DNA from: Acidobacteriota bacterium
Lineage (GTDB): Bacteria > Acidobacteriota > Vicinamibacteria > Vicinamibacterales > UBA823
Direction: 5' to 3'
DNA length: 64,000 bases
Assembly: GCA_002730525.1 (NCBI GenBank)
Contig: PCAK01000008.1
Location: 1 to 64,000, forward strand
Shown here: positions 1 to 64,000 of the stretch, one piece after another
Numbering within the stretch: position 1 is the first letter of the stretch
How the letters are laid out: each line of letters begins with the position of its first letter
The notes under the pieces: generated by a model
The model's input: the letters and a program-made list of their open reading frames with translations, nothing else
Databases searched by the model: none
What the model was told of the DNA's origin: nothing
Translations under genes and position numbers: made by a program

Positions 1-2
1 AT

Positions 3-224
3 CAACTCGTCGATCTGGGTAGCACCCTGTATTTGTTCGCACAGTTCTGGGCGAGACTTGAGATTCTCCGGCGGGAGAGTTTTCAGGCCGAGTTGTCGGT
101 GACGAAAGAGGGAATGCTCCTCCTGTCGTCGTCGGCTGGTGAACGGCGGCTCCCTGGGCGGGCTGCGATGTGTTACCCATGCGCTACCCGCAGGACGTTA
201 CTGACCAGTCAGTCAATTGAGTGA
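3..224 (+). CDS. C-terminal part of a hypothetical protein cut by the window edge
   Basis: The reading frame is open from the first bases of the window to a stop at 222-224, so only the last 73 residues are present. The early part (QLVDLGSTLYLF, then FWARLEILRRESF) looks like ordinary folded protein with alternating hydrophobic and charged residues. The last 25 or so residues are less convincing. No family is recognised. It ends 38 bp before the 3' end of the opposing tRNA-Lys gene. A chance frame is possible, because the stretch is short and its true start lies outside the window. Confidence 0.35.
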   Translation, partial: QLVDLGSTLYLFAQFWARLEILRRESFQAELSVTKEGMLLLSSSAGERRLPGRAAMCYPCATRRTLLTSQSIE

Positions 225-261
225 AATCGCCGTAACGTACTGATATCAAACGCAAATGTTA

Positions 262-336
262 TGGTGGGCCGCCTGGGGATCGAACCCAGGACTCCGTGAT
301 TAAAAGTCACGTGCTCTACCACTGAGCTAGCGGCCC
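262..336 (-). tRNA. tRNA-Lys (anticodon TTT), CCA encoded
   Basis: Read on the minus strand, this folds as a full cloverleaf. The acceptor GGGCCGC pairs with GCGGCCC. The D arm contains AGCTCAGTGGTAGAGC, the anticodon loop CTTTTAA gives anticodon TTT, and the T arm is CTGGG-TTCGATC-CCCAG. The discriminator is A and a 3' CCA is encoded at 262-264. The 5' part (301-337) is repeated exactly at 7014-7050, which makes this gene one edge of an accessory island. Confidence 0.96.
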
Positions 337-337
337 C
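301..337. repeat. 37-bp direct repeat, copy 1 (5' part of tRNA-Lys); putative attachment site
   Basis: These 37 bp are identical to 7014-7050, 6,713 bp away in the same orientation. They cover the acceptor 5' strand, the D arm and the anticodon arm up to the anticodon of tRNA-Lys. A further 14-bp identity (399-412 and 7083-7096) lies upstream of both copies at different spacing. Insertion at an anticodon loop is a known habit of tyrosine recombinases. Here, unusually, it is the 5' part of the tRNA that is duplicated. Confidence 0.8.
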
Positions 338-493
338 TGAGGTAGGGAAGTCAAAGACTTACGCCGACTGCTTGCTGCTCCGAACTTCTATTCTTGTCCT
401 ATTGTGCCCGAAAGTGTGCCCGCTGCGTCACGACGTCGGGGACTGCCTACCGCCCCGTTGCCCCACACCACGACTCAACTCATCTTCGCTGCC

Positions 494-927
494 CTACTCA
501 GTGGAGGTGATCTGTTCCTGGACCTGGCGCCGAAATTCCAAAGGGTGGCGAATCATCTTGAATGGGCGCTTGGAGCCACCTGTCCCGCTCACCACGATGC
601 TGCCGTAACCAAGCACTCGGCCCAAGACACTTTGATCCACGCCGATTCCTTCCACCTTAGTCAGAAGCGTCTCGAGCGACGTACGGCTGATAAATCCAGT
701 CTTGACCATGACTCGCTTGCTGGTGACGCCGAACTCTGAGCTTACGACGGTAATCAGGCGCAGCAGGCCGTCTCCAAACGCGATCAACACGACGAACGTT
801 GCGATCTCCAGCGGCTACGAAATACCGATGAAAAAGATAACCACTGGTCGAAGAAACACTGCCCAGTGCAAGGTCGTGCGGTAAACGACGCTTTCGCCCA
901 CCATGAGATTGCATCGATGTAACCCAT
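494..927 (-). pseudogene. Bacterial PH-domain (bPH_2/YdbS-type) membrane protein, broken by a frameshift and a stop
   Basis: The ATG at 925-927 follows a good ribosome site (AGGAG) and begins MGYIDA. A one-base shift near 912-916 then leads into NLMVGESVVYRTTLHW, the usual start of the small PH-domain membrane family. The frame continues through a hydrophobic segment (AVFLRPVVIFFIG), hits an in-frame TAG at 815-817, and goes on in the same frame through a second hydrophobic segment. The C-terminal PH-like part follows (SSEFGVTSKRVMVKTGFISR and onward) and ends at 494. Two independent lesions make a pseudogene more likely than a sequencing error. The family is usually a short membrane-anchored domain of unclear function. 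Confidence 0.65.
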
Positions 928-963
928 CTGTCTCTCCTCTATTCGCTTTCTGCGGTCCACCCG

Positions 964-993
964 CTACCGTCCCGTCGGCACCCGCGCCTGGAG
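964..993. repeat. Dispersed 30-bp repeat, copy A
   Basis: The 30 bp starting CTACCGTCCC and ending CGCCTGGAG are identical to 1974-2003 and match 54733-54762 at 28 of 30 positions. The copy lies 92 bp downstream of the stop of the minus-strand PD-(D/E)XK-like gene and 36 bp upstream of the PH-domain pseudogene start. A degenerate 12-bp match (CTACCGCCCCGT at 447-458) lies downstream of that pseudogene. Confidence 0.8.
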
Positions 994-1085
994 TGTGAGA
1001 ACCAGAGGGTCGCCTGCGAGCAGGAGGAGTGCTCCTGGATACGAGGAATGCGGTCTTGATGGGGCAGTGTGGGGACAATGCCCGG

Positions 1086-1958
1086 CTACTTCCACTCCTC
1101 GAAAGCTCGCTTGAGTACATCCTGCACGGTCGCGCGGTGTTCTTGCACTTCACCAGGCTCAAGTGTGAGGACGTATCGACGCCAGCGCGAATCGTAGTCG
1201 CTCTTCACCCCGGCCTGCTCAAACATCTCGGTTACCTCGTCAGTCCGTGAAAGCGCCACCCCAAGTCGGAGCCACCGTTTTCGCGGATGGAAGACAAGGA
1301 AGTTGTCAGGTTTTCCATTACGCGCGAGGCCAATGAAGTGTTTGTTGTACTTGGGCTCAAGGCTCCGGTCATTCAACTTGACGAGTTCAACGAGCTCGTC
1401 CACAAGTGCAAGAATCTCTTTGGCGCTACGCTCTTCCCAGAAGGCTCGCGTCGCAGGTGCCTGTGTCTCTATGTCGTCGTCAACCGCTCCAAGTTGGATT
1501 TGATCAAGGACCTTAGTAAACACCAGGGTGAGTTGGTCACCTATCTTGATCGCGCCTACTTGAAGAGCGACAAGGGGAATGAAGCCGTTGAACAGGCCTA
1601 CTACGTTCAGGAAGCGACTCGTGATGTCCTCAGCTACGATGACAGCCGTGTGGTCATACTGCGGATAGCGCTTACGCTCGATGTCCCAGTACTCAATGGT
1701 GCGGATGATGTGCGTCTCGTCGGTCCTACCGAGTTGAATCTCAACCTCATAGCGCTGACTCGAGGCTGGATCTCGAAGCAGCAAATCGAGACGCCCCGCC
1801 TTTGGCTGGATCAGTTCCTTGTTGAGGAGCACGATCTCGCCGAGGCCGAGGATCGACGGGTTTTCGGCAATTCGATCCTGGAGCCAGCGTTCATCAAGTT
1901 CTGGATGATCCTTAAGGGACAAGCGCTCATGCTTGGTGAACTTCAGCTTCGATTCCAT
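1086..1958 (-). CDS. PD-(D/E)XK nuclease-like fold protein, 290 aa
   Basis: The N-terminal 60 residues (DERWLQDRIAENPSILGLGE, followed by AGRLDLLLRD and YEVEIQLG) resemble the NucS-like / restriction-endonuclease-like core. The Asp of GRLDLLL and the Glu pair of EVE sit where catalytic acids are expected, but the usual Lys of ExK is not present, so activity is uncertain. The middle part (TDETHIIRTIEYWDIERKRY, then HTAVIVAEDI) is typical of a widespread uncharacterised family built on this fold. The C-terminal 100 residues look like a separate alpha/beta domain. The start ATG at 1958 has only a weak ribosome site. The gene sits between two identical copies of the 30-bp repeat, which suggests it travels as a unit. 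A defence or DNA-repair role is possible but inferred. Confidence 0.8.
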   Translation of the reverse strand: MESKLKFTKHERLSLKDHPELDERWLQDRIAENPSILGLGEIVLLNKELIQPKAGRLDLLLRDPASSQRYEVEIQLGRTDETHIIRTIEYWDIERKRYPQYDHTAVIVAEDITSRFLNVVGLFNGFIPLVALQVGAIKIGDQLTLVFTKVLDQIQLGAVDDDIETQAPATRAFWEERSAKEILALVDELVELVKLNDRSLEPKYNKHFIGLARNGKPDNFLVFHPRKRWLRLGVALSRTDEVTEMFEQAGVKSDYDSRWRRYVLTLEPGEVQEHRATVQDVLKRAFEEWK

Positions 1959-1973
1959 CTTAGGTTGCTCTCC

Positions 1974-2003
1974 CTACCGTCCCGTCGGCACCCGCGCCTG
2001 GAG
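1974..2003. repeat. Dispersed 30-bp repeat, copy B
   Basis: This copy is identical over 30 bp to copy A (964-993). It fills half of the 59-bp gap between the stop of the secreted-protein gene (2018) and the start of the PD-(D/E)XK-like gene (1958), both on the minus strand. Its place just downstream of a minus-strand gene matches the other copies. Confidence 0.8.
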
Positions 2004-2017
2004 GCTATTTCCACAGT

Positions 2018-2665
2018 TCAACGGTCGCGCCAGGTGTTGGCTATTACGATGGTGGCGGCCATTTGGTGGAATAGCCGCTCGAATCGAGAGAACCGCTCCT
2101 GCAACGCTGCTGCCCGTCTGTCCGCGCTATCACCAACACTGAACTGAAACAGGATGTAGTGCTCAGGGGTCAGCAAGGAGTAGTTCAGTGTTTCCTGGCG
2201 AATCCTGTTGCCAACGTTCTCCGTTTCTATCGTTGCGCGGACGACAGAGGCGGGCAACGTGTCCACGGTGACTCTCTCGGCGTCGGTCACAACAATGGGC
2301 GGCGGAAATAGAAGTTGAGGCCAGCCCGGCATGGTCAGGAACTCCTCGATGTCGGCCGCCGTCAGCGTGCCTAAATCTCCCCATGTGCGAACCGTAATGA
2401 TGCACATTGAGAACCGATCCGCGCTAACGAGGTTCTGAACGACGTTCGGGTGTCTTCCCTCCGCGGCAGACCAACTCTGTGGATACTCGATCTGAAGCCT
2501 AACGCCTTTGGCCTTTGCATGACCTGCGCTCTCGAATGTCTTCCTGGGTTCGGTCAGAAATTCCACTGCGGGATCGCCAGCCTGCCCGAAGACCGGCGAA
2601 ACGCTCGCTAGTAGAGTGATGACCAACGGGACTACTTCAAGTTGAAACTGGGGCGTTCTCGACAC
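2018..2665 (-). CDS. Secreted hypothetical protein, 215 aa
   Basis: The GTG start at 2665 is chosen because AGGAGAAGG lies directly upstream and because the protein then begins with a plausible signal peptide: a short basic start, then VVPLVITLLASVSPVFGQA with likely cleavage after it. A longer open frame to 2779 would overlap the next gene and has no such support. The mature part is soluble and mixed alpha/beta. It has a VRLQIEYPQSW motif near residue 60 and FQFSVGD near residue 175, as in PsbP/DUF1795-like exported proteins that bind nothing known. The family is uncertain. It probably shares a transcript with the zinc-ribbon gene upstream (stop 2701, 35 bp away). Confidence 0.7.
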   Translation of the reverse strand: MSRTPQFQLEVVPLVITLLASVSPVFGQAGDPAVEFLTEPRKTFESAGHAKAKGVRLQIEYPQSWSAAEGRHPNVVQNLVSADRFSMCIITVRTWGDLGTLTAADIEEFLTMPGWPQLLFPPPIVVTDAERVTVDTLPASVVRATIETENVGNRIRQETLNYSLLTPEHYILFQFSVGDSADRRAAALQERFSRFERLFHQMAATIVIANTWRDR

Positions 2666-2700
2666 GCGCCTTCTCCTCTTCAGTCTTCGAGCCAGCCAGT

Positions 2701-3198
2701 TCAATTGGCGATGGGAGAAACGGAAGGATTGAACAGCAGGGCGAAGCCGTACCACACAACAACCGACCAAAACAGCCATCGGGAAAACACGCCGGGGGTC
2801 CGACGCCAGCCCGCTAACAGACCCGCAGTCAGAAATGGGACTAAGAAGATGCCCGTCATTTCGCCGACGAGCGCCGCAACTGTTTGCGCTGACGGTTGTC
2901 GGAGCAGGTCGGCGGCCGCATCACGGCAGAAGATCAACCCAAAGACCACGCCCAGCATGAGCGCCATGACGAGGTACGCGCGGGGCGTGATATCCGTCCG
3001 ATCATCACGATCGTCTGGGTAGTCCGTGGCAGGCACTGTCTCGGTTGCCGGGTCACCGGATGACGCCGGGCTACCAACCGTATCGGGACCGGTGACAACT
3101 GTGGGCGTTGGCGGAGTCACAGGTACATCGCGGCCACAATACCGACACACGATCGCGGCGTCCTTGATGTCTTCGGCGCAGAATGGACACTGCCTCAT
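2701..3198 (-). CDS. Zinc-ribbon membrane protein, 165 aa
   Basis: The first 25 residues form a zinc ribbon (CPFCAEDIKDAAIVCRYCG: two CxxC knuckles 12 residues apart). A Pro/Thr/Asp-rich linker of about 45 residues follows, then three hydrophobic segments (around residues 75-95, 105-127 and 135-155) and a short polar tail. This layout is common in small bacterial membrane proteins of unknown function in which the ribbon stays in the cytoplasm. The start has an AGGAA ribosome site, and the stop codon of the kinase remnant upstream lies inside that site. No enzymatic motif is seen. Confidence 0.75.
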   Translation of the reverse strand: MRQCPFCAEDIKDAAIVCRYCGRDVPVTPPTPTVVTGPDTVGSPASSGDPATETVPATDYPDDRDDRTDITPRAYLVMALMLGVVFGLIFCRDAAADLLRQPSAQTVAALVGEMTGIFLVPFLTAGLLAGWRRTPGVFSRWLFWSVVVWYGFALLFNPSVSPIAN

Positions 3199-3207
3199 CG
3201 GGTGTTC

Positions 3208-3318
3208 CTACAGGGGCCACCGGCTGTCGGTGGCCTTGTAGACCTCACCCATCCCCCCGGCCCCGATGGGGGACTCGATGGCATACGGGCCGAGGCGGGT
3301 ACCGCGGGTGAGGGGCAT
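3208..3318 (-). pseudogene. N-terminal stub of a Ser/Thr protein kinase (36 aa)
   Basis: The 36-codon frame starts MPLTRGTRLGPYAIES and continues IGAGGMGEVYKATD. That is the start and the complete glycine-rich ATP loop of the PknB-type kinases abundant in Acidobacteriota. The usual continuation after the loop is replaced by SRWPL and a stop, and the rest of the kinase domain is absent. The end of the frame contains a perfect 8-bp inverted repeat (3215-3222 with 3228-3235, 5-nt loop). It is clearly a truncated kinase; whether the short peptide is made is unknown. Confidence 0.8.
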
Positions 3319-3328
3319 GGGCTGTCAG

Positions 3329-3348
3329 GAAAACAGGGCTAATTGTAG
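3329..3348. repeat. 20-bp dispersed repeat, copy 1 (contains a TACAAT -10-like box on the minus strand)
   Basis: This matches 57090-57109 at 19 of 20 positions. On the minus strand it reads CTACAATTAGCCCTGTTTTC and lies 10 bp upstream of the kinase remnant start, so it probably carried that gene's -10 element and transcript start. The rest of the gap up to 3650 shows no convincing gene. Confidence 0.6.
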
Positions 3349-3650
3349 GGGTTTGAGAGATAAGGGACAACGCCTGGGTGCGGGGCTAGAGCATCGGCCT
3401 TGTAAGCCTCTCGCCCGTTACCCAACCAGTAGGGAACTACCGAGTTCATTGGCGGTTCTTGAAACCGCTGGTGGCCAGAACTGACCACTCTCCACCATTC
3501 AAGGACGGAAGAAGATGGCTGTACTCGCCGGCCGCTATTCTCGTGTGAAAGGATGAGTCTCGATGGATTAGATGTGGATCAATGAGGGTTGTTCGGGAGC
3601 CTCCGGGACGGCCAAGATGGACGGCATTTCAGAGCGGGGGTAAGGACGCG

Positions 3651-4673
3651 GTGTTCCGTTTTACGGCAGTTCAACCGACGCTAGAAGACTACTGGCGTTC
3701 GATCATTCTGTTCGGAAAGAACTCAGCCTCGTACAAGTTTGCACTTGGCAAGGCCCTCCTCGAACTGCCACCTGCTCACTCTGAGATCATCACGCTGGAT
3801 GAATTGGCGGAGCCCTTCGCCCAGCACATCTGTAGTCACCTGAAGCTTGCGGACAAGCAGGGCACAGCGCCGTCCAGCCAGTTCTTGGAGGCGTGCCGAA
3901 CGTTCAACCGAGGAGAACTCACGAAGGAAGAGCTTCTGGCCTCTACGGTCCGCTTGGGGTTTGGAGACGTCATCGATGCCTTTCACGTCACAGGCGATCC
4001 CGATGCTGTGCGTTTCTATGCCGATGAGCGCAGTGGGCGGAAGACCCAGCTTCGCCTAACCGATGAGTTCTTTCGACTGTCCAAGCAGAATGCGGCCGAG
4101 AGCCTCTCAAGCGAACTCGAAGCTCGGTGGCGCTTGGTGGAGACCGCCTGGGAGTTGACTCTTCCGCAGCATGTCATCGAGTACGATTCGGAAGCAGAAC
4201 AGCTCACCGTGAAGCTCGAGGACACCCATGGACGGCGGCCCGTTACAAACTGCCGAGACGCACTAAACGGCTATCAGAAGGGTAAGTGTTTCTACTGTTT
4301 CACAGCTATCGTGGCAGGGACTTCGCTTGGGGACCCTGTGGAGGTTGACCATTTCTTCCCGCACCGACTAAAGCCTCATGGCCTGGGCGCTCCCATCGAC
4401 GGGATTTGGAACCTCGTTCTGAGTTGCCAACAGTGCAATCGCGGACCAGGCGGGAAGTTCGATCAGGTGCCTGGGCTCCGACTTGTCGAACGGCTGCACA
4501 CTCGAAATAGCTTCCTCATTGAGAGCCACCATCCGCTGAGGCAAACCTTGATGCTGCAGCTGGGTACTTCGGAGACCTCGCGAGGTCAGTTTCTTCAGGC
4601 GGCCTATGACCGCGCCAAGAAACTCCTAGTCCATGAGTGGCTTCCGGCAAGCGAAGATGACCGAGCGTTCTAA
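3651..4673 (+). CDS. HNH endonuclease, 340 aa
   Basis: The C-terminal part carries a clear HNH nuclease. CFYCFTAI supplies the first zinc knuckle, VDHFFPHRL the catalytic His, NLVLSCQQCNRG the Asn and the second CxxC, followed by GGKFDQVP. The N-terminal 200 residues are helical and specific to this family (PTLEDYWRSIILFGKNSASY near the start). A GTG at 3651 with a GTAAGGA site is preferred over the ATG at 3582, whose extra 23 residues look non-conserved; both are in frame. The gene overlaps the following methyltransferase by 17 bp, implying coupled translation. The pair could be a small restriction-modification or phage-defence unit, but the methyltransferase is not of an obvious DNA type. 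Target and activity are unknown. Confidence 0.85.
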   Translation: MFRFTAVQPTLEDYWRSIILFGKNSASYKFALGKALLELPPAHSEIITLDELAEPFAQHICSHLKLADKQGTAPSSQFLEACRTFNRGELTKEELLASTVRLGFGDVIDAFHVTGDPDAVRFYADERSGRKTQLRLTDEFFRLSKQNAAESLSSELEARWRLVETAWELTLPQHVIEYDSEAEQLTVKLEDTHGRRPVTNCRDALNGYQKGKCFYCFTAIVAGTSLGDPVEVDHFFPHRLKPHGLGAPIDGIWNLVLSCQQCNRGPGGKFDQVPGLRLVERLHTRNSFLIESHHPLRQTLMLQLGTSETSRGQFLQAAYDRAKKLLVHEWLPASEDDRAF

Positions 4674-5277
4674 CAGCACTGTCGCGTATTACGACGGCAC
4701 ACCCGAGTCCTACTTGCAGGAGCTCTTGGGAGTCGATGCGGAGCCTTTGTATAGGCCATTCCTGGCGCTGATTCCGTCGGGAGGCAGCATTCTGGACTTG
4801 GGGTGTGGCCCTGGCCGTGACACGAAGGTGTTTCTGGGCCGCGGCTACCAGGTTACAGCTGTCGACGCATCCAGCCGGATGGTTGAGGCAGCCACCCGTC
4901 TCTCCGGCCAGCAGGTACAGCAACTGGCCGTGGAGGAGCTTGACATAGAGAGCGCCTTCGATGGTGTGTGGGCTTGCGCCTCACTGATTCACGTGCCACG
5001 GAGGGGGCTTGCCGACGCGATTCGCCGCATTCGTCGCGCACTTCGACCCGGCGGCGTCTGCTATATGTCTTTCAAGGAGGGCGTGGGTGAACGCATCGAT
5101 GCAACGGGTCGGCACTTTACTGACTTCACCCCGATTGAGCTGGAGGCCTTTCTCACAACTGAAATAGGCCTTGAGTTGATCAAGCTCTGGAGCTCCGAGG
5201 ATCTCCGCCTAGAACGGACCCAACGCTGGGCGAACGCCCTCGTGCGTGACTGTTCTTCTGCCGCAGTGTCGTCGTAG
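4657..5277 (+). CDS. Class I SAM-dependent methyltransferase, 206 aa
   Basis: A Rossmann methyltransferase with the SAM-binding motif LDLGCGPGRDT near residue 45, the acidic end of strand 2 (VTAVDAS), and DGVWACASLIHVP as motif IV. It resembles UbiE/Tam-like small-molecule methyltransferases. No DNA-methyltransferase tetrapeptide (NPPY, DPPY or SPPY) is visible. The start ATG at 4657 lies inside the end of the HNH gene (17-bp overlap). An in-frame ATG at 4633 is possible but would extend the overlap. The substrate is unknown; a nuclease-linked role is inferred only from position. Confidence 0.85.
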   Translation: MTERSNSTVAYYDGTPESYLQELLGVDAEPLYRPFLALIPSGGSILDLGCGPGRDTKVFLGRGYQVTAVDASSRMVEAATRLSGQQVQQLAVEELDIESAFDGVWACASLIHVPRRGLADAIRRIRRALRPGGVCYMSFKEGVGERIDATGRHFTDFTPIELEAFLTTEIGLELIKLWSSEDLRLERTQRWANALVRDCSSAAVSS

Positions 5278-5440
5278 CCCACTCCCGCGCCTCCTCCACA
5301 TCCTCAAACTCCCGCACCCCTTGCACCACATCATTCAGATACCAGACCACGAAGTTGACCGGCCGAGCAGGGGCCAGCACACAGTGCGCGACTGACCCGT
5401 CCAGCAGGGTGTGGCGCCACAGCACTTCGGGAGCAGCCAT
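5180..5440 (-). CDS. Small hypothetical protein, 86 aa, converging on the methyltransferase gene
   Basis: The first 60 residues (LWRHTLLDGSVAHCVLAP, then VNFVVWYLNDVVQG and REFEDVEEAREWA) read like a compact alpha/beta domain of the kind found as stand-alone small proteins. The last 25 residues run antisense inside the methyltransferase gene and are less protein-like. The true end may have been lost when the neighbour was joined on. It overlaps the methyltransferase tail by 98 bp. No function is assigned. Confidence 0.5.
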   Translation of the reverse strand: MAAPEVLWRHTLLDGSVAHCVLAPARPVNFVVWYLNDVVQGVREFEDVEEAREWATTTLRQKNSHARGRSPSVGSVLGGDPRSSRA

Positions 5441-5635
5441 GCAGTGAGAGGCTGCAAGGACTGGGCCGGCCTATGGTTCCGGTAACGTCGGCTCTAGTAC
5501 CAAGGGCGTTGAAATAGTTGCAACGGTTCGCCCGCCGAAGGATGGCATTTGTGTCAGACTCCGACCAAAGACCAGCCGATGAATCCGTTGGAGGACGTCA
5601 TGTCCGGGCGCAGCGTTGCCGCATGCCGAAGGATC

Positions 5636-6589
5636 ATGAAGCCGACAAAGCTGCAGCTCTACCTCGCGGTGGCGTGTCTGCTAGGGGGCGCGAGTCTGCT
5701 CACAGCGCAAACGTGGCGAGATCTCCGCCTAGCCCCGGAGTCACGTTGCAGCCCCTATGAGGCGTCGGACTACGCCTACCCGCAGTCGGTTGAAGTACAG
5801 ATCATCGAGAGCCTCGGCGGGATCTGGAGTCCGTATACCGGGCGCACGTTTACGAGCAGAAGTGAGACCGACATCGAGCATATCGTTGCCAGATCCGAAG
5901 CGCACGACAGCGGGTTGTGTGCCGCCACGGTTGCGACGCGCCGCATGTTTGCGACGGACCTCCTGAATCTGACCCTTGCCAGCCCGGCGGTGAATCGTGC
6001 ACAGAAGAGCGACCGTGACGCCGCCGACTGGCTCCCGGCGCAGAACAGCTGTTGGTTCGCGGACCGGGTCATTCGCGTCCGCCAAAAATACGGCTTGACC
6101 ATCGACCGCCGAGAGGCCGAGACGCTCGAGCGAGTGCTGGCCTCCTGCACGACAACAGCCCTGGTTCGTAGAGGTAGCCCCGCGAATGGCCTGCCGACTC
6201 AGCCTGGACGCCCCGTGTCGCCTGCGTTGCCGAATGATGTCGCGCAATGGGACGACAACAGCAACGGCCAGATCACCTGCGCGGAAGCCCGTGCACACGG
6301 CATCGCCCCGGTGCGTCGAGGGCATCCGGCCTATCCCTACATGCGAGACGGCGATGGCGAGGGCATCGTTTGTGAGACGGGGAGTGGAGATGGCAGCGTG
6401 GAGCGTGGCCAGCCACGTCGGCCTCCAGCACCCAGGGGGACGGATGCACTGCAACGGTACGACGATAATGGCAATGGCAGGATTACCTGTGCGGAGGCGC
6501 GCCGACACGGCATTGCGCCCGTGCGACGTGGCCATCCGGCGTATCCCTACATGAACGACCGCGACAACGACGGTATCGTCTGCGAGTAG
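5636..6589 (+). CDS. Secreted HNH-type nuclease with two Excalibur calcium-binding repeats, 317 aa
   Basis: The ATG at 5636 follows GAAGGA and opens a signal peptide (KLQLYLAVACLLGGASLLTA). From about residue 79 the nuclease core reads DIEHIVARSEAHDSG, then FATDLLNLTLA and an NR/K/D pattern, as in the GmrSD C-terminal / DUF1524 HNH relatives. After a linker, two 43-residue repeats follow. Each has an EF-hand-like DDNSNGQITCAEAR segment and an Excalibur motif (DGDGEGIVCE or DRDNDGIVCE), the last one forming the C-terminus. Such proteins are exported, calcium-dependent extracellular nucleases. The repeats are close to identical, pointing to recent duplication. A longer frame from 5549 exists but lacks a ribosome site. 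Confidence 0.85.
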   Translation: MKPTKLQLYLAVACLLGGASLLTAQTWRDLRLAPESRCSPYEASDYAYPQSVEVQIIESLGGIWSPYTGRTFTSRSETDIEHIVARSEAHDSGLCAATVATRRMFATDLLNLTLASPAVNRAQKSDRDAADWLPAQNSCWFADRVIRVRQKYGLTIDRREAETLERVLASCTTTALVRRGSPANGLPTQPGRPVSPALPNDVAQWDDNSNGQITCAEARAHGIAPVRRGHPAYPYMRDGDGEGIVCETGSGDGSVERGQPRRPPAPRGTDALQRYDDNGNGRITCAEARRHGIAPVRRGHPAYPYMNDRDNDGIVCE

Positions 6590-6608
6590 GTGCGCTGCGT
6601 AGGCCGTC

Positions 6609-6701
6609 CTATGACCGAACGGTTGTAGGACAGGCGTCGCCCTTCGAGACGACGGGGACGGCCCCGGCGACGAGGACGAGGGACAAGAGCAGGATTCTCA
6701 T
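6609..6701 (-). CDS. Short secreted peptide or signal-peptide stub, 30 aa
   Basis: The ATG at 6701 is preceded by GGGAGG, an excellent ribosome site. The peptide is a near-perfect signal sequence (RILLLSLVLVAGAVPVVS) followed by only 11 residues with one Cys. It converges on the Excalibur nuclease gene, 19 bp beyond its stop. Two readings fit: a secreted gene truncated on entry of the neighbouring cargo, or a true exported micropeptide. The ribosome site and signal peptide together are hard to explain by chance. Confidence 0.45.
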   Translation of the reverse strand: MRILLLSLVLVAGAVPVVSKGDACPTTVRS

Positions 6702-7013
6702 GGATGCCTCCCTTCGGAATGAGCAAGCCTACGCTGAACAGGCTGGCGTGCTCCCCAAACGAGCCTGCCCCGAGGGGTAGAAACCCCAGGCTCATCGCAG
6801 TCGCCCAGGTGAATAGCTAGAACAAATTCGCCGGGGTCGCTTCTAAAATAGACCGAAGTAGATAGCGCAAGAGGTGATGGCAGGTGATGTGCCCAAGATT
6901 GTGCCCAACGCCTGTCAGGCGACAGCCAATTGCACCCAACGCCACCCAAGCGCGAAGGTGGAATTGTTAGGAGAATCGCGGGATCACGCAGGGAAACGAG
7001 CCGCTCTGCGGAC
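6702..7013. other. Intergenic stretch at the island 1 edge, no gene seen
   Basis: These 312 bp hold no reading frame with coding character on either strand. The stretch is relatively AT-rich (for example CTAGAACAAATTCG near 6820) and runs straight into the partial tRNA-Lys copy. It is presumably the terminal non-coding part of the island. Confidence 0.5.
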
Positions 7014-7050
7014 TAAAAGTCACGTGCTCTACCACTGAGCTAGCGGCCCC
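7014..7050. repeat. 37-bp direct repeat, copy 2 (orphan 5' part of tRNA-Lys)
   Basis: Identical to 301-337. In tRNA terms it holds the acceptor 5' strand, the D arm and the anticodon arm to the anticodon on the minus strand, then breaks off at 7013 with no variable loop, T arm or 3' acceptor. It cannot make a tRNA and marks the far edge of island 1. Confidence 0.85.
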
Positions 7051-7119
7051 GGAAGGGTACGCTCGACGTCGTCGAGCGATGTCTATTGTGCCCGAAGTTC
7101 CGGCGGGTCGGGGACCGAA

Positions 7120-8724
7120 TCAGTCGGATCCCTCGAACCCCGGCCGGGTGCCGGCGGCATCGACCATGCGCTGCAGTGCGGTGCGAAGTTCGTTGACGAC
7201 TTCGGGCCGGCGGTCCGCGACGTTGTCGCGTTCCTGCGCGTCCTGCTCGAGGTCGAAGAGTTGGTCGACGTCGAGCAGGCCCGACTCGATCCCTTTGTCG
7301 TCGGCGATCCAGGTCTGGGCATCGGCAGCGTCCGCGCGAATGTACTTCCAGCGGCCGCGTCGAAGCGCGAGCGTGAACGATTCCTCGATCAGTTCCTGCC
7401 GTCCCTGGTCTGACTGCCCGAGCCACGCGTCGAGGAGATCGGCGCTGTCCGGTGCGTCGCCGGGACCGAGTGGGACGTCCGCCAGCCGCGCGAGTGAGGC
7501 GAGGAGGTCGACCTGGCTGACCAGCGCGTCGGATGTCCGAGCCGTGATCGTCCCGGGCCATGACGCGATCGTAGGCACGCGCGTGCCGGCTTCGTAGGCG
7601 CTGTACTTGCCGCCACGGAACGGGCCGCTCGGCTGGTGGGTGCCCAGCGCCTCGACCGCGTCGTCGCCGTAGCCGTCATCGAGCACGGGACCGTTGTCGC
7701 TCGTGAAGAGCACGAGGGTCCGCTCGTCGAGGCCGCGGGTTCGCAGCGCATTGATCAGTTCACCGGTGACCCAGTCCATCTGCGCGATGGCGTCGCCACG
7801 CGAGCCCATCCCGGTTCGGCCGACGAAGCGGTCGTGGGGCACCCGGGGGACGTGAATGTCATGGAACGAGAAGAAGAGGAAGAACGGATCCGCCTGGTGG
7901 TCGTCGAGGAAGCGGACGGCGCGATCGAGCAGGACGTCAGCCATTTCCTGGTCGCGCCATCGGGCGCCTTCGCCGCCCGCCATGTAGCCGATGCGGCTGA
8001 TGCCGTCGACGATCGTGTCGCTATGCTGGTCGTCGGCCGGTTGGCGCAGCAGTTCGGGATGCGACCGACCGGTCGGGGCGTCGTCGATCGGGTCGCCGTA
8101 GCTGATCGTGATCGGGTCGGCGGGGTCGAGGTCGACCACCCGGTTGCCTTCGAGGTAGACGGTCGGAACCCGGTCGCCGGTGGCCGGGATGAGGAAGACA
8201 TCGTCGAACCCCAGTTCGAGCGGTCCGGGCGCGATTGCACCGTTCCAGTCGACGTCACCGTCACCCAGCCCTAGATGCCACTTCCCGACGATGCCGGTGG
8301 CGTAGCCGGCGTCGCCCAGAAGATCGGCGAGGGTTCGGCTCGTCGGTGGGATCAGGAGCGGGGCGTCGCCAGGCAGGATGTCGGCGTTCCGGCGGAAAGC
8401 GTAGCTGCCGGTCAGCAGGGCATACCGCGACGGTGTGCAGGTCGCCGCCGAGCTATGCGCGTCGGTGAATCGCAGGCCCGCGGCCGCAAGGCGATCGATG
8501 TTCGGGGTCAGGTCGGCGACGGCGCCGTAAGCGCCGACATCGCCGTAGCCGAGGTCGTCGACGTAGATGAGGACGATGTTCGGAGGCGCCGTGGGAGGCG
8601 CGTCCGGTGGGTCCGGCGCACGACCACAGGCTATCGGTGCGATGAGGGCGAGTGCTGTGAGGGCGGCGCCCCTGCGGAAACGGTTACGCGTCGAGGTCGC
8701 GGTTGTCGTCGGCATCGACCCCAC
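7120..8724 (-). CDS. Sulfatase (arylsulfatase family), lipoprotein-type export signal, 534 aa
   Basis: This is a sulfatase of the alkaline-phosphatase superfamily. The N-terminal metal site is NIVLIYVDDLGYGD, and the signature CTPSRYALLTG carries the Cys that must be oxidised to formylglycine. GIVGKWHLG follows and a second metal motif is FTSDNGPVL. A signal sequence with a possible lipobox (LIAPIACG) points to export and membrane anchoring. It likely removes sulfate esters from polysaccharides or glycolipids; the exact substrate cannot be told. The GTG start at 8724 shares a base with the upstream arginase stop (TAGTG), so the two are probably translated together; ATG 8715 is an alternative. 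No formylglycine-generating enzyme gene is nearby. Confidence 0.93.
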   Translation of the reverse strand: MGSMPTTTATSTRNRFRRGAALTALALIAPIACGRAPDPPDAPPTAPPNIVLIYVDDLGYGDVGAYGAVADLTPNIDRLAAAGLRFTDAHSSAATCTPSRYALLTGSYAFRRNADILPGDAPLLIPPTSRTLADLLGDAGYATGIVGKWHLGLGDGDVDWNGAIAPGPLELGFDDVFLIPATGDRVPTVYLEGNRVVDLDPADPITISYGDPIDDAPTGRSHPELLRQPADDQHSDTIVDGISRIGYMAGGEGARWRDQEMADVLLDRAVRFLDDHQADPFFLFFSFHDIHVPRVPHDRFVGRTGMGSRGDAIAQMDWVTGELINALRTRGLDERTLVLFTSDNGPVLDDGYGDDAVEALGTHQPSGPFRGGKYSAYEAGTRVPTIASWPGTITARTSDALVSQVDLLASLARLADVPLGPGDAPDSADLLDAWLGQSDQGRQELIEESFTLALRRGRWKYIRADAADAQTWIADDKGIESGLLDVDQLFDLEQDAQERDNVADRRPEVVNELRTALQRMVDAAGTRPGFEGSD

Positions 8725-9632
8725 TAGAGTATCCTCTTACCGAGCGCCGAGAGGGCAAGTTCGGCGGCGAGCTGCGCGGTGGTGTTCTGCACGTCGAGGA
8801 TCGGGTTGACCTCGACGAGATCCAGTGCGCGCAGCCTGCCGGAGTCGGCGACCATCTCCATCAGCATGTGGGCCTCCCGATAGTTGAGGCCACCCTTCAC
8901 CGGCGTCCCGACACCGGGTGCCGCGGATGGGTCGCAGGCGTCGAGGTCGAACGAGACGTGGATGCCGGCGTTGCCGGCGCCGGCGATCGCCAGGGCCTGT
9001 TCCGCAACGGCCGCGATGCCGCTCCGATCGATCTCCTTCATCGTGAAGACGTGGGCGCCCGAGTCCTTGACCAGGTCACGCTCGCGGTCGTCGAGGTTCC
9101 GCACGCCGACGAGGACGGTCCGGTCGGCCTTGACCTTCCGCGTCACGCCGCCGATCTCTGCCAGTTCCCGAGGTTCGGTGCCAAGCAGTGCGGCTAATGG
9201 CATTCCGTGCACGTTGCCCGACGTGGTCGTCGCCGGTGTGTTCATGTCGCCGTGGGCGTCGACCCAGATCACGCCGAGGCCCTGACGGCGGCGGCGGGCG
9301 AACAGGGCCGAGGCGGCGACCGAGCCGGCAGCGACACTATGATCGCCGCCCAGCACTAGAGGCAGCGCACCGTCCGTCAGCGTATCGAGGGCCGCCTGAT
9401 GTACCTTCTGGCAGGCGCGGGCAATCTCCCGGACGTACTTCTTCCGCTGGTCGCCGGGTCGCTTGGTCTCCGGGATCGGCGTGGCGAAGTCGCCCATGTC
9501 GACGAGAGGGTAGCCGAGTGCGCGGAGGCGCTCGTTGAGACCGGCGATGCGGATCGCCGACGGGCCCATGTCGACCCCACGCCGCCCCGAGCCCAAGTCG
9601 AGGGGCATCCCGATGATGTGGATGGAACGCAT
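8724..9632 (-). CDS. rocF: Arginase
   Basis: A manganese ureohydrolase that cleaves arginine to ornithine and urea. The metal-binding signatures are all present: GGDHSVAAGSV, then WVDAHGDMNTP and SFDLDACDPSAAPG. The start MRSIHIIGMPLDLGSGRRG and the 302-residue length match bacterial arginases rather than agmatinases. It heads a two-gene minus-strand unit with the sulfatase (TAGTG overlap), an odd metabolic pairing. Confidence 0.94.
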   Translation of the reverse strand: MRSIHIIGMPLDLGSGRRGVDMGPSAIRIAGLNERLRALGYPLVDMGDFATPIPETKRPGDQRKKYVREIARACQKVHQAALDTLTDGALPLVLGGDHSVAAGSVAASALFARRRRQGLGVIWVDAHGDMNTPATTTSGNVHGMPLAALLGTEPRELAEIGGVTRKVKADRTVLVGVRNLDDRERDLVKDSGAHVFTMKEIDRSGIAAVAEQALAIAGAGNAGIHVSFDLDACDPSAAPGVGTPVKGGLNYREAHMLMEMVADSGRLRALDLVEVNPILDVQNTTAQLAAELALSALGKRIL

Positions 9633-9690
9633 CGCTGATCCGATAAGACGGTGGGGCCGGTGGAACGTGTCGTCATGATACCCCGTTGGG

Positions 9691-9720
9691 TTGACGAATT
9701 AAATAAACGTATGCTACTGT
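9691..9720 (+). promoter_or_regulatory. Sigma-70 type promoter for the histone-like gene
   Basis: TTGACG (9691-9696), an 18-bp AT-rich spacer, then TACTGT (9715-9720) preceded by TGC, an extended -10. It lies 64 bp upstream of the GTG start at 9784, in an unusually AT-rich patch between divergent genes. Confidence 0.6.
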
Positions 9721-9783
9721 GTAGTTTACAGAGATGGATCGAAGCTTGAGTAGGATTCGGCGCAATCCCCTGGAGCAACAAAA

Positions 9784-10170
9784 GTGAGGAAGCGGTTTGA
9801 CGTCGGCTCGCGGCTTTCCGAGCCTACCTACGGGTTGGGGTCGGTGATTGCCGTCGAGGACGCATACACCCGGATCGATTTCGACGAGCACGGCATCAAG
9901 AAGTTCCTGACCAGCCTCGCGCGTCTCGAACACTCGAGCGAACCGGCGCCGGCCGGCGCGCGGAAGCGGAAGCGGAAGACCGCTGCGCGGAAGAAGACCA
10001 CGAAGGCGAAGACCACGAAGGCGAAGACCACGAAGGCGAAGACCACGAAGGCGACCGACGCGGCGATGGTCAAGGCGAAGACGGCCGTGAAGGCGAAGCA
10101 GGCGGCGAAGGCGAAGGTAAAGACGGCCAAGACGAAGAAGGCCAAGGAAACCGTCGCCAAGTCGGCCTGA
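9784..10170 (+). CDS. Small beta-barrel-like domain with histone H1-like Lys/Ala tail, 128 aa
   Basis: Residues 1-50 (RFDVGSRLSEPTYGLGSVIA, then TRIDFDEHGIKKFL) resemble DUF3553 or CarD-like small domains that bind RNA polymerase or nucleic acid. From residue 60 on, the protein is nearly pure Lys, Ala, Thr and Arg, including four tandem KTTKA units from near-identical 15-bp DNA repeats at about 10005-10055. Such tails are typical of bacterial H1-like nucleoid proteins and bind DNA non-specifically. The GTG start has GGAG about ten bases upstream. The repeat number is likely to vary between strains. A nucleoid or transcription role is inferred. Confidence 0.75.
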   Translation: MRKRFDVGSRLSEPTYGLGSVIAVEDAYTRIDFDEHGIKKFLTSLARLEHSSEPAPAGARKRKRKTAARKKTTKAKTTKAKTTKAKTTKATDAAMVKAKTAVKAKQAAKAKVKTAKTKKAKETVAKSA

Positions 10171-10178
10171 CCCAACCC

Positions 10179-10538
10179 TTACCCCACTGATTTACCCGCG
10201 GCGGCTGCGCCCACGGTCCGTTCGGCGGCCCGTCGAGCCGTGGCGCGCCCCTCCCGTACGCAATCGGGAATTCCGATGCTACGGAAACTGCTTCCCGTCA
10301 AGAAGAGCCCCGGAACCTCCTCGATCCGCCGGTCGATCGCGTCGAGCCGGTTGAGGTGGCCGACCTCGAGCTGCGGGCTGCGGCGCTTCCACCGATAGAC
10401 GCGGGTGAGGCTAGGCTCGGCGCGGATGCTCAGGATGCGGGCCAGGTCCTTGTGTGCGAGCTGCGCCAGCGCGGCGTCGTCGGGAGTCCGACCGAGGGCC
10501 TCGGGGTCCCGCGGTGTGGTTCGAGGCCCCGATTCATG
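10179..10538 (-). pseudogene. C-terminal fragment of protoporphyrinogen oxidase (HemG/HemY type)
   Basis: Read on the minus strand, the frame shows RDPEALGRTPDDAAL, LAHKDLARIL, LTRVYRWKRRSPQLEVGHL, then the FAD-binding C-terminus EEVPGLFLTGSSFRSIGIPD and REGRATARRAAERTV. That is the last 110 or so residues of an oxygen-dependent protoporphyrinogen oxidase. The N-terminal three quarters, including the dinucleotide fold, are missing. The frame is closed by a TAG just upstream at 10539-10541, where the next gene's leader begins. It is a deletion remnant; a functional copy would have to lie elsewhere if this pathway is used. Confidence 0.8.
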
Positions 10539-10588
10539 CTAGCCTTTGAGGGTTTGGGCGGTCGTGCCGAGCGTCCGCCGGAGGCTGA

Positions 10589-11299
10589 GTGAGTCCGATT
10601 CTGGTTCGACCAGTCCGGGAGCAGTTCGAGCACGACCGCGTGATCCGCCTGCTGGCGGCGCGCTGGCGGCGCCGGTGCGAGGTGGGCGTCAACCTTGCGG
10701 GTGAGCCCGCGGCGCCGCTCCGGTTCGGACCACGGCTGCTGTTCCCCGATCTCGTCCTGACGACCAACGACCGCGCGCGGCGGCTGCACGCCGTCATCGA
10801 GGTGGAGACCAACGGGTCGATCAACCACCTTGAGGCGATGGATCAGTGGGTGACGTTCGCGCGGGTGCGGGCGCCGTTTCACCTCTACGTTCCGCCGGGT
10901 GGCGTCGAGGCGACGCGTCGGCTGTGCGACGAGAAGAGCATCACGGTCGACGAAATCTGGACCTATCACACGGTCGGGTCGCAGGTGCGCTTCGCGATGG
11001 CACATCGCGCGCCGGCCCGGAAGGGCAAGGCGCGGACGGCATCTAGGGCGAAGTCGGCCGCGAGTGCCAAGAGAAAGACGGCAAAGACGAGCGCGAAGAG
11101 CGGCCGGGCGGCCGCAAGTCGGAAGAAGACAGCGAAGCCGAAGGCAAAGAAGGTGGCCGCGGCTCGCAAGACGAAGTCGAAGACGACGCGCGCGGCGGGG
11201 AGCCGCAAGACCGCCGGGCGCGCCAAAACACGTGCGACGACGACCTCGCGGCGGTCGACGGCCCGAAAGGCGCCGGCCAAGCGGTCGTCACGTCGCTGA
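10589..11299 (+). CDS. PD-(D/E)XK-like domain fused to a histone H1-like tail, 236 aa
   Basis: Residues 1-140 form a globular domain with a restriction-endonuclease-like core: LLFPDLVLT, then LHAVIEVETNGSINHLEAMD. The Asp and the Glu of IEVE lie where catalytic acids would be, but no Lys follows, so it may be inactive. It continues with a helix and strand (RVRAPFHLYVPPGG) as in DNA-handling nucleases. From residue 140 the chain is a Lys/Ala/Arg/Ser tail of about 95 residues, like H1-type nucleoid proteins. The GTG start follows GGAGG. Nuclease-like domain plus chromatin-like tail is an unusual architecture. A role in nucleoid binding or DNA repair is inferred. Confidence 0.75.
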   Translation: MSPILVRPVREQFEHDRVIRLLAARWRRRCEVGVNLAGEPAAPLRFGPRLLFPDLVLTTNDRARRLHAVIEVETNGSINHLEAMDQWVTFARVRAPFHLYVPPGGVEATRRLCDEKSITVDEIWTYHTVGSQVRFAMAHRAPARKGKARTASRAKSAASAKRKTAKTSAKSGRAAASRKKTAKPKAKKVAAARKTKSKTTRAAGSRKTAGRAKTRATTTSRRSTARKAPAKRSSRR

Positions 11300-11341
11300 G
11301 CGCGTCCGCGTGATCGCGCCCGCGAGGGTGCGCCCGGATGC

Positions 11342-12049
11342 ATGGGTTCCGCAGCAATGCCGTTCCTTCGGTTTGCCCGCGATCGTCGCGGGTACGTCAG
11401 TACATTCCTGATGCACACAGTCGGCAGCGGCCGAGGGAGTCGCTCGCAGCTGCTGTACTGGTTCCGGTCTCCGCCGAGCGTGCAGGTCGGACGGCCGGCT
11501 CTCGACGAGGCGACGATCGCGTCGATCGAAGCGGCCTACCCCGAGGTCGTCTTCGATTGGCCCGACCTGCTCAGTCAGCGACCGCCGGCGGCCGATGCCG
11601 AGCGGTGGACGAACCGTCGGCGGCGGCAGGTCGTGCCGGCCTCGAAGGAGGCCGCAGGTCGCCGGGCCGCGCGTGCGGCCTCCGAGGCGGCGGTGAGGGA
11701 AGAAGCCAAGGTGGCGGAGCCGCCGGCGGCAGAGCCCGCACCGAACGTGGAGGCGCAGCCGGAGGCGGATCCCACGTCCGGGTCCGGAAGCGCGACGGCG
11801 GACACGCCGAGCGCAGACGGGCCATCAGCACCAGGTCCCTTGAAGCGCCGTCGCCGATCCCGTCGTGGGGGGGCGCGGCGATCGCGTAGGCGCAGGGTGG
11901 GGAGCGGACAGGCCGAGGGCGACGTTGCCGCGCCGCCGGTCGACGGCGGCGGGACCGCCGAGACCGGTCAGCCTCGGGCGGAGCGGGTATCCGATGCCGA
12001 TCCGGCGCCGAGTGGAAAGGCCGGACCGCAGACCGAGTCGGAAGACTAG
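11342..12049 (+). CDS. Hypothetical protein with conserved N-terminal domain and basic, low-complexity tail, 235 aa
   Basis: Residues 1-90 are well structured (FARDRRGYVSTFLMHT, then LYWFRSPPSVQVGRPALDE and YPEVVFDWPDLL) and resemble conserved unannotated proteins of soil bacteria. The rest is Ala/Glu/Pro-rich with an Arg block (RRRRSRRGGARRSRRRR), which suggests nucleic-acid contact. It follows two genes that also end in basic tails. ATG 11357 (MPFLRFARD) is an equally good start. No catalytic motif is seen. Confidence 0.7.
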   Translation: MGSAAMPFLRFARDRRGYVSTFLMHTVGSGRGSRSQLLYWFRSPPSVQVGRPALDEATIASIEAAYPEVVFDWPDLLSQRPPAADAERWTNRRRRQVVPASKEAAGRRAARAASEAAVREEAKVAEPPAAEPAPNVEAQPEADPTSGSGSATADTPSADGPSAPGPLKRRRRSRRGGARRSRRRRVGSGQAEGDVAAPPVDGGGTAETGQPRAERVSDADPAPSGKAGPQTESED

Positions 12050-12100
12050 ACGTCCAAACCAGATGAAGTCCCTGGGCGATCGGCCGTCCGGCAGACGCCT

Positions 12101-12109
12101 TGCTATAAT
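12101..12109 (+). promoter_or_regulatory. Extended -10 promoter, possibly giving a leaderless mRNA
   Basis: TGCTATAAT is a perfect extended -10 element. Its last base is only 6 bp before the ATG of the VWA gene at 12116, so transcription would start at or next to the A of the start codon. No -35 match is seen, as expected for extended -10 promoters. No ribosome site precedes the ATG, which fits leaderless translation. Confidence 0.55.
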
Positions 12110-12115
12110 GAGGCC

Positions 12116-13447
12116 ATGAAATCAGGCAGATTTCGGCGGCGCGACGGGCGTCTTGGTCCCTTCGTTGCGACCGTGGCGGCGCTGGTCGCCCTGGCGGCGC
12201 CGGCACTCGCGCAGGGCCCACCGACGCTGTTTCCGGACGAGGAGCAGCCGACGTTTCGCGCCGACGTCACCCTCATCACCAACGACGTCATCGTTCGGGA
12301 TGGCGAGGGGCAGTTCATCTCCGACCTCACGAAGGACGACTTCATCATCAGCGAGGACGGAGTGCGGCAGGTGATCGCCTCGCTGGTCTTGATTCAGGGC
12401 GGTCGAGCGTTCAACCTGCAACTGCCGGCACCCGAACCTGTCGCTGAAGGGATCATTCTGCCCACGGCGCGGCCGCGCAGCGATATGGCCGGGCGCGTCT
12501 TCATGCTCTACGTCGACGATCTGCACATGGAGGCCGACGAGACGCCGCGAATTCGCGATCTGTTTAAGCGGATCTCGAGGAACCTCGTGCACGAGGGCGA
12601 CCTGTTCGCCATCGTGTCGAGCGGCACGTCATCGATCGCCATCGATTTCACGTACGACCGCGACCTGCTCGATTCGGCGATCAGCCGGATCATGGGCAAC
12701 GGGATGACACCGGCCGACATCATCCGTGGGCCGCAGGGGAGCCGGGGACCGAGCGAGCTGTTCTATCGCGCGAATGTCGCCGTCTCGACCGCGCTGGATC
12801 TCGTCAGGGCGCTGTCGGGCGTGCAGCACCGCCGGAAAGCGGTGGTCTACGTCAGCGCCGGGTACGATCTCAACCCGTTCGAGCAATCGCGGTTCGACGA
12901 GGCCAACACGTTCGGCGGGGGGCGCTTCCGCCTCGATCAGTACGAGGATATGGAACGTCGGGTCCGGACGAACCCGTTCATGGAGCAGTCGAACTACGCA
13001 TTCGCGGACCTCGATCTGTCGAACCACCTGCACCGGCTGACGCGCGCAGCGAACCGGGCCAACGCGACGCTCTACACGATCGACCCGAGGGGATTGATCG
13101 CCGGCGCCGACATGGGCGACCTGGAAGGCCAGCTCGACCCGGGGCAGTGGTGGGAGTACGTCAACAAGACGCAGAACAGTCTGCGGACGCTCGCGGAAGC
13201 CACCGGCGGGTTCGCGACAGTGAATTCGAACAACTTTGACGGGGCGCTGCGCCGGATCGACGCCGAGACCAGCGACTATTACGTCGTCGGGTACTACTCC
13301 AACAACAGCGACCCGACACGGTGGCGGCGGCAACTGGAGATCGACGTGTCCCGCGACGGTCTCGACGTCTGGTCACGGAGCGCCTACGAGTTGGCCGAGC
13401 CGGAAGAACCAGGATCGCCGTCGAATCCGCCTCCGCCGTCGCGCTAG
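12116..13447 (+). CDS. Secreted VWFA-related protein (TIGR03436-like), 443 aa
   Basis: A signal peptide (FVATVAALVALAAPALAQ) is followed by the characteristic start of this acidobacterial family: VTLITNDVIVRDGEGQFI, then LTKDDFIISEDG. The VWA-like region holds RVFMLYVDDLHMEADETPR as its metal-site strand, followed by FAIVSSGTSSI and KAVVYVSAGYD. The C-terminus includes TGGFATVNSNNFDGALRRI and DYYVVGYYSNN. Members are exported and probably mediate protein-protein contacts at the envelope; substrate unknown. It converges on the DNA methyltransferase gene, with both stop codons read from one shared CTAG. Confidence 0.88.
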   Translation: MKSGRFRRRDGRLGPFVATVAALVALAAPALAQGPPTLFPDEEQPTFRADVTLITNDVIVRDGEGQFISDLTKDDFIISEDGVRQVIASLVLIQGGRAFNLQLPAPEPVAEGIILPTARPRSDMAGRVFMLYVDDLHMEADETPRIRDLFKRISRNLVHEGDLFAIVSSGTSSIAIDFTYDRDLLDSAISRIMGNGMTPADIIRGPQGSRGPSELFYRANVAVSTALDLVRALSGVQHRRKAVVYVSAGYDLNPFEQSRFDEANTFGGGRFRLDQYEDMERRVRTNPFMEQSNYAFADLDLSNHLHRLTRAANRANATLYTIDPRGLIAGADMGDLEGQLDPGQWWEYVNKTQNSLRTLAEATGGFATVNSNNFDGALRRIDAETSDYYVVGYYSNNSDPTRWRRQLEIDVSRDGLDVWSRSAYELAEPEEPGSPSNPPPPSR

Positions 13448-14367
13448 CCCTCGCCCCGACCGCCCCGCGATGCGGCCGACCTGGCGGCCCGCCGCCGTTC
13501 CCGCAGCGCCTCGCGCGTTCGGGCGACGGCCTCATCGAGATAGTTCCGATCCAAGTCGACGCCCGTACAGCCGATGCCGAGCTGGGCGCAGGCGACCGGC
13601 GTGGAACCCAATCCGACGAACGGATCCACGACGTGGCGGACGCGGTCGAGGCCGTGCAGCCTGATACACCACTCGGGCAGCTTCGGGGGAAAGGTCGCGG
13701 GATGCGGCCGCTCGCGGTCGCGGCTCTGAATCGTCTGGTAGGGGATGAACCAGGTGTTGCCGCGGCAACGGAGCCCGCCGCCGCCGGCCTGCCACCGTGC
13801 GATGTTCGAGGGATCCTGATACGGGACGCCGATGGCGCGGCGGTCGAGCGGCGTGCGAGCCTCGGGCGTGAAGTGGAAGATGAACTCCTGGCAGTCGTTC
13901 AGGAAGCGTTCGCTGTTGATTGGCTTGTAGTGTCCGACGGCGAGATCGCGCGCGAGTCCGGCGCGGGCGCCGGCGGCCTCACGGTCGATGGCGATCGACT
14001 TGACCCAGTGGATGACATTCTGCAACTCGAGGTGGCGCCGGGCGGTCTGCGCGACGTCGAGCGCGGTCCACGGTCGTTTCGGCGTCGCGCCGACGTTGAG
14101 GAAGAGCGACCCCTGCGGCGCGAGGACGCGAGCGGCGGCGGCGATCCATTCGTCGGTCCAATCCAGATAACGCGCCTGGGGCAGCGTGTCGCGATACGAG
14201 CGGTAGCGGACGCCGAGGTTGTAGGGCGGGGAGGTGACGATGACATCGATCGAGCCGGCGGGTAGACGCGCGAGGAGATCGAGCGCGTCACCATAGTGGA
14301 ACCGCAACGCGCCGCCGGTGGATCGCAAGCTCGCATACGGCTTCGGCACGCCGCGACGTCCGCCCAT
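13444..14367 (-). CDS. Orphan DNA methyltransferase (N6-adenine/N4-cytosine, beta-type motif order), 307 aa
   Basis: The catalytic motif IV (VTSPPYNLGVRY) comes first and the SAM-binding motif I (VVDPFVGLGSTPVACAQLG) near the C-terminus, the beta-class order. TSPPY favours N4-cytosine, though adenine enzymes also use SPPY. The middle region (RRHLELQNVIHWVKSIAID) and NTWFIPY are typical of this class. No restriction gene is beside it, so it is probably a solitary regulatory or protective enzyme. Its stop codon overlaps that of the VWA gene in one CTAG. Confidence 0.9.
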   Translation of the reverse strand: MGGRRGVPKPYASLRSTGGALRFHYGDALDLLARLPAGSIDVIVTSPPYNLGVRYRSYRDTLPQARYLDWTDEWIAAAARVLAPQGSLFLNVGATPKRPWTALDVAQTARRHLELQNVIHWVKSIAIDREAAGARAGLARDLAVGHYKPINSERFLNDCQEFIFHFTPEARTPLDRRAIGVPYQDPSNIARWQAGGGGLRCRGNTWFIPYQTIQSRDRERPHPATFPPKLPEWCIRLHGLDRVRHVVDPFVGLGSTPVACAQLGIGCTGVDLDRNYLDEAVARTREALRERRRAARSAASRGGRGEG

Positions 14368-14434
14368 GTGCGCAACCAGCGTCCCAGCAGAACCCAGTGG
14401 GTGTCAAGTCTTGCGCGGTCCGTACAGATAGTCG

Positions 14435-14443
14435 TGTTACAAT
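14435..14443 (+). promoter_or_regulatory. Extended -10 promoter for the S11 peptidase gene
   Basis: TGTTACAAT matches TGNTANNAT. It lies 71 bp upstream of the peptidase start at 14515, with a TTGCGC at 14411-14416 too far away (21 bp) to be an ideal -35. Confidence 0.45.
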
Positions 14444-14514
14444 GCGCGCTGTTCTGATTCGCACATCAGCCACGATCGAGGTGCCTGCGCCGCGCGTGTA
14501 GACTGTCGACCGTC

Positions 14515-15420
14515 GTGATGCCCCAAGCCATCGTTCGTATCCTCCTGCCCAGTCTGATTGCTGCCGTGGTCGCCGCGCCAGGCGTGGCCGCGTCCGCGGG
14601 CCCTGGCGAGTTGCTCACTGCCGAGCCGGCGCAGTCGGGCGCGGCGCAACCCCGCGTCAAGCGGAACGAGTACGGCGATCTGGTGCCCGACGTGCAGGCG
14701 GCGGCGGCCATCGTGTACGACCCGATTCGCGGCGAAGTGCTCTGGGAGGAGAACTCCGACGTGCAGCGTTCGATCGCCAGCATCACGAAAGTCATGACGG
14801 CGGTCGTCTTCCTGGAGAGCGACCCTGATCTGTCCGACCAGGTCACCGTCGCTAGCTCCGACGTGCGGCGGGCATCGACGACGTATCTGCGGCGCAACGA
14901 ACAACTGCAGGTCGACGACCTGCTCCACCTGGCGCTGATCGCCTCGGATAACGGTGCGGCGCGAGCGCTCGCGCGCGTGTCGCGATGGGGGACCGAGGGC
15001 TTTATCGATCGGATGAACGCGAAGGCTGCCGGCCTGGGGCTGCGCGCAACGGTCTTCACCGATCCGTCGGGGCTCGACGCGGGGAACGTGTCGTCAGCGT
15101 ACGACCTGTCGAGACTGATCGTCTACGCGGCGGGCAACGAGCAGATAGCGCAGATCATGCGGATGCGCGAACATCGGATCGCTACGAACCGGCGCCGGGT
15201 TCGGATCCGTAACACCAATAAGCTCCTGGACAACGACATCAACGTCTGGGGCGGAAAGACCGGATTCATCCGGCGAGCCGGGTATTGCCTAGCGGCACTG
15301 GTGCAGCTGCCGCAGGGCGAGTTGGTGGCCGTCGTCGTGCTCGGCACGCGGAGCAACGCGGCACGGTTTCTCGAGACCCGGCGGTTGGTTGGCTGGCTGA
15401 ACACGCGACTCGCCGAGTAA
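14515..15420 (+). CDS. D-alanyl-D-alanine carboxypeptidase/endopeptidase (peptidase S11)
   Basis: A low-molecular-weight penicillin-binding protein that trims peptidoglycan side chains in the periplasm. The three active-site motifs are present in order: SITK near residue 92, SDN (ASDNGAARALARVS) and KTG (GGKTGFIRRAGYCLAA). A signal peptide precedes them (AIVRILLPSLIAAVVAAPGV). At 301 residues it lacks the C-terminal amphipathic anchor domain of DacA and resembles PbpG-type enzymes. GTG 14515 is directly followed by ATG 14518; either could start it. Confidence 0.93.
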   Translation: MMPQAIVRILLPSLIAAVVAAPGVAASAGPGELLTAEPAQSGAAQPRVKRNEYGDLVPDVQAAAAIVYDPIRGEVLWEENSDVQRSIASITKVMTAVVFLESDPDLSDQVTVASSDVRRASTTYLRRNEQLQVDDLLHLALIASDNGAARALARVSRWGTEGFIDRMNAKAAGLGLRATVFTDPSGLDAGNVSSAYDLSRLIVYAAGNEQIAQIMRMREHRIATNRRRVRIRNTNKLLDNDINVWGGKTGFIRRAGYCLAALVQLPQGELVAVVVLGTRSNAARFLETRRLVGWLNTRLAE

Positions 15421-15501
15421 CATCCCTTCCAGACGCGCACGGGCCCCACCCCCACGGACTGCGCGCTCCTCGGCTTTCGCTCGTCGCGCGGGCCGCGGGC
15501 G

Positions 15502-16455
15502 CTACGCCTGATAGCCGCGTTGCAGGGCCGCCGCGTCGAGCGGCAGGGTGGCGATGCTGTCGACGTGGACGAGCGCGGGTCGCGTGCCCTGACGCGCATC
15601 GTAGGCCTTGAGGTACCGCCGGCACCCGTCACACCCATACAGCCGATAGCGGCCGTCACGACTCGCGAACGAGGTGATCCGGGCCTTGTCCGCGTTGTCG
15701 CAGTGTGGACAGGCGTAGTCGTGGAACGGCCAGCGCGCGTGGCAGCGCCCGCAGATGAGCAGCCGCTGCGCGTCTGGGGTGATGGTCGCCAACTCCGGCT
15801 CACCGCCGCAGAGTGGGCAGCGGCCCCGCCGCCAGGAACTCCAATCGACAGCTCGACCGAAGGCGTCGGCACAGCGGCGGAGAGAGGGGCGGAGGGCGAG
15901 GCCGATGAGTTCAGCGAGCATCTCCGGCGGGGGTGCGTCGAGCCGAGCGAGCGCGGCCGGGCCGGCGTACCAGGCCGCGGCGAGGGACTCGAGGTCGTGC
16001 CCGCGATGCGAGAGGATCTGGGCGGTCGCGTAGTCATCTGCGTCGATGGCATCGTGCCGCCGTAAGGCATCGGCGATCTCCCGCACGGCCAGGCGCACAT
16101 CGCTCCAGTCGAGCGGGATCTGCTCAAACCGCAGTAGTGGCAGCCCACGCGCGAGCGCCACGGCGACAGTGTCGGCGTCGAGGTCGAGCGTGGGCAGGGA
16201 GACGCGCGCCTGAATCCGGTGTTCAATGGTCAGGAGTTCGATCTGGAGGTCAACCGCGGACGCCAGGTCGGGGCTGGCCGCCTTCAGCTCCACGAGTTCC
16301 GCGATTCCCGGCGCCGGCGCGGGACCGCGGCGTGTTGGTGGCGGGTCGTCGTCCGGCGCATCGCCGAGGCTCGAGCGGTCCAGGCGTCTGATCTGCGCGA
16401 GGCGATCCCGCTCCGTGTTCGACTCGCCGGGAGAGTCCTCGCCGAACTTCGTCAC
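15502..16455 (-). CDS. fdhE: Formate dehydrogenase accessory protein FdhE, 317 aa
   Basis: The C-terminal half has the rubredoxin-like iron site of FdhE: four CxxC pairs (CPLCGG, CGRC, CPHC and CDGC) in about 75 residues. The N-terminal half is the helical FdhE domain. The GTG at 16455 gives the family's usual length; a longer open frame to 16620 runs antisense into glgA. FdhE assists maturation of periplasmic formate dehydrogenases, yet no formate dehydrogenase subunit or other Fdh maturation gene lies in this window. Confidence 0.85.
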   Translation of the reverse strand: MTKFGEDSPGESNTERDRLAQIRRLDRSSLGDAPDDDPPPTRRGPAPAPGIAELVELKAASPDLASAVDLQIELLTIEHRIQARVSLPTLDLDADTVAVALARGLPLLRFEQIPLDWSDVRLAVREIADALRRHDAIDADDYATAQILSHRGHDLESLAAAWYAGPAALARLDAPPPEMLAELIGLALRPSLRRCADAFGRAVDWSSWRRGRCPLCGGEPELATITPDAQRLLICGRCHARWPFHDYACPHCDNADKARITSFASRDGRYRLYGCDGCRRYLKAYDARQGTRPALVHVDSIATLPLDAAALQRGYQA

Positions 16456-16519
16456 AACGGCATGGTGGCCCGAACGGTGCGTGTCGAGCAAGGGCGAGGT
16501 CGAGTACGATGATCCCCGA

Positions 16520-18082
16520 ATGAGTGGCGAGATACCCCCGGATGCGGCGCCACGAGCGGCGGACGGTGGGGCGCGGCTCCGCGTCATGATGGTCGTCTCG
16601 GAAGCGGTGCCATTCGCCAAGACCGGCGGGCTGGCCGATGTCAGTTCTGCGCTCTCGGTGGCGCTGGCTACCCTCGGGCACGACGTGTCGCTCGTGTTGC
16701 CGCGCTACCGAGAGGCCGGGGGCGCTGGCGAGCCGGCCGGGCGCATGACGGTGACCGTCGGTCAGGTACCGTACGAGGTCGGGCTGTACGCGGCGTCGCT
16801 CGGGCGCGACGTGAGAGTCACCCTGCTGGACTGCCCGGCGCTATACGATCGTGAGGGACTCTACGGCGCTGATGGACGCGACCATCCGGACAATCCGACA
16901 CGCTTCGGCCTGCTGGTTCGGGCGGCCCTCGATCTGGCCGCGGCGACGGAGGGGCCACCCTCGATCGTTCACGCCCACGATTGGCAGGCCGCGCTTGGGC
17001 CGGTCATGCTTTCGGCGGGCCTGCCCGGGCTCGAGCGGCTGCGCGGCAGCGCGTCCGTTCAGACGATTCATAATCTGGCGTACCAGGGAGTGTTCCCGCT
17101 GGGCTGCCTCGGGGCGCTCGGCCTGGCGGAGGCTCCGGGCGTGGCGTGCACCTTGACCCACAAGGCCGGGGTGAGCTTCTTAAAGGGCGGCATCGCATAC
17201 AGCGATGCGGTGACGACGGTGAGCCCGGGCTACGCGCGCGAAATCCTCGGCGCCGAACTCGGGCGAGGCCTCGACGCCAGCCTCCGGGACCGCGGCTCCG
17301 ATCTCTCCGGCATCTTGAACGGGATCGACGTGGACGTTTGGGACCCGGCGACCGATCCGTATTTGCCGGCGCCGTTCTCTGCTGGCGATCTGGAGGGGAA
17401 GCGTGCCGCCAAGCGGGCCGTGCTCGAATGCTACGGCCTGCCAACTGACGAGGCGGCGCTGACGCGCCCGCTTGTCGGCATGGTGTCGCGAATGGTGCCC
17501 CAGAAGGGGCTCGACCTGTTGGCCGAGATTTCGGACGACCTGGCAGGACTTGACGCGACGTTCGTGGTGCTCGGCACCGGAATGGCGGAGTATCAGGCAC
17601 TCTGGCAACGCCTCGCTGAGCGGCATCCGGCCGGGGTCGGTGTGCACGTCGGATTCGACGAGGCCCGGGCGCACCTGATCGAAGGCGGTGCCGATCTGTT
17701 TCTCATGCCGTCGCGCTTCGAGCCCTGTGGTCTGAACCAGCTGTACAGCCTGCGCTACGGGACAGTGCCTGTGGTGCGCGCGACCGGCGGTCTGGCCGAT
17801 ACGGTGCGGGCGTTCGACGCGGAGACGGAACAAGGTACGGGTTTCGTGTTCACGGAGTACTCCGCCGCCGCCCTGATGGCGGCGCTCCGGACGGCGCTGG
17901 CGGTGTTTGGAGATCGAGACGCATGGCGACGGATTCAAGCCGCCGGCATGGCCGAGGACCATTCCTGGGACGTTTCGGCTCGAGAATATGTCAAAGTGTA
18001 CAGGCGGGCGGTTGCGAGCGTGCGCAACGGCGCAGACGGGACTGCCGCGCAGGGGGGGGCGGGCTCGACGCGGTCCGAGTGA
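16520..18082 (+). CDS. glgA: Glycogen synthase (ADP-glucose type, GT5)
   Basis: Transfers glucose from ADP-glucose onto a growing alpha-1,4-glucan. The ADP-glucose loop is KTGGLADVSSALSVAL near residue 36 (KTGGL), the acceptor-side HAHDWQAAL lies near residue 155, and the C-terminal nucleotide site reads FEPCGLNQLYSLRYGTVPVV. Starting at ATG 16520 gives 520 residues, normal for GlgA. An upstream frame extension overlaps fdhE and has no GT5 features. It is divergent from fdhE with a 64-bp gap. It may share a transcript with trxA, 14 bp downstream. Confidence 0.95.
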   Translation: MSGEIPPDAAPRAADGGARLRVMMVVSEAVPFAKTGGLADVSSALSVALATLGHDVSLVLPRYREAGGAGEPAGRMTVTVGQVPYEVGLYAASLGRDVRVTLLDCPALYDREGLYGADGRDHPDNPTRFGLLVRAALDLAAATEGPPSIVHAHDWQAALGPVMLSAGLPGLERLRGSASVQTIHNLAYQGVFPLGCLGALGLAEAPGVACTLTHKAGVSFLKGGIAYSDAVTTVSPGYAREILGAELGRGLDASLRDRGSDLSGILNGIDVDVWDPATDPYLPAPFSAGDLEGKRAAKRAVLECYGLPTDEAALTRPLVGMVSRMVPQKGLDLLAEISDDLAGLDATFVVLGTGMAEYQALWQRLAERHPAGVGVHVGFDEARAHLIEGGADLFLMPSRFEPCGLNQLYSLRYGTVPVVRATGGLADTVRAFDAETEQGTGFVFTEYSAAALMAALRTALAVFGDRDAWRRIQAAGMAEDHSWDVSAREYVKVYRRAVASVRNGADGTAAQGGAGSTRSE

Positions 18083-18096
18083 TATCAAGGAGATTC

Positions 18097-18426
18097 ATGG
18101 CATCCGAGAAGATTCAAACGTTTACCGAAGGCAATTTTGACGAGATGGTCATCAAAGCGGGCACGCCGGTGTTGGTCGACTTCTGGGCGGAGTGGTGCGG
18201 GCCCTGTCGGCGCCTGGCGCCCACCGTCGAGACGTTGGCATCGGACTACGACGGGCGTGTTTCGGTCGGCAAGCTCAACGTCGACGAGAACCCCGGCGTC
18301 GCAGGCCGATTCAGCATCCGCGGCATCCCGGCGCTCTTGCTCTTCAAGGACGGTCAGGTAGTCGACCAGGTCGTGGGCCTCGCCGAAGACACGCAACTCA
18401 AGGAAATGATCGACAAGCACCTCTAG
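18097..18426 (+). CDS. trxA: Thioredoxin
   Basis: A 109-residue thioredoxin with the active site [10 protein letters not shown] near residue 30, the cis-proline loop [10 protein letters not shown] and the usual [11 protein letters not shown] strong ribosome site (AAGGAG) lies 4 bases before the ATG. It stands just ahead of trxB, so the reductase and its substrate protein are encoded together. Confidence 0.96.
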
Positions 18427-18507
18427 CCGCGGCTTCGGCAGGCGGTGGGCTCTTCGACAGTGGCCGGTTCCGGCGGGTGGAACGCGGTCACCGTGTGGAT
18501 GGAGTAG

Positions 18508-19461
18508 ATGGAACACGTCATCATCATCGGCTCGGGCCCGGCGGGCCTGACCGCGGCACTGTACTCGGCGCGCGCGAATCTGGATCCTCTGGTCATCGAA
18601 GGCGTGGACGCCGGAGGCCAACTCATGCTGACGTCGATGGTCGAGAACTGGCCCGGCTATCGGGACGGCATCATGGGACCCGACCTGATGACCGAACTGC
18701 GTGCGCAGGCCGAGCGGTTCGGCGCGAAGATTGTCGGGGGGCACGTCCGGCGCGTCGACCTCTCCGGAGATTCGTATCTGGTCGAGACGGCCGACGGACG
18801 GCACGAGACCCGCGCGCTGATCATCTCGACCGGCGCCTCCGCGAGGCTGCTGGGGCTTCCGTCGGAGCGCACCCTGATGGGGCACGGCGTGTCCACCTGC
18901 GCGACGTGCGACGGCTACTTCTTCAAAGAGAAACCGATCGCGGTCGTGGGCGGTGGTGACTCCGCGCTCGAGGAGGCTATGTTCCTCACGAAGTTTGCGT
19001 CGACCGTGACGCTGGTCCATCGGCGCGACAAGCTGCGGGCGTCCAAGATCATGCAGGACAAGGCGCAGGCCAACCCGAAGATACACTTTGAATGGGACAG
19101 CGTCGTCGAGGAGATCAAGGACGCCGACCAGGGTGCCGTCAGCAGCATCGTCCTGCGGAACGTGAAGACGCAGGCCGTCAAGGAAGTGGGCGTGGAAGGC
19201 GTGTTCGTCGCCATTGGGCACACCCCGAATACGGGACTCTTCGAGGGGCAGATTGATCTCGACGAGAACGGCTATATCAAGACGGCGTCAGGTTCGCGCA
19301 CGTCGCGGGCGGGCGTGTTCGCCTGCGGCGACGTCCAAGATCCCGTGTATCGCCAGGCGGTGACGGCCGCCGGGTCCGGCTGCATGGCGGCGATCGATGC
19401 CGAGCGCTATCTGGAAGGGCTGCCGACCCCGGCGGCAGAAGTGGCGTCGGCCGCGACCTAG
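18508..19461 (+). CDS. trxB: Thioredoxin reductase
   Basis: An FAD/NADPH flavoprotein that reduces thioredoxin. The FAD site is [18 protein letters not shown], the redox pair CATCDG lies near residue 131, the NADPH site is [12 protein letters not shown], and the C-terminal FAD motif reads [11 protein letters not shown]. At 317 residues it is the normal length. It is convergent with mnmA; the two stop codons share the four bases CTAG at 19458-19461. Confidence 0.96.
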
Positions 19462-20521
19462 TCGATCCAGCCGCCGCCGATGACTTCGTCCTCATCGTAG
19501 AAGACAACGGCCTGGCCCGGGGTGACCGCGATCTGCGGTTCGTCGAACCGGACGGTCGCGGTCTGGCCGGCACCGGCCGTGACCGTGGCCCGGCCCGGGT
19601 TGTGGCGGTAGCGGATCTGCGCTTCCACGCGGCGAGGGCCGGTCGGCGGCTCACCCGCGATCCAGTTCACGCCGGATGCGCTCAGGTCGGTCCGCTCGAG
19701 GTCGTCGCGCGTCCCCACGGTCACCGTGCGTCTGTCGGCGTCGAGCGCGGTCACGTAGAGCCGGCGGCCGGAGGCGAGGCCGAGCCCCTTGCGCTGGCCG
19801 ACCGTGAATCGATGGACGCCGGCGTGCTGGCCGACCGGCGCGCCCGATCCGTCCTGGATGATTCCACCCTGGGGCGGCGTGGCGGCGTGCCGCTCGACGA
19901 AGGTCGCATGGTCGCCGTCGGCGACGAAGCAGAGTTCCTGGCTGTCGGGCTTGTCGGCGACGGGGAGGCCCCGCTTGCACGCGAGAGTCCGTACGGCTGG
20001 CTTGTCGAGCGCGCCGACGGGAAACGCCGCGCGTGACAGCTGCTCCTGTGTCAACGGGAAGAGAAAGTACGACTGGTCCTTCTGCCGGTCGACGCCTCGG
20101 CGGAGCCGGTAGCGGTCGCTGCCGGGCGCCCGGTCGACTTGCGCGTAGTGGCCGGTGGCCACAGTCTCGGTGTCGAGTGCGCGGGCGCGGTCGAGCAAGT
20201 GAGAGAACTTCAGGTCGCCGTTGCAATGGACGCACGGAATGGGCGTTCGCCCGGCGGTGTACTCACTGACGAAGTTGCGGACGACGTGGGCGTCGAACGA
20301 GGCCTGGTAGTTGACCACGTAGTGCGGGATACCGAGCTGCGCGGCGGCGCGGCGTGCATCGTGAAGGTCCTCGATCGTGCAGCAGCTTCCGAAGCGCGCC
20401 TCGCCCTCGCGCTGGTCATAGAGCTGCATCGACAAGCCGACGACGTCGTGCCCCGCGTCGGCCAGGAGCGCGGCGGCCACCGAGGAGTCGACGCCGCCCG
20501 ACATGGCGACGACAATCCGCA

Positions 20522-20522
<1 letters not shown>
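19458..20522 (-). CDS. mnmA: tRNA-specific 2-thiouridylase MnmA
   Basis: Adds sulfur to U34 of the Lys, Glu and Gln tRNAs. The PP-loop ATP site is [15 protein letters not shown] at the N-terminus. The two catalytic cysteines are in [10 protein letters not shown] and SQELCFV, and TGHYAQVDR follows the expected order. The GTG start shares a base with the stop of the upstream cysteine desulfurase (TAGTG). That makes a functional pair: the desulfurase supplies the sulfur. Confidence 0.95.
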
Positions 20523-21712
<1,190 letters not shown>

Positions 21713-21859
21713 CGGTCCTGCGATCGGCGGCCGCAAAGGTGTCGGTCGTGGCGAGAGGGGGCTCGCGAGACGCCGCCGGACGCTGCGCGCGGGAAGCGCG
21801 ACCTGGCAAAGCCCGCCCTCGACCCGGGCCGCATCGAGACGGTGTTCACGCGGCTGCTC

Positions 21860-21888
21860 ATCATAGCATCGGCGCTAACCTCCAGCAA
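21860..21888 (-). promoter_or_regulatory. Promoter for the desulfurase-mnmA operon
   Basis: On the minus strand: TTGCTG (21883-21888), 17-bp spacer, then TATGAT (21860-21865) preceded by TGC, an extended -10. The leader to ATG 21712 would be about 140 bases. No separate gene is seen in 21713-21991. Confidence 0.55.
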
Positions 21889-21991
21889 CAAAGGGGACTA
21901 GACAGATTTACGAGGCCTTTCATATACTGGCCGTCTTGTATACGTCGGCATGCCCCCAGCGTGTTGACGCCTGCACCGGGAGAGTGTCGAC

Positions 21992-22513
21992 ATGTGGAGA
22001 CGCGACGAATCAGTGCGACCGGCCGCTGGCGGACCGAGCGCAGGTGTTGGAAAGGGGCCCGACCAGGCGGGGGGGCCGGGACAGCGAACTGCGGCCGAGG
22101 GGCGGCGACCGGGAAGGGACGTCGTGGATATCGGCAAATCGGTGGTGATCAAGGGCGAGTTGAACGGCTGCGAAGATCTGACCATCGAGGGCCGGGTCGA
22201 GGGCAAGATCGAGCTTCGGCAGAACGTGCTGACGATCGGACCGAACGGCAAGATCAAGGCTGAAGTGTTTGCGAAGTCGGTCGTCGTCCTCGGCGAGGTC
22301 ACCGGCAACGTCACCGCGACGGAGAAGGTCGACATTCGAGACAACGGCGCGGTTGACGGCGACATCATCGCGCCCCGAGTTGCCATTGCGGAGGGGGCAC
22401 ACTTCCGCGGCAGTGTCGACATGCAAACCGGTGCTGCCGGTCCCGCGAAGGCCGATGCCAAGACGGCGGTGGCGAAGCCCGAGCCCAAGGCCGCGCAGGC
22501 CGCGGCGCGGTAG
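21992..22513 (+). CDS. Bactofilin, 173 aa
   Basis: A cytoskeletal protein that polymerises without nucleotide. The beta-helix core spans residues 45-145 (SVVIKGELNGCEDLTIEGRV, then VFAKSVVVLGEVTGNVTA and VDIRDNGAVDGDI). Disordered tails flank it: Gly/Pro/Arg-rich before and Ala/Lys/Pro-rich after, as usual for this family. A GGGAG ribosome site precedes the ATG. A second bactofilin is at 53505-54059 in the accessory region. Confidence 0.92.
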   Translation: MWRRDESVRPAAGGPSAGVGKGPDQAGGPGQRTAAEGRRPGRDVVDIGKSVVIKGELNGCEDLTIEGRVEGKIELRQNVLTIGPNGKIKAEVFAKSVVVLGEVTGNVTATEKVDIRDNGAVDGDIIAPRVAIAEGAHFRGSVDMQTGAAGPAKADAKTAVAKPEPKAAQAAAR

Positions 22514-22566
22514 CGCCGGGGATCCGGGCACGCTGAACCGTTCGGGCGGTGCTTCAAGGAGCCAGA

Positions 22567-23262
22567 GTGGACGCGACCACGTTTGGGACGCTCGGCGACC
22601 GATTGTTGCGCCTCGGGGCTCGGCGCGCCGATTCCGGCCTCGGGCTTCGCGTCGACCGCGACTCGCCCGAGAGCGCGGTGTTCCCGACTCGTGGGCTCGG
22701 GCGGTTCGTCAGCTACGTGAGCAAGCGGGACGCTCCGACGATTGTCGATCTGGGTCCGGTCGTCGGCGCGAACGTGAGCTACTTCGGCGAGCAGCTCGGT
22801 TGCAAGCTGATCGTAGAAGATCTGTTCGCCGACCTCGAGCGCGTGGCGCACCAGGTCCAGCAGAAGGAGATCGAGCTGGTATCCGCGATCAACGGGCGCC
22901 TGGATCATCAGCCTGGCAGCGCTGACGGCGTGCTGTGCTGGGATCTCTTCGACTATCTCGATCAACCGTCGGCGGAGAGCCTGGCGCGGCAGGTGATCCA
23001 GGTGCTGAAGCCGGGCGGCGCTGCCTTCTCGCTGTTCGGGGGGAGCAATTCCGGCGCGGAGCGTTACACGAAGTATGCGATCGTGGACGGTGAGCACCTG
23101 GAGCATCGGCCCTACAAAGCCACGCGGGGCAAGGGCCGTGTGTGGGGAAGCCGCGACGTCTTCAAGCTGTTTCACGGGTTGACCATCGGCGAGACGTATC
23201 TGCTGAAGATTCAAATCCGTGAGATGTTGTTTCGTAAGCCGCAAGCGGCCGCCCAAGTCTGA
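22567..23262 (+). CDS. Methyltransferase-fold protein, degenerate motif I, 231 aa
   Basis: The GTG at 22567 follows AAGGAG. The first two thirds follow a class I methyltransferase layout: TIVDLGPVVGANVSYFG in the place of motif I, KLIVEDLF at strand 2, ADGVLCWDLFDYL at motif IV and VIQVLKPGGAAFSLFG at motif V. Motif I lacks the usual GxGxG, so SAM binding is uncertain. It lies directly after the bactofilin gene and may be co-transcribed. Substrate unknown. Confidence 0.75.
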   Translation: MDATTFGTLGDRLLRLGARRADSGLGLRVDRDSPESAVFPTRGLGRFVSYVSKRDAPTIVDLGPVVGANVSYFGEQLGCKLIVEDLFADLERVAHQVQQKEIELVSAINGRLDHQPGSADGVLCWDLFDYLDQPSAESLARQVIQVLKPGGAAFSLFGGSNSGAERYTKYAIVDGEHLEHRPYKATRGKGRVWGSRDVFKLFHGLTIGETYLLKIQIREMLFRKPQAAAQV

Positions 23263-23314
23263 TCCGAATCGATCGCGATGACGACGACGAGGGCGGCGAT
23301 GGAGAAGGGGAGTC

Positions 23315-24106
23315 ATGGCTCGTCCAGTGATCGCACTGCTCAGCGATTTCGGGAGCCAGGATCACTACGCTGGCACGATGAAGGGCGTGGCGTTGGGCAT
23401 CTGTCCGGACGCGACGCTGGTGGACATCTCGCACGACGTCGCCCCGCATGATGTGCTCAGCGGCGCGCTGCAGCTGGCCGCCACCTACCGTTATTTCCCG
23501 CACGGCACGGTGTTCCTCGTGGTGGTCGATCCCGGCGTGGGTTCCAAGCGGCGCGGTCTCGCTGCTGATATCGGCGACTACCGCCTGGTGGCGCCGGACA
23601 ATGGCGTGTTGACGGCTGTGTTCGCGGAGGCGCCGCCGAAGAAGATCGTCGAGATCACCGAGCGCCGGTACGGTCGGCCGACCGTGAGTCGGACGTTCGA
23701 GGGACGTGACCGTTTTGCGCCGGCGGCGGCCTGGCTCGCGAAGGGCACTCAGTTGACGGCGCTCGGCCGCCCGCTCCAGGACTATCAGACGATTGAGCTG
23801 CCCGAAGCCGACATCGAAGCCGATGCCGTCCGTGGCGAGGTCATCCGAGTCGATCGGTTCGGCAACGCCGTGACGAATATCCACCGGAAGAGCTTTGAGC
23901 ATCTGGCGAACATCGGCAGCGTGCAGATCGACGCGGGCGAGCATCGTGTGGAGCGGCTCGTGGAGACCTACGCGGACATTGACGACGGCGAGGTCTGCGC
24001 GCTGTTCGGCAGCACGGATCACCTCGAATTGGCCGCGAATGCGGCCAGTGCCGCCGACCAGTTGGGGCTGGATCGCGGTTCCGCGGTCGTCGTGTCGCGC
24101 GGCTGA
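23315..24106 (+). CDS. SAM hydroxide adenosyltransferase (SAM hydrolase, DUF62 family)
   Basis: Cleaves S-adenosylmethionine with water to adenosine and methionine. The N-terminal domain shows ALLSDFGSQDHYAGTMKG and DISHDVAPHDV, then VFLVVVDPGVGSKRRGLA and VAPDNGVLT, the family's conserved blocks. The C-terminal domain contains VIRVDRFGNAVTNIH. The fluorinase and chlorinase relatives share the fold, but this length (263 aa) and motif set fit the hydrolase. GGGGAG precedes the ATG. Confidence 0.92.
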   Translation: MARPVIALLSDFGSQDHYAGTMKGVALGICPDATLVDISHDVAPHDVLSGALQLAATYRYFPHGTVFLVVVDPGVGSKRRGLAADIGDYRLVAPDNGVLTAVFAEAPPKKIVEITERRYGRPTVSRTFEGRDRFAPAAAWLAKGTQLTALGRPLQDYQTIELPEADIEADAVRGEVIRVDRFGNAVTNIHRKSFEHLANIGSVQIDAGEHRVERLVETYADIDDGEVCALFGSTDHLELAANAASAADQLGLDRGSAVVVSRG

Positions 24107-24122
24107 GCGTTCGGCGCGCCGT

Positions 24123-24152
24123 TTGAGGCGCGTCGGCACGACATGGTACCAT
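24123..24152 (+). promoter_or_regulatory. Promoter for the acyl-CoA dehydrogenase gene
   Basis: TTGAGG (24123-24128), 18-bp spacer, TACCAT (24147-24152) preceded by TGG, an extended -10. It starts 17 bp after the SAM hydrolase stop and lies 70 bp upstream of ATG 24223. Confidence 0.5.
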
Positions 24153-24222
24153 CACCCGTTTGTTGGCCGGGAAGAGTGTCCGGCCATTCTGGCCTCCGTC
24201 ATCTCGTGGTGTTCCAAACCTC

Positions 24223-25431
24223 ATGATTGGATTCGATCTCAACGAAGAGCATCGCCTGCTCGAACAGTCGGTGCGTGAGTGGGGCGCGCGTGACGTTGCC
24301 CCGAAAGTTCACGATCTCGATCGCGCGCACGAGTTCGATCCCGCGATCCTGACGCAGATGGCCGATCTGGGCCTCCTCGGCGTCTCGGTGCCGGCGGCGT
24401 ACGGCGGCGCGGGCATGGACTACGTCAGTCTGGGTCTGGCCAGCGAGGAACTGGAGTACGTCGATACGTCGTTGCGCGTCATCCTCTCGGTACACGTCGG
24501 GCTCAACTGCCTGTCGCTGCTAACGTGGGGCACCGAGGCGCAGAAACAGCAGTACCTCGTGCCGCAGGCGAAGGGCGATCGCATCGCGACCTATGGCCTC
24601 ACCGAGCCGGCCGCGGGCAGCGACGTGCGCGGGCTGCAGAGCGTGGCGATCAAGAAGGGCGACACCTATCTGCTCAGTGGCGAGAAGCAGTGGATCTCCC
24701 TGGCCGACGTGGCCGACCACTTCCTGGTCTTCGCGTGGAGCGACCTCGAGAAGAAGCAGGCACGGGACCCCTCGGGGCTGACGGCCTTCATCGTGGAGCG
24801 TGGGTTCAAGGGGTTTGCGAGCGGGACGATGAAGGAGAAGTGGGGCATCCTGGCCGGGAACACCGGCTACTTCACGATGGACGAAGTGGAGGTGCCCGCG
24901 GCGAACGTCCTGGGCGAGCCGGGCGAGGGGTTCAAGATCGCGATGTTCGCCTTGGACCAGGGCCGCTACACCGTGGCGGCGGGCGCGACCGGTCTGATAC
25001 GCGCCTGCCGCGATGCCAGTGCGGCCTACGCGAAGGAGCGGCAGGCCTTCGGCGTCGAGATCGCTCAGCATCAACTGGTCAAGCAGATGATTGCCAAGAT
25101 GGAGTCGGACTATCAGGCCTCGCGGCTCCTCTGGCTGCGGTCGGGCTGGATGAAGAACGAGGGGCGCCGGAACACCCGGGAGACCGGCCTGGCCAAGTGG
25201 TTCGCCACCGTGGCGTCGGAACGTGCGGCCGGCGACGCCGTCCAGGTGCATGGCGCGAATGGCTATTCGGACGAGTACCCCGTCGGGCGGTACTACCGCA
25301 ACTGCAAGGGGGCGGTGATCTACGAGGGGACGAGAGAGATTCACACCCTGATGCAGGCGGACTACGTGCTGGGCTACCGCTCGGATCGCCCGACCCGGTG
25401 CCAGTTGCCGGCGTACTACGCCTCGGCATAG
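24223..25431 (+). CDS. Acyl-CoA dehydrogenase, 402 aa
   Basis: An FAD enzyme that oxidises acyl-CoA thioesters. The start [20 protein letters not shown] and the FAD motif [15 protein letters not shown] are typical. The C-terminal part has [17 protein letters not shown] and the catalytic Glu region [20 protein letters not shown]. The chain-length or substrate class (short-chain, branched or glutaryl-like) cannot be fixed from sequence reading alone. An upstream in-frame ATG at 24160 lies inside the promoter region. Confidence 0.93.
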
Positions 25432-25459
25432 CACACGGGATTTCGCGGAGACGCATTCC

Positions 25460-26443
25460 ATGGACGCAGGACTCTCGCTCGATTTTCTCGGGGTCGTGGA
25501 GCAGGCGGCAATCGCCTGCGCGCAGACGATGGGGCAAGGCGACCGGCATCATTCGGACCATGTCGCGGTCGAAGCGATGCGGAAGAGGATGGACGGCGTT
25601 CCGATGGACGGCACGATTGTCATTGGGGAGGGTGAGCGCGACGAAGCGCCGATGCTCTTCATTGGCGAGAAAGTCGGCAAGGCGCTCCACGACAACGGCA
25701 CGTATCCGGCGATCGACATCGCGGTGGATCCGCTGGAAGGCACCAATCTCTGCGCGACCGGGTCGCCGAACGGCATCGCCGTGCTGGCGGCGGCGGAGCG
25801 CGGTGGACTGCTGCACGCGCCGGATCTGTACATGGAGAAGCTGGTGGTCGGCCCAAGCTGCAAGGGCGCCGTCAGCCTCGATGCGCCGGTGACCAAGAAT
25901 CTTGCCGCGATCGCCGAGTGTCTGGATCGAAAAGTTGAGGACCTGGTCATCGTCGTGCTGGAGCGCGATCGCCACGAGCAATTGATCGCCGATATTCGAG
26001 CGGCCGGCGCGCGGATCCGGCTCATCACCGACGGCGATCTGTCGGCTGGGATTTCGGCGGCGGTAGTGGGGAGCGGTGTGCACGCAGTGATGGGGACTGG
26101 TGGGGCGCCCGAAGGGGTTCTGGCCGCGGCGGCGATGCGGTGCCTCAACGGCGAGATCCTGGCGCGCCTCGTCGTCAAGAAGCCGGAGCACGAAGAGCGG
26201 TGCCGGACGATGGGGATCACCGACTTCAGCCGGGTGTACCGTGCGAACGATCTGGCATCGAGCGACTCGGTGATTTTCGCCGCGACGGGCGTCACTGAAG
26301 GGACGTTGATGGAAGGCGTCCGTTTCTTTGGCGATGGCGTGCGGACGCACTCGCTGATCATGCAGACGCGGCCGCACCGTGTGCAGTTCATCGATACGAT
26401 TCACGTGTACGAGGGCTCCCCGAACCCGCGGATCCATTTCTGA
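25460..26443 (+). CDS. glpX: Fructose-1,6-bisphosphatase class II
   Basis: A metal-dependent phosphatase of gluconeogenesis. Motifs are [15 protein letters not shown] (metal Asp/Glu), [16 protein letters not shown] (the lithium-sensitive phosphatase core) and [18 protein letters not shown]. The length of 327 is normal. It lies 28 bp after the acyl-CoA dehydrogenase gene, so carbon from fatty-acid oxidation and sugar synthesis may be jointly expressed. Confidence 0.95.
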
Positions 26444-26445
26444 GG

Positions 26446-26470
26446 GTGGCCGCTCGGCGTTGCCGGCCAC
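26446..26470 (+). terminator. Hairpin after glpX
   Basis: GTGGCCG at 26446-26452 pairs with CGGCCAC at 26464-26470 (7-bp stem, 11-nt loop), 2 bp after the glpX stop. No T-run follows, so termination strength is uncertain. Confidence 0.4.
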
Positions 26471-26545
26471 GACTCAGCCGAGATTCCGACTCATCTACTG
26501 TACGGTCTCCGGACCGCGGCGACGCCGTGCGGAGGATGCCACGCG

Positions 26546-26653
26546 TCAGTCGTCGTCGGGCGGTGACCGTCGATACTTCCGTTGTCGGTGGGGCCGCTTG
26601 GTGAGGTCCTCGTGCGGGCCGCCGCGCTGCCGTGGCAGTGGTGCGCGTGGCAT
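26546..26653 (-). CDS. Possible small basic protein, 35 aa
   Basis: The peptide (MPRAPLPRQRGGPHEDLTK, then a basic stretch and DDD at the end) has the composition of small nucleic-acid-binding proteins and fills the otherwise empty 268-bp gap between glpX and tsaC. No ribosome site is clear, and the frame is open further upstream, antisense to the tsaC start. It may be a chance frame. Confidence 0.25.
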   Translation of the reverse strand: MPRAPLPRQRGGPHEDLTKRPHRQRKYRRSPPDDD

Positions 26654-26711
26654 CTTCGGCTTTCGCCGGGTCTTGACCCGGGGGGGCGTGCGCGTGCCAC
26701 GGGCCGATTCT

Positions 26712-27344
26712 ATGACGCCTGAACTCACGGTCGACGCGAAAGATCCCGCGCGGACCACAATCGCCGAGATTGCCGGCGCGATCGGCAGAGGGCAGGTCGT
26801 GGTCTGCCCGACGGAGACGCTGTACGCCCTCGTCGCCGATGCCGCGAACCCCTCGGCGGTCGAGCGTGTCTACGCGATCAAGAACCGGGGATCGGACCAG
26901 CCGTTGCCCCTCATGGCCGCGGACGTGGCGCAGGTGGAGGTCGCAGTGGGGCCGATGGGTGGTGTTGGGGTGAGTCTCGCGGCGGAGTTCTGGCCGGGTC
27001 CGTTGACCCTGGTCGTGCAGGCGAGAGGGTCAATCGATTCGCGCTGTCTCGCCGCGGATGGGTCCGTCGCGGTGCGCGTCCCCGGCCATGTGGTGGCCAG
27101 GGCGATCGCGCGTGCGGTCGGCGGCCCGGTGACGTCGACGAGCGCCAATCGGTCCGGGGTCGACGGGGTGGCGCGCGTGAGCGACCTCGACGTCGAGATC
27201 CGGGGCATGGTCGGTCTGATCGTGAACGCGGGAACCCTGACGGGCGGGGCGCCGTCGACGATCGTTGACGTCCGAGGGCGGGTGCCGAAGCTGGTCCGCG
27301 ACGGTGCGGTCGCGTGGAGCCGCGTGCTAAGATCGCTTGCGTGA
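26712..27344 (+). CDS. tsaC: L-threonylcarbamoyladenylate synthase (Sua5/YrdC family)
   Basis: Makes threonylcarbamoyl-AMP for the t6A37 modification of ANN-decoding tRNAs. The YrdC core is clear: VVCPTETLYALVADA, AIKNRGSDQPLPLMA, FWPGPLTLVVQA, VRVPGHVVARA and TSTSANRSG. At 210 residues it lacks the extra Sua5 domain. ATG 26712 is the first start that fits the domain. Its stop overlaps the hflX start (GTGA). Confidence 0.93.
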   Translation: MTPELTVDAKDPARTTIAEIAGAIGRGQVVVCPTETLYALVADAANPSAVERVYAIKNRGSDQPLPLMAADVAQVEVAVGPMGGVGVSLAAEFWPGPLTLVVQARGSIDSRCLAADGSVAVRVPGHVVARAIARAVGGPVTSTSANRSGVDGVARVSDLDVEIRGMVGLIVNAGTLTGGAPSTIVDVRGRVPKLVRDGAVAWSRVLRSLA

Positions 27345-28498
27345 CGCGGCGGAAGTCGGCGCCTCTCGCACACCCCGGTTCTAGTTCTTCGACAGTCGAA
27401 CGCGCGGCGGTGATCGGGCTCGCGGTGGGCCGCCGCCGTGCGGCGGACCTGTCACTCGACGAGCTGGCGGGATTGGCTCGGGCAGCGGGCGCGACACCCG
27501 TGCTCCGGACGCTGCAGGAGCGCCGGCATCCTGACCCGAGGACCTTCCTCGGCCGGGGCAAGGTCGAGGAACTGGCGCGGGCCTGCGACGAGAGGGCCGT
27601 GGATGTCGTGGTCACGGACGCCGAGCTGGCGCCGGGGCAGCGGCGTGCCCTGGAGGAGGCGTTGGCTTGCCGGGTCATCGATCGAACGCAGCTCATTCTC
27701 GATATCTTTGCGCGTCGGGCGCGGACGCGAGAGGGCAAGCTTCAGGTGGAGCTGGCCCAGCTGCGCTACCTGCTGCCGCGGCTGGTCGGCGCCGGGCTGG
27801 CGCTCTCGAGGCTCGGTGGAGGCATCGGCACCCGGGGGCCGGGCGAAACCAAGCTGGAGACCGATCGGCGACGGATCCGTCGGCGGATGGGCACGCTCGG
27901 GCGGCAAATCGACCAGGTGCGGCGGCGTCGCGCGCAATTGCGGGCGCGGCGGACGAAGCAGCGACTGCGAACGGTCGCCCTGGTCGGCTATACCAACGCC
28001 GGGAAGACCACGCTATTCAATCAGATGACCGGCGACGACGCGGCGGCCTCCGATGCCCTGTTCGTCACCCTGGATCCCCTGGTGCGCCGGCTGCGCCTGC
28101 CCGACCGGCGTGTCATCCTTTGTTCGGATACGGTAGGGTTCATCGATCGGCTCCCGCACGCGCTCGTGGCCGCGTTTCGTGCGACGCTGGAGGAAGTGGC
28201 CGAGGCCGATCTGCTACTGCACGTCAGCGACGCGTCCAGCCCTAACCGAGATCGCCAAGTCGAGGCGGTGCGCTCGGTGCTCACCGAGATTGGCGCCGAC
28301 GAGGTGCCCTGCGTCATGATCTGGAACAAGTGTGACCAGGTGGTCGAAGCCGAGCGGCGCCGGCTGGAGCGGGCTGAGCCTGGGAGCGTCTGCCTCTCCG
28401 CCCTCGAAGCCGGGAGCGGTCCGGCGGTACTAGAAGTGATCGAGGAGCGGTTGGGGCGGGGCGTGCCGGAAGGCGAGTACGTCAACGGCGCGGCGTGA
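27341..28498 (+). CDS. hflX: GTPase HflX
   Basis: A ribosome-associated GTPase that splits stalled ribosomes. The N-terminal HflX domain holds FLGRGKVEELA near residue 70 and LDIFARRARTREGKLQVELA, followed by GTRGPGETKLE. The G domain has VALVGYTNAGKTTLFN (G1), DTVGFIDRLP (G3) and WNKCD (G4). The GTG start overlaps the tsaC stop as GTGA; a start at 27314 is possible. Co-translation with tsaC links two translation-quality functions. Confidence 0.94.
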   Translation: MTRRKSAPLAHPGSSSSTVERAAVIGLAVGRRRAADLSLDELAGLARAAGATPVLRTLQERRHPDPRTFLGRGKVEELARACDERAVDVVVTDAELAPGQRRALEEALACRVIDRTQLILDIFARRARTREGKLQVELAQLRYLLPRLVGAGLALSRLGGGIGTRGPGETKLETDRRRIRRRMGTLGRQIDQVRRRRAQLRARRTKQRLRTVALVGYTNAGKTTLFNQMTGDDAAASDALFVTLDPLVRRLRLPDRRVILCSDTVGFIDRLPHALVAAFRATLEEVAEADLLLHVSDASSPNRDRQVEAVRSVLTEIGADEVPCVMIWNKCDQVVEAERRRLERAEPGSVCLSALEAGSGPAVLEVIEERLGRGVPEGEYVNGAA

Positions 28499-29883
28499 TC
28501 GACATGAGAACCGAGCGGCAGGCGTTGATGAACGGCAGGGCCCGGCGAGGGCTCGCCCTGATCGTCGTGACGGCGTGGTTGGCCGGCTGCGCGCCGCCAC
28601 CCCCGCCGCCGGCGCCGGGGGCCCCGCAGTATCCCAACTTCCTGTTTCCCACGGTGCCCGGGTCCCTGGCCGGCCTGCCGTCGGTGACGGCCCACGTCCA
28701 GGCGTGGCGGCGCCTGCAGGCCGGGGATCTGCCGTCAGCCACGGCGGGGTTCGCCGACGCGCTCGGGGGAACCTCGGCGTTCTATCCATCCGAGGTTGGC
28801 CTGGGCTATGTCGATGTCGCGGCGCGGCGCTTCGACGACGCGCTGGCGCGGTTCGCCGCCGTGCTCGATCGCGTGCCGGCGTACGCGCCGGCGTGGGTTG
28901 GGAGCGCAGAGGCGCTGCTGGCGTCGAGGCGCGAAGGCGACGCGCTGGCGGCATACGAGTCGGCTCTGGCGGCAGATCCCGGTCTCAGCGATGTGCGCCG
29001 CCGTGTCGAGGTCCTGCGATTCCGGAGTGTGCAGGACGCGCTCGAGGCGGCGCGACTGGCCGAGGGGGCGGAGCGGTTCGGCGAGGCGCGACTCGCGTAC
29101 GAACGAGCGCTGGCCGTTGCGCCGGACAGCGGGGTCTTGTATCGCGGACTCGGCGCGGCGGAGCTGCGGCTGGGCGATCTGGGACAGGCACTCGACCACA
29201 TCCGGCGCGCGAACGAACTCGAGCCAGACGATGCGGACGGACTGACCCTGCAGGGAGAGATCCACGAGACCCTGGGCGATCTCGAGGGGGCGGAGGCGGC
29301 GTTCGCGCGCGCCGCGCGAGTCGATCCGGCGCCGGAGCGCCGGGCGCGACTGGAACGGGTACGGGGGCGGCTCGCGGCGGTGCGATTGCCGCCGGCGTAC
29401 CGCGCGATACCGGACAATCCGCGGATCACGCGAGCGGAACTCGCGTCGGTTGTCGGGGTCCGGCTCGAGCGGCTGGTGGCGGATGCCCCGCGGGGCGAGG
29501 CGGTCCTGATTACGGATACGCGTGCGCACTGGGCCGACCGGTGGATCCTTGCGGTGGCTCAGGCCGGCGTGATGGAAGTCTTCGCGAACCACACCTTTCA
29601 GCCCGAGTCGGTCGTCGATCGCGGCGAGTTGGCGCTCGTCGTGAGCCGGGTGCTGACGTTGATCGCCCAGACCGCTCCAGGGCGGGGCGCGGCGTGGCAG
29701 ACGGGGCGGTATCCGTTTTCCGATCTTGAACCGGGCCACCTGCGGTATCCAGCGGCCTCGATGGCGGTGGCGTCCAAGGTGCTGCCGGTGCTTGACGGGA
29801 ACCGGTTCGGACTGAGCAACCTGGTGACTGGCCGCGAGGCGCTGGCGGCGCTGGAGCGCCTCGAGCGGTTGGCTGGATCGTAG
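28495..29883 (+). CDS. Lipoprotein with TPR repeats and an SLH-like C-terminal region
   Basis: The signal sequence ends in a lipobox (TAWLAGC), followed by a proline-rich linker. Residues 60-290 are helical tetratricopeptide repeats (for example GELYRGLGAAELRLGDLGQA-like units with Ala/Gly at the helix contacts). The last 150 residues include HWADRWILAVAQAGVMEVF and a VVDRGELALVVSRVL pattern, as in S-layer homology domains. It is probably an envelope assembly or scaffolding protein. The GTG at 28495 overlaps the hflX stop (GTGA); ATG 28504 would do equally well. Confidence 0.82.
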   Translation: MIDMRTERQALMNGRARRGLALIVVTAWLAGCAPPPPPPAPGAPQYPNFLFPTVPGSLAGLPSVTAHVQAWRRLQAGDLPSATAGFADALGGTSAFYPSEVGLGYVDVAARRFDDALARFAAVLDRVPAYAPAWVGSAEALLASRREGDALAAYESALAADPGLSDVRRRVEVLRFRSVQDALEAARLAEGAERFGEARLAYERALAVAPDSGVLYRGLGAAELRLGDLGQALDHIRRANELEPDDADGLTLQGEIHETLGDLEGAEAAFARAARVDPAPERRARLERVRGRLAAVRLPPAYRAIPDNPRITRAELASVVGVRLERLVADAPRGEAVLITDTRAHWADRWILAVAQAGVMEVFANHTFQPESVVDRGELALVVSRVLTLIAQTAPGRGAAWQTGRYPFSDLEPGHLRYPAASMAVASKVLPVLDGNRFGLSNLVTGREALAALERLERLAGS

Positions 29884-29915
29884 GCCAACACGAGAGTTCG
29901 GACGACCGGTGTGGC

Positions 29916-30470
29916 ATGGCAGTACTGACGCTGGCGAATCAGCTCACCCTCCTGCGGATGCTGCTGATTCCGGCCTTCGTGATCCTGACTGTCTATCAGT
30001 ACCTCGGGTGGGCGCTGGCGACCTTCGTTCTGGCAGGTGTCACGGATCTGCTCGATGGGGTCATCGCCAGGTGGTGGAAACAGCGGACCACGATCGGCGC
30101 CTGGCTCGATCCGGCGGCTGACAAGCTGCTGCTCCTGACGACGTTCGTCGTTCTGACACTGCCGGACCTGGGCCTGACGAACCGGCTGCCGATCTGGCTC
30201 ACCGTGGTCGTTATCAGCCGGGATGTCGGGATCGTGCTGACGGTGGCAGTCGTCAATCTGGCGATCGGTCCGCGCACCTTCGAGCCGTCCATGTACGGCA
30301 AGGTTGCGACCGCCGTCTATATCGTGACCGGGGTCGTCACGATGACCTTCAATTATTTGGAGCAACCGTCCGGCCTGGTGGACGTCTGTATTTACGCTTC
30401 GCTGGGAATGGCGGTGATGTCGGGGCTGCACTACATTGCACACGTGGCGAGAACGGTCGATAACGGGTAA
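29916..30470 (+). CDS. CDP-alcohol phosphatidyltransferase (PgsA-like), copy 1, 184 aa
   Basis: An integral membrane enzyme of phospholipid synthesis. The catalytic signature DLLDGVIARWWKQRTTIGAW continues LDPAADK, giving the D-x2-D-G-x2-A-R-x(n)-G-x3-D-x3-D pattern. Four to six hydrophobic segments surround it. The likely reaction makes phosphatidylglycerol phosphate from CDP-diacylglycerol. A second member (63430-63984) looks closer to PgsA, so this copy might use another alcohol. Confidence 0.88.
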   Translation: MAVLTLANQLTLLRMLLIPAFVILTVYQYLGWALATFVLAGVTDLLDGVIARWWKQRTTIGAWLDPAADKLLLLTTFVVLTLPDLGLTNRLPIWLTVVVISRDVGIVLTVAVVNLAIGPRTFEPSMYGKVATAVYIVTGVVTMTFNYLEQPSGLVDVCIYASLGMAVMSGLHYIAHVARTVDNG

Positions 30471-30503
30471 AGAGCGGGGTCAGACGGCCAAGGGGCCGGT
30501 GGG

Positions 30504-30854
30504 TCAGACGGTTGGCCTGGAGCGGCGGCGCGGTTCCCGCATCGTCAATCGCTCCGGCGGGGGAAATAGCACGTCCCGGTATATTTTCTCCGCCAGTCGC
30601 AACGGGAGCTTGGGGCTCCTCGCCCGTTCCAGCTTCACCAGGAACCGCCGCTCCCAATACGCCTTCCTGGTCGCCCGGTCCAGCCGCTCCGGGCCCTCCT
30701 TCTTCTGGGCTCGCACCCTGCGGGGTAGGAACCGGACCCAGTACGCCCGTGCCTCCAACTTCACCCCCGCCAACGGCTCCTCCTCCAGCGTCGGGGGCTG
30801 CGCCGGGTCCATCTCCTCCTGCCACTCCTGTGCGCCAGTCTTCCTCATCGCCAT
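30504..30854 (-). CDS. Hypothetical protein, 116 aa
   Basis: This frame has the GC-rich third positions of real genes here, while the competing frame (open to 30349) does not. The protein is highly charged (KLEARAYWVRFLPRRVRAQK, then RATRKAYWERRFLVKLERA) and probably helical. The ATG overlaps the end of the upstream fragment. No family recognised. A direct repeat GGGTCAGACGG sits just past its end (30478-30511), as often seen beside small mobile sequences. Confidence 0.5.
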   Translation of the reverse strand: MAMRKTGAQEWQEEMDPAQPPTLEEEPLAGVKLEARAYWVRFLPRRVRAQKKEGPERLDRATRKAYWERRFLVKLERARSPKLPLRLAEKIYRDVLFPPPERLTMREPRRRSRPTV

Positions 30855-31014
30855 CTTCTGCCTCCCGCCGGATCTGCCCGGCTCGCGCCTTCACGGCGTC
30901 GTAGATCTCTTGCAGGTGCGGCTGCACCCAGTCCCCGAAGTCGTCGAGCATCGACTTCGACCACTGCGCGAACTCCACCGTGCCGCGTGCGAACTTCGCC
31001 GCGCCAATCGCCAC
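30850..31014 (-). pseudogene. Fragment of a hypothetical accessory-gene protein (about 55 aa)
   Basis: GAAKFARGTVEFAQWSKSML followed by DDFGDWVQPHLQEIYDAVKA resembles the recurring segment in large phage- or island-borne proteins in which an FA.WS.ML..FG pattern repeats. The coding character (third-position GC) fades near 30850, where the next gene starts, and nothing upstream of the GTG at 31014 continues the protein. It therefore looks truncated at both ends and squeezed between pgsA-like and UDP-xylose synthase genes. Confidence 0.4.
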
Positions 31015-31030
31015 CAGATCGGCGTGACGG

Positions 31031-31966
31031 TCAAGCCAGCTTCTGCTTCACGAACTCTATGGTGCGGGTCAGGCCCTCTTCGAGGGTGACCCGAGGGGTC
31101 CATCCGAGGAGCTCGCGGGCGCGCGTGATGTCGGGCTGACGGACTTTAGGATCGTCGACCGGCAGGGGCCGGTGGACGATCCGGCTCTTCGAACCGGTCA
31201 TCTCGATAATCCGTTCGGCGATCTGGGTGATCGTCATTTCCGCCGGGTTCCCCAAGTTTACCGGCTCGTTGATATCCGACGCCATCAGTCGGCCGATCCC
31301 ATCCACAAGATCGCTGATGTAGCAGAAGCTGCGGGTCTGGTTTCCGCTGCCGAAGATCGTCAGGTCCTCCCCGGCCAGGGCTTGTGCCACGAACGTGGGA
31401 ACGGCGCGACCATCGTTAAGCCGCATCCGTGGGCCGTAGGTGTTGAAGATCCGCACGATCTTCGCATCGAGGCCGTGATACCGATGATAGGCGACGGTCA
31501 TGGCCTCGGCGAATCGCTTGGCCTCGTCGTAGACTCCGCGCGGCCCCACCGGATTCACGTTGCCCCAGTACGATTCACGCTGCGGGTGTTCGAGCGGATC
31601 GCCGTAGACCTCGGATGTCGAGGCCAGGACGAACGTGGCGCTCTTCGCCTTGGCTAGGCCCAGCGCCTTGTGGGTGCCGAGCGCGCCGACCTTCAGGGTG
31701 GGGATCGGCCATTTGAGATAGTCGACGGGGCTCGCGGGGCTCGCCCAGTGCAGGACGACATCGACCGGTGCGTCGACGTCGATGTGCTCCGTGACATCGT
31801 GCTTGACGAAAGTGAAGTCCCGGGTGATCAGGTGCGCGATGTTGTCAGCGCTTCCGGTCAGCAGGTTGTCGAGGCCGATGACCGAGTGGCCCTGGTCGAG
31901 GAGGCATTCGGCGAGATGCGAACCGATGAAGCCGGCGACGCCTGTGATGACGATACGATTGGGCAT
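31031..31966 (-). CDS. UDP-glucuronate decarboxylase (UDP-xylose synthase), 311 aa
   Basis: An extended short-chain dehydrogenase: NAD site [18 protein letters not shown], catalytic [11 protein letters not shown] and [11 protein letters not shown] (Tyr and Lys), and [18 protein letters not shown], which is typical of UDP-xylose synthases. It turns UDP-glucuronate, the product of the UDP-glucose dehydrogenase at 39064, into UDP-xylose for the nearby glycosyltransferases. The frame is open much further upstream, antisense-like, but the protein starts at ATG 31966. Confidence 0.92.
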
Positions 31967-31980
31967 TGTAGACGGGAGGC

Positions 31981-33420
31981 TCAGTAGGCGTGGGTCTGGA
32001 ACAGTCCACGAACGACGGTCAGCCAGAGAATCTTGAAATCGAGCGCGACCGACCAGTTCTCGATGTAGTAGAGGTCGAACTCGATACGCTTCTCGATCGA
32101 TGTGTTGCCTCGCCAGCCGTTGACCTGCGCCCAGCCGGTCATCCCGGCTTTCACCTTGTGGCGAAGCATGTACTGTGGAAACCGATGCTTGAACTTCTCG
32201 ACGAAGTAGGGGCGCTCGGGGCGAGGGCCCACGAGGGACATGTCCCCGCGCCAGACGTTCCAGAGTTGCGGGAGTTCGTCGAGATTGAAGCGGCGCAGCC
32301 AGCCGCCGAGCAGCGTGCGCCGCGGGTCGTTGTCCCGGGCCCAGACCGGGCCGGTGCTGGCTTCGGCCTGGTTGTGCATCGACCGAAACTTGTAGACGGT
32401 GAAGGACCGTCCGTCGAGGCCCATCCGCTCCTGCCGGTACAGTACCGGCCCAGGTGAGGAGTAGCGGACCAGCAGCGCGATGGCGGCCATCGGCGCCGAC
32501 AGTGTGACGAGGGCTGCCGTGGACAACCCAACGTCGATGACGCGCTTGAGTGCGCTGTTCATCCCATGCAGCGGCACGTCGTTGACGCTGATGATCGGTA
32601 CGCCGTCGAGGTCTTCGAGCCCCGCCTTGAGGGCGATGAACTGCAACAGGTCGGGGACCACCTTGACCTCGACGCACTCACGGCTGGCGGCTTCGATGAG
32701 CGATAGCATCTTGACGTGCTCTTCGAGTGGCAGCGTGATGTATAGCAGGTCGATCTGCTCGCGATGCAGGAGGTCCGCGATGTCGGCGAGCGTGCCGAGC
32801 AGCGGCAGGCCGCGATAGCCGAGATGGTCCTGTTCGGCGCGGTCGTCGAGGAAGCCGACCACGCGATAGCCGAGTTCCCGGTGCTGCAAGGCCTTGTCGG
32901 CAACCAGCCGGCCGAGCTCGCCGCTGCCGGCGATGAGGAGCCGCTTGAGTCCAATGCCCGCACGCCAGCGCCGTTCGAAGACCTCGCGCACGAGCTCGCG
33001 CACGCCGTAGCAGAGGAGTGTGTTCAGGACGAGAAAGAGCGCCCAGACGAGCTGGGATACTTCGAACGCGCCGCGCTCCTTCAATTCCGGCGGCAGGAAG
33101 TAGGTCTGCACGTACAGCGTGCTGCCGATGCCGAAGACGACTGCAATCACGCTACCGACAAAGACGCCGAAGAAATCGTCGATGCGGGACCGGTGGCGCC
33201 GCAGCCGGTACATGCCGTGAATCTGGAAGGCAATCGGCACGACCAGACCGATCAGCGGAAGGACGTTCAGGTACTGCTGAAACGGCGGGAACCCACGTGT
33301 CACCGGGATCAGACCCGTTTCGAATCGGACGACGTAGGCCAGGACGAAAGCCGCCATACCGAGCAGGGCATCCGAAACGACGTGCAGGGCGACGAGTAGG
33401 CGCGCGAATCGCTTCACCAT
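31981..33420 (-). CDS. Polyprenyl glycosylphosphotransferase (exopolysaccharide initiating enzyme), 479 aa
   Basis: It transfers the first sugar phosphate onto undecaprenyl phosphate. There are N-terminal membrane segments, a Rossmann-like middle domain ([19 protein letters not shown]), then the sugar transferase domain ([41 protein letters not shown] and [13 protein letters not shown]). It probably uses UDP-glucose or UDP-galactose, like WcaJ or EpsE. It overlaps the next upstream glycosyltransferase by 7 bp. Confidence 0.94.
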
Positions 33421-34562
33421 CGCGCGGTCTCGCGGGGCGCCGCGGCCATTTCGGCGACGGCGTGGCCGAACTGGGACAGGAAGGTCTGCTCCGAGAAGGT
33501 GAGGGCGTGCGCGCGAACCGCAGCGGGGTCAAATGACATCGTCTGCACGCGCCGGAATGCGTCAGCGAATGCGGCGGGCGTCGCCTCGTCCACGAGGAGT
33601 CCGGTCACCCCATCGAGAACCGTTTCGCGGGCTCCACCGCAGTTCAGCGCGATCACGGGGCACCCACACGCCTGCGCCTCCACGGGCGCGATCCCGAACT
33701 CCTCCTCCCCAGGCAGGATGAACGCGCGAGCGTGCCGATACTCCTCACGCACGGCGTCGTCGCTCAACGTGCCGAGCAGTTCGACCGTGGGGCCAGCCAG
33801 GCGCTGGAGTCTCGCGAACTCTGGGCCGCCCCCAACGATTCTCAGGGGGACCTCAGCAAGGCGGGCGGCTTCGACGGCGAGGTCGATCCGCTTGTAGGGC
33901 ACGAGCGCCGACACGATGAGGAAGGCGGGCCCAGGTTCCGTGGGTGTCGGCTGGAAGAACTCGGTATCGACTGGCGGATACACCACTATTGCCGGGCGAT
34001 TATAGTAGCGTCGGAGGCGGCCTGCAACATGTTGCGAGATTGCAACATAGCGGTCGACTCGGCCGGCGGTGGCGGCGTCCCAGCGCGCCAGTCGCCCGAG
34101 GACCGGGCGCATGAGCCGGCTGGCCGTGGTGCCAATCCGATCGGCGCCGAAGTAGGCGTCAAACTGATCCCAGGCATAGCGCATCGGCGTGAAACAGTAG
34201 CAGAGATGGCGCGCCCGGCCAGGCTTGACGACCGACTTGGCCGCGCAGTGGCTCGTGCTGACGATGACGTCGAAGCGGTCGAAGTCGAACTGCTCGATGG
34301 CGGTCGGAAACAGCGGCAGGTAGTGGCGGTAGAACCGCCGGCTGAATGGCAGCCGCTGGATGAAGGACACCCGGGGGCGTCGGCGTTCAAGTAGCGGCGA
34401 GACCGTGCCGGGGTGATGGAACATCGTGAACAGTTCGGCGTGGGGATAGAGCTGGCAGAGTCCCTCGAGGGCTCGCTCGCCGCCACGCATGCCCGTCAGC
34501 CAGTCGTGAACAAGCGCGACTCGCAGGTGGTCGAGCGATGTGGCTTCGCGCGAATCATGCAT
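33414..34562 (-). CDS. Glycosyltransferase family 4 (WbaZ-like), 382 aa
   Basis: A GT-B retaining transferase. The acceptor side starts VALVHDWLTGMRGGERALEG. The donor side has FILPGEEEFGIAPVEAQACG and CPVIALNCGGARETV, as in mannosyl- or rhamnosyl-transferases of O-antigen clusters. Middle motifs include VYPPVDTEFF. It overlaps the following gene by 7 bp and the preceding one by 8 bp, so the genes form one tight minus-strand operon. Sugar specificity is not readable. Confidence 0.9.
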   Translation of the reverse strand: MHDSREATSLDHLRVALVHDWLTGMRGGERALEGLCQLYPHAELFTMFHHPGTVSPLLERRRPRVSFIQRLPFSRRFYRHYLPLFPTAIEQFDFDRFDVIVSTSHCAAKSVVKPGRARHLCYCFTPMRYAWDQFDAYFGADRIGTTASRLMRPVLGRLARWDAATAGRVDRYVAISQHVAGRLRRYYNRPAIVVYPPVDTEFFQPTPTEPGPAFLIVSALVPYKRIDLAVEAARLAEVPLRIVGGGPEFARLQRLAGPTVELLGTLSDDAVREEYRHARAFILPGEEEFGIAPVEAQACGCPVIALNCGGARETVLDGVTGLLVDEATPAAFADAFRRVQTMSFDPAAVRAHALTFSEQTFLSQFGHAVAEMAAAPRETARW

Positions 34563-35715
34563 CGGTCGTCGCTCGAGTCGTCGGGGCGCCGTGCCGGGCG
34601 GATGCCACGTCGCCGTAGATCTCCCAGATGCGTCGGATGGAACGGTCCCACGAGAACTGGCGCGCGCGCGCGATTCCCTTGGTGGCCAACTCGGCTCTCA
34701 GGGAGTCGTCCTCGAGCACACTCTGGATGCCATCGGCGATGGCGTCACGATCGCGCGGGTCGACCAGCACGGCCGCGTCGCCTGTCACTTCCGGTAGCGC
34801 CGATACGTTCGATGTGACGACCGGCGTGCCACTGGCCATCGCTTCGAGCGGTGGCAGTCCAAACCCTTCGTAGAGCGACGGAAAGACGAACGCGCGCGCG
34901 AGGCGATACAGGATCTGGAGCGTCTCGGCTGGCACAAACCCGAGAAATCTCACGAAACGATGCAGTTGGTATCGATGGACAGCACGGCGCAGCTCGGCGT
35001 AGTGGCTGATCTCGTCGCCGATGATCAGCAGCGAGAGGTCGTCGTGTCCCCGCCGCCTAACGTCGTAGAACGCGTCGAGCAGGCGTTCGAGATTCTTGTG
35101 CGGCTTGATGTTCCCGGCATAAAGCAGGAAGGGGCCAAGCAGCTGGTAGCGCTCCTGCACCTGCGCCATCGCGTCCTCGTCCGGCGGGGTCCAGAAACGG
35201 TCATCGATGGCGTTGGGAATGACCGCGACCTTCTCGGGCGCGATATCAAAAAAGGTCAGAATGTCGCGCTTCGACGCCTCGGACACCGTCAGGACGCAGT
35301 CGGAGCAATGGGTCGCCGACCAGAGCGCGGCCTGGGCGTAGCCATGCGCGAGCCGGTTCGGCAGGTACTGCGGGAAGCGAAGGTGGATGCAGTCGTGAAT
35401 CGTCACGATCGACCGGCAGGGCGTGAGTACGGGCAGGGTGTAGTGCGGCGCATGAAAGAGGTCGATCCGTTCACGCCGGAGCTGCACCGGGATCCGCAGT
35501 TGCTCGCTGACCGAGTAGGCGCCCGCCGGTTGGGGCACAGCGCGGAAGTTGTCCGCCAGCCCGCCCACGAACGCCTGGTCGGCCGGGCGGCACAGCAGGA
35601 CGTACTCCGTCTCGCGATCGAGACGCCGGAGGTGAGTCAGCAGATTGCGGACGTAGGTCCCGATGCCGTAGTCGTGAAGTTTCCGGACGTCAATGGCGAT
35701 CCGCACCGGTGGCAT
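34555..35715 (-). CDS. Glycosyltransferase family 4, 386 aa
   Basis: The N-terminus IAIDVRKLHDYGIGTYVRNL and the donor-site block PSLYEGFGLPPLEAMASG with TPVVTSNVSALPEV mark a GT4 enzyme of the mannosyltransferase type. FLLYAGNIKPHKNLERLLDA is the linker strand of the second Rossmann domain. It is in the middle of the five-transferase set and overlaps the downstream gene by 8 bp. Confidence 0.91.
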   Translation of the reverse strand: MPPVRIAIDVRKLHDYGIGTYVRNLLTHLRRLDRETEYVLLCRPADQAFVGGLADNFRAVPQPAGAYSVSEQLRIPVQLRRERIDLFHAPHYTLPVLTPCRSIVTIHDCIHLRFPQYLPNRLAHGYAQAALWSATHCSDCVLTVSEASKRDILTFFDIAPEKVAVIPNAIDDRFWTPPDEDAMAQVQERYQLLGPFLLYAGNIKPHKNLERLLDAFYDVRRRGHDDLSLLIIGDEISHYAELRRAVHRYQLHRFVRFLGFVPAETLQILYRLARAFVFPSLYEGFGLPPLEAMASGTPVVTSNVSALPEVTGDAAVLVDPRDRDAIADGIQSVLEDDSLRAELATKGIARARQFSWDRSIRRIWEIYGDVASARHGAPTTRATTDA

Positions 35716-35778
35716 CCCCCGTATGGTGTCGAACGGTGCCGATCGGGCCGCGGGCTGGTCCCGATCCTCGCAAGTGTA

Positions 35779-36627
35779 TCAAAACGGGACGGCACGAGCC
35801 GGGGGCGACGGCAGTTGCCGGCGCAGGCGGAGATAGACGCGAAGTATCGGGAGCCAGCCTGGGTGATGCTTGGCGTAGAAGGCCAGTTGGCTCTGCCGAT
35901 AGGCGCGAGCCGTCGCGTCGGGTGCCGCTGAAGCTGATCGGCCGCGGGCGTGCTGCACTTCCGCGGCAGGTGTGAACAGGATGCGGCGACCCCGTGCGCG
36001 GAGTGCGGCGCAGAAATCGACGTCCTCGAGATACATGAAGAATCGTTCGTCGAGCAGGCCGACGTGCTCTGCGTCGGCGCGGCGAACGAGCAAGCAGGCG
36101 CCGCTCACCCAGTCGGGGAAGCGGACCTGCCTGGTGCGGCGTGCGATGAGGGCGGCCACGGGGGGGATCCCGAGTCGACGCAGTAGTTGCAGCGACTTCT
36201 GGCGCAGTTCGGTGAACGGTCCGATCATCCGCCCCCACGAGAGTTCGATGATCCCGGCGGCATCGACGAGGCGAGGGCCGGCGGCCGCACAGGTCTCGTC
36301 GCTCAACAGCGCCTCGATCAGATGGTCCAGCGCTCCCTCGCGGACGACCACGTCACTGTTGAGGAGGAGGACGAGCGGCGCGTCGGTGTCGGCGAATCCG
36401 AGGTTGCAGCCTCGCGCGAAACCGACGTTGGCTGTGAGCGCCACGACCCGGGCCGCGGGCCAATCGCGACGGACGCTCTCGACGCTGCCATCCGAGGAGG
36501 CATTGTCGACCACGACGATCTCGTGGGGGCGAGACGGCGGATGCGCGTGCAGCGAGCAGAGGCAGCGCAGGAGATCCTCGCGGGCGTTGAAGCTGACGAT
36601 GACAATGGCGACGGCGGGGGCGCTCAT
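35779..36627 (-). CDS. Glycosyltransferase family 2, 282 aa
   Basis: A GT-A inverting transferase like rhamnosyltransferases: VAIVIVSFNAREDLLRCL at the start, HEIVVVDNASSDGSVESVRR, then LLLNSDVVVREGALDHLIEA (metal-binding DxD-like site) and WVSGACLLVRRADAEHVG with FFMYLEDVDFCAALRARG. ATG 36627 overlaps the upstream gene's stop (ATGA). A longer open frame to 36972 is antisense noise. Confidence 0.91.
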   Translation of the reverse strand: MSAPAVAIVIVSFNAREDLLRCLCSLHAHPPSRPHEIVVVDNASSDGSVESVRRDWPAARVVALTANVGFARGCNLGFADTDAPLVLLLNSDVVVREGALDHLIEALLSDETCAAAGPRLVDAAGIIELSWGRMIGPFTELRQKSLQLLRRLGIPPVAALIARRTRQVRFPDWVSGACLLVRRADAEHVGLLDERFFMYLEDVDFCAALRARGRRILFTPAAEVQHARGRSASAAPDATARAYRQSQLAFYAKHHPGWLPILRVYLRLRRQLPSPPARAVPF

Positions 36628-37733
36628 CGTTGCGGCGCCTCCGCGGCCCGCTCGAGTGCGTCGAGGGTCAAGTTCGCGGTATGGGCCCAGGAGTAGCGCG
36701 CCAGCAGATGCTCGGCGGTGGCGGAACACGCGGGCGTGGTGAGGGTAAGCCCGCGGACGAGGGCGTCGGCGATGCCGGTCAGATCGCCGGGCGCCACGTA
36801 GGTGGCGGCGTCGCCGTACACCTCCCGCGCCACGGGAGTGTCGAGGACGACGATGGGCACACCGGCCGTTAGGGCCTCGAGCGGGGGCAGGCCGAACCCC
36901 TCGTAGTCCGAGAGAAACACAAAGACGCGCGCGCGAGCGTAATAGGCGGCGAGGCGGGCATCGTCGACCCAATCTTCGACGCTGACCCGGCCGGTGAGGC
37001 CGGCGTCAGCGGCCTGGGTCCGAAGATCTTCTCGTGGATAAGTCCGATTGGCGCCGATGATGGCAAGCCTGGCGTCGGGGACCCTAGCCAGCGCGCGCCC
37101 GAATGCGGCGATGAGCCACGGCAGGTGTCTTCTGGTGAAGATCGAGCCGACGAACAGGACGAGCGGGTCGCGGACGCTGCTCGTCGGCGGCGCCCAGGCA
37201 CCGTCGACGGCCAGGGGCGTGACCGCGATGCGCTCGGCGTCGATGCCGAGCCAGTCGACGATCTCGCGGCGTGTGAACTGGGAGATGGCGAGGATGCGGG
37301 CGGCACGCTGGGCGGAGCGGGCCGCCAGCCATCGTCGCCGGAGGCCCTCGCGCCATCGGAACCACTCGGGGTGGCTGGCAAACGAGATGTCGGCAATAGT
37401 GAGGACCACGGGGACCGTGAGGCGTAGCGGCGCCGCATAGGCGGGGGAGAAGAAGACATCGGGCGGGTCCGCGTTGACGACCGGCGGCAGCAGCATCTGC
37501 TCCCACCACGAGCCGCGTGACCCGGGGACGACGCGGACCTGGAATCGGGGATCGGACGAGTTCAGGAAGGAGAATCTGGTCTCGTCCTCGGGGATCGAGG
37601 CGGGCGAGTACAGGGTGAATTTGTGCGCCCGCGTGCGCGGTGACTCGGCCCAGGCCTGACAGAGGGACGCGAGGTACCGGCCGACCCCGGTCGCGTGAGC
37701 GAGGAGTTCACGGGCGTCGATTCCGATGCGCAT
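36624..37733 (-). CDS. Glycosyltransferase family 4, 369 aa
   Basis: IGIDARELLAHATGVGRYL starts the protein at ATG 37733. The donor-site block is VFVFLSDYEGFGLPPLEALT followed by GVPIVVLDTPVAREVYGDAA. The central FVGSIFTRRHLPWLIAAFG strand and the DARL motif are as in other GT4 enzymes here. Its stop overlaps the GT2 start by 4 bp. It belongs to the same minus-strand operon. Confidence 0.9.
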   Translation of the reverse strand: MRIGIDARELLAHATGVGRYLASLCQAWAESPRTRAHKFTLYSPASIPEDETRFSFLNSSDPRFQVRVVPGSRGSWWEQMLLPPVVNADPPDVFFSPAYAAPLRLTVPVVLTIADISFASHPEWFRWREGLRRRWLAARSAQRAARILAISQFTRREIVDWLGIDAERIAVTPLAVDGAWAPPTSSVRDPLVLFVGSIFTRRHLPWLIAAFGRALARVPDARLAIIGANRTYPREDLRTQAADAGLTGRVSVEDWVDDARLAAYYARARVFVFLSDYEGFGLPPLEALTAGVPIVVLDTPVAREVYGDAATYVAPGDLTGIADALVRGLTLTTPACSATAEHLLARYSWAHTANLTLDALERAAEAPQR

Positions 37734-37747
37734 CGTCACGTTGCCGG

Positions 37748-38914
37748 TCAGCGTTCGCGGAGAACGTCTGCATACGCGCCCAGCAGTGTCCGCGCCGTCG
37801 TGCGCCAATCGTAGCGCGCGGCTCGAGCCAGGCCTCGAGCGGTCGTCGTGTCCGCGAACGAGCGGTCGTCGAGCACTTGGGTCATCGCGGCCGCAAGCGC
37901 CGCTTCATCCTCCGGGTCGATGAGCAGGCCGGCGTCACCGACGAGATCGGGAAGGGCGCCGCGGGTGGAGGCGATGACGGGGACGCCGGCGGTCATGGCC
38001 TCCAGGACGGGCATGCCGAAGCCTTCGTCGAGCGAGGGCAACACGAGCATGCTTGCTCCAGCATACAGCCGACGCCGGGCTGGCGCGTCGACGTACCCAA
38101 GGACGCGCAGCTTGTCGCACAGCGGAGCGGTATCGATCGGGCCGAGCGTGCGCGTTGCCCCTGGTGGAATCGGTCCGGCCAGGACGAGATCGGGTGCCGC
38201 GGGGCGCCGCCCCAGCAAGGCTCGATACGCGCGGACGAGCGTCGGGAGGTTCTTCCGCGGGGTGAGCGAACCGATGAAGAGGATGTGCCCGTCGTAGACC
38301 GGCTCGGCCCGAGGTGTCCATGCCGGCGCGCCACTGGGGCAGCGGACGATCCGGCTGGTCGGCACACCGAGCCGGCCGTGCACGAGCGATGCGGCGTAGC
38401 TGGACGAGACAATGACGCGGTCCGCGCGGTTGGCGTGCCGGGCGACCAGCGACGGATAGTCCCGCCGGACCTCGGCCGCCGTACGCTCGGGATGTGCCAG
38501 GAAGTCGAGGTCATGAATCGTGACGAAACGCGCCGCCTGCGTCGACGGCATGAGGAGCGGATGGGGAGAGTGCGCGATGTCGCAGGGCCCGGCGAGGCGC
38601 TCGATCGGGGGCCAGTCGGCACGGTGCCAGAGCCAGTTGAGGCAGCGGACCGGCACGCGGCCGTCGACGGTCTCGGCGCCGGCGATGACGTTCGGGGCGA
38701 GGCGATGCCGCCAGGAGCTGGAGAAGAGCGTCACCGTGGTGTCGGGGTCGGCCTCGGTCCCGGTCGCCAAGGCCTGGGCGAGGTGATGGATGTACTCACC
38801 GACGCCGGTGCGTTCGCGCAGGGCCGGGCGATAGTCGATAAGGATGCGCACGATGGGCCGCGTGACCTGGCGGGCTCCTGGCGATCGGAGACGCCCGGGA
38901 ATCGTAGCAGACAC
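37748..38914 (-). CDS. Glycosyltransferase family 4, 388 aa
   Basis: First gene of the minus-strand polysaccharide operon. ILIDYRPALRERTGVGEYIH is the acceptor-side start; the donor block reads LVLPSLDEGFGMPVLEAMTA with GVPVIASTRGALPDLVGDAG. FIGSLTPRKNLPTLVRAYRA is the typical strand of the second domain. About 20 residues before this core look variable, so a GTG near 38860 may be the true start. It is divergent from the UDP-glucose dehydrogenase gene. Confidence 0.89.
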   Translation of the reverse strand: MSATIPGRLRSPGARQVTRPIVRILIDYRPALRERTGVGEYIHHLAQALATGTEADPDTTVTLFSSSWRHRLAPNVIAGAETVDGRVPVRCLNWLWHRADWPPIERLAGPCDIAHSPHPLLMPSTQAARFVTIHDLDFLAHPERTAAEVRRDYPSLVARHANRADRVIVSSSYAASLVHGRLGVPTSRIVRCPSGAPAWTPRAEPVYDGHILFIGSLTPRKNLPTLVRAYRALLGRRPAAPDLVLAGPIPPGATRTLGPIDTAPLCDKLRVLGYVDAPARRRLYAGASMLVLPSLDEGFGMPVLEAMTAGVPVIASTRGALPDLVGDAGLLIDPEDEAALAAAMTQVLDDRSFADTTTARGLARAARYDWRTTARTLLGAYADVLRER

Positions 38915-38965
38915 TGTCGACCGTCGAAAGGCAAAAGTGGGGGCAACCCCTTATTAATCAATGGC

Positions 38966-38994
38966 TTGACTGCCTATCGAGGCAGTGTTACCGT
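38966..38994 (+). promoter_or_regulatory. Promoter with a palindrome in its spacer, upstream of UDP-glucose dehydrogenase
   Basis: TTGACT (38966-38971), 17-bp spacer, TACCGT (38989-38994) preceded by TGT. The spacer contains the perfect inverted repeat TGCCTATCGAGGCA (38971-38984: TGCCT and AGGCA around ATCG), placed where a repressor or activator would bind. The start codon is 70 bp downstream. Confidence 0.5.
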
Positions 38995-39063
38995 GAGTCG
39001 TTTAGCCATGTCGGGAAGCGCCCGCCAGGTCGGACTGGTCGTGTGCGTTGGGAGGCGGCGAGG

Positions 39064-40365
39064 ATGCGGATCGCAGTTATTGGCGCGGGCTACGTAGGGC
39101 TGGTGGTGAGTGCCGGCCTGGCCGAAAACGGGAATGAGGTCGTCTGTGTGGACGTCGACCCGGCAAAGGTGCGCGCCTTGCAGCGTGGCAAGATTCCGAT
39201 CTACGAGCCAGGTCTCGAGGAACTGGTCAAGCGAAACCGCGCCGAGAAACGCCTGAGCTATACGCTCGGTCTCGCGAAGGCCGTGCGGCGATCGGCGGTC
39301 GTCTTCATCGCGGTCGGCACGCCGCCCGGGAAGGATGGGTCCGCGGACGTCGGCCAGGTCCTTCGCGTCGCCCGCGATGTGGCGCGGGCGTTGAACGGAT
39401 ACACCGTCATCGTGACGAAGAGCACGGTGCCTGTAGGGACCGCGGCGAAGGTGCGCGAGGTGGTTCGAGGAGAGACGACGCACCCGTTCAGCGTCGTGAG
39501 CAATCCGGAGTTCTTGAAGCAAGGCGCGGCCGTGAACGATTTCATGAGACCCGCGCGGGTGGTGATCGGCGCCGACGACTCGAGGGGCGCGGAGATCGTC
39601 AAGGAGTTGTACGCGCCGCTGACGCGCACGGGCGCACCGATTCTTGTGACGGACTGTGCCAGTGCGGAATTGGCGAAGTACGCGGCCAATGCGATGCTGG
39701 CCACGCGGATCTCGTTCATGAATGAGATAGCGAATGTGTGTGAGCGAGTCGGCGCCAACGTCGATGACGTGCGGCGGGCGGTCGCCTCGGACCCTCGAAT
39801 CGGGTCGGCGTTTCTCTTCCCTGGCGTTGGCTATGGCGGCAGTTGTTTTCCGAAGGACGTCAAAGCGCTACTGAGTTCGGCCAAGCGGTCGGGATATGAC
39901 TGCGAGATCCTAGAGGCCGTCGAGGCGGTCAATGAGCGGCAGAAGGGCCTTCTCGTCGAGAAATTGAAGGCGCACTTCGGGACGCTGAAGGGCAAGCGCA
40001 TTGGCGTCTGGGGCTTGGCCTTCAAGCCGAGGACCGACGACATGCGAGAGGCGCCGGCGGTGACGATCATCGAGCGGCTCCTGGCGGAGGGCGCGAAGGT
40101 GTGTGCATATGATCCGGTGGCCGAGCGCACCGCACGGAAGATGTTCGGGTCGAAGGTGACGTTTGCGAAGCGGAGCTACGATGCCGTCAAGGGGGCCGAC
40201 GCCCTTGCGATCGTGACGGAGTGGAACGAGTTTCGCGAGCCAGACCTTGAACGGATGCGCGGACTCATGCGCGAGCCGGTGATCGCCGATGGTCGAAACG
40301 TGTTCACGCCGCAGCAGATGCGGGCGCAAGGGTTCACGTATCTCTCGATCGGGCGACCGGCGTGA
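39064..40365 (+). CDS. ugd: UDP-glucose 6-dehydrogenase
   Basis: It oxidises UDP-glucose to UDP-glucuronate with two NAD. The Rossmann start is IAVIGAGYVGLVVSAGLAE, the catalytic-site region YGGSCFPKDVKALL includes the active Cys, and FKPRTDDMREAP and the EFREPDLERM tail follow. At 433 residues it is normal. ATG 39064 is the start that opens the domain. The product feeds the UDP-xylose synthase at 31031. The stop overlaps galE (GTGA). Confidence 0.95.
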   Translation: MRIAVIGAGYVGLVVSAGLAENGNEVVCVDVDPAKVRALQRGKIPIYEPGLEELVKRNRAEKRLSYTLGLAKAVRRSAVVFIAVGTPPGKDGSADVGQVLRVARDVARALNGYTVIVTKSTVPVGTAAKVREVVRGETTHPFSVVSNPEFLKQGAAVNDFMRPARVVIGADDSRGAEIVKELYAPLTRTGAPILVTDCASAELAKYAANAMLATRISFMNEIANVCERVGANVDDVRRAVASDPRIGSAFLFPGVGYGGSCFPKDVKALLSSAKRSGYDCEILEAVEAVNERQKGLLVEKLKAHFGTLKGKRIGVWGLAFKPRTDDMREAPAVTIIERLLAEGAKVCAYDPVAERTARKMFGSKVTFAKRSYDAVKGADALAIVTEWNEFREPDLERMRGLMREPVIADGRNVFTPQQMRAQGFTYLSIGRPA

Positions 40366-41357
40366 GCAGCATCCTCGTCGCGGGTGGGGCGGGCTACATC
40401 GGTAGCCACGCCAGCCAAGCCCTTCGGGACGCGGGCCACGACGTCGTGTGCTACGACAACCTGTCGACGGGGCATCGCGAGGCGCTCCTGGGCGGGACGT
40501 TCGTCGAGGGCGACATTCGGGACATCGACCTGGTCCGCCGTACGCTGCGGCAGCATAGGGTGACGGCGGTGATGCACTTCGCCGCACTACTGTCAGTGCC
40601 GGAGTCGGTGGTCGATCCGGTCGGGTACTATCGGAACAACGTCACCGGCACGCTGGCGCTGCTCGAGGCGATGGTGGCGGAATCGGTGGGCGCGTTCGTC
40701 TTCTCCTCGACGGCGGCGGTATACGGTACCCCGGAGCGGATGCCGATGACGGAAGAGCACCCGACGTGGCCCGTGAATACCTATGGCGAGACGAAGCTCG
40801 CGATCGAGCGGGCGCTGCCGCACTACGAGCGCGCATATGGCGTGCGCGCCGTCAGCCTCAGATACTTCAACGCCAGCGGCGCCGATCCCGCGGGCCGGCT
40901 GGGCGAAGCGCACCATCCGGAAACCCACCTCATTCCGCGGGCGCTGACGGCCGTTACTGGAGGGCCGCCGCTGGACATCTTCGGTGATGACTACCCGACG
41001 CCTGACGGCACCTGCGTGCGCGATTTCATTCACGTGACCGACCTGGCTGACGCCCACGTCCGTGCGCTGAACTGGATCGACGACGGCGGCGCGTCGGGGA
41101 GCTACAACGTCGGCACTGGGCGAGGCGAGTCCGTGCAGAAGGTGGTCGAGACGGTTGCGGGTGTGACGGGGCGGCCGGTGCCGACGGCGGTCGGGCCGCG
41201 GCGCACGGGTGACCCGAGCGCGCTTGTTGCGGCGAGCGATCGGATCCAGCGCGAACTGGCCTGGACGCCGTCGCATTCGGACCTGAAGGAGATCGTGGAG
41301 AGCGCCTGGCGCTGGCATCAGTCCGGCTGGCGCGGCGCGGCAGGGGGAGCGGGCTGA
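40362..41357 (+). CDS. galE: UDP-glucose 4-epimerase
   Basis: It interconverts UDP-glucose and UDP-galactose. NAD site ILVAGGAGYIGSHASQAL, catalytic FSSTAAVYGTPE and YGETKLAIE (Tyr and Lys), SLRYFNASGADPAG and the HLIPRAL block are diagnostic for GalE. The GTG start overlaps the ugd stop by 4 bp. It probably supplies UDP-galactose for the polysaccharide operon. Confidence 0.94.
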   Translation: MSSILVAGGAGYIGSHASQALRDAGHDVVCYDNLSTGHREALLGGTFVEGDIRDIDLVRRTLRQHRVTAVMHFAALLSVPESVVDPVGYYRNNVTGTLALLEAMVAESVGAFVFSSTAAVYGTPERMPMTEEHPTWPVNTYGETKLAIERALPHYERAYGVRAVSLRYFNASGADPAGRLGEAHHPETHLIPRALTAVTGGPPLDIFGDDYPTPDGTCVRDFIHVTDLADAHVRALNWIDDGGASGSYNVGTGRGESVQKVVETVAGVTGRPVPTAVGPRRTGDPSALVAASDRIQRELAWTPSHSDLKEIVESAWRWHQSGWRGAAGGAG

Positions 41358-41359
41358 GG

Positions 41360-43168
41360 ATGGTGCGACGCCTCTGGACCTACGCGTGGCCCTACCGCGG
41401 CCACCTGGCCGCTGCGCTGGGGGCGATGGTGCTGTTTGGTGCCGCTTCGGCAGGGCTGGCCTATCTGATCAAGCCGATCTTCGACGACGTCCTGCCGAAT
41501 CGAGAGCGGGTCGGGTTCGTGGCCGGCGCGATGCTCGGGTGCTACTTGCTGAAGGGAGTGGGGTCGTACGGCTCGACCTACTTGATGACCGGGATCGGTC
41601 AGAGAGTCGTTCGCGACGTCCGCAACCAGCTATTCCGGCACGTTGTCGGGCAGTCTGCCGGGTTCTTCACCACGTGGACCACCGGCCGTTTGATGTCGAG
41701 GGTTACCAACGACGTCCATCAGATCCAGCAGGCGGTGTCGTCGACGGTCGGCGACCTCCTGCGCGAGTCGCTCGCGCTGGTCGGGTACTGCGCGTTGCTG
41801 TTCTACATCGATGCGGGCCTGGCCCTCGTCTGCCTGACCGGAGCGCCGATCGTCGTCTATCCGCTGCTCAGGCTCGGTCAGCGGGTGCGGCGGACGAGTC
41901 GGCGGAGTCAGGAAGAACTCGAGCATCTGTCGCACATTACGGCCGAGGCGTTTACCGGCCACCGCATCGTCAAGGCCTTCAGCGCGGAGGCGTATGAGGT
42001 GGGGCGGTTCCGGGAGGCGTCGCAGCGTTTGTTCCGGATCAATATGAAGGTCACCGGTGCGATCGCCGCCCTGCCGCCGCTCATGGAGTTGCTGGGGGGA
42101 GTCGCCGTGGCGGCGGCGTTGTGGTACGGCAGCCGCGAGATTTCGGCGTCGCGACTAACCTCAGGCGAGTTCGCCTCGTTCATCGCGGCGCTGTTCATGA
42201 TGTACGGACCGGCCAAGAAGCTCAGCCGCGTGAACGCCGGTTTGCAGCAGGCCGCCGCCGCGGGCCAGCGGATCTTCGAGATGCTCGATCTGCACACGGA
42301 GGTCGTGGACCGGCCGCACGCGAAGCCCCTGGCGCCGCTTGGGCACAGTCTGGCCTTGCGCGATGTCGGGTTCAGCTATGACGGAATCGAAGGCGAGCGC
42401 ATCCTCCGCGATGTGAGCCTGATGGTCGGTGCCGGCCAAATGGTGGCGATCGTGGGGCTGAGCGGCTCGGGCAAGACGACGCTCGTGAATCTGCTGGCCA
42501 GGTTCTATGACGTGACGGATGGCGCGGTACTGCTGGACGGCGTCGACATTCGAGACGGCACGCTCAGCTCGCTGCGGTCCCAGATCGCCATGGTGACCCA
42601 GGAAACGATTCTGTTCGACGACACGATTGCGGCCAACATCGCCTACGGCAATCCGGCCGCCTCAGCGGGCGCGATCGAAGCGGCAGCTCGCACGGCGCAT
42701 GCGCACGAGTTCATCGTAGCCTTGCCGGAAGGCTACGCCACCTACGTCGGCGAGCGCGGTCAGCGATTGTCGGGTGGGCAGCGGCAGCGAATCGCCATCG
42801 CGCGGGCGCTGCTGACGAACGCACCGATTCTGATTCTGGATGAGGCAACGTCGTCGCTGGACTCAGAGTCCGAAGGACTAGTGCAGGATGCCCTGGCACG
42901 TCTCCTCACGAACCGTACGTCGTTCGTCATCGCACATCGTCTGTCCACCGTTCGACGGGCCGACGTCATCGTCGTTCTGGATCACGGCCGAATCGTCGAA
43001 GTCGGTCAGCACGATGAACTGCTCAAGCGGGACGACGGCATCTACGCCAAGCTGTACGAGATGCAGATCTTCGACCGAGTACCGCCGGGCAAACCGATGC
43101 GTGCGGTCGACGATCGCGAACCCGCGGGATCGTTCGGTGGGGTCGATGGGGAAGCTGGAGAGTCGTGA
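41360..43168 (+). CDS. ABC transporter, fused permease and ATPase (MsbA-like flippase), 602 aa
   Basis: Six N-terminal membrane helices (around residues 15-290) precede an ATPase domain with Walker A VGLSGSGKTTLVNLL, signature LSGGQRQRIAIARALL, Walker B ILILDEATSSLD and the switch His in VIAHRLSTVR. It starts 2 bp after galE. MsbA-type half-transporters move lipid A or lipid-linked glycans across the inner membrane, so it is a good candidate exporter for the product of this locus. Confidence 0.92.
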   Translation: MVRRLWTYAWPYRGHLAAALGAMVLFGAASAGLAYLIKPIFDDVLPNRERVGFVAGAMLGCYLLKGVGSYGSTYLMTGIGQRVVRDVRNQLFRHVVGQSAGFFTTWTTGRLMSRVTNDVHQIQQAVSSTVGDLLRESLALVGYCALLFYIDAGLALVCLTGAPIVVYPLLRLGQRVRRTSRRSQEELEHLSHITAEAFTGHRIVKAFSAEAYEVGRFREASQRLFRINMKVTGAIAALPPLMELLGGVAVAAALWYGSREISASRLTSGEFASFIAALFMMYGPAKKLSRVNAGLQQAAAAGQRIFEMLDLHTEVVDRPHAKPLAPLGHSLALRDVGFSYDGIEGERILRDVSLMVGAGQMVAIVGLSGSGKTTLVNLLARFYDVTDGAVLLDGVDIRDGTLSSLRSQIAMVTQETILFDDTIAANIAYGNPAASAGAIEAAARTAHAHEFIVALPEGYATYVGERGQRLSGGQRQRIAIARALLTNAPILILDEATSSLDSESEGLVQDALARLLTNRTSFVIAHRLSTVRRADVIVVLDHGRIVEVGQHDELLKRDDGIYAKLYEMQIFDRVPPGKPMRAVDDREPAGSFGGVDGEAGES

Positions 43169-43193
43169 GGTCGACGGAGGGGAGCGCGGCGTC

Positions 43194-44087
43194 ATGATTC
43201 GGTCGATGACAGGCTTCGCGAGCGTCGAGGCTGAGCATGCAGCCGTCACGCTGCGAGTGACCCTGCGCAGCGTGAACCATCGACATCTCGACCTGCAAGT
43301 TCGTCTTCCGCCGTCGATGCTCGCACTCGAACCGCAGCTGCGGGCTCTGGTGCAGTCGCGGTTGGCGCGGGGGCGGCTGGAGTTGGCGGTCAGCGCCACG
43401 TTCGTCGAGCAGCCCACCGTCGAGGTCGAGTTGAACGAGTCACTCGTGGGCTCGCTCGCGGCAGCGCTCGAGCGCGTGCGAGCTGAAGGGTTGTCCATCG
43501 GAGGGTTGACGGCCGGCGATCTGCTTCGGCTGCCGCACGCGGTGACCGTTCGGGAGCGATCGGGTGACAGCGAGGTCGCCGCCGATCCGGAGGTCGTGGA
43601 GGCTGCGTCGTCCGCGGTCAGTCGCGCGTTGGATGAGCTCATCGTGATGCGTACGTGCGAGGGGGAGTACCTGGCGGGGGATCTCGACGCGCGGTGCGGC
43701 GTCGTCCGAGGTCTGGTCGGCCAGTTGGAGGCGTCGGCCCTGCGGGGGCAGGCGGCGCTGGAGGCGCGGCTGACGGAGCGGGTGAGACAGTTGGCCGTGG
43801 ACCCCGAACCCGCGCCGGGCCTGGTAGCCCAGGAGGTCGTGAAGTGTGCCGCCCGCTCCGACGTCAACGAGGAGATCGCCCGCATGCAAGGGCACCTGTC
43901 GCACTGGCGTACGATTGCCGACGACGACGAGGCCTGCGGCCGCCGGCTGGATTTCCTGCTGCAGGAGATGAATCGGGAGGTGAACACGATCGGCTCCAAG
44001 GCGGAGGGCCTGGAGGTATCGGAGTTGATCGTTTCGGCCAAGGCGGAGCTCGAGCGTCTGCGAGAGCAGGTGCAGAACGTGGAATGA
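43194..44087 (+). CDS. yicC: YicC family endoribonuclease
   Basis: MIRSMTGFASVEAEHAAVTL opens the family's N-terminal domain with SVNHRHLDLQVRLP. The C-terminal domain shows RSDVNEEIARMQGHLSHW and RRLDFLLQEMNREVNTIGSK, the conserved metal-site block. Members are RNases that shape small-RNA levels in enterobacteria. Order yicC-gmk is widely conserved, and the stop overlaps gmk (ATGA). A longer frame from 42888 is an overlap artefact within the ABC gene. Confidence 0.93.
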   Translation: MIRSMTGFASVEAEHAAVTLRVTLRSVNHRHLDLQVRLPPSMLALEPQLRALVQSRLARGRLELAVSATFVEQPTVEVELNESLVGSLAAALERVRAEGLSIGGLTAGDLLRLPHAVTVRERSGDSEVAADPEVVEAASSAVSRALDELIVMRTCEGEYLAGDLDARCGVVRGLVGQLEASALRGQAALEARLTERVRQLAVDPEPAPGLVAQEVVKCAARSDVNEEIARMQGHLSHWRTIADDDEACGRRLDFLLQEMNREVNTIGSKAEGLEVSELIVSAKAELERLREQVQNVE

Positions 44088-44704
44088 GCGGCGAAGGAAC
44101 ACTGTATGTCGTCTCGGCGCCGTCGGGGGCGGGCAAGACCAGCCTGGTCGAGCAACTCGTGCACCGGCTACCGAACCTGGTCAAGTCGCGGTCGTACACC
44201 TCCCGCCCGAGGCGGCGTGGCGAGACGGATGGCGTGGACTATAAGTTCTTGAGCCGCCAGGTGTTCGAGCGGATGATTGCTCGAGACGAGTTTCTCGAGT
44301 GGGCAGAGGTCTTCGGCAATCTGTACGGCACAGCCAAGGCTGATGTCGAGATGCGGTTGTCCAACGGAGAGGATGTGGTCCTCGTGATCGACGTGAACGG
44401 CGCACGTCAGGTCCGGGAGCGCCGCGCCGCGGCCACTAGTATCTTCGTCATGCCTCCGTCGCCTGAGATCCTCGAGGCGCGATTGCGAGGCCGCAGCCAG
44501 GACAGCGAGGGGCAGATCAGGCGGCGGCTCGACGTGGCTCGCGACGAGGTCAAGGCCCATGGCGAGTACGATCACGTCGTTGTGAACGACGATTTCGAGG
44601 CCGCGGTCGATCGATTGCGGGCCATCATCGCCGGGAATGGCGTGGCCTCGGCCAGTGCCCAGGCCCGGGCCGAAACGATCGCGGCGGAGTTTTCCGAGAC
44701 CTAG
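44084..44704 (+). CDS. gmk: Guanylate kinase
   Basis: It phosphorylates GMP to GDP. P-loop VVSAPSGAGKTSLVEQL, the GMP site RSYTSRPRRRGETDGVDY, then FLEWAEVFGNLYGT, and the lid IFVMPPSPEILEARLRGR. At 206 residues it has normal length. It is coupled to yicC by ATGA, and coaBC begins 2 bp after the stop. The small rpoZ gene often found between gmk and coaBC is absent here. Confidence 0.95.
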   Translation: MSGEGTLYVVSAPSGAGKTSLVEQLVHRLPNLVKSRSYTSRPRRRGETDGVDYKFLSRQVFERMIARDEFLEWAEVFGNLYGTAKADVEMRLSNGEDVVLVIDVNGARQVRERRAAATSIFVMPPSPEILEARLRGRSQDSEGQIRRRLDVARDEVKAHGEYDHVVVNDDFEAAVDRLRAIIAGNGVASASAQARAETIAAEFSET

Positions 44705-44706
44705 AG

Positions 44707-45930
44707 ATGGCACTGATCGCCCTCGGCATCACGGGGAGTGTCGGCGCGTACAAGTCCGTCGAAGTGGCGCGCGGACTGCAGAAGCGCGGCCACGACGTCG
44801 TGGCGATCATGACGTCGGCGGCGCAACAGTTCATCGGCCCCCTGACCCTCGGGGCGATCACCCACCGCAACGTCATTACCGACCAGTTCGCATCAGGGCT
44901 GAATTCGTCCGTCGAGCATGTCTCGCTGGCGTCGACGATCGACGCCCTTGTGGTGGCTCCGGCGACCGCGAATGTCATCGGGAAGTTCGCGAATGGCATC
45001 GCCGATGACTTCCTGTCGTCGCTCCAGCTCGTGACGCGGGCACCCATCGTCATGGCGCCGGCGATGAATAGCAATATGTGGACGCATGAGGCGGTCGCGC
45101 GGAATCTGGCGACCCTGCGTGAACGCGGCGTGCACCTCGTCGATCCGGAGACGGGCGAACTGGCCTGCGGCTGGGTTGGCCCGGGCCGTTTGGCCGAACC
45201 TGAACGGATCGTATCGGCGGTGGAGGACGTGCTCCGGCCGGTCGGATCGCTCCTGGGACGTTCGGTCCTCGTGACGGCCGGCCCGACCTACGAGGACCTC
45301 GATCCGGTGAGGTATTTGGGTAACCGCTCGACTGGCAGGATGGGCTTGGCGCTGGCGGCGGAGGCGGCGCGGAGAGGTGGCAAGGTCGTCGTGGTGCTTG
45401 GGCCCACGTCACTGGTTCCGGCCGCCGGCCTGGAGAGCGTGAGAGTTCGCTCGGCGGCCGAGATGTACGAGGCCGTGATGACGCGTCGGGAGTCGACGGA
45501 TCTGATGATCCTGGCGGCCGCCGTGGCGGATTACACGCCGGAGGAAGGGGCGCGCCCGCAGAAGATCCCGAAGGGCGATGGACCGCTGACGCTCACACTG
45601 GCGCGGAGCCGAGACATCTTGGCGGACCTCGGCGGCTGGCGCGGATCTCGGCGCACGCCGGTGCTGGTCGGCTTCGCCGCAGAGACCCACGAGGTGGTGG
45701 AGCGCGCCAGGGCGAAGCTGCTTGGAAAAGGGGTCGATCTCATCGTGGCCAACAACGTCTCGCGGGCTGATGCCGGCTTCGAAGTTGACGCGAATGCCGT
45801 GACTCTGGTGACGGCGGACACTGAGACGGCGGTGCCGTTGCGGGCGAAGGCCGAGGTCGCTCGGGTCGTCGTCGATCACGTCGAATCGCTGCTCGCGTCG
45901 GCCGCGCCGGTCGCCACCGAGGACCGATAG
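44707..45930 (+). CDS. coaBC: Bifunctional phosphopantothenoylcysteine decarboxylase/phosphopantothenate-cysteine ligase
   Basis: The CoaC half has GITGSVGAYKSVEVARGL, the FMN and substrate His in VEHVSLAS, and APAMNSNMW. The CoaB half begins VLVTAGPTYEDLDPVRYLGN and carries RSTGRMGLALA, then AAVADYTPEEG and the KIPK lysine motif. Together they convert phosphopantothenate to phosphopantetheine for coenzyme A. The length of 407 is normal. The next gene starts just after its stop. Confidence 0.95.
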   Translation: MALIALGITGSVGAYKSVEVARGLQKRGHDVVAIMTSAAQQFIGPLTLGAITHRNVITDQFASGLNSSVEHVSLASTIDALVVAPATANVIGKFANGIADDFLSSLQLVTRAPIVMAPAMNSNMWTHEAVARNLATLRERGVHLVDPETGELACGWVGPGRLAEPERIVSAVEDVLRPVGSLLGRSVLVTAGPTYEDLDPVRYLGNRSTGRMGLALAAEAARRGGKVVVVLGPTSLVPAAGLESVRVRSAAEMYEAVMTRRESTDLMILAAAVADYTPEEGARPQKIPKGDGPLTLTLARSRDILADLGGWRGSRRTPVLVGFAAETHEVVERARAKLLGKGVDLIVANNVSRADAGFEVDANAVTLVTADTETAVPLRAKAEVARVVVDHVESLLASAAPVATEDR

Positions 45931-45931
45931 A

Positions 45932-46675
45932 GTGGATAAGCGGCAGGCTGCGGCGCACCTGGAGTATTACGGTGAACTGGGCGTTGCCGGCTGGAGCCTC
46001 GACCGGGAATGGCGTCGCCGGGCGGGCGGGCCGGAGCCGACGCAGGATGGTGAGATCGCCGCAGGTGGCAGCATGGAGGCCGACCCCGCCGATGGAACGC
46101 CGGTCGGTGGGGAGGGCGTCGTGAGCCTGGAGGCCGTCCAGACCGAACTGGGCGAGTGCACGCGATGCAAGCTCTCGGGTCTGGGGCGCCAGCGGGTCGT
46201 CTTCGGGGTGGGGAACCCCGATGCCGAGCTCATGTTCGTCGGCGAGGCCCCAGGTCGCGACGAGGACGCCCAGGGCATCCCGTTCGTCGGTCGGGCGGGC
46301 CAGTTACTGAACAAGATCATCGAATCGATCGGCCAGTCTCGCGAGTCGGTGTACATCGCCAACGTGATCAAGTGCCGTCCACCCCAGAACCGGAATCCCG
46401 AACCCGACGAGGTCGCCACCTGTGAGCCGTTCCTGTTCGGCCAGGTCGATGCCATTCAGCCGAGGGTGATCGTGGCACTGGGGGCCTTTGCCGCACGGAC
46501 ACTGACCCGCACCGACACGCCGATCTCCCGGATGCGCGGGCGTGAGTTCGAGTATCGGGGCGCGATGCTGGTTCCTACCTTCCATCCGGCCTACCTGCTC
46601 CGTAACCCCGGAAGCAAGCGCGAGGTCTGGGAGGACATGAAGAAGGTTCGAGCGCTACTCGAGTCCAACGCCTGA
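45932..46675 (+). CDS. Uracil-DNA glycosylase, type 4 (iron-sulfur), 247 aa
   Basis: It removes uracil from DNA. A variable N-terminal 65 residues precede the core: CTRCKL (two iron-sulfur cysteines), MFVGEAPGRDEDAQGIPF with VGRAG, the second cysteine pair in IKCRPPQNRNPEPDEVATC, and the catalytic-loop HPAYLLRNPGSK. GTG 45932 is one base after the coaBC stop. The four-cysteine set and GEAPG mark family 4. Confidence 0.93.
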   Translation: MDKRQAAAHLEYYGELGVAGWSLDREWRRRAGGPEPTQDGEIAAGGSMEADPADGTPVGGEGVVSLEAVQTELGECTRCKLSGLGRQRVVFGVGNPDAELMFVGEAPGRDEDAQGIPFVGRAGQLLNKIIESIGQSRESVYIANVIKCRPPQNRNPEPDEVATCEPFLFGQVDAIQPRVIVALGAFAARTLTRTDTPISRMRGREFEYRGAMLVPTFHPAYLLRNPGSKREVWEDMKKVRALLESNA

Positions 46676-46717
46676 GCCGTTCCGGCGGCGCTCGGCGCCC
46701 GTTGATATCCTTTGCCA

Positions 46718-48934
46718 GTGCCTCGCCTCGTTCAGGTAGCGGTCCCGGTGTCGCTACGTGATCTCCTGACCTATCGGGTTCCAGAAGGATGGCCGGTACC
46801 GCCGCCCGGTGTCCGAGTCGTCGTGCCGCTCGGGCCGCGGCGCGTGGTGGGCTGCGTCGTCGCCACGGAGGACCCGTCCGCGGCGCCCGACGCGCGATCA
46901 ATCAAGGACCTGGACCAGGTGCTGGACGAGTCGCCATTGGTCCCGCCGTCAGTGATGGCGGTGGCCCTCTGGGCTGCGGAGTACTACCTCTGCGGTCCGG
47001 GCCAGACGATAGAGGCTGCGCTGCCGGCGGGCCGGGCTGCGGGATTCCGCACGGTGCGCTGGTTCGAGATTACGGAGTCGGGGCGGACGGCGCTGGAGCC
47101 GGATGATGGAGACGGGACCGGTCGGCGGCTGGGCCGGCGTCAAGCAGCGGCCTTGACGGCGCTGGCGGCCGCAGCGGCTGGTCTCGACCAGGCCACCCTG
47201 GTGGAACTCGGGGTGCCGACGGCGACGCTGCGTCGCCTGGAGGCGCTCGACTTGGCGCGCGGGAGTCGACGCCGCGTCAGCCGGATCCCCGCCGGCGCGG
47301 TGGGCGACAGCCCGAGGCTGGAGGTCACCCTGACCGCAGAGCAGGCCGCCGCCGTGGATCGGCTGACGGCGACGCTTGCGGAGCGCCGGTTCGGCGTGGC
47401 CTTGCTGCACGGCGTCACCGGTAGCGGAAAGACCGAGGTGTACCTGAGGCTCGCACTGGAGGCTCAGCGCGCCGGTGGGCGCGTGTTGGTCCTAGTGCCA
47501 GAAATCGGACTAACGCCAGCGAGCGTGACGGCGTTTCGCTCCGTGTTCGGCGAGCGGGTGGCGATTCAGCATAGCGGCCTGTCGCCGGGCGAGCGTCACG
47601 ATCAGTGGCATCGGATCAGATCGGGCGGTGTGGATGTCGTCGTCGGGACACGGTCGGCGGTCTTTGCACCGCTGGAAGACCTCGGCCTCGTCATCGTGGA
47701 CGAGGAACACGACGCGTCGTACAAGCAAGAGGAAACACCTCGATATCACGGTCGCGACCTGGCGATTGTGCGGGGGCAGCACGACGGCGCACTCGTCGTC
47801 CTGGGCTCGGCGACGCCGTCGCTCGAGAGCTACCAGCAGGCGCTACGGGGGCGCTACGACCTCGTGCGGCTGCCGACTCGCGCGACGGGCCACGATCTGT
47901 CGGCGGTGCGGATCGTGGATATGAAAGGCGAGGTTGCCGAGAGTGGCCGGGAGGTTGTCTTGAGCCGAACCCTGGCCGAAGGCCTCGACGATCGCCTGAC
48001 CCGCCATGAACAGGCGATCGTCCTGCTGAACCGCCGGGGCTACGCGCCCGTGGTGCTCTGTCGGCAGTGCGGTGTCGCGGCGGAGTGCCCGAATTGCAGC
48101 GTGTCATTGACGGCGCATCGGCGCGACGGGCGTGTTCGGTGTCACTACTGCGGCTACACGCGCGCAATGCCCACGCGGTGTCCGTCGTGCTCGGGCGAGT
48201 TCCTCGAGTTGACCGGTGTCGGCACGGAGCGCCTGGAAGCCGAGGTATGTCAGCGCTGCCCGGCCGCGCGGGTCGCGCGGATGGATCGCGACACGATGGC
48301 GCGCCGGGGGGCCGCGGCGGCGCTACTGGCCGCGTTCGGGCGAGGGGAGATCGACGTTCTGGTCGGCACGCAGATGATCGCCAAAGGGCACGACTTTCCC
48401 CGCGTGACCCTGGTGGGCGTCGTGGCGGCCGATGGGGGCTTGGGTATCGGCGACTTTCGCGCCGCGGAGCGCACGTTTCAGCTGCTGACTCAGGTCGCTG
48501 GCCGTGCGGGACGCGGCGAGCGGCCGGGTGAGACGATCGTGCAGACGCTCTATCCCGGCCACTACAGCATTCAGTATGCGTGCCGGCAGGACTACGAGGG
48601 GTTCTACGCGGAGGAGATCGCGTTCCGGCAGGCGATGCGCTACCCGCCCTGTCTGGCCCTGGTCAATCTTGTCGTCCGTGGCCGAACCGAAGGCGAAGCG
48701 ATGCGAGACGGCACCGCGCTGGCGAGCGCGCTGCGAGAGCGGACTCGGTCGGGTTGGGTGCTCGGGCCGGCGCCGGCGGCACTCGGTCGGCTGAAGGGTG
48801 AGCACCGCGTGCAGATCCTTGCCAAGGGCGATCATCGAGTCCGCCTTCGGAAGGCGGTCGAGTCGATTCTCGCAGAGCATCCGCGCCTAGTGCGGAGGGT
48901 GACGGTGGACGTCGATCCGGTCTCGGTGCGCTGA
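46718..48934 (+). CDS. priA: Primosomal replication helicase PriA
   Basis: The 3'-to-5' helicase that restarts stalled forks. The N-terminal DNA-binding domain (VPVSLRDLLTYRVPEG) is followed by Walker A LLHGVTGSGKTEVYLRLA, the DEEH box (VIVDEEHDASYKQEE), GSATPSLES, and the zinc-binding region (CRQCGVAAECPNC, CHYCG, CPSCSG). LVGTQMIAKGHDFPRVTLVG and VAGRAGRGERPGE complete the helicase motifs. GTG 46718 is chosen; an upstream TTG at 46712 is possible. Length 738 is normal. Confidence 0.95.
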   Translation: MPRLVQVAVPVSLRDLLTYRVPEGWPVPPPGVRVVVPLGPRRVVGCVVATEDPSAAPDARSIKDLDQVLDESPLVPPSVMAVALWAAEYYLCGPGQTIEAALPAGRAAGFRTVRWFEITESGRTALEPDDGDGTGRRLGRRQAAALTALAAAAAGLDQATLVELGVPTATLRRLEALDLARGSRRRVSRIPAGAVGDSPRLEVTLTAEQAAAVDRLTATLAERRFGVALLHGVTGSGKTEVYLRLALEAQRAGGRVLVLVPEIGLTPASVTAFRSVFGERVAIQHSGLSPGERHDQWHRIRSGGVDVVVGTRSAVFAPLEDLGLVIVDEEHDASYKQEETPRYHGRDLAIVRGQHDGALVVLGSATPSLESYQQALRGRYDLVRLPTRATGHDLSAVRIVDMKGEVAESGREVVLSRTLAEGLDDRLTRHEQAIVLLNRRGYAPVVLCRQCGVAAECPNCSVSLTAHRRDGRVRCHYCGYTRAMPTRCPSCSGEFLELTGVGTERLEAEVCQRCPAARVARMDRDTMARRGAAAALLAAFGRGEIDVLVGTQMIAKGHDFPRVTLVGVVAADGGLGIGDFRAAERTFQLLTQVAGRAGRGERPGETIVQTLYPGHYSIQYACRQDYEGFYAEEIAFRQAMRYPPCLALVNLVVRGRTEGEAMRDGTALASALRERTRSGWVLGPAPAALGRLKGEHRVQILAKGDHRVRLRKAVESILAEHPRLVRRVTVDVDPVSVR

Positions 48935-48948
48935 GGGTGCCGCGGCGA

Positions 48949-49932
48949 TCAGGGGATGTCGATGAGGCTCAACGGTTCGATGGGCGCCGGCGTGAAGCAG
49001 AGGATGAACATGAGCAGAGCGCCCAGCGCCACGAGACGGCGTCGCCGGTCCAGCGGGATGTGCTCGTCCACCGTCCGGGGATGCCGCGGGCCGAACATCA
49101 CGATCATGACGATCAGCATGATGGTCCAGACGATCCAGCTTCGAGACCAGAAGGTCAGCAGGACCGCTATGGCCGCCATAGCCAGCGTGATGAGCGTGGA
49201 GCGCCGGCCGAACGCGGCGTAGGCGATGTGCCCCCCGTCGAGTTGGGCAATCGGGAAGAGGTTCAGCGCCGTGGCCAGGAGGCCGAACCAGGCGGCGAAC
49301 CCCATCGGGTGGAGGTTCACGGAGTAGCCCTCTGGCGTTGGGCCGCAGATGAGCCAGGAGACGATCTGAAAGAGCAGTGGTTCGCCGAGCGAGAGCCCGG
49401 AGAAGTCGTCGGGCAGGCGTGTCAGGCGGGACAGGCTGAGACCTGCGACCAACGCCGGAACGGCCACGACGAACCCGGCGATCGGCCCGGCGACGCCGAT
49501 ATCGAAGAGCATCGGCTTCGTCCTGATCGGCTCGCGAATACGGATGAATGCGCCGAGCGTCCCGGTCGGCCAGATCGGTGCAGGAATGAAGTAGGGCAGC
49601 GAGACGTCGACCCGATAGTAGCGGCAGGTCAGATAGTGACCGAATTCATGGGCGCCGAGGATGGCCAGAATCGTCGCGCTGTACCACAGTCCCTGCGGGA
49701 TCAGCAGGCCGGCGGGCTCGATCTGGCGGGCACCGAAGTCGGCCTCGAAGGCGTGATAGTGACAGCCGCCGACCACGGTCGTGGTGACGATCGTGCCGAG
49801 AAACAGAAGGAGATGAACGTAGCTCCGCCGGCGCGGTGGAGGTGCGGGCTCGGGTGGCCCGAGATCGTGGTCGGGCGGGCGAGCGGCTCTGTCCCCCTCG
49901 GGCCGGGGCAGTTCGTTCGACGCGGAGGCCAA
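48949..49932 (-). CDS. Site-2 type membrane metalloprotease (M50), 327 aa
   Basis: The zinc site GAHEFGHYLTC is in a membrane helix, and the third ligand motif NLFPIAQLDGGHIA is near residue 235. Six or so hydrophobic segments fit the S2P fold, and no PDZ domain is seen. The N-terminal 35 residues are a cytoplasmic Pro-rich region. It likely cuts membrane-spanning substrates within the bilayer. It converges on priA (14 bp apart) and follows the HU gene on the same strand by 12 bp, so it is probably transcribed with it. Confidence 0.88.
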   Translation of the reverse strand: MASASNELPRPEGDRAARPPDHDLGPPEPAPPPRRRSYVHLLLFLGTIVTTTVVGGCHYHAFEADFGARQIEPAGLLIPQGLWYSATILAILGAHEFGHYLTCRYYRVDVSLPYFIPAPIWPTGTLGAFIRIREPIRTKPMLFDIGVAGPIAGFVVAVPALVAGLSLSRLTRLPDDFSGLSLGEPLLFQIVSWLICGPTPEGYSVNLHPMGFAAWFGLLATALNLFPIAQLDGGHIAYAAFGRRSTLITLAMAAIAVLLTFWSRSWIVWTIMLIVMIVMFGPRHPRTVDEHIPLDRRRRLVALGALLMFILCFTPAPIEPLSLIDIP

Positions 49933-49944
49933 GGCTGCCGATGC

Positions 49945-50217
49945 TCAGATGCGGATATTCTGGAGGTCTTTACCGGGCTTGAAGCGGATGGTCCGACCAG
50001 GCGGGATACGGACCTCCTTGCCGGTGCGAGGATTCCGGCCGATGCCGCGCTTGCGGGGCTTCACCTGGAAGACGCCGAAGCCTCGAAGCTCGATCCGTTC
50101 GCCACGTTGCATCGAGAGTCGCATCGCATCGAACACGGCATCCACCGCCACTTCGGCCTTGACCTTCGTGATGGCGGCGGCAGTCGAAACCTCGTTGACG
50201 ATGTCGACTTTGATCAT
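49945..50217 (-). CDS. HU/IHF family DNA-binding protein, 90 aa
   Basis: A histone-like DNA-bending protein. The arm region GRNPRTGKEVRIPPGRTIRF is a full HU arm with its proline, and GFGVFQVKPRKR is the conserved turn before it. The length of 90 is exact for the family. HU or IHF subunit type cannot be told. A strong consensus promoter lies 30 bp upstream. Confidence 0.95.
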   Translation of the reverse strand: MIKVDIVNEVSTAAAITKVKAEVAVDAVFDAMRLSMQRGERIELRGFGVFQVKPRKRGIGRNPRTGKEVRIPPGRTIRFKPGKDLQNIRI

Positions 50218-50246
50218 GACTTAGGCACTCCTCACGATGTGTAACT

Positions 50247-50275
50247 ATCATAGATATAGAGACTTACACTGTCAA
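50247..50275 (-). promoter_or_regulatory. Consensus sigma-70 promoter for the HU gene
   Basis: TTGACA (50270-50275), exactly 17 bp, TATGAT (50247-50252) on the minus strand. It is the best promoter match in the window and sits in a local AT-rich patch between HU and the divergent der gene. Confidence 0.8.
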
Positions 50276-50315
50276 GTGGTAGCCTAACTGTTCCCGCGCA
50301 ACCGCAAAGAGTGCA

Positions 50316-51683
50316 ATGGCTACCCGTCGCCAGAAGCCGTTCGCGACTGTCGTCCTCGCCGGACGACCGAATGTCGGCAAATCGACCCTGTTCAACCGGA
50401 TGACCCGGTCGCGGAAGGCGATCGTGACCGAGACACCGGGCACCACGAGGGATCTCGTCGGGGCCGAGGCCGAATGGCAGGGCGTGACCTTCCGCCTCGT
50501 TGACACCGGTGGGATGTTCGGTGCGAGCGCGGACCCGCTGCAGGCCGAGGTCGTCGACCGTGGACGGCGGGGAATCGCCTCCGCCGACGTCGTCGTCTTC
50601 GTGGTCGATGGCCGCGAGGGGGTCGTGCCGGCTGACCGGGACGTGGCCGAGACGCTACGGCGAACCGGCGCGCCCGTCGTCGTGGCCGTCAACAAGATCG
50701 ACGATCACCGCGCGCAGGTGCGTGTCGACGAGTTCCATCAACTGGGGTTCGACTCAGTGGTCGAGATTTCCGCCGAACATGGCACCGGTGTGGGCGAGCT
50801 GCTCGACCCGATCGTCGAGCGATTGCCGAGCGGCCGCGTCGAGGCGGGACACCGGCACGAAGAGGCCGCCGGCTTGTCGGGTGAGGTCGCGGTGGCGATC
50901 GTTGGGCGCCCGAACGTCGGCAAATCTTCCCTCGTCAACCGCCTCCTTCGCGAGGAGCGTGTCCTTGTCAGCGCCTTACCGGGCACGACTCGGGATGCCG
51001 TGGACGAGGTGCTCCGATGGCGAGGTCGGCAGTTTCGCATCGTGGATACGGCGGGGATCCGACGGCCTGGCCGGGTCGCGCGGGGCGGGAGGGTCGAGGC
51101 CGTCAGCGTCGTGGTCGCTCGCCGCGCGATCGCCCGGGCTGACGTGGCGGTTCTGCTGATTGATGCTTCGGAAGGGATGACGGATCAGGACGCGGCGATC
51201 GTCGGTGAGGCGGAGAAGGCGGGGTGCGGGATCATCGTCGGGGCGAACAAGTGGGACCTGATGAAGGGGCGAGGCGCCGCGGCGGTTCGCGAGTTCGACG
51301 ACACGGCCAGACGTCAGACGAAGTTCCTCGACTATGCACCGCTGCTGCACCTGTCCGCGCTGACCGGGGATCGTGTGCCGAAGCTGCTCGAAGCCATCGA
51401 ACGCGTGGCAACCGCACGCCAGCAGAGAGTTCCTACGGGTGAGTTGAACCGGTTCATCGAGCAGGTGACGACCCAGCATCCACCGGTGAGTCCGGGCCGG
51501 CGGCAGGTGCGGGTGCTCTACGCCGCGCAGATCGGTGTCGCTCCACCGGCCTTCGTCTGCTTCACGAACGTGGCGACTCGGTTTCATTTTTCCTACGTCC
51601 GGTTCCTGGAAAACCGGATACGTGAGACCTTCGGGTTCGAAGGCACCCCGATCCGCGTGCACGTCCGGCGCCGCCGAAAGTGA
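50316..51683 (+). CDS. der: GTPase Der (EngA)
   Basis: A double GTPase needed for 50S ribosome assembly. The first G domain has VVLAGRPNVGKSTLFNRM and DTGGMF, the second VAIVGRPNVGKSSLVNRLL, DTAGIRRPG and GANKWDLMK. The C-terminal KH-like domain (RRQVRVLYAAQIGVAPPAFV and on) is complete. Length 455 is normal. It is divergent from HU. Confidence 0.96.
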   Translation: MATRRQKPFATVVLAGRPNVGKSTLFNRMTRSRKAIVTETPGTTRDLVGAEAEWQGVTFRLVDTGGMFGASADPLQAEVVDRGRRGIASADVVVFVVDGREGVVPADRDVAETLRRTGAPVVVAVNKIDDHRAQVRVDEFHQLGFDSVVEISAEHGTGVGELLDPIVERLPSGRVEAGHRHEEAAGLSGEVAVAIVGRPNVGKSSLVNRLLREERVLVSALPGTTRDAVDEVLRWRGRQFRIVDTAGIRRPGRVARGGRVEAVSVVVARRAIARADVAVLLIDASEGMTDQDAAIVGEAEKAGCGIIVGANKWDLMKGRGAAAVREFDDTARRQTKFLDYAPLLHLSALTGDRVPKLLEAIERVATARQQRVPTGELNRFIEQVTTQHPPVSPGRRQVRVLYAAQIGVAPPAFVCFTNVATRFHFSYVRFLENRIRETFGFEGTPIRVHVRRRRK

Positions 51684-51695
51684 GCCGATCGTGCG

Positions 51696-51704
51696 TGCTA
51701 TACT
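51696..51704 (+). promoter_or_regulatory. Extended -10 promoter for the MerR-type gene
   Basis: TGCTATACT, another TGNTANNNT element, placed 24 bp before the ATG at 51728 and after the der stop. Transcription would start near 51711. Confidence 0.55.
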
Positions 51705-51727
51705 GGCGCGCACCGGAGGCGAGGAGC

Positions 51728-52216
51728 ATGAGTTCCACCGCGACCCCAGACATTCCGAAGCGGGCGGCGTTCAAGGCGGCCGAGGTCTGCCAGATCGCCG
51801 AGGTCAAACCCTACGTGCTCCGGTCGTGGGAGGCCGAGTTCCCCAATCTCGGCGTCGCGAAGGGCGACGGCCCGCGCGTCTATCGGCAGGCGGACCTGGA
51901 ACTGGTCCTCCGACTGAAGGAGATGCTCTTCGTCGATGGGTTGACGTTGGGCGGGGCCCGGCGGCGCCTCGAGGAGGAGCTCGGTCCGATCGACGAGCCC
52001 GTCGCCGAGGTCGGGGCGGCGTCGACGTCGATCGACCCAGGTGTGAAGCTCCAGCTTGCCGAACTCAAGACCGGCTTGCGGGACATCCTCGCGATGCTGT
52101 CGACCAACGGCGACGGCAAGGTGCCGGCAACACGGAAGACGCGCGGCGCACGGAGCGGCAAGCGTCCGACGGCACGGGGACGGAAGGGCAAGACGGCCAA
52201 GCGCTCAGGGCGCTGA
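51728..52216 (+). CDS. MerR family transcriptional regulator with a basic tail, 162 aa
   Basis: The N-terminal winged helix (FKAAEVCQIAEVKPYVLRSW, then EAEFPNLGV and PRVYRQADLELVLRLKEML) is typical of MerR-like regulators with no metal-binding cysteines. A short helical middle follows. The last 35 residues are Lys/Arg/Gly-rich, like the basic tails of the genes near 10-12 kb. Ribosome site GAGGAG lies just before the ATG. Ligand and targets are unknown. Confidence 0.85.
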   Translation: MSSTATPDIPKRAAFKAAEVCQIAEVKPYVLRSWEAEFPNLGVAKGDGPRVYRQADLELVLRLKEMLFVDGLTLGGARRRLEEELGPIDEPVAEVGAASTSIDPGVKLQLAELKTGLRDILAMLSTNGDGKVPATRKTRGARSGKRPTARGRKGKTAKRSGR

Positions 52217-52238
52217 AACCGCGAAGTGAATCGCACCA

Positions 52239-52315
52239 CGGGATGTGGCGCAGCCTGGTAGCGCACCTGACTGGGGGTCAGGGGGCCGCCGGTTCGAATC
52301 CGGCCATCCCGACCA
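52239..52315 (+). tRNA. tRNA-Pro (anticodon GGG), CCA encoded
   Basis: Acceptor CGGGATG pairs with CATCCCG, the D arm contains GCGCAGCCTGGTAGCGC, the anticodon arm CCTGA-CTGGGGG-TCAGG gives GGG, and the T arm is CCGG-TTCGAAT-CCGG. The 3' CCA is at 52313-52315. Backbone gives way to accessory DNA immediately after it; 52316-52507 holds no clear gene, only an AT-rich stretch. Confidence 0.95.
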
Positions 52316-52507
52316 GTAAACACGGGGCTCAATCGATTCTGTCGGTTGGGCCTTGTTTCTTGTTTGGGCGCTTTGTGTAGCTTTTGTGTAACTGTTTCCA
52401 AAAAACTCTGCGCCCCGTGGCCATCCGAGGCCGCAGTCCAGCCATGCAGCACCGCTTGTGCTGAGACTCAGTCGATAGTCTGGGTTCAGTGGGGACGAGG
52501 CTTACCG

Positions 52508-52924
52508 CTACTGCGGGTGCGCGGCGTCCCACTCGCGGGCGAAGCGTTCGGCTTCGGCGATCTGGGTGGGGTTCATCTGGCCTGCAGCTCGGTCGCGACC
52601 GTCGACAGCGTGCTGCCGGTGCCCACCGGCCATTCGTGAGGCCGCGAGGTTGTACCAGATGTGCGCCTGCACGTAGTCCTGCGGGACGCCCTTGCCGTTC
52701 TGGTACATGATCGCGAGGTTGGACTGCGCCCTGGCGTCTCCCTGGTCGGCTGCGAGCCGGTACCAGCGCACCGCTTCGATGTCGTCCTGCGGGATATCCA
52801 CGCCGTAGTCGTACCAGAGCCCAAGGGTAAACTGCGCCGCTGCGTATCCCTGGCCCGCCGCCAGCCGCAACCATCGTACCGCCTCGGCATCGTCCTGCGG
52901 AACGCCGAGGCCGTTGGCATACAT
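52508..52924 (-). CDS. Sel1-repeat protein, 138 aa in this frame (probably the C-terminal half of a split gene)
   Basis: Three Sel1-like repeats are visible: ANGLGVPQDDAEAVRWLRLA, GQGYAAAQFTLGLWY, then DQGDARAQSNLAIMY. Such repeats form helical scaffolds for protein contacts. The frame stays open upstream of ATG 52924 through AKEGDAEAQRNLGVM, another repeat, back to a run of eight G at 53015-53022. There it falls out of frame with the lipoprotein module. One base less in that run would join the two into a single exported Sel1 lipoprotein. Confidence 0.75.
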   Translation of the reverse strand: MYANGLGVPQDDAEAVRWLRLAAGQGYAAAQFTLGLWYDYGVDIPQDDIEAVRWYRLAADQGDARAQSNLAIMYQNGKGVPQDYVQAHIWYNLAASRMAGGHRQHAVDGRDRAAGQMNPTQIAEAERFAREWDAAHPQ

Positions 52925-52961
52925 GACCCCGAGGTTGCGCTGCGCCTCGGCGTCGCCCTCC

Positions 52962-53417
52962 TTAGCCAGTGTCCAGCTGGTGAGGGCGTCCTGCTCGTCG
53001 CTCGACAGCAGCGTCCCCCCCCTCCTTAGCCTGTATTCGCCACAAGTGAAACTGACCTTTGTCTCTATGCTGCCTATCGAACAAGATGGTGGTCAGTGTC
53101 CCTTGCGAATCCACTTCTCGCAATCCCTCATCTATTGGCTCAAGAGAAAACACCCTCAATGCCCGCCCATAAGCCGGAACTGAGACTCTGACGCGCCCGT
53201 CCTCCTGGATGCGATACGTTCCTCCATACACCTGGTTGGATGAAAGGTCTGCAGTATCGAAGCCGAGGACATCGACTTCGGTATCGGTCTGAACGACGAG
53301 GTGCGTGCGTCCTGACACGCTCTCGTAGACCTCTCCAATCGGGAGTTGGCTAGATGAACCGCAGCCGCAAGCAGCAATAGCGACCAGGACGGCGACAGCG
53401 GCGACGAGCGGCTTCAT
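52962..53417 (-). CDS. Lipoprotein module upstream of the Sel1 repeats, 151 aa in this frame
   Basis: The signal sequence VAAVAVLVAIAACGCGSS contains a lipobox-like Cys. The next 110 residues are a small beta-rich domain (HLVVQTDTEVDVLGFDTADL and RVRVSVPAYGRALRVF). After QAKEGG the frame crosses the G8 tract (53015-53022) and the remaining 18 residues look random, whereas the other frame continues as Sel1 repeats. The native product was therefore probably one lipoprotein of about 300 residues, now split by a one-base slip. Confidence 0.7.
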   Translation of the reverse strand: MKPLVAAVAVLVAIAACGCGSSSQLPIGEVYESVSGRTHLVVQTDTEVDVLGFDTADLSSNQVYGGTYRIQEDGRVRVSVPAYGRALRVFSLEPIDEGLREVDSQGTLTTILFDRQHRDKGQFHLWRIQAKEGGDAAVERRAGRPHQLDTG

Positions 53418-53504
53418 GCGGCGCTCCTCAGGGGAACAGGGTGTAGACGTTAAGCATACCCTGCTGAGCGACAGGGAGGCGCTACGGGACAGGGTCGCCG
53501 GTCG

Positions 53505-54059
53505 TCAGGCGCCGGGCGGCTCCTCGCGACGCGTGCGATAGCGGGCGACCCGCGTGGCGATATCGGCGCGCGAGGTGTCGATGGGCCCCCGGAAGAAGGC
53601 GCCGTCGTCCATGACGATTCGCGCTGCCACCAGTCGGCCTTCGACGTGCGAGGTGTGACGCAGCTCGGTTCGCTCTTCCGCGGTCACTGTGCCCTTGACC
53701 GTGCCGAGAATCGTGACCGACTTCGCGAAGACCCGGCCATCGACACATCCCTTCACGCCGATCGCAACGCCGTGCTCAGGAAGATCGACGGTGCCCTCCA
53801 TCCGGCCGTTGATGATCACGTGTTCGCTCGCATGCAGTTCGCCCTTGATGATCACGGACGGGCCGATCGACGTCACGGCTTCGGCTGTTGCTCGGTCGAA
53901 AGGAGGACGCGATTCCGCCGTCGAATCGAAGGGAACGACGTGGCTACCGGCCGCGGGTCTGGGCATCGGACGAAGCGATTGTGCCCGATCGGTTCGTGCG
54001 ACGCAAGGCACCTGGAACGGGCGGCTAGTGGCTGGGATAGGACGATGTGTCGCGAGCAT
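53505..54059 (-). CDS. Bactofilin, accessory-region copy, 184 aa
   Basis: The beta-helix core is SVIIKGELHASEHVIINGRM, then VFAKSVTILGTVKGTVTAEE, with flanking flexible ends. It resembles the backbone bactofilin at 21992 in layout but not closely in sequence. The N-terminal 60 residues before the core are unstructured. ATG 53966 (MPRPAAGSH) is a possible shorter start. The frame end lies 87 bp past the lipoprotein gene start, so the two may be co-transcribed. Confidence 0.88.
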   Translation of the reverse strand: MLATHRPIPATSRPFQVPCVARTDRAQSLRPMPRPAAGSHVVPFDSTAESRPPFDRATAEAVTSIGPSVIIKGELHASEHVIINGRMEGTVDLPEHGVAIGVKGCVDGRVFAKSVTILGTVKGTVTAEERTELRHTSHVEGRLVAARIVMDDGAFFRGPIDTSRADIATRVARYRTRREEPPGA

Positions 54060-54225
54060 CGACGATCAGTGGATGCAGCGCCGGGATCAGGCGATCGAGG
54101 GCGGTCACGAGGGTGCGTCTGATCTCACCCGCGGCGGTGAGGTCGTCGTCGGTCGCTGTTGCCTCGAGGCGCAAGCGTAGCCGATCATGGCCGACCTCGG
54201 TAGAACGGGGTCGGGCGTCCGTCAC
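54025..54225 (-). CDS. Small hypothetical protein, 66 aa, upstream of the bactofilin
   Basis: Third codon positions are strongly GC-rich, as in real genes here, and the helical sequence (LRLRLEATATDDDLTAAGEI, then LVTALDRLIPALHPLIVDA) is protein-like. The GTG start at 54225 has no clear ribosome site. It overlaps the bactofilin's longer start by 35 bp. No family is recognised. Confidence 0.45.
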   Translation of the reverse strand: MTDARPRSTEVGHDRLRLRLEATATDDDLTAAGEIRRTLVTALDRLIPALHPLIVDARDTSSYPSH

Positions 54226-54343
54226 CTTGGTCGATCATGGCCGTTCGTGGTGCCGTGTCCCGGAACTTCTTGCAAGTTCTTGCAAGGCGGCTGAGCGTGA
54301 AATCCGCGCCAGCACTAGACAATATGCTACAGGAGGATCTTCA

Positions 54344-54691
54344 ATGACAGAAACGAAGTGGGGCGATTGGACCTACAACGCTGACAACTTCACGTTGACC
54401 TTTCAACGTGGAGACGATCACTACGAGGTAGACCTCGACGAGTGCGAGGACTCAGCCCAGATTCTCGATTGGCTGGCTCAGGCTAGGAAGGTCTGGATGA
54501 CTCCCGAGGACACTGGGCACCTGTTGAATGCGCTCGACGCCGTCCTAGGCCTTCAGGGCAACGTGTGTGGCCTAGGAGATGGCAAGACTATCCACCCGAG
54601 AGAGGTGGCGGTGTCCCGTGGATTTGCGGTTCACCTCAAGGCGAGAAGTGCCGCTAGAAACCCGATGTTCGAGTTGCTTGGGACGACTTAG
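54344..54691 (+). CDS. Hypothetical protein, 115 aa
   Basis: A perfect AGGAGG lies 7 bases before the ATG. The protein is acidic in its middle (DDHYEVDLDECEDSAQILDW) and mixed alpha/beta, without membrane segments or known motifs. GC content and codon use are lower in GC than the backbone genes, suggesting transfer. It ends 41 bp before copy C of the 30-bp repeat. Confidence 0.7.
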   Translation: MTETKWGDWTYNADNFTLTFQRGDDHYEVDLDECEDSAQILDWLAQARKVWMTPEDTGHLLNALDAVLGLQGNVCGLGDGKTIHPREVAVSRGFAVHLKARSAARNPMFELLGTT

Positions 54692-54732
54692 GCGTGAGGC
54701 AGGGCAGAGAGCGTTCCCACCGACGGCTGCGT

Positions 54733-54762
54733 CTACCGCCCCGTCGGCACCCGGGCCTGGAG
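54733..54762. repeat. Dispersed 30-bp repeat, copy C
   Basis: Matches copies A and B (964-993, 1974-2003) at 28 of 30 positions and in the same orientation. As with the others it lies just downstream of a minus-strand coding segment, here 21 bp past the amidohydrolase fragment's stop. Confidence 0.75.
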
Positions 54763-54783
54763 TTCGGAGGACCCGTTGGCTCG

Positions 54784-55060
54784 CTAGCGTTCGTAGACTA
54801 CTTCTCCCCTAAAGACCGTCGTGTCGACCTCCGTCTGATGGATCTCGGTTTCGGGAATCTCGATGAGGTTCTGATCCAACACGACCATGTCCGCCGACTT
54901 GCCAACCTCGATTGACCCGAACTCTGCATCGTAGCCACGGCCGAGGGCCTCTGCACCTCCCAACGTGAAACCTCGGATGGCCTGTTCCACGGATATCGCC
55001 TGCTCGGCGTTGACGGTCCCATACTCGTCGGTCCCGGGCATCTGCCGGGTCACCCCCATG
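54784..55060 (-). pseudogene. C-terminal fragment of an amidohydrolase (YtcJ-like)
   Basis: GVTRQMPGTDEYGTVNAEQA, then RGFTLGGAEALGRGYDAEFG, IEVGKSADMVVLDQNLIEIP and TVFRGEVVYER make up the well-conserved last 90 residues of amidohydrolase 3 enzymes. The metal-binding barrel upstream is missing, replaced near 55055 by the opposite-strand zinc-ribbon gene. It is a remnant left by rearrangement. Confidence 0.8.
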
Positions 55061-55333
55061 AGCCTGCTCGACACGTTGTCAGCCTTCTTCTCTCGTCCAG
55101 TCGAGGAGACCGCCGACGATGCCCCCGAGGGTGTCTGCCCCAACTGCTGGGGCCGGTACGAGTACGATGGCGAGATCCGGCAGGTCGCCCGGGACCGTCA
55201 GGTCGACGTGAACAACGGCGTCGCGCGCTACGCTTTCATCCAAGACTTCGTGGTTGAGCACATCGACGGGATCCGGCTCCGCAACGACGACCGCGGGTTC
55301 GTCTGCCCGAAGTGCGGGACCCGCCACCGCTGA
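55058..55333 (+). CDS. Zinc-ribbon hypothetical protein, 91 aa
   Basis: MSLLDTLSAFFSRPVEE starts at ATG 55058. Two CxxC pairs (VCPNCWGRYEYDG and FVCPKCGTRHR at the very end) make a zinc ribbon with a long insert that includes DVNNGVARYAFIQDF. Small proteins of this build occur in many proteobacteria, with unknown role. It sits tightly against the broken amidohydrolase on the other strand. A longer frame from 54965 runs antisense through that fragment and is not favoured. Confidence 0.7.
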   Translation: MSLLDTLSAFFSRPVEETADDAPEGVCPNCWGRYEYDGEIRQVARDRQVDVNNGVARYAFIQDFVVEHIDGIRLRNDDRGFVCPKCGTRHR

Positions 55334-55344
55334 ACGGTCAGCAC

Positions 55345-56505
55345 CTACCGGCTCAGAAGATCTTCAACCTTGGCCATGACGGTCGGCCATCGATAGTGCT
55401 CGTTCACGTATGCGAGGCCCTGTTGCCCCAGCTGGGTCGAGATCTTCTGGTCGCTGACCAGCAGATCGAGGCCTGCAGCGAATTCGCTTGCGCTCTCATA
55501 GTAGAGACCGCCGTTGGCACGGAGGGTCTGCCCTCTAGTCACTTTGCATCGCCCGTTGACGAGGACCGGCAAGCCGTGGTTCCAGGCCTCCAGCAGGACT
55601 AGGCTCAGGCTTTCGTTCCGAGAGGGCATGAGCAGGACCTTGGCGTTTTGGAGCAAGGCTGTGCGCTGGCGATCGTTCACGTAGCCCAGATGCGTGATGC
55701 GCGGGTGCTCTGGAACGTCCATGAACGCCTCGCCCGCCAAGACCAGTTGGGTGTTCCTTGGCGTGGCGTCGAGGTAGCGGAGAAAGTGTTGAAGCAGCGT
55801 CTGGCAGCGCTTGTTCGGATCGACTCGTCCTAGGTAGAGCGCGAAGGATTCCCCAACCTTCGAACCCTGGAAGTCAACGGCTCCTCTGGCCCCGAGGGCG
55901 GGTTCCAGTCCCGACCCAACGATCGCGGATACGGGCAACGCGCTGGCGGCCTGGGCAGCAACGAGTTCGGCTTCTTCGGGAGTCAAGAAGAGATAGCTGC
56001 GCGGTAACGTGAAGAAGGTTCGGACACTACGTAGATGGATGGCCGCATCTTCCTCTGCGGTTGGAACGAGCACGGCGCGGTCGGCGACTCGAGGTACCCC
56101 GAAGAACGACGGGTAGTAGCGGTAGCTCCAAAACAGGACACGGTCGTACTCCGAACCACCAGTCTCCAGATGATCGAGCAGCTCCGGGGTCTCGGGACCG
56201 TTTTCCCTGAACCAGAGTTCTTCCTCTTCGGCTGTTCCGTCTCCTGAAAATACCAGCTCGCTCAGCTCCGCGAATCGCTTGGTCCGACGCTGCCGCACGG
56301 CACGAAAACGTCTGACGCGGACGGGCCCCACTCTCGTCGAGCCTGGATCAAACTCGTTTCGCCAAGTTATGTGGCTCCTCGCACAGCTGGTCAGGACCGT
56401 GACGTCGTGCTTCGCGGCCAGACGCTCGACCATGGCGCGGCAGTGCGCTTCCGAGCCTCCAACCACGCCAGGCCCGTATCGCTGGATCACGACCCCGAGT
56501 TTCAT
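55345..56505 (-). CDS. Glycosyltransferase (GT4/GT1 type), 386 aa
   Basis: KLGVVIQRYGPGVVGGSEAH is the typical start, with GGSEAHCRAMVERLA as the acceptor loop. The donor region has LYLGRVDPNKRCQTLLQHF and MPSRNESLSLVLLEAWNHGL, where the second Glu binds the nucleotide sugar. It is separate from the main polysaccharide locus and overlaps a partner gene (56502-56999) by 4 bp. Accessory surface glycan modification is likely; sugar unknown. Confidence 0.88.
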   Translation of the reverse strand: MKLGVVIQRYGPGVVGGSEAHCRAMVERLAAKHDVTVLTSCARSHITWRNEFDPGSTRVGPVRVRRFRAVRQRRTKRFAELSELVFSGDGTAEEEELWFRENGPETPELLDHLETGGSEYDRVLFWSYRYYPSFFGVPRVADRAVLVPTAEEDAAIHLRSVRTFFTLPRSYLFLTPEEAELVAAQAASALPVSAIVGSGLEPALGARGAVDFQGSKVGESFALYLGRVDPNKRCQTLLQHFLRYLDATPRNTQLVLAGEAFMDVPEHPRITHLGYVNDRQRTALLQNAKVLLMPSRNESLSLVLLEAWNHGLPVLVNGRCKVTRGQTLRANGGLYYESASEFAAGLDLLVSDQKISTQLGQQGLAYVNEHYRWPTVMAKVEDLLSR

Positions 56506-56999
56506 GACGATGACCGAGTCTCGGCGAATTGCTGCAGCTGGCTGAGATCCCGGCGGAGGCGGATGTTCTCTGCCGCGAGCAGTTCAAGACAAGCGAACAT
56601 GGTCACGTTCAGATTGTTCTGCCGCCTGAAGTTTTCTCGACCGTATTCGTGAAACACACGGAACAAGGGGAGTAGCAAGTGACGCTTCAAGGCGCTGATC
56701 GCTGGACCGACGACCCGCCGATGGCTAGGAAAGCGCAGGTAGGTCTTGAGCCGCCAGTCTGCGTCTCGGTCTCTGAGGAGCCTCGGCAGCGAGAGGGCGA
56801 GTGCAAGAGAGCCTTGCGAGGCGGGTTCGTTGAGGTCGTCGCTCACGTTGACAGCCTGCTCGAAGAATGCTTTGACCTCGGCCGATGAGTGCCCGTCGGT
56901 CGACGCTGTCGCCTGCCCTTCCCGTATCTTCCGCTTGATGGATGTCATGATTTCCTCAACGTTGAGGAACCCAGAGTGGGTATGGTCGGTTGGACTCAT
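56502..56999 (-). CDS. Hypothetical glycosyltransferase-partner protein, 165 aa
   Basis: Helical protein with the pattern LNVEEIMTSIKRKIREG at the start and FRVFHEYGRENFRRQNNLNV followed by LELLAAENIRLRRDL near the end. Proteins with this ending (linked to a methyltransferase or glycosyltransferase) are common in surface-glycan clusters. The last helices look coiled-coil-like. The gene overlaps the glycosyltransferase by 4 bp (ATGA), so they are translated together. Confidence 0.7.
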   Translation of the reverse strand: MSPTDHTHSGFLNVEEIMTSIKRKIREGQATASTDGHSSAEVKAFFEQAVNVSDDLNEPASQGSLALALSLPRLLRDRDADWRLKTYLRFPSHRRVVGPAISALKRHLLLPLFRVFHEYGRENFRRQNNLNVTMFACLELLAAENIRLRRDLSQLQQFAETRSSS

Positions 57000-57089
57000 C
57001 GCACGTCTCCGCTACCCCCGGTGTCTAACGGGGACTCGATCTGATCCAGGCCAAGCGGACGCCGCCCGCCAGCGTCGTAGGCGGTCCGC

Positions 57090-57109
57090 GAAAACAGGGC
57101 CAATTGTAG
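57090..57109. repeat. 20-bp dispersed repeat, copy 2 (TACAAT box on the minus strand)
   Basis: Matches 3329-3348 at 19 of 20 positions. On the minus strand TACAAT lies about 91 bp upstream of the start of the gene ending at 56502, so it may be its -10 element. Confidence 0.55.
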
Positions 57110-57187
57110 ATCCCATGCCGAGGGGTGAGGCCGGAAAGTCGGGTCCCCAGGAATCAACTGACCTGCCCCCAGTGGTCGTACCAGTTG

Positions 57188-58030
57188 CTACGAGAGCGCG
57201 AAGTTCATAGTGAGTCCGCCGAGTGGCACTGGTTGAACGGCCTCCGGTGCCGGCGGACGATAGCCCAGCGCGCTATGCGGTCGCACTGTGTTGTACTCCC
57301 ACCGCCACCGTTCGATCAAGACCTTCGCCTCCGTCAGCGTATAGAAGATCTCGCGGTCGAGGAATTCATCACGCAGCTTGCCGTTGAACGATTCCACGTA
57401 GCCGTTCTCCCACGGACTGCCCGGCTCGATGAACAACGTCTGCACCTCCAAGGCTTCGAGCCAGAGCCGGATGAGCGCCGCCGTGAATTCCGGCCCGTTG
57501 TCCGACCGAATGTAGGTCGGCAGGCCATGCGTCGCGAAGAGCTCGGCCAAGGTCTCCAGCACATCGGTCGCTCGCAAACGCCGGGCGACGACGATGGCCA
57601 GGCACTCCCGCGAGTACTCATCCACGACCGTCAAGATCTTCAGCGGCCGGCCGTCGTGGGTCCGCTCCGCCACGAAGTCGTACGCCCAGACGTGGTGCCG
57701 ATACTCGGGGCGGCGCCGGATGCACGACCCGTCCGTGAGCCAGAGCCGGCCGCGTTTCGGTTGTTTCTGGGGGACTTTCAGCCCCTCCCGTCGCCAGAGC
57801 CGGGCGATCCGTTTGTGATTCACGCGCCAGCCTTCGCCCTGTAACAGCCCTGTGACCCGCCGATACCCATAGCGTCCATACTGCGTCGCCAACGCGATCA
57901 TCCGCGCCACCAGCCGCGGCTCGTCGTCCAGGACGACCGCGGGATGGCGTTCGGTCGCCCGCGGCTGGCCTAGCACTCGGCACGCCCGCCGCTCCGACAC
58001 GCCCGGCAGCTGACGGCGCACGTGCGCCAC
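57188..58030 (-). CDS. IS3-family transposase OrfB (DDE integrase)
   Basis: The catalytic triad is WAYDFVAERTHDG (first Asp), SDNGPEFTAALIR (second Asp) and SPWENGYVESFNGKLRDEF (Glu). The N-terminal HTH-like region reads RYGYRRVTGLLQGEGW. The functional protein is normally the OrfAB fusion made by -1 frameshifting. In the fusion frame the protein continues upstream as LLSPPRRRQAVAHV to the slippery site at 58060. No stop interrupts it, so the element may be active. Confidence 0.92.
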   Translation of the reverse strand: MAHVRRQLPGVSERRACRVLGQPRATERHPAVVLDDEPRLVARMIALATQYGRYGYRRVTGLLQGEGWRVNHKRIARLWRREGLKVPQKQPKRGRLWLTDGSCIRRRPEYRHHVWAYDFVAERTHDGRPLKILTVVDEYSRECLAIVVARRLRATDVLETLAELFATHGLPTYIRSDNGPEFTAALIRLWLEALEVQTLFIEPGSPWENGYVESFNGKLRDEFLDREIFYTLTEAKVLIERWRWEYNTVRPHSALGYRPPAPEAVQPVPLGGLTMNFALS

Positions 58031-58053
58031 CGCCTGCCGGCGTCGGGGCGGGC

Positions 58054-58332
58054 TCAGAAGTTTCCCGAGGCCACCTCTTTGAGGATCGCGTTATCGAGCG
58101 CCGGGTCCGACACCAAGCGCTTCAGGCGGGTGTTCTCTTGCTCGAGTGCCTTCAACCGCTTCGCCTGGTCGAGGCGCAAGCCGCCGTACTCCTTCCGCCA
58201 CCGGTAGTAGGTCTGCTCGCTGATGGCGAGCTTCTTACACACCTGCGGGACGTGCAGCCCCCAGCCGAGCTCGACCTCGGCCTGGCGCAGTTTCGTGACG
58301 ATTTGCTCCGTACTGAATCGCTTGCGTGGCAT
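58054..58332 (-). CDS. IS3-family transposase OrfA (helix-turn-helix)
   Basis: KRFSTEQIVTKLRQAEVELG and LAISEQTYYRWRKEYGGLR form the DNA-binding helix-turn-helix, followed by a leucine-zipper-like region (LKALEQENTRLKRLVSD). It ends at TGA 58054-58056. Just before the stop is G GGA AAC (58060-58066 on the minus strand), a canonical -1 slippery heptamer that would produce the OrfAB transposase. Confidence 0.92.
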   Translation of the reverse strand: MPRKRFSTEQIVTKLRQAEVELGWGLHVPQVCKKLAISEQTYYRWRKEYGGLRLDQAKRLKALEQENTRLKRLVSDPALDNAILKEVASGNF

Positions 58333-58386
58333 CGTGCCGCCTGCTGAAACGCCCGAAATCCTACCACTCGGGCTGGATCGGGTTCA

Positions 58387-59249
58387 GGAGGCAACGTCAA
58401 AACGACTTGGGTCCTCAGCATGGTTCGATGCGTGTTGGATGGAAAGGACTTCATGGGACAGCCGACCTTGAAGGGGCCGGTTGTCTACCTCACCGAAGAA
58501 CACGACTCGACGTTCAGGGAGGCTCTTGGCCGAGCTGGGCTGCTTGGTCATGCTGATCTCCATGTCCTGAGCTACGGCGAGGCGTGGGGTGTGGCGTGGC
58601 CGATGATCATGGTGAGCGCTGTAGAGCAATGGCTAGCTGTTGGCGCCAAGCTCTTAGTAGTGGACACGTTCCCGCAGTTCGCTGGACTTGTGGGTGACAA
58701 CGAGAACAGTGCCGGCCACGTTCTGCAGGCGTTCCAGCCTCTACGTTGGGCAGCGGATCAGGGGTCTGCGGTCATTGCGGTGAGGCACGAGCGAAAAAGT
58801 GGGGCGGGGTCGGCGATTCGGCCCGGGGCAGCAATGCCTTCACCGCTGCGGCCGACATCGTCATCTCGATTCGACGGGCCGAGGGGAACGGGCGAGCGTC
58901 GATCCGCCAACTGCACACGCTGTCTCGATTCAGTGGCTCGCCGGAGGAGTTGACCATCGAGTTGACTGATGACGGGTTCGTGAGCCTGGGTGATTCAGCG
59001 GCAGTCGCAGTGGCAGAGGCAGTCGACCGGATCTCGAAGTTGGTTCCTGGAGAGGAGCCCGAAGCCCTAACCCTTGACCAGATTGTCAAGACTAGTGGGA
59101 TTCGGCGCACCTCGGCCCAAAAGGGCCTCGACGAGTTGTTGGCCGACGGCCGCGTCAAGCAGTCTGGTAAGGGTGTGAAGGGCAACCTCAAGTGCTACTG
59201 GGCTCCAATTCATTCTGCCGCAACTCCGGTCCCAGTGGAGGCGGAATGA
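58387..59249 (+). pseudogene. RepA-like AAA ATPase, truncated at the 5' end and frameshifted
   Basis: From the IS end the frame reads GGNVKTTWVLSMV, a Walker A loop in which the Gly before Lys is Val or lost. KGPVVYLTEEHD, then KLLVVDTFPQFAGL (Walker B) and AVIAVRHERKSG follow. Near 58805 the frame shifts by one, and the protein goes on as SARGSNAFTAAADIVISIRR and LHTLSRFSG to a winged-helix end (ALTLDQIVKTSGIRRTSAQ). This is the AAA_25 primase-helicase partner found in many integrative elements. Missing 5' half, damaged P-loop and frameshift make it dead. Confidence 0.75.
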
Positions 59250-59515
59250 ATCGACCTATGCCACCGCCCGCGTGGCTGACCGTCGTCGAGGCCGCACAGC
59301 ATGCCCGCTGCGGGACGAAGCTCATCTACCGGGAGGTCAACGCCGGGCGGCTCCAGGCCGTGCGGGTCGGTGGACGGAGGGAAATACGTCTGACGGCGGC
59401 GTGGGTCGATAACTGGCTGCTCGCAACTATTCCGGCACACCAACCTCCGGCTACCATCCCCGCGCAGCCGCATGACGCGGCGGCGGAGGGGGGAGACCAT
59501 GGCTCGACACCGTAA
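59246..59515 (+). CDS. Excisionase-type helix-turn-helix protein, 89 aa
   Basis: WLTVVEAAQHARCGTKLIYR, then EVNAGRLQAVRVGGRREIRL is the MerR-like winged-helix of DNA-binding excisionase-family proteins. ATG 59246 overlaps the ATPase stop (ATGA), and the end overlaps the integrase start by 17 bp. It likely controls excision together with the integrase. The C-terminal Pro/Ala-rich tail is variable. Confidence 0.85.
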   Translation: MNRPMPPPAWLTVVEAAQHARCGTKLIYREVNAGRLQAVRVGGRREIRLTAAWVDNWLLATIPAHQPPATIPAQPHDAAAEGGDHGSTP

Positions 59516-60722
59516 CGGTGGGCTCCGTAAGATCTGCGGCTGCCCGCGTACCCGGTGGCCCAAGTGTTCGCATGGGTGGTATGTCAACTTCCAGTGGGAC
59601 GGGACGCACTACCGCTTCAGCTTGGACCGGCAACTCGGACGCCACATCGAGAGTAAGACTGAGGCGAAGTCTGAGGCAGATCGGCTCCGTTCGGCGATTC
59701 GCGAAGGCGGCCATCGGGGAGGCCATCCCTCCGAGATCGCGCCGGGCGATCTGACGCTGGAGGCGTACAGTGCGAAGTTCCTGGAGGGCTACTCGAAGGC
59801 GCGAGGGAAAGTGACGTGGCGCGAGGACGACATGATCCTCGCGCAGATCGCCGCCTTCGAGATCGACGGGCAGCGACTCGGTGACAAGCGATTGTCAGCC
59901 GCCACCGAGGACGACTTTGAGGCGTTCATGCGCGACCTGAAGACGAAGGGGCGGGCCGCGTCAACCCGAAACCACTACGTCCAGGTCATCAAGGCCATGT
60001 TCAAGTGGGCCGTGCGCAAGAAGTATCTCGCGAACAATCCGATCAGCGGGGATTCGGACATTCGGCGCGAGAAGATCGCTCGTCGCCAGCGTCGGCTCCA
60101 GGGGGACGAAGAGGATCGGCTCTTGGCTGCGGCGAACCCTCGGCTCCAGCGGCTGATCGTCGCCGCACTGGAGACGGGCTGTCGGCGCAAAGAGTTGCTG
60201 ACGCTGCAATGGAAGGACGTGGACCTGGGCGCCGGTGCCCTCCGCATCCAGGCGGAACACGCGAAGGACCGGGAGGCGCGGCCCATCCCGATCTCGAGCC
60301 GGTTAGCGGGCGTGTTGGAGATGGGGCGCACCGACCCGGCGGGTGCCCCCCTCGGGCCGTTGGCCTACGTCTTCGGCAACGAGGTCGGCGACCCCATCGG
60401 TTCGCCACAGACGGCGTGGGAGAACGCCTGCCGGAAGGCCGGGATTGCTGACCTCCGCTTCCACGATCTCCGACACGAAGCCGGCTCTCGCTTCCTCGAA
60501 GGCCGCATGCCGCTGCATCACGTGAGGGAGATGCTCGGCCATGCGAGCCTGTCCACGACGAACACCTACCTCAACGTCACGGGCCACGACCTGCGCGAGT
60601 CGATGCGACGGCTCGACAAGGAGCGAGAATGTTGCAAGGTCGTTGCAAGTTCGGGCGAACACGACCAACGGCTACCTTGCAACGAGGAAGTCCCGCGACC
60701 CGGTAAGCGACTGACTCACTGA
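59499..60722 (+). CDS. Tyrosine recombinase/integrase, 407 aa
   Basis: An N-terminal zinc-like segment (ICGCPRTRWPKCSHGWYVNF) and SAM-like core-binding domain (residues 90-190) precede the catalytic domain: Arg in ALETGCRRKELLTLQW, HxxR in FHDLRHEAGSRFLEG, GH in MLGHASLSTTNTYLN with the nucleophile Tyr. ATG 59499 has GGAGGGGGGA upstream. It lies 10 bp from the 3' end of tRNA-Gly, which is therefore the likely attachment site. Confidence 0.94.
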   Translation: MARHRNGGLRKICGCPRTRWPKCSHGWYVNFQWDGTHYRFSLDRQLGRHIESKTEAKSEADRLRSAIREGGHRGGHPSEIAPGDLTLEAYSAKFLEGYSKARGKVTWREDDMILAQIAAFEIDGQRLGDKRLSAATEDDFEAFMRDLKTKGRAASTRNHYVQVIKAMFKWAVRKKYLANNPISGDSDIRREKIARRQRRLQGDEEDRLLAAANPRLQRLIVAALETGCRRKELLTLQWKDVDLGAGALRIQAEHAKDREARPIPISSRLAGVLEMGRTDPAGAPLGPLAYVFGNEVGDPIGSPQTAWENACRKAGIADLRFHDLRHEAGSRFLEGRMPLHHVREMLGHASLSTTNTYLNVTGHDLRESMRRLDKERECCKVVASSGEHDQRLPCNEEVPRPGKRLTH

Positions 60723-60732
60723 TGGTTAGGTT

Positions 60733-60807
60733 TGGAGCGGGAGACGGGGATCGAACCCGCGACCAACGGCTTGGGAAGCCGTGACTCTACCACTGAGCTA
60801 CTCCCGC
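60733..60807 (-). tRNA. tRNA-Gly (anticodon CCC), CCA encoded
   Basis: Acceptor GCGGGAG pairs with CTCCCGC, D arm AGCTCAGTGGTAGAGT, anticodon loop TTCCCAA giving CCC, T arm CGCGGG-TTCGATC-CCCG. The CCA is at 60733-60735. Its 3' end faces the integrase gene 10 bp away, so it is the probable attachment site of accessory region 2. Confidence 0.95.
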
Positions 60808-60824
60808 TTCGGGCCAGGCGTCGT

Positions 60825-60833
60825 ATTGTAGCA
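60825..60833 (-). promoter_or_regulatory. Extended -10 promoter for tRNA-Gly
   Basis: On the minus strand TGCTACAAT, with its last base 18 bp upstream of the tRNA 5' end. A clear -35 box is not seen. Confidence 0.55.
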
Positions 60834-60867
60834 GACGCCGCGCGGTGCTCGGACGCCGCGCTCGGCG

Positions 60868-62226
60868 CTATGTCTGCCGAATCAGCGCCAGTACTTCGTC
60901 CCGCTTCGCCGCCATTAGGTCTGGCGTCGTGCCCTCGAGATTCAGACGGAGGAGCGGTTCGGTGTTCGACGGGCGAACGTTGAAATGCCAGTCAGCGTAG
61001 TCCACCGAGAGTCCGTCCATCCGGTGCTGAGCGCCGTCGGCGTAACGAGCGGCGAGTTGGTCGAGCTTGGTGGCGACCACCCCTGCGCTATCGAGCTCGG
61101 TGTTGATTTCGCCGGAGATGAAATAGCGGGCCCTGAGCGGCGCCAGGAGATCGCTGAGCGTTGCCTTCCGCTTGGACATCAACTCGAGGATCAGCAGCGC
61201 TGGAATGAAGCCATTGTCCGCGAACCCGTTCTCGCGAAAGTAATAGTGCCCGGTTACTTCTCCTCCGAAGACGGCGTCTGCGCTACGCATCCGCTGCTTG
61301 AAGAAGGCATGGCCGACGCGATTCATCAGCGCGGTGCCGCCACGCTCGGCCACGATGTCGGGCACAGCTCGGCTCGCACGGACGTCGTACACGATGGTGG
61401 CGCCAGGCTGTTTGAGCAGAAAGGCTTCGGCGAGGAGTGCCGTGACAAAGTCGCCCGGCACGAAGGCACCCTCGCCATCGACAAAAAAGCAACGATCGGC
61501 GTCGCCGTCCCACGCGATGCCCGCATCGGCGCCAGTGTCCAGCACGGCGGCAACGAGATCCTGCCGGTTCGCCTCGATCAGCGGGTTGGCTTCATGGTTC
61601 GAAAACGTCCCGTCGAGTTCGAAGCAGAGCCGCGTCGTGTCGCAGGGCAGCGCGTCGAAGAGTCGGGGGGCGACCACGCCGGCCATGCCGCTGCCGGCAT
61701 CGAGGACCAACCGAGACGATGTCATCGCCTCCAGGTCGATGAACGACAGGACATGCGGGAGATACCGCTCGAGGATGTCGGCTTCGCTGCGGCTGCCGGC
61801 CATCGGTGAAGGCGCCGGCACGGCGTCGCTCAGGATCATGTCTCGTATGTCACAGATACCGGCATCGCCGCTGAGCGGAACGGCACCTCGACCCACAAGC
61901 TTGATTCCGTTGTATTGCTTCGGGTTGTGGGACGCCGTGATTTCGACGCCACCGTCGTGCTCGTCCTCGATCACGGCGGAGTACAGCATGTCGGTGCCGA
62001 TCAGGCCGTAATCGACGACGTCGGCGCCCTGCCGGAGGGCGCCGGCGACGAAGGCCTCCTTCAGGACTGGAGACGACAGTCGCATGTCGCGTCCAACGGC
62101 GATTCGCCGGGCACCCAGGTAGGCCACGAACGCACGTCCGATTTGCTCCGCCGCAGTCTCGTTGAACTCGCCGGGGTAGACGCCTCGGACGTCGTAGGCT
62201 TTGAAGATCTCCCTGAGCACGTTCAA
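60868..62226 (-). CDS. Phosphomannomutase/phosphoglucomutase, 452 aa
   Basis: An alpha-D-phosphohexomutase: FKAYDVRGVYPGEFNE at the start, the phosphoserine loop EITASHNPKQYNG, the metal site AWDGDADRCFFVD and the sugar-binding EVTGHYYF, then RPSNTEPLLRLNLEG for phosphate contact. It makes mannose-1-phosphate or glucose-1-phosphate for nucleotide-sugar synthesis. Its partner pyrophosphorylase lies 45 bp upstream on the same strand. Mannose or glucose preference cannot be fixed. Confidence 0.94.
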   Translation of the reverse strand: MNVLREIFKAYDVRGVYPGEFNETAAEQIGRAFVAYLGARRIAVGRDMRLSSPVLKEAFVAGALRQGADVVDYGLIGTDMLYSAVIEDEHDGGVEITASHNPKQYNGIKLVGRGAVPLSGDAGICDIRDMILSDAVPAPSPMAGSRSEADILERYLPHVLSFIDLEAMTSSRLVLDAGSGMAGVVAPRLFDALPCDTTRLCFELDGTFSNHEANPLIEANRQDLVAAVLDTGADAGIAWDGDADRCFFVDGEGAFVPGDFVTALLAEAFLLKQPGATIVYDVRASRAVPDIVAERGGTALMNRVGHAFFKQRMRSADAVFGGEVTGHYYFRENGFADNGFIPALLILELMSKRKATLSDLLAPLRARYFISGEINTELDSAGVVATKLDQLAARYADGAQHRMDGLSVDYADWHFNVRPSNTEPLLRLNLEGTTPDLMAAKRDEVLALIRQT

Positions 62227-62271
62227 TGGCTAGCTCCGTTTCGCCGAATCGGGGGAGGCACGATCACGTGG

Positions 62272-63336
62272 TCACGACCCCAAGCGACCGTACTCCGTGA
62301 TCACCGACTTGTCCCCGAGGATGGTGCCGGCATCGATGATGGAATGCTCGCCGATCTGGCATCCGCGGCCGAGGATGGCGTCTGAGACGACGGCCCCGGA
62401 CTCGACCTCGCCGTAGGGCCAGAGGATTGCGCCGCTCAGCCGGGCCCTCTCCTTGATCTTGCAGTCCCGACCCAGGACCGTGTACGGCCCGATCTGTGCG
62501 TCGGCCTTGATCGTCACGCCCTCATCGATAAAGCAAGGGCCCTCGAGGCGGGCACCTGGCTCGATCTTGGCGGTCTTGGCGACGATGGCTGTGCCGGCGG
62601 CGCGGTGTCCGAACGGGGCCGCGGCGAAGCGGCCATCCATGATGTCGCGATGAACCTGCCGGTACTTCTCGGGCGTGCCGATGTCGATCCAGTAGCCACT
62701 CGAGACATACGCGATGAATCGTTCACCGCGCTCGATCAGTGACGGGAAGTAGCTTCGCTCGATCGACCAATTCGTTTCCTTGGGAATACGGTCGAGCGTG
62801 TCGGGTTCCAGGATGTAGATGCCCGCGTTGATGGTGTTACAGGTGATCTCGTTCGCTTTGGGCTTCTCCAGGAAGCGCCTCACATTGCCGTCGTCGTCGG
62901 TTTCGACGAGGCCATACGCCGACGGATTCTCGACCGGTGAGAGCACGATGGTCGCGCGGGCCTCGCGTTCACGGTGCAGCCGGAGTACTGCGGCAAGGTC
63001 GATTTGGGTCAGCACGTCGCCGTTGAACACGATGACGGCGTCGTCCAGATACTGCTCGGCATACTTGACCGCTCCAGCAGTGCCCAGGGGCGCGGGTTCG
63101 ACGACGTAGCGGATCTTCACGCCGAGGTCGCGGCCGTCTCCGATGAGGTCCTCGATGCGGCCGGGCTGGTAATTCAGGCTCAGGATGACCTCGTCGATCG
63201 ACGGAATCTGTCTGAGTAGATCGAGTTGGTACAAGAGGAATGGTCGATTGAAGATCGGGACGATCGGTTTCGGTGTGTGAAGTGTCAACGGGCGGAGACG
63301 CGTGCCCTTGCCGCCGGCGAGAAGGATAGCCTTCAC
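62272..63336 (-). CDS. Sugar-1-phosphate nucleotidyltransferase (GDP-mannose pyrophosphorylase type), 354 aa
   Basis: The nucleotide loop ILLAGGKGTRLRPLTLHTPK is complete. VFNGDVLTQIDL gives the metal Asp and FLEKPKANEITCNTINAGIY the sugar site. The C-terminal 100 residues form a left-handed beta-helix (hexapeptide repeats such as DAQIGPYTVLGRDCKI). This build is that of GDP-mannose pyrophosphorylases, though glucose-1-phosphate enzymes are close. It is cotranscribed with the mutase at 60868. Confidence 0.9.
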   Translation of the reverse strand: MKAILLAGGKGTRLRPLTLHTPKPIVPIFNRPFLLYQLDLLRQIPSIDEVILSLNYQPGRIEDLIGDGRDLGVKIRYVVEPAPLGTAGAVKYAEQYLDDAVIVFNGDVLTQIDLAAVLRLHREREARATIVLSPVENPSAYGLVETDDDGNVRRFLEKPKANEITCNTINAGIYILEPDTLDRIPKETNWSIERSYFPSLIERGERFIAYVSSGYWIDIGTPEKYRQVHRDIMDGRFAAAPFGHRAAGTAIVAKTAKIEPGARLEGPCFIDEGVTIKADAQIGPYTVLGRDCKIKERARLSGAILWPYGEVESGAVVSDAILGRGCQIGEHSIIDAGTILGDKSVITEYGRLGS

Positions 63337-63429
63337 CTCAGCCTCCTGGCGTCGTGAGGCGCGAAGGCGGCTTGTTGGCGAGGATCGTCCGCGCTACAAT
63401 ATCGCCGCGACGGCACCGCGTGCGCCCAG

Positions 63430-63984
63430 ATGAATCTTCCTAATTCGTTGACGCTCGGCCGCATCTTTCTGATTCCACTGCTCGTCGTCGTCCTTTTGAC
63501 GAGGTTTGAGGGTCGCATGATTCTCGGGGTTCGTAAAGAACTCGTAGGTGCGCTGATCTTCGTGTTAGCCGCCGGCACCGACTGGCTCGACGGCTATCTG
63601 GCTCGGCGCCGCGGTCAGGTGACCACCCTCGGACAGTTGATGGATCCGCTCGCCGACAAACTGCTTATCACGGCGGCGTTCGTCTCGCTGGTGGCCCTGG
63701 ACCTAGCGCCGGCATGGATGGTGGCCGTGATTCTCGGCCGGGAACTCGGGGTGACCGTCTTGCGCAGCGTGGCCTACTCGCGCGGCGTCACTATCGCGGC
63801 ATCCCCGCTGGGAAAAGTAAAGATGGTGACCGAGGTCGTGGCCATCGTCCTGCTGATTCTGGGCGGAGACTACCTGCCACAACTCTTCGTCGTGGGGCAG
63901 GTCGCGCTGTGGGGCGTGCTGGTCGCGGCGCTGCTGTCCGCGCTCGACTACTACCGCCGCTTCAGCCACGTCATCAATCGCTGA
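63430..63984 (+). CDS. pgsA: CDP-diacylglycerol-glycerol-3-phosphate 3-phosphatidyltransferase
   Basis: An integral membrane enzyme making phosphatidylglycerol phosphate. The signature TDWLDGYLARRRGQVTTLGQ continues LMDPLADKLLI, a full CDP-alcohol transferase motif. NLPNSLTLGRIFLIPLLVV at the start and GREL followed by the VTVLRSVA segment are typical of PgsA. At 184 residues it is of normal size. A paralogue is at 29916-30470. Confidence 0.92.
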   Translation: MNLPNSLTLGRIFLIPLLVVVLLTRFEGRMILGVRKELVGALIFVLAAGTDWLDGYLARRRGQVTTLGQLMDPLADKLLITAAFVSLVALDLAPAWMVAVILGRELGVTVLRSVAYSRGVTIAASPLGKVKMVTEVVAIVLLILGGDYLPQLFVVGQVALWGVLVAALLSALDYYRRFSHVINR

Positions 63985-64000
63985 GTCAACCGCAGCCCAG

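Follow-up and report, generated by a model that had tools for sequence, protein, structure and literature searches.

Two frames that meet at a G tract

Within the window, by which we mean the whole stretch of 64,000 nucleotides that was analysed from an uncultured member of the Acidobacteriota, two reading frames on the minus strand meet at a run of eight consecutive G residues located exactly at 53022-53015. The upstream frame is a lipoprotein open reading frame (ORF; 52962-53417, minus strand) of 151 amino acids, which begins with an ATG at 53417 preceded by a GAGGAG ribosome-binding site and terminates with a TAA at 52964-52962. Its predicted product has the N-terminus MKPLVAAVAVLVAIAACGCGSS and consists of a signal peptide with lipobox (IAAC-G), an orphan segment of approximately 110 residues, and a tail of approximately 20 residues that is translated out of frame inside the Sel1 region; the N-terminal signal peptide and lipobox cysteine (MKPLVAAVAVLVAIAAC-GCGSS) were read off the translation by eye and are putative. 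The downstream frame (52508-53014, minus strand) has 168 codons and encodes a cap helix (SSDEQDALTSWTLAKEG), three Sel1 repeats and a conserved C-terminal tail; it is open between an upstream stop at 53095 and its own stop at 52508. The three tandem repeats span 52951-52637, in sequence that is strongly coding, and match PF08238 with E=7.3e-34 and a score of 115 bits (cut-off, 30.7).

The lipoprotein and Sel1 frames differ by a single base in register and share approximately 131 bp, a stretch in which no run of identical bases other than G8 (53015-53022, minus strand) reaches a length of four. Because the G8 run lies at the junction of two frames one base apart, a change in tract length would switch the frame. 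A 12-bp direct repeat (GGCTAAGGAGGG) is present at this junction: the first copy (53020-53031, minus strand) encodes AKEG in the lipoprotein frame, and the second (52956-52967, minus strand), positioned 64 bp downstream, encodes AKEG in the Sel1 frame.

The gene sits in a variable spot (52316-53504) that is bounded on its left, downstream of the gene, by tRNA-Pro(ggg) (52239-52315, plus strand) and on its right, upstream of the gene, by a bactofilin gene (PF04519; 53505-54059, minus strand). The bactofilin gene is conserved in a relative of the same genus (G006), with 91% identity over its last 207 bp, and between these edges the relative carries a DUF218 gene where our genome (G000) has the Sel1 lipoprotein gene. 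Neither G006 nor any other family member searched has the latter gene, and the genomes and databases searched yielded no full-length homologue and no intact allele of the whole gene; consequently, no comparison of tract length is possible. Short remnants of nearly 90% identity are found elsewhere in the same genome, corresponding to the 3' end of the gene (L013, G000:C36:78800-78868) and to its start region (L019, G000:C5:719-772), and so the decay of such genes is nothing unusual in this genome.

Evidence for a single split gene

A sequence-only reading of this DNA had noted that the two frames meet at the G tract and had proposed that they represent a single exported Sel1 lipoprotein gene; the observation is confirmed, and the proposal is well supported. 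The coordinates and the one-base offset agree, as does a switch in codon usage. We trained a codon-usage model on long ORFs of the same genome (201 kb), and its scores favour the lipoprotein frame before the G8 run and the Sel1 frame after it; the best breakpoint falls at 53013, with 71% of the breakpoint mass between 53006 and 53031. The Sel1 frame contains no ATG, GTG or TTG upstream of the first repeat, its first ATG being at 52924 and so within that repeat, and it lacks a signal peptide of its own. The export signal and start codon are therefore in a different frame from the Sel1 repeats, unlike the situation in a normal Sel1-like repeat protein. Nearly all of the Sel1 homologues that we inspected are single ORFs whose first repeat follows directly on a short linker behind a signal sequence. 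The comparison with homologues proposed in that reading thus came out in two ways, since the relatives are single exported proteins rather than two separate proteins with proper starts, but none of them has this N-terminal part.

Taken together, the frame switch at the tract, a Sel1 frame with neither start codon nor signal peptide, and the presence of only one long run in the overlap provide good support for one exported Sel1 lipoprotein gene split at G8, as far as the sequence allows. We infer that a single ancestral reading frame extended across both halves. What goes beyond chance is the coincidence of the G8 run with the frame change, and not the G8 run itself.

The affinities of the gene are with the exported Sel1-like repeat (SLR) proteins and lipoproteins of PF08238, with which it shares three canonical repeats, a cap helix before the first repeat, a conserved C-terminal tail and, on its upstream half, a signal peptide with lipobox. 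It differs from them in being split between frames and in carrying the orphan segment between lipobox and repeats, which was not seen in the relatives inspected.

The orphan N-terminal half

The upstream half is compositionally distinct, with a G+C content of 0.557 across the lipoprotein ORF compared with 0.657 for the window, and its codon bias is weak (0.9 log-odds over 70 codons). Searches of 193 genomes of the class, 396 genomes of the phylum, a GTDB contig scan, plasmids, IMG/VR, Pfam, NCBIfam and PDB sequences returned no homologue of the N-terminal segment; two weak matches were dismissed on inspection, one being a resemblance between signal peptides (L037) and the other an unrelated frame (L036). 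The segment was modelled by AlphaFold2 without an alignment at a pLDDT of 43. Given the combination of no homologue, weak codon bias and low G+C, the first half of the gene may be recently acquired or fast evolving. It could also be a non-native or barely coding segment that became joined to a 5'-truncated Sel1 gene.

The tract in its genomic context

We surveyed tracts of eight or more G by a pattern search of the genome (3.31 Mb) and of inspected stretches. Markov models of order 2-5 predict 0.6-1.0 runs of G8+/C8+ per 64 kb, and the window contains two. The genome as a whole has 46 G8+ tracts, three of them at contig ends and 43 internal, or approximately 0.8 per 64 kb. A G8 run in this genome therefore occurs at chance frequency, and the tract as such is not special. 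At least 14 other G8+ tracts are intact, in that they are read through in one well-scoring frame, and a further one lies early in dnaK, which is intact. The second G8 run of the window (18052), which has the end of a glycogen synthase-like ORF on one side and a thioredoxin gene on the other, does not clearly break anything. Loss of mismatch repair was considered as a source of tract instability and rejected, since the genome encodes both the MutS and MutL families.

Elsewhere in the genome, a gene for an outer-membrane-type protein (L070, G000:C5, ~25352-26110) has a C11 run just past its start region and a mid-gene C8 run that breaks the frame; a scan of the first half of this gene matched no Pfam family. 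Its orthologue in G006 (91% identity across the aligned part) has an unbroken frame with C6 and lacks a long run at its start. Provided that the assembly is correct, this hints that tract changes do disrupt exported-type genes in the genus. A secreted GH88-family gene (L101, G000:C31, ~42480-43700) is frame-broken twice, once at C8 and once at G7. These cases give a weak lead towards a small set of slippery surface genes in the genome. A gene for a membrane-anchored protein whose frame changes at G9 (L113, G000:C39:36085-37035) was considered as a fourth such break and rejected, the G006 alignment showing a difference of 32 bp in length at that place.

Long G runs in the G006 assembly (G13-G21) were also considered as contingency tracts and set aside, because they adjoin N gaps and provide no evidence of this. 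In one instance (L243, G006:C17, ~60290), an N gap and a G13 run lie inside the gene for the Der GTPase, which is probably an artefact in G-rich sequence. Both assemblies break at poly-G (L125, G000:C45:1-18; L242, G006:C35:5844-5859) and then continue with the identical sequence tatacggcaggcgacgaagg, upstream of a gene for a secreted protein; this is possibly a real long G tract common to the two species.

Origin of the split

In proposing an explanation for the split, we favour a recent frameshift in a Sel1 lipoprotein gene that is species-specific and resides in a variable spot beside a tRNA, and we put the probability of this reading at about 0.5. The signal peptide, orphan domain and three Sel1 repeats would together have formed one exported lipoprotein, and the one-base offset at G8 would have broken it. 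A ribosome entering at the lipoprotein start would read the 151-residue product, pass out of frame from G8 onwards and stop at 52962, so that the Sel1 scaffold would not be made. The likeliest cause would be an ordinary slippage mutation in the G run, which would leave a recent frameshift allele or incipient pseudogene. Slippage as the cause, the loss of function and recency are all conjectural to a degree; recency is suggested by both halves still being open without a second lesion. A broken allele is the simplest reading, and none of our results demonstrates a reversible on/off switch.

The sequence-only reading had named a sequencing or assembly indel as the main alternative to a switch, and in that case the true tract would have another length and the gene would be intact. 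Long G/C runs are error-prone, and the GH88-family gene on contig C31 has both of its frame breaks at homopolymers; moreover, the poly-G runs beside N gaps in G006, including that in the Der GTPase gene, indicate that such assemblies carry poly-G artefacts. Against this, 64 kb of the contig could be aligned to G006 without a convincing single-base homopolymer frameshift in any conserved gene; the odd indels in this alignment are mostly paired, near gene ends or intergenic. The clean alignment implies that the assembly can in general be relied on. Over 324 kb of contiguous DNA from our genome, one of 17 G/C runs of seven or more bases looks frame-breaking, and this is the G8 run under discussion, while many runs of G8-G9 are in frame. 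The alternative of an error is weakened by these observations and we consider it unlikely, but it retains appreciable weight.

The central claim of the earlier reading was that the tract is a candidate phase-variable switch, such that slipped-strand mispairing at G8 would toggle the Sel1 part of the lipoprotein within the population. There are grounds for such a view: the frame of a surface-type gene breaks precisely where the G run lies, the outer-membrane-type and GH88-family genes, both of exported type, are likewise broken at G/C runs, and a Sel1-domain gene of Helicobacter bizzozeronii with a mid-gene G17 run has been listed as putatively phase variable (PMC3234257). The Helicobacter case (HBZC1_10620/10630) is similar in that there, too, a G run separates a Sel1-domain gene into two annotated ORFs (PMC3234257), but the mid-gene run there is G17 compared with G8 here, the organism is unrelated, and a single sequenced allele represents our locus. 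The homopolymer contingency loci of Bordetella, Neisseria and Campylobacter likewise place a G/C run at an on/off frame junction within surface-type genes. They differ from the present case, where the tract is of chance length and frequency, mismatch repair genes are present and one tract length is known. In Bordetella, G/C runs exceed chance only when they are longer than eight bases (PMC1891110), and the G8 run occurs here at the chance rate; the other intact G8+ tracts, including that of dnaK, and the MutS and MutL genes similarly speak against instability. The tract is also in the middle of the gene, the gene is absent from G006, and no second allele of any length was found. The claim of a switch does not hold up well against these results, and we regard it as rather improbable. 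A wider version, in which the lineage has a small exported set (the Sel1 lipoprotein, the outer-membrane-type protein with C11 and C8, and the GH88-family protein) that switches by slippage at G/C runs, appears to us doubtful and no better than a long shot.

Slightly harder still to sustain is the view that the locus comprises two units, namely a complete short lipoprotein gene together with either a 5'-truncated Sel1 remnant or a Sel1 ORF that starts from the CTG at 53011 behind TAAGGAGG. This last sequence is a good Shine-Dalgarno-like element approximately 8 nt ahead of that CTG, which is in frame with the Sel1 repeats; the low-G+C orphan half does look foreign to the Sel1 half, and remnants of Sel1 genes exist elsewhere in the genome. 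However, CTG starts are rare, a product initiated at 53011 would lack a signal peptide, unlike its homologues, and the lipoprotein ORF closes with residues read from Sel1 sequence in the wrong frame, which speaks against a natural C-terminus.

Programmed ribosomal frameshifting or transcriptional slippage at G8, which would yield a minority of full-length product with the aid of the SD-like AAGGAGG directly 5' of the run, is very improbable, for the reading frame would have to move forward by one base on a G run, the AAGGAGG is also part of a plain AKEG-coding repeat that occurs again 64 bp further on, and there is no conservation available as a test.

Significance

The recent frameshift allele that we favour carries a caution for the study of phase variation, because genomes of high G+C content yield G8 runs by chance often enough for a claim of phase variation to call for evidence from reads or several strains. 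A limited literature search brought up no homopolymer contingency-locus system in the Acidobacteriota. Were the tract described here nevertheless to prove a genuine switch, the range of homopolymer contingency loci would widen to include environmental members of this phylum.
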